IMG/VR virus record: IMGVR_UViG_3300017960_000024
Coordinates: 1-44,677 of that record
Source of the DNA: a virus
Strand: one strand, 5' to 3'
Length of the DNA stretch: 44,677 nucleotides
Shown: in pieces, positions 1 to 44,677 of the stretch
Layout of the letters: each line of letters begins with the position of its first letter
Numbering within the stretch: position 1 is the first letter of the stretch
The notes under the pieces: generated by a model
The model's input: only the letters and a program-made list of their open reading frames with translations
Told to the model about the DNA's origin: nothing
Databases searched by the model: none
Made by a program: the position numbers and the translations under genes

Positions 1-79
1 CCCTTTGCTTTTTGAAATTCTGACCCTTTGGCCGACTTTCTCGAAACTTCTTTACCTTGTCTAAAACGCTATCGCCCAT
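1..79 (-). CDS. Start of a gene that leaves the window on the left (partial)
   Basis: Twenty-six codons are visible, beginning MGDSVLDKVKKFRES and remaining open to the window edge. The ATG at 79 is preceded six bases upstream by AGGAG, a strong ribosome binding site, so translation here is likely. The visible residues are basic and polar, and no domain can be recognised. The gene follows the UvsY-like gene in the same direction with a 44-base gap, so it probably belongs to the same recombination/repair transcript. A recombinase or a single-strand-binding protein would fit the context, but nothing in these residues proves it. Confidence 0.7.
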   Translation of the reverse strand, partial: MGDSVLDKVKKFRESRPKGQNFKKQR

Positions 80-123
80 GACAATCTCCTTTCAAAATGA
101 ATAAACAAACTACACACGACAAA

Positions 124-735
124 CTACTTATCCCCCTTTCCATTTTTATTTTTCTTCATCTGTCTAACCCTATCAATAGTAGATTGATGTTTTCTTTTAG
201 CTGGAGTTCCATCTGTTTCTTCTTTCTTGCCGAACAAATATGGTTGTGTCTTGCGTTCATCCGAAACTGTTTGGCCATGTTCGCGAAGACTAAATGATTT
301 TTGCCGCCACGCTTCGTACCATGAATCCAACGTATCCACCTGTTCCTGCAAATAGGACAAATTGGTTTCCCACTCTTCAATTTTTCTCTCATTGTTAATG
401 ATTACGAATGCTTCAATATCAGATATAGTGGCCTTTTTTTGACCCGGTTGACTTGCGCCTTCCAAAGCTTTTCTTGCTTCTTGAAATTTCTTTTTCTGCC
501 AACGCTCGTAAGCGTGTTTCATTGAGTCATGTTGCCTCAATGCTTCCTTTTTGAGCACGCCGAAATACGCAATTGCCGCTGGTTGCATTGCAACGTGCTC
601 GTCAAAACTTCCGTCGCGGACGTCTAACAGGCGTGGAGATGGGTTTTCAAGAGAAATGCCAAGAATGGTGCTTTTCCCTGCTTCCTCGCATGCATTTCCT
701 ACCTTTTCTACAGTCTCGCTCAAATTTGTTTTCAT
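124..735 (-). CDS. UvsY-like recombination mediator (probable)
   Basis: 203 aa. The middle part (about residues 50-165) is a charged helical segment arranged like T4 UvsY: a W-and-K/R-rich helix, a DIEAFV stretch, then two long helices with NNERKIEEWE and VDTLDSWYEAWRQK. UvsY helps load the UvsX recombinase onto single-stranded DNA coated with Gp32. The C-terminal 40 residues are very basic (KKNKNGKGDK at the end), which suits DNA binding. It is longer than T4 UvsY (137 aa) because of extensions at both ends. The ATG at 735 has AAGGG seven bases upstream. A host-type promoter lies just upstream (791-820), inside the end of the preceding gene. The assignment rests on pattern and context, since similarity is weak at this level. 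Confidence 0.5.
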   Translation of the reverse strand: MKTNLSETVEKVGNACEEAGKSTILGISLENPSPRLLDVRDGSFDEHVAMQPAAIAYFGVLKKEALRQHDSMKHAYERWQKKKFQEARKALEGASQPGQKKATISDIEAFVIINNERKIEEWETNLSYLQEQVDTLDSWYEAWRQKSFSLREHGQTVSDERKTQPYLFGKKEETDGTPAKRKHQSTIDRVRQMKKNKNGKGDK

Positions 736-790
736 CGCTCAACCCTTATTACAAAGTACAAACGACCAACAACAAAACTCATGCTTTTCA

Positions 791-820
791 ATTATACACT
801 TTGGCTTTTAAGTTTTTCAA
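791..820 (-). promoter_or_regulatory. Predicted sigma70-type promoter for the UvsY-like gene
   Basis: On the minus strand a TTGAAA -35 box (815-820) and a perfect TATAAT -10 box (791-796) are separated by 18 bases. The site lies in the last codons of the preceding gene and about 55 bases upstream of the ATG at 735. It could give the UvsY-like gene and its downstream neighbour their own expression. Confidence 0.5.
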
Positions 821-1472
821 ACTTTTCTGATAATTTTTTAAGCTCTAACCGAAACTCTGGCAAATTGCATTCGGATTTTTGATAATGCTTCAATAGCGTA
901 ACCACTTCTTGCTTAAAGCCTTCGTCCTTGCTTGACCGTATGAGAACGCCTGCCCTTCTCAAAAGCAATTCTTCCTCTTCTATGGCTTCTTTTGCCTGTT
1001 TCCTATTTTTGAGCTTTGCCGCGTTTTTATACATGAACTCTTGCAAGACACTATTACTTACGGACAAAGGAATGTTTGGAGACAGTTGTTCTTTGTTGAT
1101 ATAAAACTCGTCAAACAACCACTTGAGATACTCTTCCATCGTTGCGCCATTTTGCTCCAGTTTTCCTATCAAACCTTCAATGATTTTTGCTTCTGTTGCT
1201 TTGAATCCTCCAAAATATTCCAAATCTGTTAATTGAAGATATTTTTGTTTGAAGATTGCAAAGAAACTGCGTACTTTTTTCTTGCGCTTTCCTTCTTCTT
1301 GTTCTTTATTTGCGCTTATTCTGTTCTCAAGTTTTTCAAGCAAAATATGTATAACATCTCTCAACTCTGGATCATCAACAACCCCATACAGCGTTGACAT
1401 TTCTACGAGCCACAAGTGAAATCGCTTGTACCTTGCTTCTCGTGTCGAAGAAATACCGTGCCGTGAAATCAT
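792..1472 (-). CDS. Unknown charged helical protein
   Basis: 226 aa; not recognised. It is rich in Lys and Glu, with several predicted long helices (for example residues 35-75 and 150-226) and a strongly basic patch GKRKKKVR near residue 60. No catalytic motif, membrane segment or cysteine cluster is visible. Its ATG overlaps the stop of the HEAT-repeat gene (ATGA, 1469-1472), so the two are probably translationally coupled and may act together. Its place between the split-helicase cluster and the UvsY-like gene suggests a role in DNA processing, but that is context only. Confidence 0.6.
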   Translation of the reverse strand: MISRHGISSTREARYKRFHLWLVEMSTLYGVVDDPELRDVIHILLEKLENRISANKEQEEGKRKKKVRSFFAIFKQKYLQLTDLEYFGGFKATEAKIIEGLIGKLEQNGATMEEYLKWLFDEFYINKEQLSPNIPLSVSNSVLQEFMYKNAAKLKNRKQAKEAIEEEELLLRRAGVLIRSSKDEGFKQEVVTLLKHYQKSECNLPEFRLELKKLSEKFEKLKSQSV

Positions 1473-1939
1473 TTATTTGCTTCGTCCATATACCGCTTGA
1501 TACGGCTTACCATCGAATCATCGTCATCAAAAAGCAACGTCATTAAACAATCTGAACGACCAGCACGTCTGAACATACCAATTGCCTGCTCTTTGATTGC
1601 CGTATCTTTCGACTCAAGCAAATAAACTAACTCTTCAAGTCCTTCGCGGCTTTTCATCAATTGTTTTAATATTTCTATCAGCGTGCTTTTGTTCTGCTCT
1701 ATCTTTGCGGCTTCAATTAATGGCTTTAGATTACTGCCAATTTCTCCAAGCACTTGCGCAGTACACCTGCGTACCCAATCATTGCTTGACTTCAAGTAAG
1801 GCTCGAACAATGTCTCATCAATATTGAGAGTCTTGTAACGGATTACATCACGAACGTGACGAGGAGATAGCTCTCCATTATCAGCCGCTTGTGTGAAAGC
1901 TTTGACTGCCCGCTCTGTAAACCAAAAATCTTTAGCCAT
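1469..1939 (-). CDS. HEAT-repeat protein
   Basis: 156 aa. At least two HEAT-type units can be seen: NDWVRRCTAQVLGEIG (about residues 53-68) and KDTAIKEQAIGMFRRAG (about 110-126). Each is the typical pattern in which an xxVRxxAAxxLGxxG-like helix follows a first helix. Such solenoids bind proteins or nucleic acid, and no enzyme site is present. The start overlaps the last codons of the helicase C-terminal half by 8 bases, and the stop overlaps the next start (ATGA). It is therefore tightly tied to the helicase/glycosylase cluster and could be a scaffold for it. The exact role is unknown. Confidence 0.55.
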   Translation of the reverse strand: MAKDFWFTERAVKAFTQAADNGELSPRHVRDVIRYKTLNIDETLFEPYLKSSNDWVRRCTAQVLGEIGSNLKPLIEAAKIEQNKSTLIEILKQLMKSREGLEELVYLLESKDTAIKEQAIGMFRRAGRSDCLMTLLFDDDDSMVSRIKRYMDEANK

Positions 1940-2930
1940 AAGACAAGTGTCTCAATTTTTCTATCAGTTCGTCAGTTCCAAACGTTTCAATTGCGTCCCA
2001 GTTTTCACGAATTCCTTCCGCGTTTTCCACTCCTAAATTATACAACTCAAACGCAACACTTTTTCCAATTCCTTCAAGTTTACACAAGTTTACAAGTTCA
2101 TCAGGGATTTTGTATGCTATCCGTACTCTCAAATCCTCAAAAAACTTCCGTTTGTCCCATCCCGAGCATTCGTTGATCTTTAAGAGCGCACCATAAATGC
2201 GCCCGAAATCCTCTTTTGCTTCTTTCTTTTGACTGGACAGTTTGCTTGTTGACGGCCCTCCTAAAAGACTCCACCAAACCAAGCCACCAGCAATCGTTTT
2301 TGAACAGTCTAAGCCAAGTGAAGACACTTGGTCTTTGTATTCTTCTATCAACTCCCAACAACCGTACAGATTGCCCCTTTTTCGCTCTCTCGCGACATTA
2401 GATAGCGCCCAAGCAATTGCTGGATCATTTTTTTGAAGTTCACTTTCAAAAAGCTCAAAAAAATTTTCCCGCCAATAGTAAATGTCTGCTGGATGAAAAT
2501 AAAAACGACTCGCGATATGCGCCAAATCTGTAGGAAAAAGAAAATCGCCCCGGCGCGTTATTGTCTCCCATTCTTCAGAAAGCAAGTCAACTGCTTGCTC
2601 CACTTCACAAGAAAACCCCGTAAACGCCGCGAAACTTTTTCCGTACCATCTTTTTGCCTCTGAAAGCGTCCTTATCTCCCCGCTGCTAATTTCAGAAACG
2701 AGATGAAAAGCAAGCGTTTCTGCATCGTACAGAACAGAATCAACTCGAAGATGATCTGCGTCCTGCATTTCATCTTTCAACGTTTGTACGTCATCTTCGT
2801 TAATAATGATATCAACATGACCTATTTGGTTTGGTTGCCGGGCACACCGGCCTGCCATCTGCAAAATTTCTGCCGTTGAAACGCGCTCTCGGCCACGCCA
2901 GATGTCTACAATAACAATTCTATCTGCCAT
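1932..2930 (-). CDS. Split Ski2/Hel308-like helicase, C-terminal half
   Basis: 332 aa. It starts in mid-domain: residues 3-10 form a core beta strand (DRIVIVDI), and QMAGRCAR at 24-31 is helicase motif VI with its arginine fingers. A winged-helix and helical region typical of Hel308/Ski2 enzymes follows. Near residues 288-310 there is a helix-hairpin-helix, KLEGIGKSVAFELYNLGV, matching the ratchet/HhH end of Hel308. Motifs I to V are absent; they lie in the gene at 3498-4442. Joined end to end, the two halves read GVNLG then ADRIVIVDI, the normal order of the family with almost nothing missing. The ATG at 2930 overlaps the end of the glycosylase gene by 11 bases and has no strong ribosome binding site, so coupled translation is likely. 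Both polypeptides should be needed for ATPase activity. Confidence 0.85.
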   Translation of the reverse strand: MADRIVIVDIWRGRERVSTAEILQMAGRCARQPNQIGHVDIIINEDDVQTLKDEMQDADHLRVDSVLYDAETLAFHLVSEISSGEIRTLSEAKRWYGKSFAAFTGFSCEVEQAVDLLSEEWETITRRGDFLFPTDLAHIASRFYFHPADIYYWRENFFELFESELQKNDPAIAWALSNVARERKRGNLYGCWELIEEYKDQVSSLGLDCSKTIAGGLVWWSLLGGPSTSKLSSQKKEAKEDFGRIYGALLKINECSGWDKRKFFEDLRVRIAYKIPDELVNLCKLEGIGKSVAFELYNLGVENAEGIRENWDAIETFGTDELIEKLRHLSYG

Positions 2931-3501
2931 TGAGATATTCTTTGAGGACTTCTAAGTCTTGATAAAATTTCACTTTCAATTCAGGCTTGTTCATATTTCT
3001 TGGGCTTGGATGCAATAGGGGCAAAACGTTCTTTTTGTATCGTAATGAAATTATCTTTTGACCATGAAGTTTCATTATTCCTTTTCGCCCAGTCACCTGC
3101 TCCAACGATGGCGCTCCCAAGGTCACGATGATTTTTGGGTTTACGGCTTCGATTTCAGCGTCTAAAAATTCGCAACAATTTTCAATTTCGACATTGCTTG
3201 GCTTGCGGTTTTTTGCCGTATAGCAGTGGCACGTATTCGTAATGTAAAAATGCGTTCTATCAATTCCTAAAACTTCTTCAATTGCCTTATCAAAAAATTC
3301 ACCCGACGGCCCGACAAAAGGTTTTCCACGTTCTACTTCAACGTAACCGGGATTCTGCCCTATTACCATGATTTGAGCTTTCATGCTCATATTAGACCAC
3401 ACGTTGCTCAAATGACCATCAACGTCTTGCCCGCCAATGGCACACTTCTTACAAGCATAGCACTTCTGTTGCAATTCTGTGAGACGTTCCGCCTTGTTCA
3501 T
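2920..3501 (-). CDS. Fe-S uracil-DNA glycosylase (family 4-like)
   Basis: 193 aa, the usual length for family 4. The enzyme removes uracil from DNA. Likely cluster ligands are C17 and C20 (CKKC) with C93 and C109; the 16-residue spacing of the last pair matches family 4. Motif A is GQNPG (48-52) followed by GKPFVGPSGEFFD, and motif B is HPSP (164-167). Family 4 normally has GEAPG, so motif A here is unusual and nearer the G-x-NPG of Mug-type enzymes. The gene sits exactly between the two halves of the Hel308-like helicase. Its ATG overlaps the stop of the upstream half (ATGA), and its end overlaps the start of the downstream half. It therefore appears co-translated with both, which suggests the products work together in repair. 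Confidence 0.88.
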   Translation of the reverse strand: MNKAERLTELQQKCYACKKCAIGGQDVDGHLSNVWSNMSMKAQIMVIGQNPGYVEVERGKPFVGPSGEFFDKAIEEVLGIDRTHFYITNTCHCYTAKNRKPSNVEIENCCEFLDAEIEAVNPKIIVTLGAPSLEQVTGRKGIMKLHGQKIISLRYKKNVLPLLHPSPRNMNKPELKVKFYQDLEVLKEYLNGR

Positions 3502-4442
3502 CCTAAATTCACTCCACTTGACAATGTTGATGTACTCACAAGGATGTCCAACCCCGAACGGACATTGTCGAATGCTTCTTCAATTGCTTTTCGCCTTGAG
3601 TGCGATAAATTTGCATTATGAAATTCGCAAATGAAACCCTTTTTTCTAACTGCCTTCGTAATTTCTTTCCCAAGCTTTTTACTATGAACAAAAACGACTA
3701 TTTTTTCACCACGTGGAGTTGTTGCAAGCTGCTTTGCTAACTCAATTTTCTTTTCCCAAGTCTTTTCATCATCGAACGTGTAAAAGCGTGTTACGATTTT
3801 TGATGGACGCCACGTGCTTACGATTTTCAACGTCGTCTTTTTGTTCAAACTTTTCAACCACGACGATAATTCTCCTGCATTTTCCATTGTCGCGGACAGC
3901 AAAATAATTCTTGCTTTTGGGTTCAGCTTTGTAAAACGCACCAATGAAACTTCTACGTTGTCGCCACGCCCTTTTGTCCCCAATAAATGCGCTTCGTCAA
4001 AAACTATACAAGTAATTTCTTTTAACCATTTATGTTGGCTTTGATTCCTCGTCTTCGAGTCAAATGATTCTGTAGTCAAGATAATCAAACGGTTTGAATC
4101 GAAATCCTCTTTACACGCAAAACGATCACCTATGCTTAAAACGATTCCATGTTTGGAAAACTGCGCGTTCTCTTTCCATGCATTGTATTGCTGCATGCTC
4201 AAGGAACGATACGGCGACACATAGACACATTTTGAATTTGGGGATGTTTTGAAATGAAAACCGAAAGCTGCTTCGGCCAGCGCAGTTTTGCCAGTAGCGG
4301 TAGGGAATGAAATCACGAGGTTTGTTTCGGTTGGGATGTGCGGAATGGCAGCGGCTTGCGCTTTGTTGAAGTTGTTAAAAGGAAACTCGAAATACTCATA
4401 TTCCCTTGTTTGCATGAGCCGTCCCAAACTCTTTGGAATCAT
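3498..4442 (-). CDS. Split Ski2/Hel308-like helicase, N-terminal half
   Basis: 314 aa of a superfamily 2 DNA helicase. Visible in order: the Q-motif region FNKAQ (25-29), Walker A TATGKT (48-53), motif Ia YVSPYRSL (74-81), TTESFDS (123-129), DEAH (149-152), SAT (183-185), motif IV IVVFVHSKK (248-256), an HNANLSHSRR segment (275-284) and motif V LVSTSTLSSGVNL (301-313). The frame stops one residue later, before motif VI. The stop shares bases with the glycosylase ATG (ATGA). The missing part is encoded at 1932-2930. The first ATG (4442) overlaps the previous gene by 47 bases; an ATG at 4415 would give a shorter form. Neither has a clear ribosome binding site. Confidence 0.88.
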   Translation of the reverse strand: MIPKSLGRLMQTREYEYFEFPFNNFNKAQAAAIPHIPTETNLVISFPTATGKTALAEAAFGFHFKTSPNSKCVYVSPYRSLSMQQYNAWKENAQFSKHGIVLSIGDRFACKEDFDSNRLIILTTESFDSKTRNQSQHKWLKEITCIVFDEAHLLGTKGRGDNVEVSLVRFTKLNPKARIILLSATMENAGELSSWLKSLNKKTTLKIVSTWRPSKIVTRFYTFDDEKTWEKKIELAKQLATTPRGEKIVVFVHSKKLGKEITKAVRKKGFICEFHNANLSHSRRKAIEEAFDNVRSGLDILVSTSTLSSGVNLG

Positions 4443-4797
4443 CCATCAATTGTTTGACGAAACTATCTATTTCTTCAACGCTGTCTTTCTTCGTTTCATA
4501 AACCTTGTTGTTGTTTTCGTAACCAATCCTTATTTTCATATTACCTGACTTCGCGATCCAAATTTGAATGGGGATTGGGCCAAACTCAAACCAGTAACAG
4601 TTGCAGCTTTCTCCTTGTTTTGACCTTGCGAATTGAAATTTCTCTTTCAATTCTTCAATCAAAATCTCTTCAAAACTCTGCTCTTCCATAACGCCAACCG
4701 CCGTCGCTGTCGCGCTTCTGCAAAGCAATTTTGCGAGACAGTTTTTGCAGTTTGCCGAATCGCTTCTAAAATGGCGATAGCATGCACCCATTTTCAT
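4396..4797 (-). CDS. Small cysteine-cluster protein, unknown function
   Basis: 133 aa from the ATG at 4797, which has GAGGAC five bases upstream. A longer frame back to 4911 would overlap the sigma gene and lacks such a site. Near the start is a C-x10-C-x2-C-x5-C cluster (C6, C17, C20, C26), a compact zinc or iron-sulfur type pattern. Next come an acidic helix (EEQSFEEILIEELKEKF) and a mostly beta segment with FEFGPIPIQIWIAKSG. No catalytic signature is recognised. The gene lies between the sigma factor and the split helicase in the same transcript. It could be a regulator or a repair accessory protein. Confidence 0.55.
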   Translation of the reverse strand: MKMGACYRHFRSDSANCKNCLAKLLCRSATATAVGVMEEQSFEEILIEELKEKFQFARSKQGESCNCYWFEFGPIPIQIWIAKSGNMKIRIGYENNNKVYETKKDSVEEIDSFVKQLMDDSKEFGTAHANKGI

Positions 4798-4856
4798 ATT
4801 GTCCTCAAGATGCTTCATCTCCTTGCCAAATTTTTTACTCGCCACGGCTTGCCCCT

Positions 4857-5537
4857 CTATAACAGATCGTCCAAGTGCTTTTTCAAGAACGGATACGCAA
4901 CGTGATTGCAAAAGCGCCGAACATCGTTCATTTTCGTTTTCAACTTTTTCGCCACGCGGACAAAGTTCGGCTTCTTTCCTGAAAAGTTTTCAGAAAACGG
5001 ATCGCCAAAAAGAGCGAGCAGCATTTTCTGCTTTTCCGGGTAAGCATCAAAAAGCAACTGCATGGCGTTTTTCATCTGCCACGACTTGTCTGCGTTTGAA
5101 AGACTTTCGTCGCAAGCGCGAGTCGTGATAAACTCGCTTTCCTCTGAAGACATGTTGGTCGTAATTTTCTGATTCGTTCTATAACGGGTCACCCGCTTGC
5201 GGTGATTGAACACATGATTCCGAACCACACGCCACATCCACGTGATAAACTTGACGCCTTTTTCCTTTTTGAAGAAAGGCAGGTTCTTCCACAACGCCAA
5301 TTCTGCGTCGTTCGCAAGCTCTTCCACCGGCACGCGCGTATCGCATTCGCCGTAGCGAAAAACGATGGTGTAAATGGCGCGGACAATGGAGTCGTGGAAA
5401 AGCTGTTTCTCAAACTCGTTTGCTTCGCCTTCCGCAATGAGCACGGCAAGCCCTTCACGAGTATATGGGCTATCACAAATCTCGTCCTCTTTCAAAACCT
5501 GTTTGAAGTTACGTTCAGAAGTGATTACTTCAGACAT
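4857..5537 (-). CDS. Phage RNA polymerase sigma factor (sigma70 family, ECF-sized)
   Basis: 226 aa. Region 2 is clear at about residues 50-117: ELANDAELALWKNLPFF, then KFITWMWRVVRNHVFNHRKR, matching the core-binding and -10-recognition helices of sigma70. A second helical DNA-binding part near 188-215 (FVRVAKKLKTKMNDVRRFC) looks like a diverged region 4. Such factors redirect host RNA polymerase to phage middle or late promoters. The ATG at 5537 has AAAGGG seven bases upstream. A near-consensus host promoter lies about 85 bases upstream, so the gene is probably switched on early by host polymerase. The promoters it recognises are not proven; AT-rich motifs at 32676 and 42127 are candidates. 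Confidence 0.75.
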   Translation of the reverse strand: MSEVITSERNFKQVLKEDEICDSPYTREGLAVLIAEGEANEFEKQLFHDSIVRAIYTIVFRYGECDTRVPVEELANDAELALWKNLPFFKKEKGVKFITWMWRVVRNHVFNHRKRVTRYRTNQKITTNMSSEESEFITTRACDESLSNADKSWQMKNAMQLLFDAYPEKQKMLLALFGDPFSENFSGKKPNFVRVAKKLKTKMNDVRRFCNHVAYPFLKKHLDDLL

Positions 5538-5621
5538 GGGAGCGCCCTTTGTAAAAAGAACCGATTACCGGCCACACAACGCAAAACACAAAACATAGAA
5601 CACACAATTTTAAGCTCTTTA

Positions 5622-5649
5622 ATTATAGCGTGTTTTCTCTCGAAGTCAA
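5622..5649 (-). promoter_or_regulatory. Predicted sigma70-type promoter for the sigma factor gene
   Basis: On the minus strand TTGACT (5644-5649) and a perfect TATAAT (5622-5627) are 16 bases apart. This is the best host-type promoter in the window. It lies in the 108-base gap between the primase and sigma genes, giving an 80-90 base leader. An inverted repeat (TTTTCTCT/AGAGAAAA, plus strand) overlaps the -35 box and spacer and could bind a regulator. Confidence 0.6.
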
Positions 5650-6713
5650 GAGAAAAATCCAAACTTTCCAAATAATTTTTTGACCTCTTCGGGCGGTAGC
5701 GTTTTGGGGTCGTAACCACGCCGAACCGTCCCTTTATGCGTTTCAAAAAACTCACTCATTTGCTTGAAAACCTTGCGCTGAATTTCGTAACCCGCATCAT
5801 CACCGTCGAATAGCAAAATTAAGCTTTTGGGGTTGGCTTCTGCCAAAAGCATAATTTGCTTCTGGCTGACGCTTGCGCCTAAAATTGCAACCGCCGGATA
5901 TCCCAATTGCCGTAATTTCATGACTTCACGTGCGCCTTCGGTCAGGGCGACTATTTCTTGACTCTGAATTTCATCCAATCCAAAAAGATACTCGCTACGT
6001 TTGAACCCTTTTGAGTAGAGAACCTTCTTATATTGGTTCTCTTCAAGCGTCGGATGGCGTCGAAGCCATTCTTTCTTTCCGAGAACATCAACGGCCTCAA
6101 AACCGATTAGCGTCTTCTTCGAGAAGAACGGAATAACAACCCGGTTGGCGTAATACCCAGAACGTAATTGCACGCAACGATAGCGGTCAACAGTTTCTTT
6201 CTCGATCAACGTGGGCTTTTTCCCCGGAGGTCGCATAAAATACTCATATCCACTTTGCACCATCGTCTCCGTTCTCAACCACCGTTTGACGCTCTCCACC
6301 GCTTGGTTGGTAGCTTTCCCTTTGCTTGCCGCCTTCTTTCTCCGCAACTTTTTGAATTGCTTTTTCAAGCTGGCAATTTCCATGTTAGAAATCCCTTTGC
6401 TATCTCCCAGCATCCAATCGACGGCTTCTTTGGGAGAGCACTTTCTCAACCTTGAAACGATCCAAACCAGATTACTTCCTCTTCCCTCCGTAAAACACAT
6501 CGTCTGGCCCGTTTCGACGTTAATCGTCCATTTCGGATGGCTCGGATTCCTTTTAACGTGGATATAATGATCAGGACACCACCCGTAGATTTGATTTCCC
6601 ATGCGATTAGGAAGCAACCGAACGTTGAGCCGCTCCAAAACAAGCTGAACGTCTATCTTGGGCATGAGCCAAGAAATATCACCAAACGAAAGCTTGTCGC
6701 GAATGCTTTCCAA
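5646..6713 (-). CDS. DnaG-type DNA primase
   Basis: 355 aa. It makes RNA primers for DNA replication. The N-terminal zinc-binding part has C46, H49 and C73 in CPDH and CFTE; the fourth usual cysteine is E76, so the site is incomplete. The TOPRIM domain is well formed: ALTEG with E259, and LLFDGDDAG with the DGDD acidic cluster at 302-305. It is shorter than bacterial DnaG (about 600 aa) because it lacks the C-terminal helicase-binding domain, as in many phage primases. The likely start is TTG at 6713 with AAAGG eight bases upstream; an in-frame TAA lies just before it. The first ATG (codon 17) has no ribosome binding site. Confidence 0.85.
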   Translation of the reverse strand: MESIRDKLSFGDISWLMPKIDVQLVLERLNVRLLPNRMGNQIYGWCPDHYIHVKRNPSHPKWTINVETGQTMCFTEGRGSNLVWIVSRLRKCSPKEAVDWMLGDSKGISNMEIASLKKQFKKLRRKKAASKGKATNQAVESVKRWLRTETMVQSGYEYFMRPPGKKPTLIEKETVDRYRCVQLRSGYYANRVVIPFFSKKTLIGFEAVDVLGKKEWLRRHPTLEENQYKKVLYSKGFKRSEYLFGLDEIQSQEIVALTEGAREVMKLRQLGYPAVAILGASVSQKQIMLLAEANPKSLILLFDGDDAGYEIQRKVFKQMSEFFETHKGTVRRGYDPKTLPPEEVKKLFGKFGFFS

Positions 6714-6811
6714 ATCACCGAACCTTTATTAACCTTAACCGCACCGGCAGCGTTTGCCGTGAACTTTGTTGGAACTTTCTGAGAAAAATACGCACGTTTC
6801 ACGCAACGCAT

Positions 6812-7834
6812 TCACGCGTCGCTGCCTTTGAAGAATTGGCGCTTGCTGATTGGATCAAATGCCGTGAATTCATCGTCCGAATTCAAGTCGTTGTCAATAA
6901 ACTCGATCGCATTGACAAGCTTGATATCCATGTTCACGGCTTCTGATAAAAGAATCGCCTCTTTCGTCATTGGAAGAATCGCTTGCCCTTCTTGAGCTTT
7001 TATCGCATGAATCACACGTTGTGCGGTTTCGCTTTTGAAGCCTTCCTTGCTTTGTACCAACTCAGCCGCTTTTATCACGTGCCGTAAGCTTAATTCCACA
7101 ATACCATAAAGCTTTCCAAAAACGGTCATTGCTGGTTGACAACCTTCGATTCTGAAAGCGTCCAACGCACCAACGCGATGAAGCAATGCAGCAGTTACAG
7201 CAAGACAACTTTCTTTCGAAGAAAATCCGTACTGTTTGGAAAACCCCGCAACCGCGTAAGCCGTTTTTATCGTATGCTTCAACAAGCCACCATCCATTCC
7301 GTAAAACGGCTTATCGCTTGCTGGTGCTTTTTTGAAGTGAGCTTCAACCGCGTCCGAAAAAACAGAGTCCAAAATCAACCTACAAGTTTGATCGTCAATT
7401 TCGTCGCAAATTTTATCAACACGATCACGGTACAAAGCAAACGCTTCTGAATCTTGCTCTTTGGATTCGCTTTGAATTAGATAATTCTCATTCATCTGCG
7501 CTTCAGAAGGAACGTCTGCTTCTTTAATTTCTTGCGCAATGATTTGAAGCTTTCCCCTATACTCTTCAACTGTTGCGATAATTTCAATCCAATTATTGCG
7601 TTTCATCCCATTTGTCGGACCCCAATGCCGCACAAACGACTCTCCAGAACGGTCACGCAACGTCCAATCGCTGTAGATGTTGCCGTTCCGGGCAACACGT
7701 TCAAACGCGTCTTGAACGAAATAAACTCCTGAAAAGCTGTCTCCGACGCTAACGTGGCGTATCAAGACGTGACTGTTTGACTTGTTAGAAGAATTGCTAT
7801 TTTGCCTCATTGCTTTTTTAAGCGCTGAATTCAT
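6812..7834 (-). CDS. YhaM-like OB-fold/HD protein with a damaged HD site
   Basis: 340 aa from the ATG at 7834, which has a strong AAGGAGG seven bases upstream; an ATG 13 codons earlier lacks one. Residues 22-105 form an OB-fold nucleic-acid-binding domain (HVSVGDSFSGVYFVQ, then WTLRDRSG). Residues 180-320 match the HD part of YhaM-type 3'-5' exoribonucleases, starting GGLLKHT. The metal-binding residues are largely lost: the HD pair is H219-R220 (LLHRVG), the later LxGH segment reads LYGIVE, and SHHG is replaced by AQEG. It is therefore probably not an active nuclease and may only bind nucleic acid. It lies between the initiator and the primase, pointing to a replication or RNA-binding accessory role. 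Confidence 0.7.
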   Translation of the reverse strand: MNSALKKAMRQNSNSSNKSNSHVLIRHVSVGDSFSGVYFVQDAFERVARNGNIYSDWTLRDRSGESFVRHWGPTNGMKRNNWIEIIATVEEYRGKLQIIAQEIKEADVPSEAQMNENYLIQSESKEQDSEAFALYRDRVDKICDEIDDQTCRLILDSVFSDAVEAHFKKAPASDKPFYGMDGGLLKHTIKTAYAVAGFSKQYGFSSKESCLAVTAALLHRVGALDAFRIEGCQPAMTVFGKLYGIVELSLRHVIKAAELVQSKEGFKSETAQRVIHAIKAQEGQAILPMTKEAILLSEAVNMDIKLVNAIEFIDNDLNSDDEFTAFDPISKRQFFKGSDA

Positions 7835-7886
7835 CCCAAACCCTCCTTGCAAAAATTGCGGCACACAAAACACAAGACCTTTTATA

Positions 7887-7916
7887 ATTGTACAACTCGC
7901 TTGAAAGGTTTTACAA
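7887..7916 (-). promoter_or_regulatory. Predicted promoter upstream of the YhaM-like gene
   Basis: On the minus strand TTGTAA (7911-7916) and TACAAT (7887-7892) are 18 bases apart, with a second TATAAA-like stretch directly downstream. The site lies in the gap after the initiator gene and about 50 bases before the ATG at 7834. The -10 box follows GAGTTG, similar to the CAGTTG before the -10 at 12309. Confidence 0.45.
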
Positions 7917-7920
7917 AAAC

Positions 7921-8727
7921 TTAATCAAAAAAATCATTAAACCAAGCCTCAGCCAACGTCGTGGCGAAATAACGACTGTATTTTTTTCCTGTCTCTTCTT
8001 CAATCTGTACGAGTTTGAAGTGAATCCAACTGAAATATTCGTCGGCGCAATCCTGCTCGTAAAGGATTTGACAATGACGACGGATTTTTTCCTTTTTGCT
8101 AAACCTTGGATGCCATGTTTTTTGAACAGACCAATCTTGTTGCGAATAAATCTCAAAAACTGCTTCGCACATGGATTGTTCTGAAACTGACGGTGTTTGA
8201 GAAGCAGCAGAAAAAGAGGAGGATTTTTGTTGTTTTGAAGGTTTTCCATTCTTTTCTTTTACTCTTCCTCTTCTTCTCTTTTCTTCTTTCTTTTCTTTCT
8301 TATCTACTTCTTTATTCTCTTTATCTATAATTAAGGGAGGGTCAGGTCGTTGAACGACCCCGGTTGTTGAACGACTCAGGTTGTTGAACGACCCTACCTT
8401 GACTTCTCGTGCGATTTTTGTTTGATTGCGGCGTTTTTCAAGTAAGTCGTTGATATGTCCATCGCATTGCTGTTTAATACTTTGCGCATCCCCGAAACAA
8501 ATCACAGGAGCTTTTCCGGGAATCCTGTCGACAACGAGGACTTTCAAAATTTCAAGATTTTTGATCAATGTTGTTGCTGTTTTTCGCCTCACTCCAGCTT
8601 TGTAAGCAATATCCGGCACAGGAAGACTGCAACAACCATTTTCCATAAGCTTGCTTATGGCGTAAATGATTTGCAATTCTTTTCCTTTGAAGTGCGGAAA
8701 AGCAATGCTGATGTATTCAGGAATCAT
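7921..8727 (-). CDS. Replication initiator / helicase loader
   Basis: 268 aa. Residues 1-85 look like a winged helix-turn-helix (YAISKLMENG, then VPDIAYKAGVRRKTATTLIKNLEIL), as in phage O and DnaD-like initiators. The middle (about 105-185) is low-complexity and basic: KKEKKEEKRRRGRVKEK. The C-terminal 85 residues are helical and Trp-rich, as expected for a part that contacts the replicative helicase. The gene carries three direct repeats (8345-8394) and a purine-rich tract, the arrangement of an origin inside an initiator gene as in lambda O. Its ATG overlaps the stop of the DnaB-type helicase (ATGA), a natural pairing of helicase and loader. No ATPase motif is present, so it is not a DnaC-type loader. 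Confidence 0.72.
   Translation of the reverse strand: MIPEYISIAFPHFKGKELQIIYAISKLMENGCCSLPVPDIAYKAGVRRKTATTLIKNLEILKVLVVDRIPGKAPVICFGDAQSIKQQCDGHINDLLEKRRNQTKIAREVKVGSFNNLSRSTTGVVQRPDPPLIIDKENKEVDKKEKKEEKRRRGRVKEKNGKPSKQQKSSSFSAASQTPSVSEQSMCEAVFEIYSQQDWSVQKTWHPRFSKKEKIRRHCQILYEQDCADEYFSWIHFKLVQIEEETGKKYSRYFATTLAEAWFNDFFD
8251..8394. other. Probable replication origin: three 17-bp iterons and an AT-rich purine tract
   Basis: Three direct repeats begin at 8345, 8362 and 8379, exactly 17 bases apart, with plus-strand consensus GGTYGTTGAACGACYC. The first contains a perfect inverted repeat, GGTCGT-TGA-ACGACC; a weaker fourth match lies at 8446-8460. Immediately beside them, 8251-8334 is almost pure pyrimidine on the plus strand (purine on the coding strand) and AT-rich, ending TATCTATAATTAA. 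Iterons plus an asymmetric AT-rich unwinding tract inside the initiator gene are the layout of the lambda origin. Origin function is an inference. Confidence 0.65.
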
Positions 8728-10445
8728 TCTTCTTTTTTCTTACGTTTGTCACGGATGGATTTAACAAGGTTAAAGAGACCTTTTGATGTCGTCTCGCTCC
8801 CGTTTGAGGGTGTTTTGTTTAACTCTTCAGGCTTTTCTGAAGGTTTCTCTTCAGGTGGTGGTTGATCAACCGTTTTGGGCCGTTTTTGAACTTCTTCCGA
8901 TTGCTTTTCTTCATCGGGTTTTTTGACGGATTTTTCTTCATCCGTTATTTTCAAACTGCCTTCTTCGTACGCTTTCTCAAGTTCTTGCTTAACTTTGTCG
9001 GCACTGATAGGCCCAGTTTTCCCAGTATCATCGTCGCCTTTCCAATCCTCTTGTACTACGCGACCTGTTTTTACGCAATGCCGAATTTTGAAGACAAAAT
9101 TCCTGTTGTCTCGGTTCTTACAAACTTCCGCAAGCAAAAGCCTATCACAAGCGTCAATATCCTCTCTATCGCCACCGCTTCCATCTTTGTTCGCAATCTG
9201 CGTGTCATCAAAACGCTTTTGCATGATTCCAATAAACGTGTTACTTGCGTGAACTCGACGCTTTGAACCATACACGTCTTGCCGCCCGAATCGGTGCCCT
9301 TTTTCTTCTTTTTTAGCAACACTTGTTGCAGCTTGAGTAGCTGTAACCAAAGGAAGATTGAATTCAACGCACATCCCCTTGCAATCTTTTGCCACTTTTG
9401 CTTGTTCATCATTTTCACTAAACGCTTTTTGCATTGGCGACATGTGATCCATGTAGTCAAGAATAATCACGTGAATTTTGAAACCAATCTGCTCCAACTC
9501 TGCGTAAGCCCTATGAATTTCCGCAACGGTTGAATGTTGTCCAATATCTTTAATAAACAACCGTCCGTAGCAATCACGTTCCAATTCTTTCATGATCGCT
9601 TTCCATTGCTTCAATCCAGCGGGGTCAATGGTTGCATTTTTGAAACGGAAATAGTCAATATTGGAAAACAATGCATGATACTTCAAACGGACCTGATCAC
9701 GGTGCTCTTCGTTTGTTATGTGTAAGACGTTTTTACCGGGATACCGATCATACGGGTTTTTCGCTGTCTGATTTCCAATGACAATATTGTACCCAATCTG
9801 TTTCAAAATCGTTGACTTACCGACGCCTGATAACGCTGCGATCAAAGTCATTTCCGCAGGAAATAAACCACCCGTGAGTTTATCAAACGTTTGAAAACCA
9901 GTTTTGATTCCGCCATATTTAGCGGGGTTTGCTTTTTGATCATGAATCCGTTGATCAATATCCTTAACTTCAGTCACTTGAACCATAGGTTGGTCCGTTT
10001 GACTTTCAATATTTAGTTGAATCGACTCTTTTTTCAAAAGATGGACGGCACCTTTGATGTCGCCTTTTTGAATCCTTCCAAGTGTTTCTTCGCAAATCAA
10101 ACTGACGCTACCGATGCATTCCTTTTCTTCAAGCTTTTCAATCAATGCTTTGACTTCTTCTTGTACGTCGCATTGTTTGATCAGCGTCCATTCAGTAACA
10201 AGCTTTTCCCGCATTTCTTTTTTGGTCGTACCGGGATAAAGTTTATCAATTTCAGCTTCGAACAAGTCTTGCGTAAGAATTGTTCCAGAGCCTCGGAACA
10301 TTTCCAAGGCCATTTTGAAGATGATTTTCCTGTAACCGAAAAACCAAATCTCTTTTACATTCAGGATAAAAGGCCGCGTGACCATAATATCCGTAAGCAA
10401 CAATTTCAGAAGATGACGCTCAATAGACATGGTTTCAAAAGACAT
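8724..10445 (-). CDS. Replicative DNA helicase, DnaB type
   Basis: 573 aa. The N-terminal 150 residues are helical, as in DnaB primase-binding domains. The RecA-like core starts near GGIKTGFQTFDKLTGG (178-193), with Walker A SGVGKST (206-212), Walker B IILDY (327-331), and TQAAT as the motif H3 region. It unwinds DNA at the fork and works with the primase (5646-6713) and the loader encoded next. The last 80 residues are an unusual low-complexity tail rich in Glu, Pro and Lys (EEKPSEKPEE), ending in a basic helix; such a tail is not part of the family core. The ATG at 10445 has GAGG six bases upstream. The stop overlaps the initiator start. Confidence 0.88.
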   Translation of the reverse strand: MSFETMSIERHLLKLLLTDIMVTRPFILNVKEIWFFGYRKIIFKMALEMFRGSGTILTQDLFEAEIDKLYPGTTKKEMREKLVTEWTLIKQCDVQEEVKALIEKLEEKECIGSVSLICEETLGRIQKGDIKGAVHLLKKESIQLNIESQTDQPMVQVTEVKDIDQRIHDQKANPAKYGGIKTGFQTFDKLTGGLFPAEMTLIAALSGVGKSTILKQIGYNIVIGNQTAKNPYDRYPGKNVLHITNEEHRDQVRLKYHALFSNIDYFRFKNATIDPAGLKQWKAIMKELERDCYGRLFIKDIGQHSTVAEIHRAYAELEQIGFKIHVIILDYMDHMSPMQKAFSENDEQAKVAKDCKGMCVEFNLPLVTATQAATSVAKKEEKGHRFGRQDVYGSKRRVHASNTFIGIMQKRFDDTQIANKDGSGGDREDIDACDRLLLAEVCKNRDNRNFVFKIRHCVKTGRVVQEDWKGDDDTGKTGPISADKVKQELEKAYEEGSLKITDEEKSVKKPDEEKQSEEVQKRPKTVDQPPPEEKPSEKPEELNKTPSNGSETTSKGLFNLVKSIRDKRKKKEE

Positions 10446-10481
10446 GATTACCTCAAGGAAGGAGTTAAATAGGGATGGGAT

Positions 10482-12275
10482 TTAGACCAGCTTGGCCATG
10501 TCTTGCGGGCCGAGTCGTTTCAATACCATCTCATCTGTTTCATCGCCCAATGTCTCGGAAGACACGGATTCTTTACTAAACAGAACGTCACGAATGCGTT
10601 CTTCAATTGTATCGCGACAGATAAAGTTAATCACAGTCACTGCATTCTTTTGTCCATCCCGATGGGCGCGGTCTTCACGTTGACGCATAATCGCTGGTGC
10701 CCAATTATCATCATAGTTGATAACATACGTTGCGCCCTGCAAATTCAAACCCGTACTCATTGCCTCAGTACCGATAATTGCGTCGATCTTTGGATTGTTG
10801 TTGAATTCCGCTTGATAACTTGCTCGAATTTTCGGTTTCGTATCCCCGTCGATACGGAGAAACGTGAACTTTTGTTTTTTCAACTCTTCGTCGATAATGT
10901 CAAGCATCTTCTTGTATTGCGAAAATATGATTACCTTTTCGCCATTGTAGCGAATCAATTCAGAGACGATTTCAATAAACATGTCCATCTTTGAAGATTT
11001 GCAGATTTCACCAACCAAGGAAGGATGATCGCAAAACTGCTTACAACGGATAACCTTTACCATCGCTTCAGAATCTTCCGTTACGGGATGTTTGCGATCA
11101 GCAATGGATTCATAGATTTTTCTTTCTTGAGGATTGAACTCAATATAGCGGTTTTGATAAGTCTTGTCGGGGAGGTCTTTCATTACATCTTTTTTCAAAC
11201 GGCGAATAAAAAACGGCTTTATTTTTTCCCGGACCTCATCTATCCTTTTATACCGCGTCACGCGTCCCCAAAAATCAAAATCGGCGTGCCTTTGAAGAAA
11301 TCTCGTTTTGCCCGTGAACAAACCGGGTTTTATGAATTGCATGACGCTGTGTAGTTCTTCAAGCTTCCCATCCAAAGGCGTACCAGTCAACCCCAAACGA
11401 AAAACGGACTTCATTTTTTTGAGGTTTCTTGTTCTCTTGCTGTTATGATTTTTCGCATAGTGAATTTCATCAACAATCATACAACCCCAAACCCGTTCGC
11501 GAGCAGAGGAAAGCTTCCCTTCTCTCTCTTTCGCTTTATTGATTTGCTTTATTTTCCGTTGCGCCGTTGCTACGCTATCGTCTGCTTTGACTTCGATGTT
11601 CTTTCCGCCAAATAAATCCTGCGTCAGCAATTCGTAATTAACAACATAGAAAAATGGCTCGCCAGAACGATACTTGTAATTGCCGCTACTTTGCCGCAAA
11701 CAAATCAATTTTCCGAGCCATTGTTTCACGCGACTATCGGGCAACCCGTCAATTACAACGTAAGGTTCCTCAGAAAATTTCTCAATCTCAATGGGCCAGT
11801 TCCATTTCACAGCAGCAGGAACTACTATCAGACAACGTTTACAATTGTTGCGATTTTTCCTGAAAAGTGTTGCAGCAATAGAAGTAGGAGTTTTTCCAAG
11901 CCCCATTTCGTCAGCAATCAAAACGCCATCACCATTAGTCATGGCAAACATGACGCCAAGTTTTTGATAATTATACAAAGGGATTTTCAAACCGGGAATT
12001 CGTAACCGAACAGGCTCGTCGGTTTTAGAAAGCCTTGCAATCTGATAAAGGCGGTCTTCTTTTTTTTGTTGCGCCGTAAGAGCTTCTTCAAGAGTTGATT
12101 CAATTGCTGGATCGTCAAGCACGTCCAGTGCTGCTTCGACGTTGGAAAGCGTCAAAGGCATGACCCAAAGCTTGGAGTCCCGATGCCAAATTGCTCCGAT
12201 TTTCTTTACTTTGTCTTTTTCATGATAGCAATCAAGGACGCACAGCATCCCATCTCGCGCCAAAAGCATGCTCAT
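10482..12275 (-). CDS. SNF2-family DNA helicase/translocase
   Basis: 597 aa, superfamily 2. Motif I DEMGLGKT (122-129), motif II DEIH (269-272), motif III LTGTP (296-300), motif V TEAMSTGLNLQ (503-513) and motif VI QREDRAHRDGQ (532-542) are all intact. Residues 1-50 form a small N-terminal domain with HEKDKVKKIGAIWHRDSKLW, a layout seen in SMARCAL1-like and phage SNF2 proteins. Such enzymes translocate on duplex DNA and remodel forks or branched DNA; in phages they are linked to replication and recombination. It is the first gene after the TATAAT site at 12309, so it probably heads the replication transcript. The ATG at 12275 has GAGGT seven bases upstream. Confidence 0.9.
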   Translation of the reverse strand: MSMLLARDGMLCVLDCYHEKDKVKKIGAIWHRDSKLWVMPLTLSNVEAALDVLDDPAIESTLEEALTAQQKKEDRLYQIARLSKTDEPVRLRIPGLKIPLYNYQKLGVMFAMTNGDGVLIADEMGLGKTPTSIAATLFRKNRNNCKRCLIVVPAAVKWNWPIEIEKFSEEPYVVIDGLPDSRVKQWLGKLICLRQSSGNYKYRSGEPFFYVVNYELLTQDLFGGKNIEVKADDSVATAQRKIKQINKAKEREGKLSSARERVWGCMIVDEIHYAKNHNSKRTRNLKKMKSVFRLGLTGTPLDGKLEELHSVMQFIKPGLFTGKTRFLQRHADFDFWGRVTRYKRIDEVREKIKPFFIRRLKKDVMKDLPDKTYQNRYIEFNPQERKIYESIADRKHPVTEDSEAMVKVIRCKQFCDHPSLVGEICKSSKMDMFIEIVSELIRYNGEKVIIFSQYKKMLDIIDEELKKQKFTFLRIDGDTKPKIRASYQAEFNNNPKIDAIIGTEAMSTGLNLQGATYVINYDDNWAPAIMRQREDRAHRDGQKNAVTVINFICRDTIEERIRDVLFSKESVSSETLGDETDEMVLKRLGPQDMAKLV

Positions 12276-12308
12276 GAACTGACCTCATCCGCTGCGGTTC
12301 ATTTTCAT

Positions 12309-12314
12309 ATTATA
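12309..12314 (-). promoter_or_regulatory. Predicted -10 element (TATAAT) of the replication operon promoter
   Basis: A perfect TATAAT on the minus strand, preceded by CAGTTG, 33 bases before the SNF2 ATG. No good -35 box lies 16-18 bases upstream; that place is taken by a 16-bp perfect palindrome (12325-12340). A TTGACA lies 28 bases upstream, too far for ordinary use. The promoter may be activator-dependent or controlled through the palindrome. Confidence 0.45.
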
Positions 12315-12324
12315 CAACTGTTGG

Positions 12325-12340
12325 AAGAAAAATTTTTCTT
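12325..12340. promoter_or_regulatory. 16-bp perfect palindrome, candidate operator
   Basis: AAGAAAAATTTTTCTT reads the same on both strands and covers the -35 position of the predicted promoter at 12309. It begins 12 bases beyond the stop of the preceding structural gene. It could be an operator, an UP-like A/T tract or, less likely, a weak terminator, because it has no GC-rich stem. Confidence 0.4.
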
Positions 12341-12351
12341 TTTGTCAAAAT

Positions 12352-12864
12352 TCACGGATTAACAGGCTCTCTCATGTAGATCACACCTTCGGCAACGGTG
12401 TAAAGAGTTGCAGTTGGCATTGCAATTTTGATATCAAACACATACTGCCGTGTTTCCAGCGACGTCGTGTCAGCGGGAACAATGTAAAAATAGAACTCGC
12501 CCTTATTCGCTGCTCCAATTTCCCCTTCGCCCGGAACGTTAGTGCTTTTCTGAAACGTCGGGGATACATCGGATTTCTCACGCTTCACCGTCAAAGTACA
12601 GACCGCATTGCTAATGTCAATTGCGGTCAAGGTGCGATCTTTCACATAGCAAACGTACTGTTTGTTGTTGCCTTTGTATAAATCAAGATTTTTGTAAGCC
12701 ATCGCGCTTTTCTCCCATACACGATCAATGAGGCATTCAATCTCGTCTTGCCAATACATGTCACAAAGTAATTGTTCGGGGACTCCGTACTCTGTATCAG
12801 GCGCAGCGTTGCGCAATTGATAAGAACCACTGTAACGCCCGTCGCCATATATTTGATCAGACAT
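12352..12864 (-). CDS. Structural protein with an Ig-like domain of baseplate/tail type
   Basis: 170 aa from the ATG at 12864, which has GAGGAA eight bases upstream; the frame is open 17 codons further but without such a site. The N-terminal half contains a helix with LLCDMYWQDEIECLIDRVW. The C-terminal half (about 75-165) is a beta sandwich with the pattern of many phage baseplate and fibre N-domains: YVKDRTLTAIDISNAVCTLTV, then TFQKST and IVPADTTSLETRQYVFDIKI. It is the last gene of the structural block, just after the GT9-like gene and before the replication promoter. It probably ends up on the virion tail tip. The precise part is unknown. Confidence 0.55.
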   Translation of the reverse strand: MSDQIYGDGRYSGSYQLRNAAPDTEYGVPEQLLCDMYWQDEIECLIDRVWEKSAMAYKNLDLYKGNNKQYVCYVKDRTLTAIDISNAVCTLTVKREKSDVSPTFQKSTNVPGEGEIGAANKGEFYFYIVPADTTSLETRQYVFDIKIAMPTATLYTVAEGVIYMREPVNP

Positions 12865-12865
12865 T

Positions 12866-13774
12866 TTAGTTTTCCTCAAAGAATCGACATTTTTTTGGAT
12901 TACATCCAGAAGCATACCACGTGTCAGTTGGACATTTCGGGTTTTCGCACTTCACTTTGCACCCCTTGCAAGGTCGCGTCTCGTGCCAAAGTTCATCCAA
13001 CATTTTTGCGTGTTTGCACGGTTTTGGAGTTTCTCGTTGCCCTTCTGATGGCGGTTTGTCAAAAGAATGAAAACAATTATCAACCAGTTCAATATCAGAC
13101 GAACCATCAATCATTCGACAGCAAGCGAATTGACGCCATGTAAGCGATTCATTCTCTTTCGCAAAATAGACGCAAGGTTTCTGAAAAGCACCAGCAACAC
13201 TTTGAACAAATGTACAAGTAGTCACTATCGCGTCGGCATGATAGGCGTGCTGAATAATTTCTCGAAGCGTTAGTTCGCCCGATTTATTCAAAACGTTTTC
13301 CATATTCACTTTGTCAAACCCTATAAAAACAACACGACTTGTTTCATTCTTGTTTTGAAGGTCTTTCCAACGATTCCATTGATGATTTTTGTCAACAGCA
13401 AAGACGTAGTATTTTCCTTCAACCGGACTCTTACTTTTTTCTTCATCTGTAAGAAACAGCTCACCATGAAAAAAGCCTATACTGAAAGACACCATTGTAT
13501 ACTTAAAGAAAAGTTTAGATAATTGGTCAAAATGATGCCGGTCATCGGTTGCTTTAATACCGTCAAAAGGAATAATAGTTGTCTCTGATTCTTTCTCTGC
13601 AATATTTGGGTTGCCTTCAAATATCTCTGGAAACAAATTCTTGCCTTCCGAAAGAACCGAGAAACGAAAATAATCTTTGCACCTATAATTAACATCACGC
13701 ATAACCGCAGTCAAAGCGATAGCGTCTTCAGGACGAGAATTAGTACATTCAAACGTTATGTGCTGCATTTTCAC
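12866..13774 (-). CDS. GT9 (heptosyltransferase)-like protein with a cysteine-rich tail
   Basis: 302 aa. Residues 13-60 (RPEDAIALTAVMRDV, then FRFSVLSEGKNLFPEIF and GNPNI) match the start of GT9 ADP-heptose:LPS heptosyltransferase-like proteins, which have a GT-B fold. Near residues 175-205 a second-domain feature reads IIQHAYHADAIVTTCTFVQ, then KPCVYFAKE. The last 45 residues carry seven cysteines, including CKGCKVKC, and may bind zinc. It lies directly after the tail fibre gene, so sugar modification of a virion or host surface is plausible but unproven. The GTG at 13774 overlaps the fibre stop (GTGA); an ATG two codons later (13768) is an equally good start. Confidence 0.5.
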   Translation of the reverse strand: MKMQHITFECTNSRPEDAIALTAVMRDVNYRCKDYFRFSVLSEGKNLFPEIFEGNPNIAEKESETTIIPFDGIKATDDRHHFDQLSKLFFKYTMVSFSIGFFHGELFLTDEEKSKSPVEGKYYVFAVDKNHQWNRWKDLQNKNETSRVVFIGFDKVNMENVLNKSGELTLREIIQHAYHADAIVTTCTFVQSVAGAFQKPCVYFAKENESLTWRQFACCRMIDGSSDIELVDNCFHSFDKPPSEGQRETPKPCKHAKMLDELWHETRPCKGCKVKCENPKCPTDTWYASGCNPKKCRFFEEN

Positions 13775-15729
13775 TCAGTATACTTGTAAGCAAAATCAAC
13801 GTCAATAGTTTGCCCCCACTCCCAACGATAACCTCCCCAACATTGCAAAAAATCATTACACCAAGTGCCGGGCGCAGAATACCAGCAATTCGTTGCTGGT
13901 AGCCCAAGAAAGCGAGGATCAGAACCATAAGGAGTCGTATCAAGTTCAAAAGTAAGACCCGCCGTTGTACTTGCCACGCTCATCTCTCCAGTAAATCCAG
14001 ATACTGCCGAAAAAGTGCCCGCTACTGGTCCCGACCAATATCCTGTTGTGCTGTATCCTTCCATTACTTTAACGGTAAAATCTGCTACAGTCACATCACC
14101 AGCAACAGCATATTGGCCACCACCAAAACTTGCAATGGGTTGAACGTCAATTTGCGCCTTAACATCGTAACGAGTTGATGGCATACTACCCATTATGACG
14201 CCAACCTGCATAAGCGACCCTTGTTCCGAAACCCATCGATAGCACAAAAGCCCCCCTGTCCCATTAAAGCAAAAGTCATTCACATATGCTAACTTGAAAT
14301 CCCAATTTTCATCGTTAATCGTTAACGTGCCGCCGGGAGCGGTTCTCAGTAAAGACGGCGCAGCAGACAGTTGTGGAAGTATTTGAGTAGTCCAATTACA
14401 AAACGGAATCATAGCAGCTTTTGACATTTTAGTAAAACAAGTTAAACTATTAAACTGATATTGACAATTTGCTTCGTTTCCAACGGCGTGCCATGAAGAA
14501 GAATTAGCAGTTCCAGAAAATCGTTTAGGCGCACGAATTGCGGCTTCTTTTTTGTGCGGCCTTAAAACAAGATCAGTAGTAACAGGGCCAAATGCATCTA
14601 CTGAAATGCTTCCTCCCATATCCTGAGAATCAGCTATTATATTTTGCGAACCAATCCCCGACGCAGGATAGCTTTCAGTATGACCTAATTGATTTGTCCT
14701 TGCAATATCAGAATAAAAATCAATATGAAGAGCACCGCCACCATTCTGAACGACGTTTGTATACACGTTATAAGGCCAATAAGTTCCGCCAAAAGTTGGT
14801 AGAAAATTTTCAATCTGGCCTCCACCGCTTCCGCTAACAACTTCAAAATATGGCGGTTTTACTTTCGCCTTCCATCCATATTGATCGTTCAGCGTCATCG
14901 GCAAAACACGAAAGCCAAAACCACCATCATCAAAAGTTGGAATCTCGTAAACCAAATCTCCACTATGTATTTTCGGAAGGTCACTAACGCGTTCAACCAT
15001 TTCAATTGCGCCTATGTTTGGAACGCCTTCAAATGAAATGTTGGCTCTTCCTGTTTCTGTTGCGTTTTTACTCATTTCAACAGTGTTCGGGAGAGTCACC
15101 AATGTAGTTAGTGTGCCTTCAGGAATTCCAATATAAGAAGTAGAAGGAGCAGAATAACCAATTGAAAAATTAGGACTTGATTCTACGGCGTTTTCGCTTA
15201 ATGTTATTTGAGTCGGGCTGTCGATACTTAGAATAGTCGTCCCTGCCGGAATTCCTTGATTAAGAGTCGTAGACAACCAAATGTCTCCAGTAGCACTTGC
15301 GGTTGCTTCAACATCCATTGTAAATTTCTTACCGGGCACATCATAGGTTTCCATAACTGCGCCAGCCGGTATCCCTGTTCCTTCAACACCCATATTCGTC
15401 ATAGCTCTGAAACTTGAAACCAAATTAACTTCCTTTGAACCTATAACTGTTGTACCAGTATATCTAAACCGAACAGCAGAAATAATGATCAGCATTCCAG
15501 TAATAAAATACGCAGTGGTGTCCACCGTTACAATAGGAGAACCTTTTGTGAAAGCTGAATTTCGCGTAGTTCCAGAGTTAACATATACTTTCATGCCCGT
15601 GTGAATCCAACTCAAAGGGGAGATATTGTTAATTACATTGGAACCACTAACAATATCTCCCCAAAGCCGTCCCGGTGCTGCAAAACCGAGACCATGAATA
15701 TAAGCGTCAGTTTCAATAGGGAGCGCCAT
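13771..15729 (-). CDS. Tail fibre / receptor-binding protein (probable)
   Basis: 652 aa, mostly beta-rich, Gly/Ser/Thr-rich and low in charge. About residues 110-240 contain three related stretches around GIPAGAVM, GIPAGTTILSIDSPTQITLS and GIPEGTLTTL, a short beta repeat common in phage fibres. A central region has GSGGGQIENFLPTFGGTYW. The C-terminal third has many aromatic residues and cysteines (CWYSAPGTWCNDFLQCWGGY), as in receptor-binding tips. No enzyme motif is seen. It lies after the baseplate genes and before the GT9-like gene. It is probably secreted to nowhere and is assembled in the cytoplasm, since no signal peptide is present. The ATG at 15729 overlaps the preceding stop. Confidence 0.6.
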   Translation of the reverse strand: MALPIETDAYIHGLGFAAPGRLWGDIVSGSNVINNISPLSWIHTGMKVYVNSGTTRNSAFTKGSPIVTVDTTAYFITGMLIIISAVRFRYTGTTVIGSKEVNLVSSFRAMTNMGVEGTGIPAGAVMETYDVPGKKFTMDVEATASATGDIWLSTTLNQGIPAGTTILSIDSPTQITLSENAVESSPNFSIGYSAPSTSYIGIPEGTLTTLVTLPNTVEMSKNATETGRANISFEGVPNIGAIEMVERVSDLPKIHSGDLVYEIPTFDDGGFGFRVLPMTLNDQYGWKAKVKPPYFEVVSGSGGGQIENFLPTFGGTYWPYNVYTNVVQNGGGALHIDFYSDIARTNQLGHTESYPASGIGSQNIIADSQDMGGSISVDAFGPVTTDLVLRPHKKEAAIRAPKRFSGTANSSSWHAVGNEANCQYQFNSLTCFTKMSKAAMIPFCNWTTQILPQLSAAPSLLRTAPGGTLTINDENWDFKLAYVNDFCFNGTGGLLCYRWVSEQGSLMQVGVIMGSMPSTRYDVKAQIDVQPIASFGGGQYAVAGDVTVADFTVKVMEGYSTTGYWSGPVAGTFSAVSGFTGEMSVASTTAGLTFELDTTPYGSDPRFLGLPATNCWYSAPGTWCNDFLQCWGGYRWEWGQTIDVDFAYKYTE

Positions 15730-16481
15730 TAAGTTACCACTTGCAAAACGATTGTATCGCCAGTAACCGCGCCAACAGCATCAACCGTTTTGACTTGGAT
15801 AGTATTTCCTGATTGGTCTGCTACTGCTCGGTAAAGCAATCCAGAATCACCACCAGCAGTAAAGTCAATAATAGGAACACCACCGCCCGTAGATGTTGGG
15901 CGCAATTGTAAAATCGTTGGCTTTTCAAAGACAGTTAACAAATCAGAACCATCAGCCGCGCCCGAACCATCTATCGCCCCTCCTGTGATGTAACGCTTTT
16001 CAATACGGCCAATCGTACAACACAGTGCTCTGTAAACAGTCTTACTGGAATCAAAATCGTCTTCATCAATCCAATACAGAGTCCCTTCTGTATCGTCATA
16101 TTCCGTAACCTCAGATTCAAAATTCGTCCAGAACCACATCACAACGATATTAGCATCCCGATTGTAAGTAACTCTTGGGCTGATAATCTCCCGCAAAACT
16201 TTTGCGTCAGTAGCGGTAGTTCCTGTTTTATAAATAGCGCATCTCAAACCATTCGTAAGAACCCCATTAGTAAGCGTTCTTCCTGACATTAGGATTCGTT
16301 GACCCGCTTCGGGATTATTACCACCCGCTACTTTGTATAAACTCGTACCACTTTGTTTGTCGAAAACTTCCATTGCGGTAGCAATGTCTTCTTTCAAAAC
16401 GTCAGGAATATAAGCAACAATATCTCTGTCGCGGTAAATGACTGATTCAGGTTGTCTTGATACGTGAGGAAAGTCGCCCAT
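15729..16481 (-). CDS. Virion structural protein, probably baseplate or fibre-associated
   Basis: 250 aa; family not recognised. It is beta-rich with a Gly-rich stretch (ITGGAIDGSGAADGSD) near residue 165 and a C-terminal beta domain ending GDTIVLQVVT. The N-terminal third has DVLKEDIATAMEVFDKQSG. It lies between two likely tail-tip genes and overlaps the fibre gene by one base, which supports a baseplate or fibre-adaptor role. The ATG at 16481 has an AGGTAGAG stretch upstream. No catalytic motif or membrane segment is seen. Confidence 0.5.
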   Translation of the reverse strand: MGDFPHVSRQPESVIYRDRDIVAYIPDVLKEDIATAMEVFDKQSGTSLYKVAGGNNPEAGQRILMSGRTLTNGVLTNGLRCAIYKTGTTATDAKVLREIISPRVTYNRDANIVVMWFWTNFESEVTEYDDTEGTLYWIDEDDFDSSKTVYRALCCTIGRIEKRYITGGAIDGSGAADGSDLLTVFEKPTILQLRPTSTGGGVPIIDFTAGGDSGLLYRAVADQSGNTIQVKTVDAVGAVTGDTIVLQVVT

Positions 16482-16487
16482 TTTTCT

Positions 16488-17360
16488 CTACCTGTACCAA
16501 ACGGATACGTGCAAGGGAATTCCAGCTTTCCCACTGTTGTAAATAGTCGCGTTCTGCCCTTCAATCTTGATTGCAATTTCACCCAATTCAAACGAAGGCG
16601 GTTGCCCTTCCCAAATTGCTTCAACTACATCAACAGACACAATTTTTCCAGTTACGCCTACGTTGACGCCAGTTGTCCCGCCAGATGTTATAAAAGGCAA
16701 ACCGTCTTCCGTCGAAAAGGTCGACAATTTTTCAACCTTATCCAAAATACCATCTTTACCATTATACAACTCAGCGCCTTGAAACTTGAAGCTTTTTTGA
16801 ACATCCAAGTTGTCTTGGACCAAATCACGCCCATGAGGGTTTGTTTTATCATTCGCATGATGAGCAATGTCTGTGCCGTAAACCTTCCCATTAGGATGAG
16901 CGTCAACAGCCGGTTTATCAACAGACAAATCAATTTTTGCAAGATACAAGACGTTGAATACATTATCGCCATAGGGGAAGTTTTCTTTTGTTATCGGTTT
17001 GAAAGCGTGTTCGTCCGCATACAAATCAGAAGTGAATTTGACGTACAGATGATAGGTTTTTCCCTTGATAAGCTTTTCCCACAACACGGGGTTTTTGGAA
17101 TAGCAATAACCACCGTTGACAATTCCTTCAAATGCGATACGTTCTCCTGTACCTACAAGCATTACCGTATAAGTGCCGTCAACGTTATCTACCAGACGAT
17201 AATGGCCATCTTCAAAAACAGCGCAACGCACCCCTTTTGTTGCCGCCAAAAGTTGATTCTCTATTATATTGGCAGCTTTCTTTTCCTCAGCCTCAGAAAC
17301 CGTTTCATCGTTGCTGATAAAAGGGATTCCAAAGAATTCTGTCTTTTGTTTGTAGGGCAT
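16488..17360 (-). CDS. Tail fibre/baseplate protein with an H-x(n)-NPHG motif
   Basis: 290 aa. Near residues 165-180 it carries HHANDKTNPHG, the histidine/NPH motif found at fibre shafts and attachment regions of many tail fibre proteins. The first 150 residues are a mixed domain with DGTYTVMLVG and GYCYSKNPVLWEKLI. The last 100 residues are a Gly-rich beta segment, GGTTGVNVGVTGKIVSVDV. It is likely a tail fibre or distal tail structural protein. The ATG at 17360 has GAGGTG seven bases upstream. Confidence 0.55.
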   Translation of the reverse strand: MPYKQKTEFFGIPFISNDETVSEAEEKKAANIIENQLLAATKGVRCAVFEDGHYRLVDNVDGTYTVMLVGTGERIAFEGIVNGGYCYSKNPVLWEKLIKGKTYHLYVKFTSDLYADEHAFKPITKENFPYGDNVFNVLYLAKIDLSVDKPAVDAHPNGKVYGTDIAHHANDKTNPHGRDLVQDNLDVQKSFKFQGAELYNGKDGILDKVEKLSTFSTEDGLPFITSGGTTGVNVGVTGKIVSVDVVEAIWEGQPPSFELGEIAIKIEGQNATIYNSGKAGIPLHVSVWYR

Positions 17361-17368
17361 AATTCACC

Positions 17369-17578
17369 TCATGGGCCTGCAACGGAACCATCGCCAACAA
17401 CGGATTTTCCAGCAATGAAATAGTTTCCTTTACGTTTTTGTAATTGGTCTTTGATTTTATTTATCGTATTTGGGCCAAGCTTACTCAACAGGTTTGAAAC
17501 GGAAGACTGAGCTTGCGTTTTTTGAACACCACGCTTTATGAAATAATTGTTCGCGCTACTTCGCCCTCTATGAAGCAT
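17369..17578 (-). CDS. Small basic tail-region protein, unknown
   Basis: 69 aa, basic (RSSANNYFIKRG, then KDQLQKRKG), not recognised. The ATG at 17578 has GGGAG nine bases upstream and lies three bases after the hub-like gene, so it is clearly part of the tail operon. It is too small for a structural shaft. It may be a minor baseplate part or an assembly factor. Confidence 0.55.
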   Translation of the reverse strand: MLHRGRSSANNYFIKRGVQKTQAQSSVSNLLSKLGPNTINKIKDQLQKRKGNYFIAGKSVVGDGSVAGP

Positions 17579-17581
17579 AAT

Positions 17582-20098
17582 TTATCTCCCTGAAGCGAAT
17601 TCTAAATCAGTTGTCCAAGTTTTTCCTTGCAAATCAACATTGTGCGATACAGAAACGATCACGTAACTTCCCCAACGATCATAGGGCATAATCCGAGAAT
17701 CGCCGGGAATTGAAGTGCGTCCCGTCAGTTCGTAAATCTTCGTCAATGATTGAATTTGCGTATCAATGTCTTCAAGCTTTTCATCTGTCACGTAGCCGGG
17801 AACACCATACACAATTGGCTTAGACCAAGGAATATATGGGTCCGTTCCATATTCACGCGACCAAAGAATCAATGGAAAAATAGGCAACTCAGCGCCTTCA
17901 ACAACTTGACGGCTGGATGGTTCAATTTTTTGCAATCCCAGAATCAGACGTTCATTGCGCAAATCTTGAAAATCAGGACTTCGGTCAATCGTGATCACTT
18001 CTGTGTTTGGATAATCACCTGACCTGTCTGGTCCAAGAATAATCGGCAAACCATCTGTTGCAAGCGCATAGAAATATATTTGCCCGTCCTTATGAATCAC
18101 ATAATTATGCGCGGTCAATTCCATCACTTGATTCATTGCATCAAGCGCAGTTGTCCCTGTTTTGAAATCAACTAATGGTGCCGCAATATCATCAGAAGAA
18201 GGAAGCTTTCGGCTCCCAGCAGCATAAGCCATGTTGCGGATAAGTCCACTATATTGAGTCAAGAATTGTGAAACCTCGCTGAACAACTTTCCATCAAAAA
18301 ACGGGACGTTGATCAATACAATGTCTTCCATTTTCTTTTCAAGGCCAACCAATGGAATAGTGAAGTCTGCTCCATCTGAACTTTGAGTATCCGTTACGCC
18401 CATCCCCAAACCGGCAAAAATTCTTCCTGCAACAGAACCCGCAGGCGCATTAGAAACGTCAATTGTTATTGCTCCAATGCTTTGATCTGGAGTTGCGGTC
18501 TGACTTGTCAAACCGTATTTATCAACGACAATTTGACCGCTGGAACCGTCTAACCCGACAGTTACATTAACTGATTTGATATAATTTGGCCAACCTGTAA
18601 GCGTTGAGCCGCCAACGCTCAAATTGAAAGAGCCATTTCCTGTTAAGATATTTACACCGCGCTGTTCCCTTGTGCGCAAGATATAACCAAACATCTCCCC
18701 GGCACGCCTCGCTGGTTTGTCATTGTCAAAAGCAATTCGAGCATATTTCCATTCCGTTTCAACATCAATCGACTTTCCTGTTTCAACATCGCTGGCTGCA
18801 ATATTATAGTCTGTATCATTGTTGGTCCAAATCGGATAGACATCATATTCATACGTAACAGCTAAAATGCCCGCTGTTGGATCAGCAGCTTGATCTTTTG
18901 ATCCAATGAAAAAGCTATCAATCACAGCAGCGTTAGAAAAATAGATTGGCAAATAAGCCATATCAAAACGGCAATTTTTTGTTATGGCATTAATCTCGTT
19001 TCCAAACAAAACCTTTGCCTTGTCGCCAGCGGGCATTTTGATAAAGACGTCAGCCGGATTTTCTGGATCAAACGTTCCAGTTACGCCGCCTGCGCCACGC
19101 TGTTGCAATGTTGGATCGTTGATGCTTAGCTCGCGGTCTTTCACACAAAACTGACTGGCAACATTCACGACATTTCTAATGTCTTGGATTCCATTTGCAA
19201 CGATGACGCCATTCCATACGGGGTAGACGATCAATATATACAGCATTGTTGCTTCAGTAAATTCTGCTTCTTGTGGTGGTGCTTCTTTTGCTGCCGCCTG
19301 AACCAACTGCGCGCGTTCTTCCTCTTGTCCAATTTTGATACGCATTCCATTGGAATCAAGAAAGATTTCAAGCTCGTTTGCTGACAACGCAACACTCCAG
19401 CGTTTTGTTTCGTCATCAGCAGCCTGCTTTGCAGCAGTTGTTGGAACAACATTAACGAGTAAGCAAAAAGCACCTTCTCCTACGAGTTCAGTTGGCTCCC
19501 ACTCTCCCGTTGGCGCTCCAGTTGGCTCATCGAGCTGTAATTCTGCGGATGTTCCTCCTTCGCCATCTCCTGTGTCGTCTTTTTGATTGATTGAAATTGC
19601 GTCATGCGCTACCGTAAGACAACGTTTGTCTTCATCAGTCAATGTAGATGAACCAGCAAGCTTAACAACGGTCCAATCAAAAAGATTATAAGTTCCATTG
19701 GTAAGTTCTTTTGCTTTTTTGTCATCGCCAAGATTGCCGAATCCGTTTTTGACAAGAAGCTTAGAGGGGATCATCAACTTGGGCATAACTGAATTGACTG
19801 AAGTAATGAACCCAGAAGGGGCCAAACTTACAACGTCAGTCCAATTGTCTGCTGTAATAAAATCAGGAGTTGTTCCAATTCCTGCTCTTTCATAAGCACC
19901 TCCCATATTCCAAAAGTAAAAAGCCTTTGGATATTCTGGCGTGAAAGTTGTCAAATCTCCAGAAGGGTCAATATCATCAGGATACACTTTTGTAATTTCA
20001 TTTCCAAAATCAACACGGGTGAAACTGTCCCGTATGATTTCCGGTTGTCCCGGCGCAGGGATTACAAAAGTAAGTTCTACTATTGGATTGTCAGACAT
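17582..20098 (-). CDS. Baseplate hub / tail-associated structural protein
   Basis: 838 aa, encoded directly after the tape measure gene, where hub (gp27/Tal-like) proteins are expected. About residues 600-835 look like the hub core: a helix with SEVSQFLTQYSGLIRNMAY, the stretch ALDAMNQVMELTAHNYVIHKDGQIYFYA, and DLRNERLILGLQ, a pattern frequent in tail hub proteins. An acidic loop (DDTGDGEGG, near 175) and an Ala/Glu-rich insert near 250-275 suggest flexible inserted domains. No lysozyme or peptidase motif is visible. It probably joins the tail tube to the tip and fibres. The ATG at 20098 follows GGATGAACA. Confidence 0.65.
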   Translation of the reverse strand: MSDNPIVELTFVIPAPGQPEIIRDSFTRVDFGNEITKVYPDDIDPSGDLTTFTPEYPKAFYFWNMGGAYERAGIGTTPDFITADNWTDVVSLAPSGFITSVNSVMPKLMIPSKLLVKNGFGNLGDDKKAKELTNGTYNLFDWTVVKLAGSSTLTDEDKRCLTVAHDAISINQKDDTGDGEGGTSAELQLDEPTGAPTGEWEPTELVGEGAFCLLVNVVPTTAAKQAADDETKRWSVALSANELEIFLDSNGMRIKIGQEEERAQLVQAAAKEAPPQEAEFTEATMLYILIVYPVWNGVIVANGIQDIRNVVNVASQFCVKDRELSINDPTLQQRGAGGVTGTFDPENPADVFIKMPAGDKAKVLFGNEINAITKNCRFDMAYLPIYFSNAAVIDSFFIGSKDQAADPTAGILAVTYEYDVYPIWTNNDTDYNIAASDVETGKSIDVETEWKYARIAFDNDKPARRAGEMFGYILRTREQRGVNILTGNGSFNLSVGGSTLTGWPNYIKSVNVTVGLDGSSGQIVVDKYGLTSQTATPDQSIGAITIDVSNAPAGSVAGRIFAGLGMGVTDTQSSDGADFTIPLVGLEKKMEDIVLINVPFFDGKLFSEVSQFLTQYSGLIRNMAYAAGSRKLPSSDDIAAPLVDFKTGTTALDAMNQVMELTAHNYVIHKDGQIYFYALATDGLPIILGPDRSGDYPNTEVITIDRSPDFQDLRNERLILGLQKIEPSSRQVVEGAELPIFPLILWSREYGTDPYIPWSKPIVYGVPGYVTDEKLEDIDTQIQSLTKIYELTGRTSIPGDSRIMPYDRWGSYVIVSVSHNVDLQGKTWTTDLEFASGR

Positions 20099-20108
20099 TG
20101 TTCATCCA

Positions 20109-23100
20109 TTAAGTTGGTTGATACTTATTTGGATAACCGTTTGAATTCATAGCACGAGAAAACTCTGTTGAAGCCACTAACTTCGGAACCATATCGAAAA
20201 CAATTTTTTCAACAGACGGTCTAATATCAATTTTTCCATCAGAACTAATGCTGAGTTGAATCGGAACTTTCTGCATCGGGGCTGTCGCGGTTCCTCCCCC
20301 TGCGCCACCTGCGCCACCTGTCGCAGCAGTGGCAGCAGTTGCCCCTGTTGCTTCTGGTACAACCTTTTGGAACGGCGCAGGTCTTCTTGCAGCAGCTGGC
20401 CGACGTGCGCCTCCACCTCTGCGCCTGCCCCCTAATCCGACTTTTGGAGTCAATGCACCAGTCAATGCAGCTTGCATACCTCCAAACAAACCGCCAAGAT
20501 TTCCTTGAGTAGCAGCAACTGCCCCTCCAAGCATTCCTTGTACCCCGCCAACAGCACCAGAAAGACCACCTGCTAAATCTAATCCTGCAAAACCGGGCAT
20601 TCCGGCACCATCTGCCATGGAAGTAATTGGCGCAAGAAAGTTTTGAAGCGCAGGTGGAATTTTGCCAGCGCCCACGCCTGCGATTGGCGCTCTGATTCCT
20701 CTTTTTCCAAGCCCTCTTTTTGCCGACGAATCGACGGTTGTTTCAACTGCTTTTGTAACTGCTTTTTTCTCTCCTGTTTCTTCCTTGAGGAGAGTAACAA
20801 TTCTGTCAGCAGATTCTTTATTGCCTTTTTCACCAGTTGACAAAATAGTTCTAATTGCTCCAAAAATGTCTTTTTGTGTCCGCCCCTCTTTTTTCGCATC
20901 TGTATAAAACCGTTTTGCACTTTCAAAATCTTGTTTTTCTTTTGGATTAAGTTTTGGCGCTTTTGGTAAGCGCCCTTTCCCCGCTTCAACCTGAAGAGCA
21001 GTAATAATTTTATCTGCCGATTTTTTGTCTTCATCAGAACCACCACTCAGAATTGCTCTTGTTGAATCCAAAATGTCTTTTTGAGTTCTGCCTTCTTTAA
21101 CCGCATCACGATAAAATCGTTTTGCAGACTCAAAATGCTGTTTTTCCTCCGAAGTCAAAACTGGCATTACCATTTGTGGTTTTCCCGCCATAGGGACCGC
21201 TGCGCGCCCCGTTGCCCCTCCTGCGACCATTGCATTCACCGGGTGCCGCGTTGGACCTGCTCCCGCGCGGAAAGTTTGATTCCTCATCACCCCTGAAAAA
21301 TCGCGCATTGTGTTGCGATTTCCACTTGTTGCTTCCCACATTATTTCCGCTGCATCATGCATTCGTTTTGAAGCGTCAACGTTTGTATCAGCCGCTTTGA
21401 TTTGTTTGTCTTCTGGTTTTGTTGGGGCCGCGCCACCGCCACGACCCCCTCTTGGGCCACCGCCCACTCCAGCAAGACGTGCTTGACGCTCTGCAACCGT
21501 CATTGCCCCACCGCCAGTGACTAAACCCGAAGCTACGTTTTGAACAAACCCCGTTCCAAAGATTTGCGCTTTGGTCATCAACTGCCGACGCGCCCCACGC
21601 GCAGAACGGATTGCGCCAAACGCTTTATCAAGCAACTTATCATAGGCGTCACGTTGTGCGCCCAACGCCTTCTTTTGAACGTCAGCTGCCGCTCTAACAT
21701 ATTTCAAACGTAATTGTTCTGTTCTTTCTGTAACTCCTGTCGCTGCTTCCGCGTCTTTCCACGCTTCCAAAAGTATGTCACGTTGTTGTTTAGCAGCTCC
21801 CAGTTGTTCCATTTGGATTGTAAAGATTTGGCCAACGCTCCAACCAAGCGTATTCGCAAGGTCTTGTTGAATATCAAGTTCTTCTTTTCTGATTTCCAAT
21901 CCAGCCATGTCTGCTTTCAGCCGACGATCTAAAGCGTCCATCGAAGCGCTTAGGACATGTCTTTCAGCTTCTAAACGCTCTTTTGCAAGCGAAGCCATTT
22001 CACTCTCATATTGTAAACGTATTCGTGAAAGTTTTGCTGGGTCTCCTTTCGCCGCTAATACCATTCCTTCAAAAACAGCTTTAACAACTTTTTCTTGTTC
22101 CTTGAGTTGATCTACTAAATCTTCATGACCTCTTGAGATCGCTTCTTGTGATCTTGCATACGCTATTGCTGCCGTCCGAGAATCCATCATTTCAGAAGCA
22201 AGATCGCCCATTGCAGCAGCCGTGTCCAAAACATTCCTTGCCGCTTGTTGAGGAATACTATCAGCAATTGCACGCCGCTGCGCCTCAAGCATTCGCGGAA
22301 GGACAGCCATGTCCAAGTTTAACTCAGCAATTCGTTTTTTAATTTTTTTAGCCGTCTCTTGAATGCCTCCAGAAAAAGCTTGCGTAGTCAAAATCATAAT
22401 ATCAAATGCGCCTTTAATATCGTCAATAGGCACTTCAGGAGCAGCTGCTGAAACTTCTGCAAGACTTTTGTCCAATTCCTTTTTTGCGTCAACAACGTTT
22501 TGTCCAAACTTCTTTAGTTTTTCTCTCCCAACTTTTGCAAGCCTCTTCTCTTCAAATTTTTCAAACGCTTTTTTAACTGCTTCCGCTTGATCAAGCAACA
22601 ATTTTTCAAAACCTTTTGCCTTATCCTTTCCAAATGCCTTTTTTAACCTTGGGGCCATTGCTTCTATGTTGAATCTTTTTGAAATCGTTTCATCAATGAG
22701 CGCAAACTGTTCTCCGACTTTTTTCATCACGTTAGCAGCTTTGGCACCGCCTTCTGCCAATTTTTTCAAAGACTCTAAATTTCCCTTAGCGATTGTGAGT
22801 TGTTTAGAATATTTTTCCCCTGTTTTCAAAATTTCTTTTCCTGAAAGCTCTGCATTGACCCCCATCAACCCTGCAAGTTCTCTTTCTTTTGATAAAGTAG
22901 CAATAGAACGCTCCATCGATTGTACCACGCCACTCTCATCAATCAACGTCGCGCCAAGTTTGAGAACGCCAACAAACCTTCGCAAGCGTTTTTGAACCCC
23001 TTCTAAAGTTTTTTCTTGCGCTTTTAATCCAATATTTCTTTCTTCCTGAAGCGCTTTGATCTTTTGCATCCGGTTCACAAGTTGTTGAAGTCCCTGCGCT

Positions 23101-26100
23101 TCTTCGCTGACGATGTCTTGTTGTTTTTTCATTTCCTCAAGGCGTTTTTTCATCCATTTTGCTGCTTCTGCTTCAACCCCATTCAAAGAGGATTCCCACT
23201 CTAATATATCGTTTGCATCACCCAATTGTTTAGCGCGAACCACGAGCGCTTTTTGTTGCTGTTCGTAGCTTTCTTTTGCTATCTTAAAACCACCTTCTGC
23301 AAACTTTCTTACTTCTGCCTGCGCTTTCATCAATTCTTTATAACCGGCTTTTTCCTTTTCTGTCATTGTATTACGATGACCAAATTCTTCCAATACACTT
23401 CTCCCAATTTCTGCATTGAAATCAGCAGCTTCTTTTTCAGCTTTGGCTAAATCAGCCATTTTTTCTTTTGCTTTTTCAAACTCATTGAACGCTTTCTCAG
23501 ACGCTTCAAGCATTGACACGTCAAAATCAAACTCCGGCATATCTTTCAAGCCTTTTATTCGCGCCTGAGTGGTCTCGATCACATTTTTTAATGCTTCGGC
23601 ATTTTCCTCTCTGACTTGATAGAACCCAGTTTCTTTGCTCAATGTTTTCTTAAATTGATTAACCAAATCTTTATGATTGCCCTTCAAACCCCGAACCACT
23701 GCGTTCATATCCTTGTTAAAATCGCCAACAGTAAATTTTTCAGTCGTTGCTTCAATAATTTCTGCCCCTCGCCGTAAACTTTTCGTCACTTCTGGAACAG
23801 ATTCGGCTAATGCATTTGTTACATCGGCTAACATTGCTGAGAAGTCATCAGTAGCGTCGCCCATTACATCAGTGCCAATATCAATTTTAAGGTCAAGCAT
23901 AGCTTGCTTAATTCCAAGTTGTAATTCGGAGCGCAGTACAGCTGGGATATCCTCAAAACGCCCCACAAGGTTTAAGAGCCCCTGAGCATATTTCTTTGCT
24001 GCTTCCAATTCAACTTTGTGCAATGAAGCCAATGCTGCTTGTCTTTGCTTTCCTTCCAGATTGGAATTGTTCATAATCATATCTCGGGCTAAGCTGAATT
24101 GTCTTTTCATCTGGCTGAATTCTCTTGTAATTGCCGTTTCTCCTTGTTCCATAGCGGCAGAAAAATCAGCGGAAGCTCCAAGGCCCATTTCAAGATTTTC
24201 AAAAGTCAAATCAGCAACTGTTTTGTTTAACCGCGCCAAGTTTACAATAGGCGATTCAACAGCTGATTTCAAAAATCCAAGAACTCGTTGAAGTTCAAGG
24301 GCTGACCGTTGCATTTTGGTTGCTTCTATTATCGCGCTTGTATGCTTTTCAATTGCAATAATTTCTTCTTCAAAAGCTTGTTTACTCCTTTCAAATGCCG
24401 CTGTTCCAAATATTGCATCCCAATCAATACTTCCTGCTATCGATGTCCCAATTTGCGCTCCAATTGCTGCCCCCATTGGGCCACCAAGCGCAGCGCCAAT
24501 TCCACCACCAACTGCGCCAGTAACTGCGGTCATAGCTTTTTGGTGAACAGTAAGTTGGTCATTAAACCCTGTTTCAATTGCCGCAAGGACAGCGCCACCA
24601 ACTGCACCACCAGCCGCGCCCCCAAGGGTACCCCTTTGCATTGTGAGCATCTGTCTACCAAACCCACCGGGAGCGGCAGCGCCTCCCACTGGAGAGACTT
24701 TTGCATTTTTAATTTGATCAAGTTTAGATTCAACCTGATCCGTGTTCACATCTATTTTTGTCGTGTCCCGTTCAATATCTTTTAACTTATTTCCTGATAT
24801 TTTCTCCGTCATCCCAATTTTGTCTAAAAGCAATTTGATCGTTTTGGACATTACAAACAAAGACCAAATGGTTGCTCCAGTTTGTAACAACGCACCAGAA
24901 GCAGTTGTAAAATATGATAAACTGTTTGGAATGTATTCAGAAAGACTTTTCTCAATACTTTCCAAAGCGGTTGCCATATCTCGCTGAGTTTTCAGCGCCT
25001 CAACTTCTGCCGCGCTTCCTTCTGGCATCTCTGCTTCTTCCGCGCCTGCCAAACCAGCAGCTTGCATCTCAATGACTTGCTGAACCTTTCCTTGCTCAGC
25101 AAGCGCAAACCAAGCAGCAGCTTGATCGTCAAGGCTTGCAGTAATGTTCAAATCTGTTTCAAGCGTTGGAATTTGTTGAAGCAATTCAACATACGTTCTC
25201 AAACGGTCAGTTGGGTCTTCGCCAAAAGCTTCTTCTAACTTTGTAGCAGCGCTAACAAGTTGTTCTATACTTACGACACCCGTAACAGACCCGCTTTTCA
25301 AAACATCTTGAAATCGAATTGCTTCATCAGATGTTAAACGCAAGCGCGAACGCAAATCATCCAACCCTTGTGAGCCACCTTTGAAATCTGGAATTGTCCG
25401 CGCAGCAATAGCGGTTTGCACGTTGTATTTGGCCCACTTCTTTTGAGCGTCAAGCAATCTCGTTCCAAAATCAGAAAGTTGTTTTCCTGCATAAGCAATT
25501 GCAAGCCCAAACGCAATCGCCCCTGTCGCATTCTCTCCTAACCCTCCGCCAAGTCCATCAACTTCGCGTTTCGCATCTTCTGAAGCTTTTCCAAGCACCG
25601 TAACTTTTTCAGCACCCTTTTCAAAATCACTTGCAGCCGCGACCAATGTTCCACGGCCCAATTGAGTCTCTTCAAGTGCTTGTACTTTGTCCAAGAGTTC
25701 GTCAAATTCGTCATTGAGGCGTTTTACTTCTTTTGGATCAGTGGCACCCTCAATTTCAAATTCAAGAGCAATTAATTGTTTTCCCCCTGCTTCCAACTCT
25801 TTTCTTGTTGCTTCAAACTCCTCTTTCATCTTCATGACTTTTGTTTGATCAACAATCTTTGCAAGGCGTGCCCAATCTTCAGTCTTCGGCCCAGCCCCCA
25901 TGCTGCGCATAAATTCAACAGCGGAACGCCTTTCCTTGTTCGCTCCTTTCGAAGCTTTTGCAATATCCTCATAAACGCTGATTTCTTTCTTTTTTTGATC
26001 AACGCTTCTTTTAGTCTCTTTTATTTCCTTGTTAAGATTGTCAAGCGTTTTCTTGTCGCTTTTTCCTTTTGTCTTTGTAGCATCTACAAGGCCCAATAAT

Positions 26101-26549
26101 TTTTTGCGAAGCTTCTCAAGATCGCCATGAAGAGCGTCGTACCGCTTTTTTTCTTTCTCTAATTGGTTGCCGCTCATTCCAACAGCACGGCTATATTCGT
26201 TCCATTCTTTGGTTCCAAGTTCTTTCTTAATTTTCCCAATCGCCCCTGCCGCGTCAGATGCCGAATCCGTCAAAGATTCAAATGATTTCAGAAGCTCATT
26301 TGCCTTGTGTTGTTTAATCGCATTATTGCCTTCATTGATTGCATCCGCAACTTCTGATAATTCAATAGCAAGTTGCTTCACTTTTGTAGGGTCTGTTTCG
26401 TTTTTAATTACATTATTGAGGTCTTTGTATTTGGCCTTCGCCTTTGCAACTTCGCCAGATAACTTATCAATATGTGAGATAAGTTTGTCAACAGTTTTGC
26501 TGTCGAGATTTTCCCACTGCTGTTCAAGAGACTTAATGTTAAAAGGCAT
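20109..26549 (-). CDS. Tape measure protein
   Basis: 2146 aa, the largest gene here. It sets tail length and is ejected with the DNA. Long coiled-coil helices dominate (for example the first 330 residues and 950-1560, rich in Ala, Glu and Lys). Gly/Ala-rich hydrophobic segments lie near 350-365 and 630-720 (AAIGAQIGTSIAGSI), as usual for this class. Near residues 1800-1925 there is a 69-residue tandem duplication. The C-terminal 230 residues are Gly/Ala/Pro-rich with an arginine patch (RRRGGGARRPAAARR). At roughly 1.5 angstrom per residue, a tail of about 0.3 micrometre is expected. It follows a chaperone-like gene, the normal order. Confidence 0.93.
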   Translation of the reverse strand: MPFNIKSLEQQWENLDSKTVDKLISHIDKLSGEVAKAKAKYKDLNNVIKNETDPTKVKQLAIELSEVADAINEGNNAIKQHKANELLKSFESLTDSASDAAGAIGKIKKELGTKEWNEYSRAVGMSGNQLEKEKKRYDALHGDLEKLRKKLLGLVDATKTKGKSDKKTLDNLNKEIKETKRSVDQKKKEISVYEDIAKASKGANKERRSAVEFMRSMGAGPKTEDWARLAKIVDQTKVMKMKEEFEATRKELEAGGKQLIALEFEIEGATDPKEVKRLNDEFDELLDKVQALEETQLGRGTLVAAASDFEKGAEKVTVLGKASEDAKREVDGLGGGLGENATGAIAFGLAIAYAGKQLSDFGTRLLDAQKKWAKYNVQTAIAARTIPDFKGGSQGLDDLRSRLRLTSDEAIRFQDVLKSGSVTGVVSIEQLVSAATKLEEAFGEDPTDRLRTYVELLQQIPTLETDLNITASLDDQAAAWFALAEQGKVQQVIEMQAAGLAGAEEAEMPEGSAAEVEALKTQRDMATALESIEKSLSEYIPNSLSYFTTASGALLQTGATIWSLFVMSKTIKLLLDKIGMTEKISGNKLKDIERDTTKIDVNTDQVESKLDQIKNAKVSPVGGAAAPGGFGRQMLTMQRGTLGGAAGGAVGGAVLAAIETGFNDQLTVHQKAMTAVTGAVGGGIGAALGGPMGAAIGAQIGTSIAGSIDWDAIFGTAAFERSKQAFEEEIIAIEKHTSAIIEATKMQRSALELQRVLGFLKSAVESPIVNLARLNKTVADLTFENLEMGLGASADFSAAMEQGETAITREFSQMKRQFSLARDMIMNNSNLEGKQRQAALASLHKVELEAAKKYAQGLLNLVGRFEDIPAVLRSELQLGIKQAMLDLKIDIGTDVMGDATDDFSAMLADVTNALAESVPEVTKSLRRGAEIIEATTEKFTVGDFNKDMNAVVRGLKGNHKDLVNQFKKTLSKETGFYQVREENAEALKNVIETTQARIKGLKDMPEFDFDVSMLEASEKAFNEFEKAKEKMADLAKAEKEAADFNAEIGRSVLEEFGHRNTMTEKEKAGYKELMKAQAEVRKFAEGGFKIAKESYEQQQKALVVRAKQLGDANDILEWESSLNGVEAEAAKWMKKRLEEMKKQQDIVSEEAQGLQQLVNRMQKIKALQEERNIGLKAQEKTLEGVQKRLRRFVGVLKLGATLIDESGVVQSMERSIATLSKERELAGLMGVNAELSGKEILKTGEKYSKQLTIAKGNLESLKKLAEGGAKAANVMKKVGEQFALIDETISKRFNIEAMAPRLKKAFGKDKAKGFEKLLLDQAEAVKKAFEKFEEKRLAKVGREKLKKFGQNVVDAKKELDKSLAEVSAAAPEVPIDDIKGAFDIMILTTQAFSGGIQETAKKIKKRIAELNLDMAVLPRMLEAQRRAIADSIPQQAARNVLDTAAAMGDLASEMMDSRTAAIAYARSQEAISRGHEDLVDQLKEQEKVVKAVFEGMVLAAKGDPAKLSRIRLQYESEMASLAKERLEAERHVLSASMDALDRRLKADMAGLEIRKEELDIQQDLANTLGWSVGQIFTIQMEQLGAAKQQRDILLEAWKDAEAATGVTERTEQLRLKYVRAAADVQKKALGAQRDAYDKLLDKAFGAIRSARGARRQLMTKAQIFGTGFVQNVASGLVTGGGAMTVAERQARLAGVGGGPRGGRGGGAAPTKPEDKQIKAADTNVDASKRMHDAAEIMWEATSGNRNTMRDFSGVMRNQTFRAGAGPTRHPVNAMVAGGATGRAAVPMAGKPQMVMPVLTSEEKQHFESAKRFYRDAVKEGRTQKDILDSTRAILSGGSDEDKKSADKIITALQVEAGKGRLPKAPKLNPKEKQDFESAKRFYTDAKKEGRTQKDIFGAIRTILSTGEKGNKESADRIVTLLKEETGEKKAVTKAVETTVDSSAKRGLGKRGIRAPIAGVGAGKIPPALQNFLAPITSMADGAGMPGFAGLDLAGGLSGAVGGVQGMLGGAVAATQGNLGGLFGGMQAALTGALTPKVGLGGRRRGGGARRPAAARRPAPFQKVVPEATGATAATAATGGAGGAGGGTATAPMQKVPIQLSISSDGKIDIRPSVEKIVFDMVPKLVASTEFSRAMNSNGYPNKYQPT
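20773..21152 (-). repeat. 69-residue tandem duplication inside the tape measure gene
   Basis: Two adjacent copies with a 207-base period encode EKQHFESAKRFYRDAVKEGR and EKQDFESAKRFYTDAKKEGR, each continuing TQKDI(L/F), then KSAD(K/R)I and ending with AG or TG. They are alike in protein but diverged in DNA, so the duplication is not recent. Confidence 0.75.
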
Positions 26550-26555
26550 TGTTCA

Positions 26556-27194
26556 TTACCCCAGCAAGGTTTCTCTTTCAAATTCTGAAAGAATCAAATC
26601 CATCAATGAAGGTGTAATCTTTCCGATTGTTTTCATACAATCCGCAGTCAGAGCGTCGTTTTCATCAAACTTCAATTCGAGTTGCTTTCCTGTTTTGTCT
26701 TTCAATGTTAAACTTTTCAAATGATAACGGATGAACTGAATTCGCATCTTTACAGGATCAGCAAGAAATTGTCTTGACTCTTTGTCCCACGACATCGATG
26801 CTTCTCTATATGTCACAACATCATTATAAGTTGGATGAGAAAATTCAGCTTGTTCATGAACGCGTCGAAGAAAAGTCAAATCAGCTTCTTTGTCTTCAAG
26901 CTTGTTGGAAATCATCAAAAGTGGTCGCCCGTTTTCAGGGTCAAAAAGAATATCAACACCCACTTTGATTCTTTCTTCAGGATCGATAAAAATTGAGGGA
27001 TAGTCAACCAATGATTTAGATTTCTCTTCCTCTTCTTTCGTTTTTGCTTTTTTGATAGCTGCTTTGTTTTCCGCTGCGCTTTTAATTCCTGTTGCTATCT
27101 TTTTTGCTTCAGTAATAGCATCCTTTTTTGGTTCCCCGAACTTTTCTTCTTCCAAATCTGTAACTTGTGGATTTGCATTAGTGTCTTCTGCCAT
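26556..27194 (-). CDS. Tail assembly chaperone-like protein, copy 3
   Basis: 212 aa. The C-terminal half (about 110-212) resembles the proteins at 27994-28728 and 28706-29197: a helix, then LELKFDENDALTADCMKTIG, then a final helix. The copy at 27994 has LELRFDENDYLTEDCLKEVL at the same place. The N-terminal 60 residues are a charged, Lys/Glu/Ala-rich linker (AIKKAKTKEEEEKSKS). It lies directly upstream of the tape measure gene, the standard position of tail chaperones that coat the tape measure protein during assembly. A strong AAGGAG lies seven bases before the ATG at 27194. No frameshift signal is seen. Confidence 0.65.
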   Translation of the reverse strand: MAEDTNANPQVTDLEEEKFGEPKKDAITEAKKIATGIKSAAENKAAIKKAKTKEEEEKSKSLVDYPSIFIDPEERIKVGVDILFDPENGRPLLMISNKLEDKEADLTFLRRVHEQAEFSHPTYNDVVTYREASMSWDKESRQFLADPVKMRIQFIRYHLKSLTLKDKTGKQLELKFDENDALTADCMKTIGKITPSLMDLILSEFERETLLG

Positions 27195-27205
27195 CGTAAT
27201 TCTCC

Positions 27206-27991
27206 TTAGTTAATAATGACCGCATCCGACCCGTCGCCGGGTTGACCGGAAGATTCAAAAGAGTGAGTGAACGTTCCCAAATCCGTTGTCCCATTAAAGT
27301 TGTAAGACCTTGTCCTTGAATTTCCTGTTAACGAAAAAGACGCTGAATAAATCAGCAGTGTATTATGAGCCAACACTTCATCGTAGGTTGTCACGTCAAG
27401 TGTGTAGTCGATCAATCCGACCTTGATGTAACGCGGCCAAAGTTCATCGCCGTTCAAATAAATAGGATCAGCAGGTTGATTATAGTTAAACGTCCAATCG
27501 CGGACATTGCTATTCCCTGAAGCCCAATAACCCAGCGGCTCCTCCGATCCAATGAAACTTCCAGCGCCAGTCACTTCAATCCAATCACCTCTTGAAACAA
27601 AGCTCACAGAAGCCGTGATCAAACCACCAACGCTCCCCGTCAAAGAAATTGAAGTCACGTAACACCACGAACATTGATAGCCCTGTTCGCCATCATAAAC
27701 CCTTACAGGGAATTGATATCCACGCTTTAGCATCCTGTTTTTAGTCATCAGGGACACAGAAGAAGCGCTCAAGTCAAACGAAATACTCCCATTGACAATA
27801 TACGTTCCATCAGCATACCTGACTTTGGTTCTGGAAACTGAACCTGTAATTCCTGTTGGCTTGGGAAGCGACAATGGCGTTGTATAAGGGATATTACGCT
27901 CTTTTGTCAAGGTTCCGGCAGTGATGAGTACTTGAACGTTATCAACGACTCCAGCGCCAGAAAACCCCAGTTTTTTGACTTCTACTGCCAT
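27206..27991 (-). CDS. Tail tube-like protein, copy A
   Basis: 261 aa, beta-rich. It shares the order of motifs with the proteins at 29337 and 30240: a KVRYADGTYIVNGSISFDL strand pair, an arginine-containing helix, a hydrophobic strand around CSWCYVTSISLTGSVGG, then ASVSFVSRGDW, and a late strand with YTLDVTTYDE. This is the arrangement of phage tail tube (lambda gpV/T4 gp19-like) folds. It lies between two chaperone-like genes. Being one of three tube-like genes, it may form the tube end near the tip or a distal ring rather than the main shaft. Confidence 0.6.
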   Translation of the reverse strand: MAVEVKKLGFSGAGVVDNVQVLITAGTLTKERNIPYTTPLSLPKPTGITGSVSRTKVRYADGTYIVNGSISFDLSASSVSLMTKNRMLKRGYQFPVRVYDGEQGYQCSWCYVTSISLTGSVGGLITASVSFVSRGDWIEVTGAGSFIGSEEPLGYWASGNSNVRDWTFNYNQPADPIYLNGDELWPRYIKVGLIDYTLDVTTYDEVLAHNTLLIYSASFSLTGNSRTRSYNFNGTTDLGTFTHSFESSGQPGDGSDAVIIN

Positions 27992-27993
27992 CT

Positions 27994-28728
27994 TCAGCCC
28001 TCAACCGTCACGCCTTTGCTTGGTCGTACTTTTCCACCAGCACCTGCAATCTTGGTCGCACCTTTACGCTTTCTCGAAGCAACCTCTGCCCGCTGCTTAT
28101 CAATTTCACGCGACAAAACCATGCGCATCATCACATACTCTTTGTAAGGAAGGTTTTTCAATTGAAAACGGTTAATCCCAAATTTCTCCCACATGTTTCC
28201 AAGAACGCAAAACAACGTAACCGCTTCGCAAGCATTTTCCACGCCACGGCTGTTCCTTGCAAAAAGAGACGCGCATTGTTTATCAATTTCCGTTTGTTCA
28301 TCATATGAAACAGTGTAGGTGTCAATAAACTTGTCAACAAAAACTCCCACAAGCGGAGCGGGCAAATGTAAAACTTCTTTCAAACAGTCTTCTGTTAAAT
28401 AATCGTTTTCATCAAATCTCAATTCCAAGGGCAAATTCCAGCCAGTCAATTGAAAGCGAAGAATTTGTCTTTTCCCTTCTTCCATATCGTATTCAACTTC
28501 AACGTGCTTATCCCGCTCAACTTCAAACTTCATCAGCTTTTCAATGAACCAATAATTCTCAACCGTCATTTTGCGAAATTTTGCCCACAAGACAATTTTT
28601 CCATCTGGGTCCGGCAAAAAGCTTTTTCCGTGCTTCTTTGCGTTGATGCTTATTTTGATATCATCGCCGCCAGCAAACAACTCGTATTCTTTGCGTATTT
28701 GTTCGTCATCCGTTATATTCAAGTACAT
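27994..28728 (-). CDS. Tail assembly chaperone-like protein, copy 2
   Basis: 244 aa. The central part matches the third copy: LRFQLTGWNLPLELRFDEND, then YLTEDCLKEVLHLP, followed by a C-terminal helix. It then continues with an extra 100 residues (NRFQLKNLPYKEYVMMRMVL, then a basic tail with KRKGATKIAGAGGKVRPSKG). The longer form resembles the extended chaperone of other tail systems, but here it has its own ATG (28728) with AGGA seven bases upstream and overlaps the previous gene by 23 bases. A frameshift fusion is not needed. It probably helps fold or load the tape measure protein. Confidence 0.62.
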   Translation of the reverse strand: MYLNITDDEQIRKEYELFAGGDDIKISINAKKHGKSFLPDPDGKIVLWAKFRKMTVENYWFIEKLMKFEVERDKHVEVEYDMEEGKRQILRFQLTGWNLPLELRFDENDYLTEDCLKEVLHLPAPLVGVFVDKFIDTYTVSYDEQTEIDKQCASLFARNSRGVENACEAVTLFCVLGNMWEKFGINRFQLKNLPYKEYVMMRMVLSREIDKQRAEVASRKRKGATKIAGAGGKVRPSKGVTVEG

Positions 28729-29197
28729 TGTTCATCCTGTCAATTATGTATCTCAAAATGTTCGGATGAAGCTTCATCACCATTTTCCAAACTTCGTCAA
28801 CCATGGTTCCATTGACGTGTAGAATTTTCAATCTTGGATTGTCCTTTTCAAATGACCAAGATTTCAAAAGCGTTTGAAGTTTCAAGCGGTTCAGTTTATC
28901 ATTGTCAACAAAGTGCATCCGCTTCATTGCATCGTATGTTGTAGCTTCTTTTCTCAATTGGATTTCTTCCTCGTAACTCCACATCCTGAAAACAACTTCG
29001 TGCGTTTCATCTGCTTGCTTTTCGTTTTCAATAACCACCCAACGTTTTTCAGTTGTCTTTACTGGAATCTTTACTGTGAAATTTTCATCATCCGTAATTT
29101 CAAACTTGCCGGGCTTACTTATTTTTTCGTCAACACGCTGTTCGCTTTCCGGCTTGCTGGGTAAATTTTCTGTCTTGGGTATCACTTTCTTGGCCAT
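28706..29197 (-). CDS. Tail assembly chaperone-like protein, copy 1
   Basis: 163 aa from the ATG at 29197, which has GGGAG seven bases upstream; another ATG is adjacent at 29200. The frame runs back to 29245, but that start lies inside a terminator hairpin. The C-terminal part resembles the other two chaperone-like proteins: LKLQTLLKSWSFEKDNPRLK, then MVDEVWKMVMKLHPNILRYI. The N-terminal 70 residues are charged and probably disordered. It is the first gene after the tube genes and the strong hairpin at 29224-29285, so its output is probably kept well below that of the tube protein. Confidence 0.6.
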   Translation of the reverse strand: MAKKVIPKTENLPSKPESEQRVDEKISKPGKFEITDDENFTVKIPVKTTEKRWVVIENEKQADETHEVVFRMWSYEEEIQLRKEATTYDAMKRMHFVDNDKLNRLKLQTLLKSWSFEKDNPRLKILHVNGTMVDEVWKMVMKLHPNILRYIIDRMNNVLEYNG

Positions 29198-29220
29198 CAT
29201 ATTCTCCCAATCAGGGCAAT

Positions 29221-29285
29221 GAAAAAGGCACAGGACAAATCTCAATCACGACAGCGTGATCTGTTGAGACCTATCCTGTGCCTTT
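29221..29285 (-). terminator. Strong hairpin terminator/attenuator between the tube and chaperone genes
   Basis: A 12-bp outer stem, AAAGGCACAGGA (29224-29235) pairing with TCCTGTGCCTTT (29274-29285), encloses two inner stems (CTCAA/TTGAG and CACG/CGTG). In the transcript it is followed by a run of U (GUGCCUUUUUC). It is nearly symmetric and so may act both ways. It separates the highly expressed tube genes from the chaperone and tape measure genes. Confidence 0.75.
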
Positions 29286-29316
29286 ATCTTTCATATCATA
29301 TCTCATATCATATTAT

Positions 29317-29333
29317 CCGGCAAAATTCGCCGG
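29317..29333 (-). promoter_or_regulatory. Small hairpin just after the tube gene stop
   Basis: CCGGC (29317-29321) and GCCGG (29329-29333) enclose a 7-base loop, three bases beyond the stop of the upstream tube-like gene. No U run follows, so it is more likely an mRNA-stabilising or processing structure than a terminator. Between it and the main terminator lies an ATATGATATG-type repeat. Confidence 0.4.
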
Positions 29334-29336
29334 GAA

Positions 29337-30236
29337 TCAAGCTACAGATAAACCGTGAACAGCATACGTCATTTCTACTGACGTTAGATCACTCCCTGTT
29401 GCTATGTTTTGCGCGTGATTCTGAAGTTCCAAATCGCTCATCCCAATAGTTACGCCGCCAATATCTACTGTCAAATCGTTTACATCTTGTTGAACAACAT
29501 ACGACGAAGAGACAACGTACAACTCAACTTGAAGCTCAACTGTTACAGCCCCAATCCCAACGCGGAACGGCGCAACTGCTTCGGTATAAAGTCCTTCGCA
29601 TTTGAAATACTTGACAACTTCCTGATTGATGGTAACGGACCAACTTGTTATCTTAGAATTGCTGGGGATCATTTCTGAACTGATTAAAACGCCAAGCCAG
29701 TAAGGAACTGGTTGTACGTCTCCGCCAGAAACTCCGCCAGCAAAAGCGCCCAGCTGCGAACTGCTTAAAGCGCTTGAATTGTATCCCGGAATCGTTCCAT
29801 CTTGTAACCGTCCGTTTCGGTTGCTAATGTAGTTGTTTGCAATTGCTTCAGAAGATCGTTCAATCGCTACAAAGTCAAGCGAACCCGTTACTGCTGATCC
29901 TTCCGCAGCGTTGAAATTGACGGAAGTCCAAAAACATTCATTAAACTGCTGCGCAGACCCGCCATCAGGATACATCTGAACGGTTTTTGATTCATCTCTG
30001 CTTCCCATCCAGCTTTTCAAAAAAGTGACAATGTTAGTGTTTGCTTCAAAACTAACACTACCATTGTTTTCTGGCCAATCATAGGCGTGGACATCTGAAA
30101 TGGATTCAGAGAGATCAAAACTTCCGCGAAACGCACCTGCTGAATCTAACCGAGATTCTCCTTCTGGAATATCCAATCCAGTACAGAGAATCAATTCGGA
30201 CCCTATCAGTGCTGCGCCTTCATATCCTACTGCCAT
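29337..30236 (-). CDS. Tail tube-like protein, copy B
   Basis: 299 aa, beta-rich. Shared features with copies A and C are NGSVSFEANTNIVTFLKSW, the strand pair CFWTSVNFNAAEGSAVTGSL followed by DFVAIERS, and ITSWSVTINQEVVKYFKCEG. These correspond to the strands of a tail tube fold. The C-terminal 60 residues add a domain with LTVDIGGVTIGMSDLELQN. Its ATG (30236) lies three bases after copy C, and a hairpin and terminator follow it. It may form part of the tube or the tail terminator ring. Confidence 0.62.
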   Translation of the reverse strand: MAVGYEGAALIGSELILCTGLDIPEGESRLDSAGAFRGSFDLSESISDVHAYDWPENNGSVSFEANTNIVTFLKSWMGSRDESKTVQMYPDGGSAQQFNECFWTSVNFNAAEGSAVTGSLDFVAIERSSEAIANNYISNRNGRLQDGTIPGYNSSALSSSQLGAFAGGVSGGDVQPVPYWLGVLISSEMIPSNSKITSWSVTINQEVVKYFKCEGLYTEAVAPFRVGIGAVTVELQVELYVVSSSYVVQQDVNDLTVDIGGVTIGMSDLELQNHAQNIATGSDLTSVEMTYAVHGLSVA

Positions 30237-30239
30237 TAT

Positions 30240-31352
30240 TTACGTCGCTTGTGACATCATGCATGGAGGATAAATCGTTCCACCGCTCTGACAGCGGCCA
30301 CCCAAGCCCTGAATCGTGAAACCACGACTGGTTACATCGTTCTGCCCCTTCAAACCATAGTCATCAGCCGTGACAAGAACGGCAGGCAACTCAATATAAA
30401 CTGGGTTTGCTGAAGCCGGTGAACGCTGAATCTCAACGCGGAAAATTGTACGTTGAGCATACAAGTATGGGTTGTCTTCCGTTCCTTCTGTTCCAGTCGG
30501 ACCAAGAATCGGGTCAAACACACCGTCTACAGAGAACAGCGTCACTGAACCAGACACATCCATTGTACCCATCAATACAGCTGTAGCTTCGCGCGTTCCA
30601 TCGCACGTATACAGAATGACTTGGTTGTTTGTAACATCTACCGACCATTCAATTGTCTCAAGGTCAGCTTGGAACACGGTACCGCTTACAAACGGAGTAT
30701 ATGTCGGGTACGTTGGATATGAAGTAACGCCAAGGTCAAGCAAGTTTGCATTGGTGCGCCAGAACGGAATAGGAGAAATATTTGCTGAAGATGGATTCAA
30801 TGGGAACGTCGTCATCAACTCATCGCACGTTGTAATACCGGCACGGTTTTCAATATACTTCTTGCCGGTCAACGCAAAGACGCGTTCCAAACCTACAGCA
30901 CCGCAAGACACAGTGACAAAAGAGCCTTCTGATGTGCTGAAACCAAGAGACGTGCAATACATTCCCGCATTGGTGAATGAATTCTCTGCGTGACTTCCCA
31001 GAGTATAATCACCTGCCGTGTAGAATGAATAAACACGCCGTCCGTCTGGGCTGATATCAGCACTCATCGGGAAGGCACGATATTCGATGCCCCAGTCACG
31101 TACGAAATTCCAAAGGTCATTCGTACCCTGAAGCTCGATATCAATTGAACCTTCATAACGCAACGCGCCATCCGCGTAGTGGGATGTCGACGCCGCATTA
31201 TACCAACCAGCGCCCCAGACTGCTGTTGACATGATCGGTTCAAGGGTCAGGTTGACGCTGGCTCCAGTCGCAAGCAGCAAGAGCGGGCTGCTTGGAGAAC
31301 CTCCAGATGACTGAAGATAAAATTTTGCAAATCCCATGTATCCCATTGCCAT
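30240..31352 (-). CDS. Tail tube-like protein, copy C (probable major tail protein)
   Basis: 370 aa. It carries the same fold signature: HYADGALRYEGSIDIEL, a helix NDLWNFVRDW, MYCTSLGFSTSEGSFVTVSC, and LETIEWSVDVTNNQVILYTC. An added loop is rich in Gly and Thr (GPTGTEGTEDNPY), and the Cys-containing C terminus (RCQSGGTIYPPCMM) is specific to this copy. It has the strongest ribosome binding site of the tail region, AGGAGG ahead of the ATG at 31352, and a more even codon choice than its neighbours. Both suit a major structural protein. It is the best candidate for the tube shaft. Confidence 0.68.
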   Translation of the reverse strand: MAMGYMGFAKFYLQSSGGSPSSPLLLLATGASVNLTLEPIMSTAVWGAGWYNAASTSHYADGALRYEGSIDIELQGTNDLWNFVRDWGIEYRAFPMSADISPDGRRVYSFYTAGDYTLGSHAENSFTNAGMYCTSLGFSTSEGSFVTVSCGAVGLERVFALTGKKYIENRAGITTCDELMTTFPLNPSSANISPIPFWRTNANLLDLGVTSYPTYPTYTPFVSGTVFQADLETIEWSVDVTNNQVILYTCDGTREATAVLMGTMDVSGSVTLFSVDGVFDPILGPTGTEGTEDNPYLYAQRTIFRVEIQRSPASANPVYIELPAVLVTADDYGLKGQNDVTSRGFTIQGLGGRCQSGGTIYPPCMMSQAT

Positions 31353-31392
31353 GGTTCATATCCTCCTGTTTAGTTCTTTCCCTTGGCGATCA

Positions 31393-32160
31393 TTACGGAG
31401 CAACTGCGCGTTCTACTTTATTGATAATTTTCACATTACCACCTGCTAAAGAACCACTATCAATCACAACGCCGGTAACATCAAGGAAACGGTCATTTGC
31501 TGTTCCCATGTCCACTGAAGTTCCTACACCGCCGTTTAGAGGTACTGAGTTTTGAACTGTCGTAGGTTGATTCTGTGCATTCTTCACGTTCAACGTTACC
31601 ACAAGGTTTGAAGCTGTTGCGCCTGTTTCGACGACAATACTTAATTGCGTTGGGGCAAATTGACTTCCATCTGCATAATTCTCCCAAGAACCATCACCAT
31701 AGTCAACGCCATCAGTAAAGACAGGTGCCCCGGTGAAAGTTCCGAAGACGTTTTCATCTTCCGAGAAAACATTATTGGCAAGCATATAAACGCTTTTTGC
31801 CGCGTGATAGACCATGTTGAAATAATCACTGACGCGTTCAGCGTCGGCATTGAGATAACTGTCCCAACCGCCAGTGTGACCAACGCGACTGAAATGGGCA
31901 TCCATAGCAGTGACCACGGTCAAAAGCTTTGGAAGACCTGACTTGATCATGTTCTCAAGGTTGAACCCCTCAGTGTCCAGTAGGTAGTATGTGTTCAATA
32001 GAGGGATTTCAACATCAGGATCATCTGTTGCTGTGACGCGCTGGAAATAGTAACCACCACCCGTGACGTTGATGCTATCCCAATTTTCTGCAATCACACC
32101 GTATTGATAAGCGCAACGGTCCGCAATACCTAACAGGACACTGCTCTGAATGAGTCCCAT
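31393..32160 (-). CDS. Abundant structural protein of the tail/neck region, unknown family
   Basis: 255 aa. The first 130 residues are mostly helical (VTAMDAHFSRVG, VYHAAKSVYMLANNVF); the last 90 are a beta domain (LSIVVETGATASNLVVTLNV). AAGGAGG precedes the ATG at 32160. The gene lies immediately upstream of the main tube gene, with only a 40-base gap. These points suggest a well-expressed virion part such as a tube-associated or neck protein. At 255 aa it is far too short for a contractile sheath. No family is recognised. Confidence 0.5.
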   Translation of the reverse strand: MGLIQSSVLLGIADRCAYQYGVIAENWDSINVTGGGYYFQRVTATDDPDVEIPLLNTYYLLDTEGFNLENMIKSGLPKLLTVVTAMDAHFSRVGHTGGWDSYLNADAERVSDYFNMVYHAAKSVYMLANNVFSEDENVFGTFTGAPVFTDGVDYGDGSWENYADGSQFAPTQLSIVVETGATASNLVVTLNVKNAQNQPTTVQNSVPLNGGVGTSVDMGTANDRFLDVTGVVIDSGSLAGGNVKIINKVERAVAP

Positions 32161-32161
32161 C

Positions 32162-32401
32162 TCATATCCTCCTTAGAAAGCCATGTACATCTTTTTTTAA
32201 GGTTGTTAAAGTTTTCAAAGCTTCTTGAGCGTTTTTGTCAGCCGTTTCCAAAGCGTCCATAATTTGCAAATCAGTTAAGTTCTGTCCGGTGAAACGTTGC
32301 AGAATCAATGCTTCCCGTTTCATCACCCCAAGGTTTTTCTGAATATCTTTCAGCTTCCAAACAACCTTGAGCCTGACGTAATCTTTCGTTGCGGGGTCCA
32401 T
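32162..32401 (-). CDS. Small coiled-coil protein
   Basis: 79 aa, almost entirely helical with heptad spacing (LKDIQKNLGVMKREALILQ, LKTLTTLKKDVHGFL). No motif is recognised. It lies in an unbroken run with its neighbours (one-base gaps), and the ATG at 32401 has GGGGAA upstream. It is likely a small assembly or scaffold factor of the tail. Confidence 0.5.
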   Translation of the reverse strand: MDPATKDYVRLKVVWKLKDIQKNLGVMKREALILQRFTGQNLTDLQIMDALETADKNAQEALKTLTTLKKDVHGFLRRI

Positions 32402-32653
32402 TTAATTCCCCATAGAAAACGCTACGCTCAAAATTGCCATTCGGTACTTCATGATTTCTTCACTCAATTGATCAATTTGTTTTGGAAGCAGCTTTACGTT
32501 TTTCGCAGCCGCGTCGACATCATTTTCAATCATCAAATCGATCAAAATTTTCCTGTTATTATTCCAAACAACAGTGCCTTTCTTGATAGCGCTGTTTACC
32601 TTGTCAAGAGGCTTTTCACGCCGAATAGCGTTGTAAACACCCGCAGAATCCAT
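32402..32653 (-). CDS. Small helical protein
   Basis: 83 aa from the ATG at 32653, which has GGAG nine bases upstream; a GTG five codons earlier (32668) is less likely. It is predicted helical, with LLPKQIDQLSEEIMKYRMAI near the end. No family is recognised. An AT-rich motif that may be a phage promoter lies just upstream (32676-32696), so this gene may be the first of the tail transcript. Confidence 0.5.
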   Translation of the reverse strand: MDSAGVYNAIRREKPLDKVNSAIKKGTVVWNNNRKILIDLMIENDVDAAAKNVKLLPKQIDQLSEEIMKYRMAILSVAFSMGN

Positions 32654-32675
32654 GTACAAGCTCTCCACTTAATAG

Positions 32676-32696
32676 GCGAATATAAAAAAATTATGC
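32676..32696 (-). promoter_or_regulatory. AT-rich motif, candidate phage-specific promoter
   Basis: Minus strand GCATAATTTTTTTATATTCG, in the only gap between connector and tail genes. It matches 17 of 21 bases with the motif at 42127-42147 (GCACAATTATTTTATATTTG), which also lies just upstream of a gene start. No host-type -10/-35 pair is present here. It could be read with the phage sigma factor. Confidence 0.35.
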
Positions 32697-32700
32697 AACG

Positions 32701-33279
32701 TCATGGCGGCAAAATTTTGTTTCGGGGCCGAACCTCCACTGGTTCAGGCGTATTCGAGAAAAATACCCAAAAATGCGTATCAGGATACGGCTCATGAACC
32801 ATTGCGAACCAATCAAACTCGCAAGTCCTTATGGTACCCTCTTTTGCGGAATTGTACGTCACGCTTTCTACCAAACTATCTGTGATGTATGTGTCACACA
32901 ACCCAGTGTTTGGAGACCATCTCACTTCATTTACAACGCGAAGTTGTAAGTTTGCCGGGTCAGTCATCACCTCAATCAATGCTGTTGCAACAGATGAAAT
33001 ATATTCAACCCCATAATCCTCATTATCATTCAAAACCGTCAGAGTACAGTTGAAGCTGTAACGTGGCATCTGAGAACGGGTTGCGAACCAACTATTAGAA
33101 CCAGACGTCGGCTCAATCTCAAACGCTGGGAAGGCGTCGGCAGGCAAAGTCCGGCGCATTCCTTCCCACAAAGTCAAATTTTTATCCTCGTAATAGTGCA
33201 CAACGCAATTAATGTTCTCCAAATTATTTTCTAACATTCGGATGAGCGTTTTGACAATATTTGACGCGTTTGTGTACAT
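32701..33279 (-). CDS. Tail completion/terminator-like protein
   Basis: 192 aa. The N-terminal helix (ASNIVKTLIRMLENNL) followed by strands with DAFPAFEIEPTSG, MPRYSFNCTLTVL and a helix VEYISSVATALIEVM is the order of phage tail terminator/neck proteins (lambda gpU or minor tail Z-like). It is placed between head-connector and tail genes, where such a protein is expected. It would close the tail tube at its head end. The assignment rests on fold order and position, not strong similarity. Confidence 0.5.
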   Translation of the reverse strand: MYTNASNIVKTLIRMLENNLENINCVVHYYEDKNLTLWEGMRRTLPADAFPAFEIEPTSGSNSWFATRSQMPRYSFNCTLTVLNDNEDYGVEYISSVATALIEVMTDPANLQLRVVNEVRWSPNTGLCDTYITDSLVESVTYNSAKEGTIRTCEFDWFAMVHEPYPDTHFWVFFSNTPEPVEVRPRNKILPP

Positions 33280-33303
33280 CTACTTTACCTGTCTGTACTT
33301 ACG

Positions 33304-33534
33304 TTAAAATCCCCAGCCATGGTAGCGTTTCAAAACATCCTCAGCGATTTCTTTCGTTTTGTAAACTCTTGCCTTTCCGCCGTCTTCTGTTCCCCAAAGT
33401 TTGCCCGTTTTTCCAGACATGATTCCATAACCACCCTTAATTTTTCGGATACAACCTTTTGGACCGCATTTGTCGCCTTCGGCAGCAAGTAAAATTTTCG
33501 CAATTTTTACTAATTCCCCAACGACTTCATTCAT
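33304..33534 (-). CDS. Small protein with an N-terminal LVKIAK helix tag
   Basis: 76 aa. Residues 3-17 (EVVGELVKIAKILLA) are one of five copies of an amphipathic helix shared by proteins of this region. The rest is a small domain around GGYGIMSGKTGKLWG and TKEIAEDVLKRYHG, similar to short phage domains of unknown role with a G-Y-x-V/I-x-S-x-K-TGK pattern. Two cysteines (CGPKGC) lie in the linker. GAGGAG precedes the start. The function is unknown; the shared helix suggests it is carried to the same place as the other tagged proteins. Confidence 0.6.
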   Translation of the reverse strand: MNEVVGELVKIAKILLAAEGDKCGPKGCIRKIKGGYGIMSGKTGKLWGTEDGGKARVYKTKEIAEDVLKRYHGWGF

Positions 33535-33545
33535 TTCTCTTCTCC

Positions 33546-34694
33546 TCAGTCATTGAAAATCGTTAGATTTATCTTTTCACCCTTGACCGTTGTATGCCCT
33601 GTCCATTTCTGGATGTCGCCCTCTCTGTCTCGAATTGGGCTAATCCAACTGTCTCTGATCGAACGATTCCAAGGGTCTTTCCAAGTTCCACGGCCTAAAT
33701 CAGAAGCATCCGCAGTGAAAGTTTGACTCTTCTTATCATAATACCAAGCCTTATTTTTCTGCGAGTATTTTTTCAAGACGTCTTCTATTCCAGCATAATA
33801 TAAGCAAGCTGATTTTGTCAACCTATCCATCATATCCCGTAATTCATCAAACGTTATGATACGAACTTCAACAGTGTTATCCACGACATGATCTTTAGGA
33901 CGAGCTTCGCCACCCAACTCATTTTGGTTCATTCCTATTCCCGGTGGAGCCATCAAACGGGCAATAATAGCTTTTTCATCAATACTTGCCTTGCGATCCA
34001 ATTCAACCACCTTTCCGTGCTTGATATATTTGTCTTCCAGATCGGGAAGCAAATAGGAATTCCGGAGCATTGATGGCGTGTGACCAACCCGCTCAGCAAC
34101 ATCTTTGAGCGTTTCCAAAAACCGTTTTTTGCGTTCCTTCTCATCAGGTTCAATTCCACGACGCTTCAAAGAGCGAATCATGTATCGGTTTGCTGCATAG
34201 CCGCGAATATCTTTTGGCTTAATGTCAAATGGCTTCAGAAATCGCGTAACCTGATCCGATTTAATTTTGAATCCATCAGGCGTTTCGAACACAAAACTGT
34301 CTTCGCCTTTTGTCTGTTTCAACAAATCAGAAATCATCGGTGCAAGTTTTTTGTCCGTGAAATCCTTTTCATGCTTGACGCCGGATTTTCCCGTATAGGA
34401 AAGCTTTACTGTATTGCCTTCCACGGAAATATTCTTTTTCTTGAATCCTGTAACGCCAAGGTGATTGTTTTCCGCTGACTCTTCATTTCCTACGCGTTCA
34501 GCGGTTTTGTCCATTACGCTAATAACAAGAGCGACCAAACGTTCTTTCTCATCACCAGAGTTCAATTCTTGATTCAATTTACGTCGTAAACTCTGCAAAT
34601 TATCAGCAATATTCTTTACGCCATCAGTGCGCTTTTTCACGCGCTTTGCTTTTTCAGCTGGCGACAATTCTTCCTTTTGAGCACAACGTCTCAT
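33546..34694 (-). CDS. DNA topoisomerase type IB
   Basis: 382 aa from the ATG at 34694, three bases after the preceding stop; the frame extends further upstream only into another gene. It relaxes supercoils through a 3'-phosphotyrosine intermediate. All five catalytic residues of the family are in place: R67 (AERVGNEES), K103 (YTGKSGVK), R164 (KDIRGYAANR), H205 (ERVGHTPS) and Y214 (RNSYLLP). The H-to-Y distance of nine equals that of vaccinia topoisomerase. The N-terminal 60 residues are a helical lead-in. The last 165 residues after Tyr are an extra domain with no recognised relative. The gene lies among connector genes, not replication genes, so a role in packaged or ejected DNA is possible. 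Confidence 0.88.
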   Translation of the reverse strand: MRRCAQKEELSPAEKAKRVKKRTDGVKNIADNLQSLRRKLNQELNSGDEKERLVALVISVMDKTAERVGNEESAENNHLGVTGFKKKNISVEGNTVKLSYTGKSGVKHEKDFTDKKLAPMISDLLKQTKGEDSFVFETPDGFKIKSDQVTRFLKPFDIKPKDIRGYAANRYMIRSLKRRGIEPDEKERKKRFLETLKDVAERVGHTPSMLRNSYLLPDLEDKYIKHGKVVELDRKASIDEKAIIARLMAPPGIGMNQNELGGEARPKDHVVDNTVEVRIITFDELRDMMDRLTKSACLYYAGIEDVLKKYSQKNKAWYYDKKSQTFTADASDLGRGTWKDPWNRSIRDSWISPIRDREGDIQKWTGHTTVKGEKINLTIFND

Positions 34695-34695
34695 A

Positions 34696-35181
34696 TTACC
34701 ATTCCGGTTCTGGGTTGAACCCCGGTGCCATTGTTGGAGGCATCGTTCGCAAATTGTGTTTCCAAGTTTGTCCGGGAATACGTTTTTGAAAGCGCATAAA
34801 ATCATAAAGCTTTTGTTTGCTCTCCGTAATATAAGTCGTGGCACCTTCATTTGCGTTTGGATCAAGGTCTTGAAACTCGCTCATCAATAGAGCGCCAGCA
34901 GCCCAATGCCGAGCTAATGAACGTATCGCTCCCGGAAATACGGAAATTGTCGTTGAATCAACCGGGCGATACATATTGTACGAACGTAATGGGACATAAT
35001 AATATTGTTCAAGTTCTCCATCGATTTCACGATCAACCTGTTCCTGATAAAACTCAACAAGCTTTTGGTCTATCAATGCGAGCCGCCCACTGCCAATCTT
35101 CAAAACCTTACAAAGATTGCGCACGTCTTCCCAAGTGCCGCTGTAATAGGCTTCACCTGTTGTTGGACTTACATCTGGCAT
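34696..35181 (-). CDS. Head-tail connector protein (Gp36/DUF1320-like)
   Basis: 161 aa. The order YYSGTWEDVRNLCKVLKIGS, ALIDQKLVEFYQEQVDREID, then a Tyr-rich YYYVPL, then IRSLARHWAAGALLMSE and a C-terminal helix TYITESKQKLYDFMRF matches small head-tail adaptors. In these, helices pack around the portal and the Y-x-VPL segment lies after an I/L-D-x-x-L helix. It probably sits below the portal in the neck. It overlaps its upstream neighbour by 13 bases and is followed by the topoisomerase with no gap. Confidence 0.65.
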   Translation of the reverse strand: MPDVSPTTGEAYYSGTWEDVRNLCKVLKIGSGRLALIDQKLVEFYQEQVDREIDGELEQYYYVPLRSYNMYRPVDSTTISVFPGAIRSLARHWAAGALLMSEFQDLDPNANEGATTYITESKQKLYDFMRFQKRIPGQTWKHNLRTMPPTMAPGFNPEPEW

Positions 35182-35552
35182 ATTTCTCTCGCAATCTTAA
35201 CAAGTTCTTTAGCTATCTGCTTAGTCGGTTTCAACTCTGCTGGTAAAACTTTTTCAAGCGACTTGATTTCTCCAGAAGCATCCCAACCATTTTCAACATC
35301 GGTTTCTGTTCCTACCTGTTGCAATATTTCATTAACCCAATCAGCGATCAACTCTTTTACGTTAGCGTTCCCAACACGACCAAACGTCCGTTGATCTGAA
35401 TTCTCTTCCCCGTCCAACTTCCAATTACAAACGCCACTGATATAGCCTGCTTTTTTGTAAAGAGTAAATTCAATGGAAAATTCTTTTCCCTTTGAGGTCT
35501 TTACCTTTACGCTTTTGATAGCAAGAACGGTTTTTTTCAGCTTTGGTTTCAT
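35169..35552 (-). CDS. Small protein with a C-terminal LVKIAK helix tag
   Basis: 127 aa. The first 100 residues are mainly beta (VKVKTSKGKEFSIEFTLYKK, then GVCNWKLDGEEN) with a helix NVKELIADWVNEILQQVG. The last 18 residues (TKQIAKELVKIAREICQM) are the same amphipathic helix seen at the N terminus of four neighbouring proteins, here moved to the C terminus. No catalytic motif is recognised. The ATG shares bases with the S66 peptidase stop (ATGA), so the two are translated together. Confidence 0.6.
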   Translation of the reverse strand: MKPKLKKTVLAIKSVKVKTSKGKEFSIEFTLYKKAGYISGVCNWKLDGEENSDQRTFGRVGNANVKELIADWVNEILQQVGTETDVENGWDASGEIKSLEKVLPAELKPTKQIAKELVKIAREICQM

Positions 35553-36481
35553 GAAAAGGGATTTCCAAACATAACCATACAGCTCTCAGCGTCCAAAGAA
35601 GTTTCCACCCCAAGCGGAACGTTCGCAACCGTCTCGCCATGACTGAAGTTCATTCCGAAAACGCAAGGCAATTTATCTTCAAAGAATCGAACAACTACGT
35701 CCTCAACAGAAACATCTGAATCCTGTCGTTCTGGCCGTTCGACAAATTCTCCAAAAACAACGCCGCCAACTTTTTCAAAAACCCCAGCCAATTCAAGCTG
35801 ATTCAAGCAAGCTGAAACTTCGTAACCACCTGCCTGAGTATCTTCCAAAAATAAAATTGCGCCTTCCAATTCTGGCAAAAATGGCGTTCCTATCAACGCC
35901 GTGAACAAAGTCAAGTTTCCGCCAATTGAAGTTCCCCGAACAATTCCACCGCAGACGCAACGCGGTAATGAACAATCTGAAAAAGGATCATTGTGCCATT
36001 CAGAATCAAGCTTGAGTAGCATAAGTGCGTGTTTAAGATTTTGCTCATCAAGGGGCTTTTTCTCGCGAATACGAATATTTGGGCCGCAAAAGTTTACCAG
36101 CCCGGAACAACGCAAAATTGCATTGTTGATAACTGTAATATCAGACATCCCCATGAATGGTTTACGCGTTTTGCGAATCAAGTCGTAAGGGATATAAGGT
36201 AACAGTTCTATCGCAGAATAACCGCCTTCACTCACACATACGGCAGAAATAGTATTGTCGCTAAAGGCCCAATCTATTTCATGAATACGTTGATCAACAG
36301 GAGCAGAATTCCAAGCGTCAGAACGTAAATTTCTCAAATTGGGACCAAGAACAGGCTCCAAGCCACATTCTACAAAGACAGGCAACGCAGACTGAATTGC
36401 CTTAGTCGACGTAATCGGAGAAGAAGGCGTAATGATAGCAACTTTATCGCCATCAACCAGCGCTGTTGGTTTTAGATACAT
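35549..36481 (-). CDS. Peptidase S66 (LD-carboxypeptidase-like)
   Basis: 310 aa from the ATG at 36481 (AGGAAAAG upstream), the normal length of the family. S66 enzymes cut an L-D peptide bond in peptidoglycan tetrapeptides or hydrolyse related compounds such as microcin C. The Ser-Glu-His triad is clear: S113 in GMSDITVINN, E213 in LFLEDTQAGGYE, H281 in NFSHGET. The N-terminal VDGDKVAIITPSSPI and EGGYSAIELLPYI are also typical. No signal peptide is present. It could trim host cell wall for recycling or lysis, blunt a toxin, or act during virion assembly. Its place among connector genes is unusual. Confidence 0.87.
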   Translation of the reverse strand: MYLKPTALVDGDKVAIITPSSPITSTKAIQSALPVFVECGLEPVLGPNLRNLRSDAWNSAPVDQRIHEIDWAFSDNTISAVCVSEGGYSAIELLPYIPYDLIRKTRKPFMGMSDITVINNAILRCSGLVNFCGPNIRIREKKPLDEQNLKHALMLLKLDSEWHNDPFSDCSLPRCVCGGIVRGTSIGGNLTLFTALIGTPFLPELEGAILFLEDTQAGGYEVSACLNQLELAGVFEKVGGVVFGEFVERPERQDSDVSVEDVVVRFFEDKLPCVFGMNFSHGETVANVPLGVETSLDAESCMVMFGNPFS

Positions 36482-36788
36482 CCGGCGTCTTTTCCTGTTT
36501 GTAACGTATGCCAAGCATGTTATCAACCATGTTGTCAAGATTTGTAATCTCAATATCTTCAACAGCGTCTCGCAAACGACGTGTGATCACACCATTGCCA
36601 TCTTTGCCTGAGTGATGGATAACAACGACATCATAATTTGGCTTATCAGAAAGTTCTCCGCCAATAACCATTGCCTGCTTGCCCTGCATCGCTGTCCCAA
36701 CTTCTTTTCGAACAAGTTCAAGCAAGCGTGCGGAATCAATAATTTGACTGATATTTGCCAATTCTTTTGAGATGCTGTTATCGTCCAT
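36453..36788 (-). CDS. Small structural or assembly protein, unknown
   Basis: 111 aa from the ATG at 36788, which has AAAGGGA upstream. A longer frame back to 37079 runs antiregister through the next gene and is rejected. The N-terminal helix (ISKELANISQIIDSARLLEL) is followed by a beta segment with YDVVVIHHSGKDGNG and a C-terminal helix. It is not recognised. The product overlaps the S66 gene start by 29 bases. Confidence 0.5.
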   Translation of the reverse strand: MDDNSISKELANISQIIDSARLLELVRKEVGTAMQGKQAMVIGGELSDKPNYDVVVIHHSGKDGNGVITRRLRDAVEDIEITNLDNMVDNMLGIRYKQEKTPDVSKTNSAG

Positions 36789-36799
36789 TTCAATTCCCT

Positions 36800-37060
36800 T
36801 TAGATAGCTTTCAAAGCCTGCTGTAATTTGGTAATCATTTTTGCCGTGCCGCCAGAAGGAATTTTGCCTGCCTTTTGTCCTGCCATAATTACCGCAGTAA
36901 GCATTTTTGCAACATCTCCACCCGTCTCGTCGATCAGCTTGGTAATCAATGGACCCATTCCTGTTTCTCGACGCCTGATTCTTTGTGGCCCTTGTGCGTT
37001 CATCTCTTTTGCAAGCCTTACCAAACGCTTTGCAACTTTGATACGTTGTTCGCGAGTCAT
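36800..37060 (-). CDS. Small protein with an N-terminal LVKIAK-type helix tag
   Basis: 86 aa. Residues 8-22 (KVAKRLVRLAKEMNA) are a variant of the recurring amphipathic helix. After a basic linker (QRIRRRETGMG) the remainder is helical, GPLITKLIDETGGDVAKMLT and a C-terminal GGTAKMITKLQQALKAI. No known domain is recognised. AAGGAG lies seven bases before the ATG at 37060. It belongs to the group of tagged small proteins in the connector region. Confidence 0.6.
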   Translation of the reverse strand: MTREQRIKVAKRLVRLAKEMNAQGPQRIRRRETGMGPLITKLIDETGGDVAKMLTAVIMAGQKAGKIPSGGTAKMITKLQQALKAI

Positions 37061-37117
37061 TTTTTTTCTCCTTAAACACTGAGTAATTTCATCATCTCGT
37101 CAAACGGTAATTCTCAA

Positions 37118-37873
37118 TCAGAGGTATTTGTTCGACTTCCATCCCCGCAACTTGCCGTAATTGTGCGCTCCTGTTCTTCCTATTCCACGTACTGCCGCAT
37201 AGTATGTTTGCGTTGGCGGAGCAAGCAAATTTCCGATCTTGAATTTCTCATTATCCAAAGCTGTCTTTGCACGTTCATCGGCGTTGCCCTTGATCGTCTC
37301 AATCGCGCCAACAACATCTCCGCCACCTTCGTTAAGCTCATTTGCTCCAATTGCAAAGATGACCCGACCATACCAAAGGTCATAGTCAAGCAAAAGCTTT
37401 TCCATACACATTGCAACAACAAGATCGGTAATTACACCATCCCAATTCTGAGGCGCATCTGCAATTGTGTAATTCGTAGCAGATGATACGCCGGAGTTGT
37501 TAATCACATCAATAGCTTGATAAATGAACCCAGCAAGCACACCAACAGGAAACCAATCAATGTTGTAAGTTACAGTGACCCTATCCAGATCCGTTGTAGC
37601 AGCCGCAAGCGTAACTGTTCCTAAGATATAGTCGATGCTTGCGGGTGTTACTATTTGAAGTTCATTCAGATGAACAACGACAGAAAACGCATCATTCCAA
37701 TTCGGATACGTTAGTTTGAAAACAGTTGCCGACACTCGCTTTGCTTGTTCGTCGTAAACGCTAATTTGCCGAAAGTTCAACAAATGTGGGGTCAACATGT
37801 TGTCGACAATTTCATTAACGCGCGCATTGGAAGATGCGCCAATTGGAACATACGAGCCGGGAAATACTGCCAT
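37118..37873 (-). CDS. Virion connector/structural protein
   Basis: 251 aa. The N-terminal helix region (SNARVNEIVDNMLTPHLLNF) is followed by beta strands (VTVTYNIDWF) and then helices (ITDLVVAMCMEKLLLDYDLW). The C terminus is basic and Gly-rich (GIGRTGAHNYGKLRGWKSNK). It resembles head completion or neck proteins in size and place, but no family is recognised. AAGGA precedes the ATG at 37873. It is flanked by tagged small proteins. Confidence 0.5.
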   Translation of the reverse strand: MAVFPGSYVPIGASSNARVNEIVDNMLTPHLLNFRQISVYDEQAKRVSATVFKLTYPNWNDAFSVVVHLNELQIVTPASIDYILGTVTLAAATTDLDRVTVTYNIDWFPVGVLAGFIYQAIDVINNSGVSSATNYTIADAPQNWDGVITDLVVAMCMEKLLLDYDLWYGRVIFAIGANELNEGGGDVVGAIETIKGNADERAKTALDNEKFKIGNLLAPPTQTYYAAVRGIGRTGAHNYGKLRGWKSNKYL

Positions 37874-37888
37874 ATGTCACTTCCTTAG

Positions 37889-38236
37889 TCAATCCAATTT
37901 CTTTGATTTGATGTATGTTTTCAGTGCCGTATCGATCTGATTGTCATTCATGTAACCGTATAATTCAACATCGCCCCTCATTCCTTTTCCATCGCCAATC
38001 TTAATACGAGAAGCATGAAGCAAGTCCCAACGAAAACGCATATCCGCATCACGTACTTTCGGGTTTGTTTTCAGTTTCTCTTTATATTCTGCAAGCTTGT
38101 CCTTACCAATCTTTCTCACTGCCTTATCAAGAAAACTTTTCAGTATCTTATAATCCTCTGGCTTTATTTTCATTCTTGCCGCAGTCAGACGTTTAGCAAT
38201 CTTCACCAACTCAGCAGCTACTTTGCGCTTGTCCAT
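37889..38236 (-). CDS. Small protein with an N-terminal LVKIAK helix tag
   Basis: 115 aa from the ATG at 38236, which has AAGGGGAA upstream; a start 20 codons earlier overlaps the neighbour and is rejected. Residues 5-20 (KVAAELVKIAKRLTAA) are the clearest copy of the recurring amphipathic helix. The first nine codons and the start are identical in DNA to those of the gene at 38247-38666 (33 bases). The rest is helical and basic: LKSFLDKAVRKIGKDKLAEY, later a short ELYGYMNDNQIDTALKTY. The function is unknown. Confidence 0.62.
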   Translation of the reverse strand: MDKRKVAAELVKIAKRLTAARMKIKPEDYKILKSFLDKAVRKIGKDKLAEYKEKLKTNPKVRDADMRFRWDLLHASRIKIGDGKGMRGDVELYGYMNDNQIDTALKTYIKSKKLD

Positions 38237-38237
38237 T
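38205..38237. repeat. 33-base exact repeat, copy 1 (tag coding DNA)
   Basis: These 33 bases are identical to 38635-38667. They cover the start codon and first ten codons of the tag in the gene at 37889-38236. The DNA on both sides is different in the two copies. Confidence 0.85.
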
Positions 38238-38246
38238 GTATTCCCC

Positions 38247-38666
38247 TTAACCTGAAACGTAGACCTCGAACTTGATATAGTCATTGTCAAAGCCAATATT
38301 CAAACGCTCACGCTTTCCCGTCCGTGGGTCTTTTGCTTGCTCTTCATAAACAGCCTTCGGCGTATCCATCCAATTTAACATCACACCGTCTGTCTTCTTA
38401 ATCAGCTTCTTGATTTCATCCGCCACTTTCCTTGGTGCAACATCCCAATTAAACGCCTTCTTCTGTGCGCCTTTGGAAGATTTGGAAGCATCACCATTTG
38501 CGAACAGAACAAACTCGCTGCCTGAGAAATCATCAACTTGTCCGTTTTTGATTCCCCTGACACGCTTGAGTGCTGTTGCCAGTTCTTGAGCCTTTTCCTT
38601 CTTATCCTGACCCGTTAGCAATCTGGCTACCTTTACCAACTCAGCAGCTACTTTGCGCTTGTCCAT
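38247..38666 (-). CDS. Small protein with an N-terminal LVKIAK helix tag
   Basis: 139 aa. Residues 5-19 (KVAAELVKVARLLTG) are a tag nearly identical to that of the next gene. After a charged linker the body contains FSGSEFVLFANGDASKSSKG, a basic stretch, a helix VADEIKKLIKKTDGVMLNW, and a C-terminal beta part GFDNDYIKFEVYVSG. No family is recognised. AAGGGA lies before the ATG at 38666. The body is unrelated to the next protein although the tags match, so the tag looks modular. Confidence 0.62.
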   Translation of the reverse strand: MDKRKVAAELVKVARLLTGQDKKEKAQELATALKRVRGIKNGQVDDFSGSEFVLFANGDASKSSKGAQKKAFNWDVAPRKVADEIKKLIKKTDGVMLNWMDTPKAVYEEQAKDPRTGKRERLNIGFDNDYIKFEVYVSG

Positions 38667-38667
38667 T
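38635..38667. repeat. 33-base exact repeat, copy 2 (tag coding DNA)
   Basis: Identical to 38205-38237, covering the start codon and first ten codons of the tag in the gene at 38247-38666. The period between copies is 430 bases. Confidence 0.85.
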
Positions 38668-38697
38668 ATTTCTTCCCTTTATCATACAAAACACACG

Positions 38698-39348
38698 CTA
38701 ACCAGCACGCCTGTTTCCTTTGGAAGCATTATCTGACAACCACATTGGTTGTAAATTTTTCAGCTTCCAACATTGTTTGAATCCTTCATCTTTCTCCGAT
38801 TCAAACTCAAACCACGTGCGAGGCGTTTTATGATCAATTTGCCAACCCATATCACCGCCGTAATTATCCCAAGTCATCCCACCATGAAATTGCGATTCTA
38901 AGTGAGCTACCAATTGATCGAGGCTAAAGTCTACCAAATCTTCCCAATGACGACGATTCTTTCTATTTGTTTTATCCAGCTTATCTCGTAATGAAAACCA
39001 AATTTGAAAACTGATGCGTCTTGAGATTCTGTTGCGGTGATTACTCATATAATTCTGATGCCACCGTCTCATCTTCTTGCGAGTCTCAGGACGCTTCATA
39101 TAGTCTTGATTGTACTCCTTTTGATAAGCTTTTCTACGTTCTCGATATTCAGGTTCATTTTGTTGACGTTTATGGTGAAGCGCAAGTGCCTTTTGCTTTT
39201 CACTTTCTATATTTCGCTTGTATGACTCTTTTCTGTTTTTCCTTGCACATTCTTTACACCAACCATGAATTCCATCTTTGTAGCCTTTGTTCTTCCCAAA
39301 GCAGTCAATGGATTTCAAAACTTTGCAGTGAGAACAGATTTTAGTCAT
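38698..39348 (-). CDS. HNH endonuclease with zinc fingers, probable homing type
   Basis: 216 aa from the ATG at 39348 (AGAGGG upstream); an upstream in-frame start lacks such a site. Residues 5-8 (CSHC) and two cysteines near 31-34 (CKEC) form an N-terminal zinc-binding unit. A long basic helical stretch follows. The nuclease core is at the end: MGWQIDHKTPRTWF with the D-H pair, then KNLQPMWLSDNASKGNR, the N and second-helix part of HNH. Such free-standing enzymes spread by cutting related phages next to their own site. It lies between the tagged proteins and accessory genes, where it may have moved local DNA. Confidence 0.8.
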   Translation of the reverse strand: MTKICSHCKVLKSIDCFGKNKGYKDGIHGWCKECARKNRKESYKRNIESEKQKALALHHKRQQNEPEYRERRKAYQKEYNQDYMKRPETRKKMRRWHQNYMSNHRNRISRRISFQIWFSLRDKLDKTNRKNRRHWEDLVDFSLDQLVAHLESQFHGGMTWDNYGGDMGWQIDHKTPRTWFEFESEKDEGFKQCWKLKNLQPMWLSDNASKGNRRAG

Positions 39349-39372
39349 AACCCTCTTTATGATAAGCAATTA

Positions 39373-39633
39373 CTACACGAAACACATGCTTTTGAGGTTT
39401 CGTATCGCTTGAACGTATCTGGAAACTTTCACGGTTGCAGTGCCGCCAAAAAATCCTGCTTTCAATCGTTCCAAATCCTTCTTCGGAACTTTGAAAACAA
39501 AGATCACCTTTTTCCCACCTGCTTCATTCTTTTCGTTAACTGTTGATTCAAGGAATATATCAATCGCACAAAGGAAGCTTGCAAAATAAATATCACTGGT
39601 GCGATACATTATGAACTTTTCTTTTTCATCCAT
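39373..39633 (-). CDS. DUF5659-like small protein
   Basis: 86 aa. The pattern YRTSDIYFASFLCAI, then a central KKVIFVFKVP and a C-terminal YVQAIRNLKSM, matches the small DUF5659 proteins (Y-R-T-x-D-L-x-x-A-A-F-L, F-x-F, x-L-K-x). Their role is unknown; they occur in bacterial and phage genomes. AGGAG is ten bases before the ATG at 39633. It is a short accessory gene between the HNH and zinc-ribbon genes. Confidence 0.62.
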   Translation of the reverse strand: MDEKEKFIMYRTSDIYFASFLCAIDIFLESTVNEKNEAGGKKVIFVFKVPKKDLERLKAGFFGGTATVKVSRYVQAIRNLKSMCFV

Positions 39634-39645
39634 AATGACAAACTC

Positions 39646-39933
39646 CTATTGATCCTGCGCAATTAATGGGTTTGCGCTTGCTTCCGTGCCACCGCGCTCT
39701 TTCCACATCCGGCGCTCAGCGTCTTTGTTTTTCTTGGTCATCTCGCGGTTCAACTTTTTACTCTTACTTGGCCAACCGCCCCACGAACCTTTCAAAACAA
39801 AGTCAACTTTCCCATAATGGCGCTTACAATCATTTTCACAGGTGTCACACTTTACGGTCTTTTTTGCTTTGCCGATGCGAAAATCGCGTTCAACGATTTT
39901 ATTGCAATTATCACAACGATATTGAAAAATCAT
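39646..39933 (-). CDS. FmdB-type zinc ribbon protein
   Basis: 95 aa. The first 45 residues form a zinc ribbon: YRCDNC near the start, then KCDTCENDC, with the aromatic and Ser/Arg spacing of FmdB-type regulatory domains. The rest is charged and probably disordered, apart from a KGSWGGWPSKSKK stretch. Such domains bind DNA, RNA or proteins. AAAGGG precedes the ATG at 39933. Confidence 0.7.
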   Translation of the reverse strand: MIFQYRCDNCNKIVERDFRIGKAKKTVKCDTCENDCKRHYGKVDFVLKGSWGGWPSKSKKLNREMTKKNKDAERRMWKERGGTEASANPLIAQDQ

Positions 39934-39944
39934 TACTCACCCTT

Positions 39945-40670
39945 TCAAAAGCTTACTGGCGGAAGTTTCTTGAGTTTCTTTGAACTTGACAATTCGCTTT
40001 TCTTCCTTGCTTTCTTCCGCGTTTTCTTTGCTTTCTTCCGGGGCTTTGCTTCAGACGCTTTGTCTCCTTTTAAGCGTTTATCCGTGAAACCTTTTTCTGC
40101 TTTCTCTTTTCCTTCTTGTCGAAGTTTTTCATGGTCTTCAGCGGTTCTGGTTTGAACCTGTCCGGCGTTCAAACTTACGCCACTTGATCCAAGACTATCA
40201 TCTTGGACGATAGGCATAGGCGTCTTTTCGCTTTGAAGCCTTGCAATCCGCTCTTCCGCTGTTTCGTCGCCGCGAATCACTTTCATCGAATCGTCTTTTT
40301 TTCGCGGTTCTGGTTTCTGTTTGATCGTATGCCTGATGTCGATAGTTTCATGATCATCCGCATCCGATTGAACAACAGGCATTTCTTTTGGAGTCTCTTT
40401 CATTCCTGCAATACGCTGTTCCCTTTCCTCCTCCTTCACTGAACCTTTTTGAGAAAGCACTTGAGCTGCTTTCTTCGAGAAAGGTTCTACCCACTTGTTG
40501 TTTATCAAAATCTGTAAATCCTTCGTACTTTCAAACAACAACCCGTCAATACGCAGCTTCCCTTCTTCGGGAAGATGCTCAACGACCGTTCCCATCTTGA
40601 CGGTATGCTTTATGAAACCAAGATGCATACCACGCTTCATAACCCATTTTTCAGTCTGTTTCTTAGCCAT
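39945..40670 (-). CDS. Head-region protein with internal repeat and basic tail, unknown
   Basis: 241 aa. Residues 1-75 are a compact domain (HLPEEGKLRIDGLLFESTKD). Then an internal repeat is visible: EREQRIAGMKETPKEMPVVQ and EERIARLQSEKTPMPIVQDD, about 60 residues apart. The C-terminal 50 residues are extremely basic (KPRKKAKKTRKKARKKSE), like DNA-condensing or packaged internal proteins. No family is recognised. AGGAG is seven bases before the ATG. The basic tail suggests contact with nucleic acid, perhaps in the capsid. Confidence 0.5.
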   Translation of the reverse strand: MAKKQTEKWVMKRGMHLGFIKHTVKMGTVVEHLPEEGKLRIDGLLFESTKDLQILINNKWVEPFSKKAAQVLSQKGSVKEEEREQRIAGMKETPKEMPVVQSDADDHETIDIRHTIKQKPEPRKKDDSMKVIRGDETAEERIARLQSEKTPMPIVQDDSLGSSGVSLNAGQVQTRTAEDHEKLRQEGKEKAEKGFTDKRLKGDKASEAKPRKKAKKTRKKARKKSELSSSKKLKKLPPVSF

Positions 40671-40722
40671 TTCAACTCTCCTATATCATGTTCATCTATC
40701 TGCCAAGGCAACAAAACCTTGA

Positions 40723-41082
40723 TTAAACGTTTTCTCCATAGCGACGATTTCCAGTCGCTGAAATCAACGTGTCACAAGCAGTTTGTTCAGTAGAAGTGAA
40801 TTGTGTATGTTTCTTCAAATCACGAGCAACGACGGCAAGCATTTCTACATCAACATGGCTTGGTTCAACATCAGTATCACCAATGTAATCAGATGGTTGC
40901 CAAACAGCCTTCTTGTTGAAAGGCGTTTTCAACCATGTACGAGTTCCTGTTTGTGCGCCAGCGTCCCAAAAGACTTTGATGTATGTTTCTGTAGCAGCCA
41001 CTTCAGATGCTGACGGGGGATTGGTCAACATCGATCGTGCGATATTCCAAACCCAACGGCTATATTGCCACTTTCCTGACAT
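40723..41082 (-). CDS. Small conserved-looking protein, unknown
   Basis: 119 aa, with a good AAGGAGG before the ATG at 41082. It is Trp-rich at the start (GKWQYSRWVWNIARSM), with a helix SASEVAATETYIKVFWDAG and a C-terminal helix. No motif is recognised. It may be a minor head or neck part. Context only. Confidence 0.5.
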   Translation of the reverse strand: MSGKWQYSRWVWNIARSMLTNPPSASEVAATETYIKVFWDAGAQTGTRTWLKTPFNKKAVWQPSDYIGDTDVEPSHVDVEMLAVVARDLKKHTQFTSTEQTACDTLISATGNRRYGENV

Positions 41083-41093
41083 CGTATCCCTCC

Positions 41094-41534
41094 TTAACTT
41101 TCAAGTCCTTTTTGTAATTCCTCATTCGTACGTTGAAGATGAACTTTTACAGCGTCCAGCTTGTTAATAAAATACATTATTCCAGAATCCGTAGGTGGCC
41201 GCTTAATTTCTTCCAAAATCTTTTCCAGCATCTCAACCCTTTCGCTTTCGTCAGATAAAGCGAGGGCATTGATTTCGGGAGATTCTTCAATATCTGTTCC
41301 CAAGATTACAACCTTGGTTATTTCGCGATTCAATTTTCTTTCACTCTGCCAAGCGCGAACAAACTTCGTAGCAATACCATCGGACAATTCATCCTTGATA
41401 ACAAGCAAGTCAGGCCGGAAACCTTTTATCAAGTGACTCGCTTCTAACCCCGTTTTGCATTCGATCAGTTGCTCGTTCCGGAAAACCTCGCGAGTCCCCT
41501 TTTCAAATTCGCCTATTAGAAACGCTTTGCACAT
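41094..41534 (-). CDS. Receiver (CheY)-like protein, phosphorylation site uncertain
   Basis: 146 aa. The alternating strand/helix order (CKAFLIGEF, LLVIKDELSDG, KVVILGTDIEES, then a helix) resembles a response-regulator receiver domain. The usual phospho-aspartate position falls near LLVIKDELSDG, but the acidic pair at the first strand is lost (EFEKG). It is therefore probably not a normal phosphorelay part. The C-terminal 40 residues are helical (IMYFINKLDAVKVHLQRTNE). The ATG lies directly after the stop of the membrane-anchored coiled-coil gene, so they are co-translated. Confidence 0.45.
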   Translation of the reverse strand: MCKAFLIGEFEKGTREVFRNEQLIECKTGLEASHLIKGFRPDLLVIKDELSDGIATKFVRAWQSERKLNREITKVVILGTDIEESPEINALALSDESERVEMLEKILEEIKRPPTDSGIMYFINKLDAVKVHLQRTNEELQKGLES

Positions 41535-42086
41535 TTACTTGACCCCGAATTTAAGAGCCAGCCATGCGATTAAAAGGGTGATTGCGATAGTTGCAACCTT
41601 CTCCCCTATCCATTTGAATATGGTCTTGATGTCTTTTCTTGTTTTCGATAATTCCTCAACTTTCGTTTTGAGCCTTCCAATTTTTTGAGACAAGTCTTGA
41701 TAATTGCCTTTGATTGATTTGTCAATTTCGTCAACCCATTTTGACCGTCCGTTTTTTATTTCCAAGATGCGTATAAGGTCTTTTGCAACACTCGCCGTCA
41801 CAGACACATCTTTTTTCAATTTGTCGATTGCTTTTAGATGTTCGTCGCATCTGATTTCTTTTGTTCTTGTTTCAAGTTCAGAGACCCGTTCAAGAATGCG
41901 TTTCAATTCTTCAGCAGCGGAGCGCAACTCAAGCAAAAGGGCTTGATCTTGTTCAGTCCTATTTTCTTTCTCCTTATCAAGCTTCTCAAAAATGAGATTG
42001 ATTTGATCAGGAATCGAAGAAAACAGCCCAACAAGTTCGCCAATCTTACGATCAAGGGAATTAAACTCTTCTGTGCGTTCTGACAT
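41535..42086 (-). CDS. Coiled-coil protein with a C-terminal membrane anchor (XhlA-like)
   Basis: 183 aa from the ATG at 42086. A frame extending to 42257 has no better start and the longer N-terminus lacks domain character. Residues 1-150 are a long heptad coiled coil (for example LLLELRSAAEELKRILERVS). The C terminus is one hydrophobic helix, GEKVATIAITLLIAWLALKF, ending GVK. Coiled coil plus one C-terminal membrane helix is the layout of XhlA-type lysis accessory proteins. The ribosome binding site (AGGG) lies in the 3' arm of a hairpin (42093-42160), so initiation may be controlled. Confidence 0.55.
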   Translation of the reverse strand: MSERTEEFNSLDRKIGELVGLFSSIPDQINLIFEKLDKEKENRTEQDQALLLELRSAAEELKRILERVSELETRTKEIRCDEHLKAIDKLKKDVSVTASVAKDLIRILEIKNGRSKWVDEIDKSIKGNYQDLSQKIGRLKTKVEELSKTRKDIKTIFKWIGEKVATIAITLLIAWLALKFGVK

Positions 42087-42092
42087 AGTTGT

Positions 42093-42160
42093 GCCCTGTT
42101 TTTCAAAGGTGACTTCTACATAACTGCCAAATATAAAATAATTGTGCTTTGAAACAGGGC
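42093..42160 (-). promoter_or_regulatory. Hairpin that can cover the ribosome binding site
   Basis: In the transcript, GCCCTGTTTCAAAG (42147-42160) can pair with CTTTGAAAAACAGGGC (42093-42108), a 14-bp stem with a two-base bulge and a 38-base loop. The AGGG at 42096-42099 region used before the ATG at 42086 lies in the second arm. Folding would hide it, so a translation switch is plausible. Confidence 0.5.
42127..42147 (-). promoter_or_regulatory. AT-rich motif, candidate phage-specific promoter
   Basis: Minus strand GCACAATTATTTTATATTTG, 17 of 21 positions like the motif at 32676-32696, and 41 bases before the ATG at 42086. It falls in the loop of the hairpin at 42093-42160. A third, similar stretch (42273-42293) overlaps the terminator T tract and may be coincidental. 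Confidence 0.3.
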
Positions 42161-42271
42161 AATCTTTGCGCCATAATTGCGTTATGACTCCGAGATTCCC
42201 AGTCGCGTTGCGCTCTCTCGATATTCCTCCTTCCACCCCAAAGCGTTCAACACACAACGCTCTACTATATA

Positions 42272-42314
42272 CAAAAATATAAAAAATTTATGCGCTCCTT
42301 TTGAGAGCGCATAA
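42272..42314 (-). terminator. Rho-independent terminator after the TM protein gene
   Basis: A perfect 10-bp stem, TTATGCGCTC (42288-42297) and GAGCGCATAA (42305-42314), with a 7-base loop. In the minus-strand transcript it is followed by AUUUUUUAUAUUUUUG. It lies 37 bases after the stop of the gene at 42351-43106. The 170 bases from here to the next start hold the candidate promoter motif and hairpin and no clear gene. Confidence 0.85.
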
Positions 42315-42350
42315 CGTTTAAGTCGCAACTATGTGTGGTACAAAGAATTG

Positions 42351-43106
42351 CTATTGTAATTCGGGAGTTGATTCCAGTGCTTTTCCGCAAGCGGCCATTA
42401 CCCCTTCGACAAACTCAAGCACCCCATCATTTGTGTTCATCGAATCGCGGTAGCCCTCGATCAAGATTTTGAACAATTTTGGAAGCACTGGCGGAAGTCC
42501 CCTTCTGAATTCCCCTAAATTTTCAGAAGTTTCCGCAAGAAATACAATTTTCTCGTTCAATGCTAAAATTTCCTTTGCCTGCTGTTTTCCATCTTCTCTT
42601 GAGTTGAGCATCCCAACTGTGAAAATTTTTATCTGTTCAATGCGCTTTAGCGAACTTTTAACATCCTTTGTATCTGCTGGCTTTCCATCAGGATTCAAAC
42701 CAAAATCAGAACTTCTCACTTTTGGAATCTTAGTTTTAACAGGTTTTTCAATTACACGATCAACAACTTTGATTCTTTCGTCGCCTTTGACTGGTACTTC
42801 TTGAGTACGCTCAACAACTTTGATTCTTTCATCGCCTTTGACTGGCACTTCTTGAGTAACTTGTATAACCCGAAGAGGAGACATTACCTGAAATGTTTTT
42901 GTTTTCTTTTCAACCTTTGCTTCGTAAACAAGATACAAAGTGCCCTCTTCTGTCATGAATTTTTCGTCTTTGATGATTTTCTTTTTGAACGTCTCGACGC
43001 CTTTGCTGCTCCCAAAATACATCAAAACAACGGCAAAACTCAACCCTAAAATTACAACCAATTCAATTACGGCACGATAGGAAACTTTTTCAGGAAGCAA
43101 TTTCAT
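42351..43106 (-). CDS. Single-span membrane protein with a tandem repeat, unknown
   Basis: 251 aa from the ATG at 43106, which has GAGG eight bases upstream; a GTG at 43145 overlaps the promoter and lacks a site. Residues 9-33 contain a transmembrane helix (AVIELVVILGLSFAVVLMYF). A 17-residue unit, EVPVKGDERIKVVERTQ, is present twice (near 85-118), encoded by nearly identical 51-base repeats. The C-terminal 110 residues are a helical domain with ALNEKIVFLAETSENL. No catalytic motif is seen. The gene has its own promoter and terminator, so it forms a single-gene unit. A holin or spanin role is possible but unproven. Confidence 0.6.
   Translation of the reverse strand: MKLLPEKVSYRAVIELVVILGLSFAVVLMYFGSSKGVETFKKKIIKDEKFMTEEGTLYLVYEAKVEKKTKTFQVMSPLRVIQVTQEVPVKGDERIKVVERTQEVPVKGDERIKVVDRVIEKPVKTKIPKVRSSDFGLNPDGKPADTKDVKSSLKRIEQIKIFTVGMLNSREDGKQQAKEILALNEKIVFLAETSENLGEFRRGLPPVLPKLFKILIEGYRDSMNTNDGVLEFVEGVMAACGKALESTPELQ
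42761..42858 (-). repeat. 51-base tandem repeat (two copies) in the membrane protein gene
   Basis: Copies at 42761-42807 and 42812-42858 (period 51 bases) differ at two positions only and encode the 17-residue unit with VPVKGDERIKVVE. The near identity in DNA suggests recent duplication. Confidence 0.85.
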
Positions 43107-43150
43107 CTTTTCAACCTCACTTTTAAGTTGACGGTTGTTGTTCACAGTTT

Positions 43151-43156
43151 ATTATA
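43151..43156 (-). promoter_or_regulatory. Predicted -10 element for the membrane protein gene
   Basis: A perfect TATAAT on the minus strand in CGATTGTATAATAAACTG, 45 bases before the ATG at 43106 and in the 77-base gap after the surface protein gene. A weak -35 (TGTTAA, 43175-43180) lies 18 bases upstream. Confidence 0.45.
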
Positions 43157-43183
43157 CAATCGGGAAAGAAGTTTTTAACATAA

Positions 43184-44677
43184 TTATTCCATTTCATCCA
43201 AACGCTGATTGAGAGGAGAAATTGGCGCAGTGGTCCAGAAATCAACAAAAACTTCTTGAGACGTCCCGCGTTCTGAACCTAAGTATCCTGCGATTGCAGC
43301 ATAATGATCCGCTGCTACGCCTGAATATGAAGTTTGATACAAAGCTTCTGTCCCGCTGTAGGAAATTGTTGTCAGCGGTGCGCCGGAAATGTTCACAGGA
43401 GTTGTGGGACTTGTCCACAATCCAAAACCAGTAAAGCTCGGTTCTGTAAACTCGTCGTTCCAATCCGCATTCCACGTTAGCACAACATTTGCACGAACAA
43501 TTTCCGCTGCCAGATTTGCGACAGCCGGAATTACTTGTGCTGGTTGTAGCTCTCCACCAGTTACAGTAAAATAACTTCGTTTTGTCGTTCTACATTGAGG
43601 CCAAAACCACTTTGACATTCTTATTTCAACCGTGTGATCTCCATCAGGAACCGGAATATTTGGAAGCGTATCTTCGCCATCATCAAAATCGATGAAGCCT
43701 TTCCAAACACCGTCAATGTATACGTCTGCCCCATAAACAGTAAAATGATGACGGGCAAAACCCGCTCCCGGCCCAGAACCAACTTCAATAAATTGTCGCC
43801 AACTACGAAGCATATCAAGGTCAGAAGGCTTGAAAACACGATATGCTCTGTCAGAATCAACATCGGAATAGTGCCAAGTGTAAATGTTCCGTTCCGCATT
43901 CAATAAAGACTGTTGTAGCACAAGGTATTCTCTCTCAAAAATGTTTTCAGAAGTCTTCATAGCGCGAATATACCGATCAGCAATTATTTCTGATTCTACG
44001 TATTTGAAGATGTCACGTTCAGCAATTAATTGACTTTCACGAAGGCTACGCAACCAATCCCGTTCTGAAATAAGATACGATTCAATTGTCCTGTAAATCC
44101 CGCGCTCAGCGATTAATTGGCTCTCGCGAAGTTCACGCACCCAATCCCGTTCCGCGTCCAAAGCCGAAAGGTGAAACGTTTTTATATCCCTGCTAATGGA
44201 TAGTTGAGATTCTTGTTGCCCTTCAAAACGCAAAATGAATTTGCCTACGCCAGAATTGTAAAGCGCCGAAACTTCAGTAGCTGTGAAAGCCTCATGCCAA
44301 ATATAGATTTCATCGATTTCTTGCGTCTTGTAGTAGAAACCGCCAACAAAATAACCACTGCCGACAAGAACTTCATTGGTATCTGTAGTGATTGAACTTC
44401 CCGAAAGGGTTCCCGTGTCATCAATCCAAAGCGTATTATCAATCCAAGCCTTTACAGTTTGGTTTTCAGTGTCAACCGCAAGGACTAAATGATGGTAACT
44501 TGCGGTATCCGTAAGCGTACTTACTGATTGAAAATTTCTTTGCGCGTTATCATAAATGCGCACTCGAAGTTTGTTTGTAGAATCGATTCCAACACTACAT
44601 TTTTCTACAGTTCCAGTGCCAACATCACCAACGATAAGACCATTATAACCTATTTCATCTTGCTTGAACCAACATGA
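43184..44677 (-). CDS. LamG/FN3 surface or tail fibre protein with 14-residue repeats (5' end outside window)
   Basis: At least 497 codons; the frame stays open to the right edge, so the start is outside. In order: a LamG/concanavalin-like domain (SYHHLVLAVDTENQTVKAWI, then EIDEIYIWHEAFTATEVSAL, LYNSG); ten repeats of 14-15 residues at about 43790-44215 (S-x-L-x-x-E-R-D pattern); a PEGA-like stretch (VYIDGVWKGFIDFDDG, DGDHTVEIRM); and an FN3-like domain near the C terminus (ANVVLTWNADWNDEF). Such domains bind sugars or surfaces. It may be a tail fibre, head decoration or adhesion protein. It is followed by the promoter and membrane protein gene. Confidence 0.68.
   Translation of the reverse strand, partial: SCWFKQDEIGYNGLIVGDVGTGTVEKCSVGIDSTNKLRVRIYDNAQRNFQSVSTLTDTASYHHLVLAVDTENQTVKAWIDNTLWIDDTGTLSGSSITTDTNEVLVGSGYFVGGFYYKTQEIDEIYIWHEAFTATEVSALYNSGVGKFILRFEGQQESQLSISRDIKTFHLSALDAERDWVRELRESQLIAERGIYRTIESYLISERDWLRSLRESQLIAERDIFKYVESEIIADRYIRAMKTSENIFEREYLVLQQSLLNAERNIYTWHYSDVDSDRAYRVFKPSDLDMLRSWRQFIEVGSGPGAGFARHHFTVYGADVYIDGVWKGFIDFDDGEDTLPNIPVPDGDHTVEIRMSKWFWPQCRTTKRSYFTVTGGELQPAQVIPAVANLAAEIVRANVVLTWNADWNDEFTEPSFTGFGLWTSPTTPVNISGAPLTTISYSGTEALYQTSYSGVAADHYAAIAGYLGSERGTSQEVFVDFWTTAPISPLNQRLDEME
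43790..44215 (-). repeat. Ten tandem 14-15 residue repeats
   Basis: Units such as ESQLIAERGIYRTI, ESYLISERDWLRSLR, ESQLIAERDIFKYV and ESEIIADRYIRAMK repeat about ten times, with S, L/I, R and an aromatic or I as the most conserved positions. The two best units are also alike in DNA. The array lies between the LamG and PEGA-like parts, where it may act as a stalk or spacer. Confidence 0.75.

Follow-up and report, generated by a model that had tools for sequence, protein, structure and literature searches.

Why would a virus encode a DNA helicase in two separate genes, with a gene for a DNA repair enzyme lying exactly in the break? This arrangement is found in the window, by which we mean the whole 44,677-nucleotide stretch analyzed here (positions 1 to 44,677 of IMG/VR record IMGVR_UViG_3300017960_000024). 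The genes concerned, their overlaps, and their immediate neighbors are as follows:

3498..4442, minus strand: helicase N-half, 314 aa (DEAD, 8.6e-30, and the start of Helicase_C)
2920..3501, minus strand: uracil-DNA glycosylase (UDG)-superfamily gene, 193 aa (PF03167, 1.4e-33)
1932..2930, minus strand: helicase C-half, 332 aa (ORF and family profile match to Hel308 structures)
3498..3501, minus strand: ATGA overlap of the N-half stop and the UDG start (GGATGA junction identical in the window and in related loci L030/L038 and L060)
2920..2930, minus strand: 11-base overlap of the UDG end and the C-half start
4396..4911, minus strand: small Cys-containing gene upstream of the N-half, start uncertain, overlapping the N-half start
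1469..1939, minus strand: HEAT-repeat-like gene directly after the C-half (PF13646, 5.8e-07)

We consider it very probable that this locus represents an ancient, inherited two-subunit Hel308-like helicase that was split once at motif V, with the UDG gene in the gap.

The N-half spans RecA domain 1 and the initial portion of RecA domain 2. It carries motifs I (PTATGKT), II (DEAH), III (SATM), and V (STSTLSSGVNL) and terminates in TSTLSSGVNLG followed directly by the stop codon; its translation may start at Met1 or at Met10, the latter position being the start in relatives. The C-half opens with MADRIVIVDI and contains the remainder of RecA domain 2, including motif VI (QMAGRCAR), followed by a winged helix, a ratchet domain, and a helix-hairpin-helix (HhH) end. 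After rechecking of ORFs and motifs, the first-pass annotation, which had the upstream gene end at GVNLG and the downstream gene start at ADRIVIVDI with motif VI, proved correct to the codon. Pfam matches of the C-half are weak; its family profile retrieved Hel308 structures 2zj2, 9b15, and 2p6r at ~1e-20, and in 2zj2 both the 4–161 and the 249–311 regions were matched. Taken together, the two halves contain all Hel308 motifs checked and all domains that follow RecA domain 2, in the same order as in Hel308/Hjm and in intact viral homologues (LR756511 and IMG/VR contigs), which are also the best fold and profile matches. In contrast to the single polypeptide of Hel308, two ORFs and thus two chains are encoded in all seven complete split loci described below. 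With the curated Hel308 model NF040935 (cut-off 1200 bits), the N-half scored 97.8 bits and an intact viral homologue only 208; because these scores fall below the cut-off, the proteins are here named Hel308-like rather than Hel308 proper.

The cut is located at the codon after motif V (GVNL/P-A-R), in the loop following this motif and inside RecA domain 2. When the halves were joined (minus the C-half Met) and aligned with the 675-aa single ORF of huge phage LR756511 (GLNLPARRVV), there was no gap at the cut, which bears out the earlier claim that the break lies inside RecA domain 2 and that almost nothing was lost. Other intact viral Hel308-like proteins also align gap-free at this point, with only ~30% identity between split proteins and intact viral homologues. 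Different from Hel308/Hjm and the intact viral homologues, the split proteins carry replacements of two NLPAR residues at their new ends: all 12 intact proteins compared have the Pro and the Arg, whereas in 7/7 split pairs Gly stands in place of Pro where the N-half ends and Asp in place of Arg where the C-half begins. Among the intact helicases, the viral protein encoded at L017:3386-5971 has an N-terminal extension of ~200 aa, and the 948-aa protein of Pseudoalteromonas plasmid NZ_CP072685 (L070:4389-7235), which is among the closest cellular relatives found for the split N-halves, has an insert following motif VI.

The same break with a UDG inside was identified in eight distinct loci, including the window, from different metagenomes. 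Seven of them are complete, namely the window, L025 (3300017987_005486), L030/L038 (3300035698_022419), L034, L035, L036 (= L039), and L060; in the incomplete L037, the contig ends ~400 bases past the UDG, before any C-half. Both intact and further split versions of the helicase, a search for which had been proposed in the first-pass annotation, were therefore found, and the split is common to eight loci rather than a one-off. Split relatives were retrieved by a UDG-based and a C-half-based scan. Six of the seven were first found via the UDG query, and L030, found by the C-half query, is the only case fully independent of the UDG, so that any split helicase lacking a UDG may have escaped detection. 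When viral contigs were scanned narrowly with single proteins, only a twin IMG/VR contig (3300017991_004700) was returned; it is 100% identical to window positions 1–9442, locus included. All UDG relatives with at least 42% identity lie behind a helicase N-half, and no matching helicase halves were found within up to 5 kb on each side of relatives at 40% identity or below. No annotated phage or plasmid record with the split was found; the nearest records, LR756511, Microcystis phage Mvi-JY20, and a Pseudoalteromonas plasmid helicase, carry the intact form.

The new ends are similar across these loci. GVN[LIM] marks the end of the N-half, usually followed by a single extra Gly (GVNLG, GVNIG, GVNMGN, or GVNMGG; GINI in L037); in L025 the N-half continues for 12 residues beyond the Gly. 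The C-half always starts with M[AS]D and shares 32–50% identity with that of the window. The content of the break is more variable: the N-half and UDG are separated by 72 bases in L035 and by three small ORFs in L037, and one and two small ORFs lie between the UDG and the C-half in L034 and L036, respectively. None of the five small inserted ORFs tested had a Pfam match. The extra ORFs in L034, L036, and L037 indicate that tight adjacency of N-half, UDG, and C-half is not needed. Flanking genes recur as well. In those related loci that were checked (by position and inspection), a small Cys-pair gene likewise precedes the N-half, with no profile match for the one in the window (4396..4911), and a HEAT-repeat-like gene directly 3′ of the C-half is also present in the related complete loci, the equivalents in L034 and L030 matching more weakly. 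The ATGA and 11-base overlaps, which had been taken to tie the UDG to both helicase halves, are indeed present in the window but are ordinary for this operon: neighboring genes overlap as well (1932/1939, 1469/1472, and 4396/4442), and the junction overlaps are therefore not special evidence of coupling. A gene for a sigma-70 region 2 protein (4857-5537, minus strand) adjoins the helicase operon and points to a bacterial host.

Could the locus simply be a decaying helicase gene or an assembly error? We regard this as extremely improbable. The same N-half break with a UDG occurs in contigs from nine metagenomes, which excludes an assembly error, and no premature stops were found in either half. 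Because relaxed constraint on the C-half would raise the ratio of C-half to N-half divergence (dC/dN), the nearly equal medians of split pairs (1.47) and intact pairs (1.45) show that C-half constraint is not reduced; a decayed downstream half, named together with assembly error in the first-pass annotation as a finding that would overturn its reading, is likewise excluded. Between the window and L025, pN/pS is 0.27 for the N-half, 0.22 for the UDG, and 0.46 for the C-half, compared with 0.34–0.37 for two nearby genes, at saturated dS; the constraint test accordingly relies on amino-acid divergence. No intact Hel308-like copy was found in the split contigs, which are possibly incomplete and yielded only weak matches to other helicases. 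From these comparisons we infer that the two halves are jointly functional.

In structure predictions, each half folds like the matching part of Hel308. The N-half was modeled by AlphaFold with a pLDDT of 79, confidence dropping past the motif V strand (last residues <50), and its best PDB fold match is Hel308 9b15 (E 1.7e-15). The C-half model has a pLDDT of 84, with lower confidence in the opening strand (residues 4–8) and a helix (19–27), and its best Foldseek matches are Hel308 9b15 and 2p6r. Low confidence at the C-half opening is as might be expected for parts needing a partner, and judging from the models, the RecA domain 2 sheet would have to be completed by the other chain.

Alternatively, the split might be only apparent, with RNA splicing, protein trans-splicing, or frameshifting rejoining the halves before they work. 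The N-half and C-half do lie in the same frame, 570 bases apart, and the relative L011 contains an intein. Against rejoining, however, none of the eight loci has an Rfam intron family match, neither half in the window has an intein-like extension, with the N-half stopping right at the break, and in-frame readthrough runs into many stops; the gap in L035 and the two extra ORFs in L036 are further points against it. We therefore judge rejoining to be highly improbable. Three narrower candidates were also rejected. A −1 frameshift joining the N-half to the UDG is not general, since in L035 the 72 bases follow the N-half stop. A split intein does not fit either, because there are no intein halves at the break, the N-half ending with GVN[LIM]G or no more than 12 residues from it and the C-half starting with M[AS]D. 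As for a defence-system helicase, PADLOC gave generic DEAD-box matches for the N-half and none for the C-half or UDG.

The seven complete split helicases form a single clade with support of 100/100 (two trees), and one split event is thus sufficient to explain all of them. A branch with support of 97/95 sets the UDGs of the split loci apart from 15 free UDGs, two long-branch UDGs leaving the root unsure. Pairwise distances are correlated between the N-half and C-half (0.97), the N-half and UDG (0.84), and the C-half and UDG (0.87). The split is most likely an ancient, inherited state in this viral lineage, and several stages of the locus are on view: the intact gene, the split gene with a UDG, and the split gene with a nuclease or other inserts in addition to the UDG.

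The nuclease is found in L025, the closest relative of the window, where an ORF of 284–290 aa lies exactly at the N-half/UDG junction. It encodes Cys-rich fingers and a DUF559/Vsr-like nuclease domain (DUF559, 9e-11; vsr, 3e-07, below cut-off), and it resembles proteins of mycobacteriophages and Dickeya phages, one of these proteins being annotated as an endonuclease; by these matches it is a candidate homing endonuclease. The first-pass annotation had described the insert as a repair enzyme and not a nuclease, which holds for the window, where this ORF is absent, but not for L025, whose break carries both. Mobile elements also occur in intact members of the family: the viral Hel308-like helicase at L011:2789-5869 contains an in-frame LAGLIDADG intein of ~345 aa in motif I (TSSGK/A...VTHN/T), and a free-standing LAGLIDADG endonuclease ORF (L018:3055-3954) overlaps the start of another intact viral Hel308-like helicase gene. 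This helicase family thus attracts such elements. Fractured genes with split inteins, described by Dassa et al. in 2009 (as cited in PMC10448857), are reportedly in two parts with a Vsr-like nuclease ORF between them, as in L025; here, different from those, the halves have no intein parts.

Comparable splits are known in phages. The nrdA gene of Aeh1 (mobE), T4 topoisomerase gene 60 (mobA), and 43A/43B of Aeromonas phage 25 are likewise essential-type phage enzymes whose coding sequence is interrupted at a critical region, leaving two ORFs separated by another gene or a spacer, and both gp43A/B of phage 25 and the split NrdA of Aeh1 work as reassembled enzymes (PMC2988022). The Aeh1 comparison drawn in the first-pass annotation, of a cut phage enzyme with a gene inserted, is apt (PMC2988022). 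Outside phages, insertional fission is represented by split cox2 (PMC5374615). Compared with the three phage systems, the constant insert here is a DNA repair enzyme, the enzyme cut is an SF2 helicase in RecA domain 2, and the state is common to eight divergent loci rather than to one or two phages.

These parallels raise the possibility that a homing endonuclease fractured the gene at motif V, that the nuclease carried the UDG or was later joined by it and then lost from most lineages, and that the UDG is a wedge without a working tie to the helicase. The position of the L025 nuclease, the attraction of such elements to the family, and the split genes with mobE and mobA (PMC2988022) would all suit this scenario. 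However, the nuclease is present in only one of eight loci, and because it is confined to one nested member of the tree, it most simply arrived late, a single gain being more parsimonious than repeated losses. Moreover, the 12-residue run-on of the L025 N-half before the nuclease fits a late insertion, and the UDG has been retained in 8/8 loci. We consider such a fracture rather unlikely.

The UDG itself matches a family-4 UDG in PDB (4zbx, 3.2e-25) and has conserved cysteines at C14, C17, C20, C93, and C109, of which the four Fe-S cysteines (C17-x2-C20 and C93-x15-C109) are invariant in eight UDGs. Its motif A is GQNPG and its motif B HPSPRN. The former is present in 25/25 UDGs of the viral group, for which the scan had partly selected for GQNP, whereas motif A is GE(A/G)PG in family 4, GQDPY in family 1, and GINPG in family 2 (PMC10359453); set against these motifs, the active site mixes features. 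Designation as an Fe-S UDG thus stands for the cysteine ligands, which are kept, but not for a family 4 motif A. The UDG falls below the cut-offs of NCBIfam family-4 models, just so in the case of TIGR00758 (118.3 bits; cut-off 125.3 bits). In the wider viral group of Fe-S type UDGs (window 2920-3501 and L032-L068), most members combine GQNPG with a motif B of the form HPSPxN, a mix that matches no named UDG family. Uracil removal by this protein is likely.

Does the UDG work with the helicase? It is fixed in the break in 8/8 loci while other inserts vary, which suggests a working tie, a point weakened by sampling through the UDG query. Escherichia coli Lhr is a precedent: this SF2 repair helicase has helicase and UDG activity in one chain, and full UDG activity requires the helicase domains (PMC10953399). 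In Lhr the glycosylase part is AlkZ-like and belongs to the same chain (PMC10953399), whereas the gene between the halves here specifies a UDG-superfamily protein of its own, of the Fe-S type. It is plausible that the UDG and helicase combine translocation and uracil removal in phage replication or repair. As the first-pass annotation had considered possible, N-half, UDG, and C-half might even form a stable complex that translocates and removes uracil, the split persisting because the UDG helps to join the halves. The constancy of the UDG, the correlation of its divergence with that of both halves (r 0.84–0.87), and the Lhr precedent speak for this; conserved gene order by itself does not show contact, however, and sampling was biased to loci with a UDG, so we hold this reading as a tentative one. 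Somewhat more doubtful still is a heterotrimeric phage repair enzyme in which the UDG, with its unusual GQNPG motif on an Fe-S family-4-like scaffold, would hold together or steer an obligatorily two-chain Hel308-like helicase, the whole scanning DNA and removing uracil while translocating.

For the two-subunit helicase that we favor, the following course may be proposed. One ancestral event would have cut the gene of a Hel308-like SF2 DNA helicase after motif V, with the UDG gene in the gap, and N-half, UDG, and C-half would have been passed on since as a single operon segment. The halves would be translated separately, each retaining its own part of the machinery. The first strand and helices of the C-half would complete the RecA domain 2 beta-sheet in trans, and its motif VI arginines would contribute to the ATP site built from N-half motifs I, II, III, and V. 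That the protein is an active helicase and reassembles in trans is inferred here by analogy with known families.

To our knowledge, every SF2 helicase described so far has its RecA domain 2 in a single polypeptide, and a long-lived split of this domain offers a natural test of motor-domain completion by a second chain. With a UDG constantly present in the break, a helicase–glycosylase partnership, so far known as the single chain of Lhr, likewise becomes directly testable. A literature search, with subscription journals mostly outside its coverage, returned no split Hel308-like helicase and no UDG inside a helicase gene. Split phage enzymes themselves are known, but these searches turned up no case in which an SF2 helicase is split around a constantly retained repair enzyme across many divergent phages.

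Elsewhere in the window, a Cys-rich ORF without a Pfam match (38698-39369, minus strand) resembles an HNH endonuclease (QIDHKTPRTWF), and a gene for an LD-carboxypeptidase/peptidase S66 of the MccF-like family (35549-36562, minus strand) is located amid phage structural genes.
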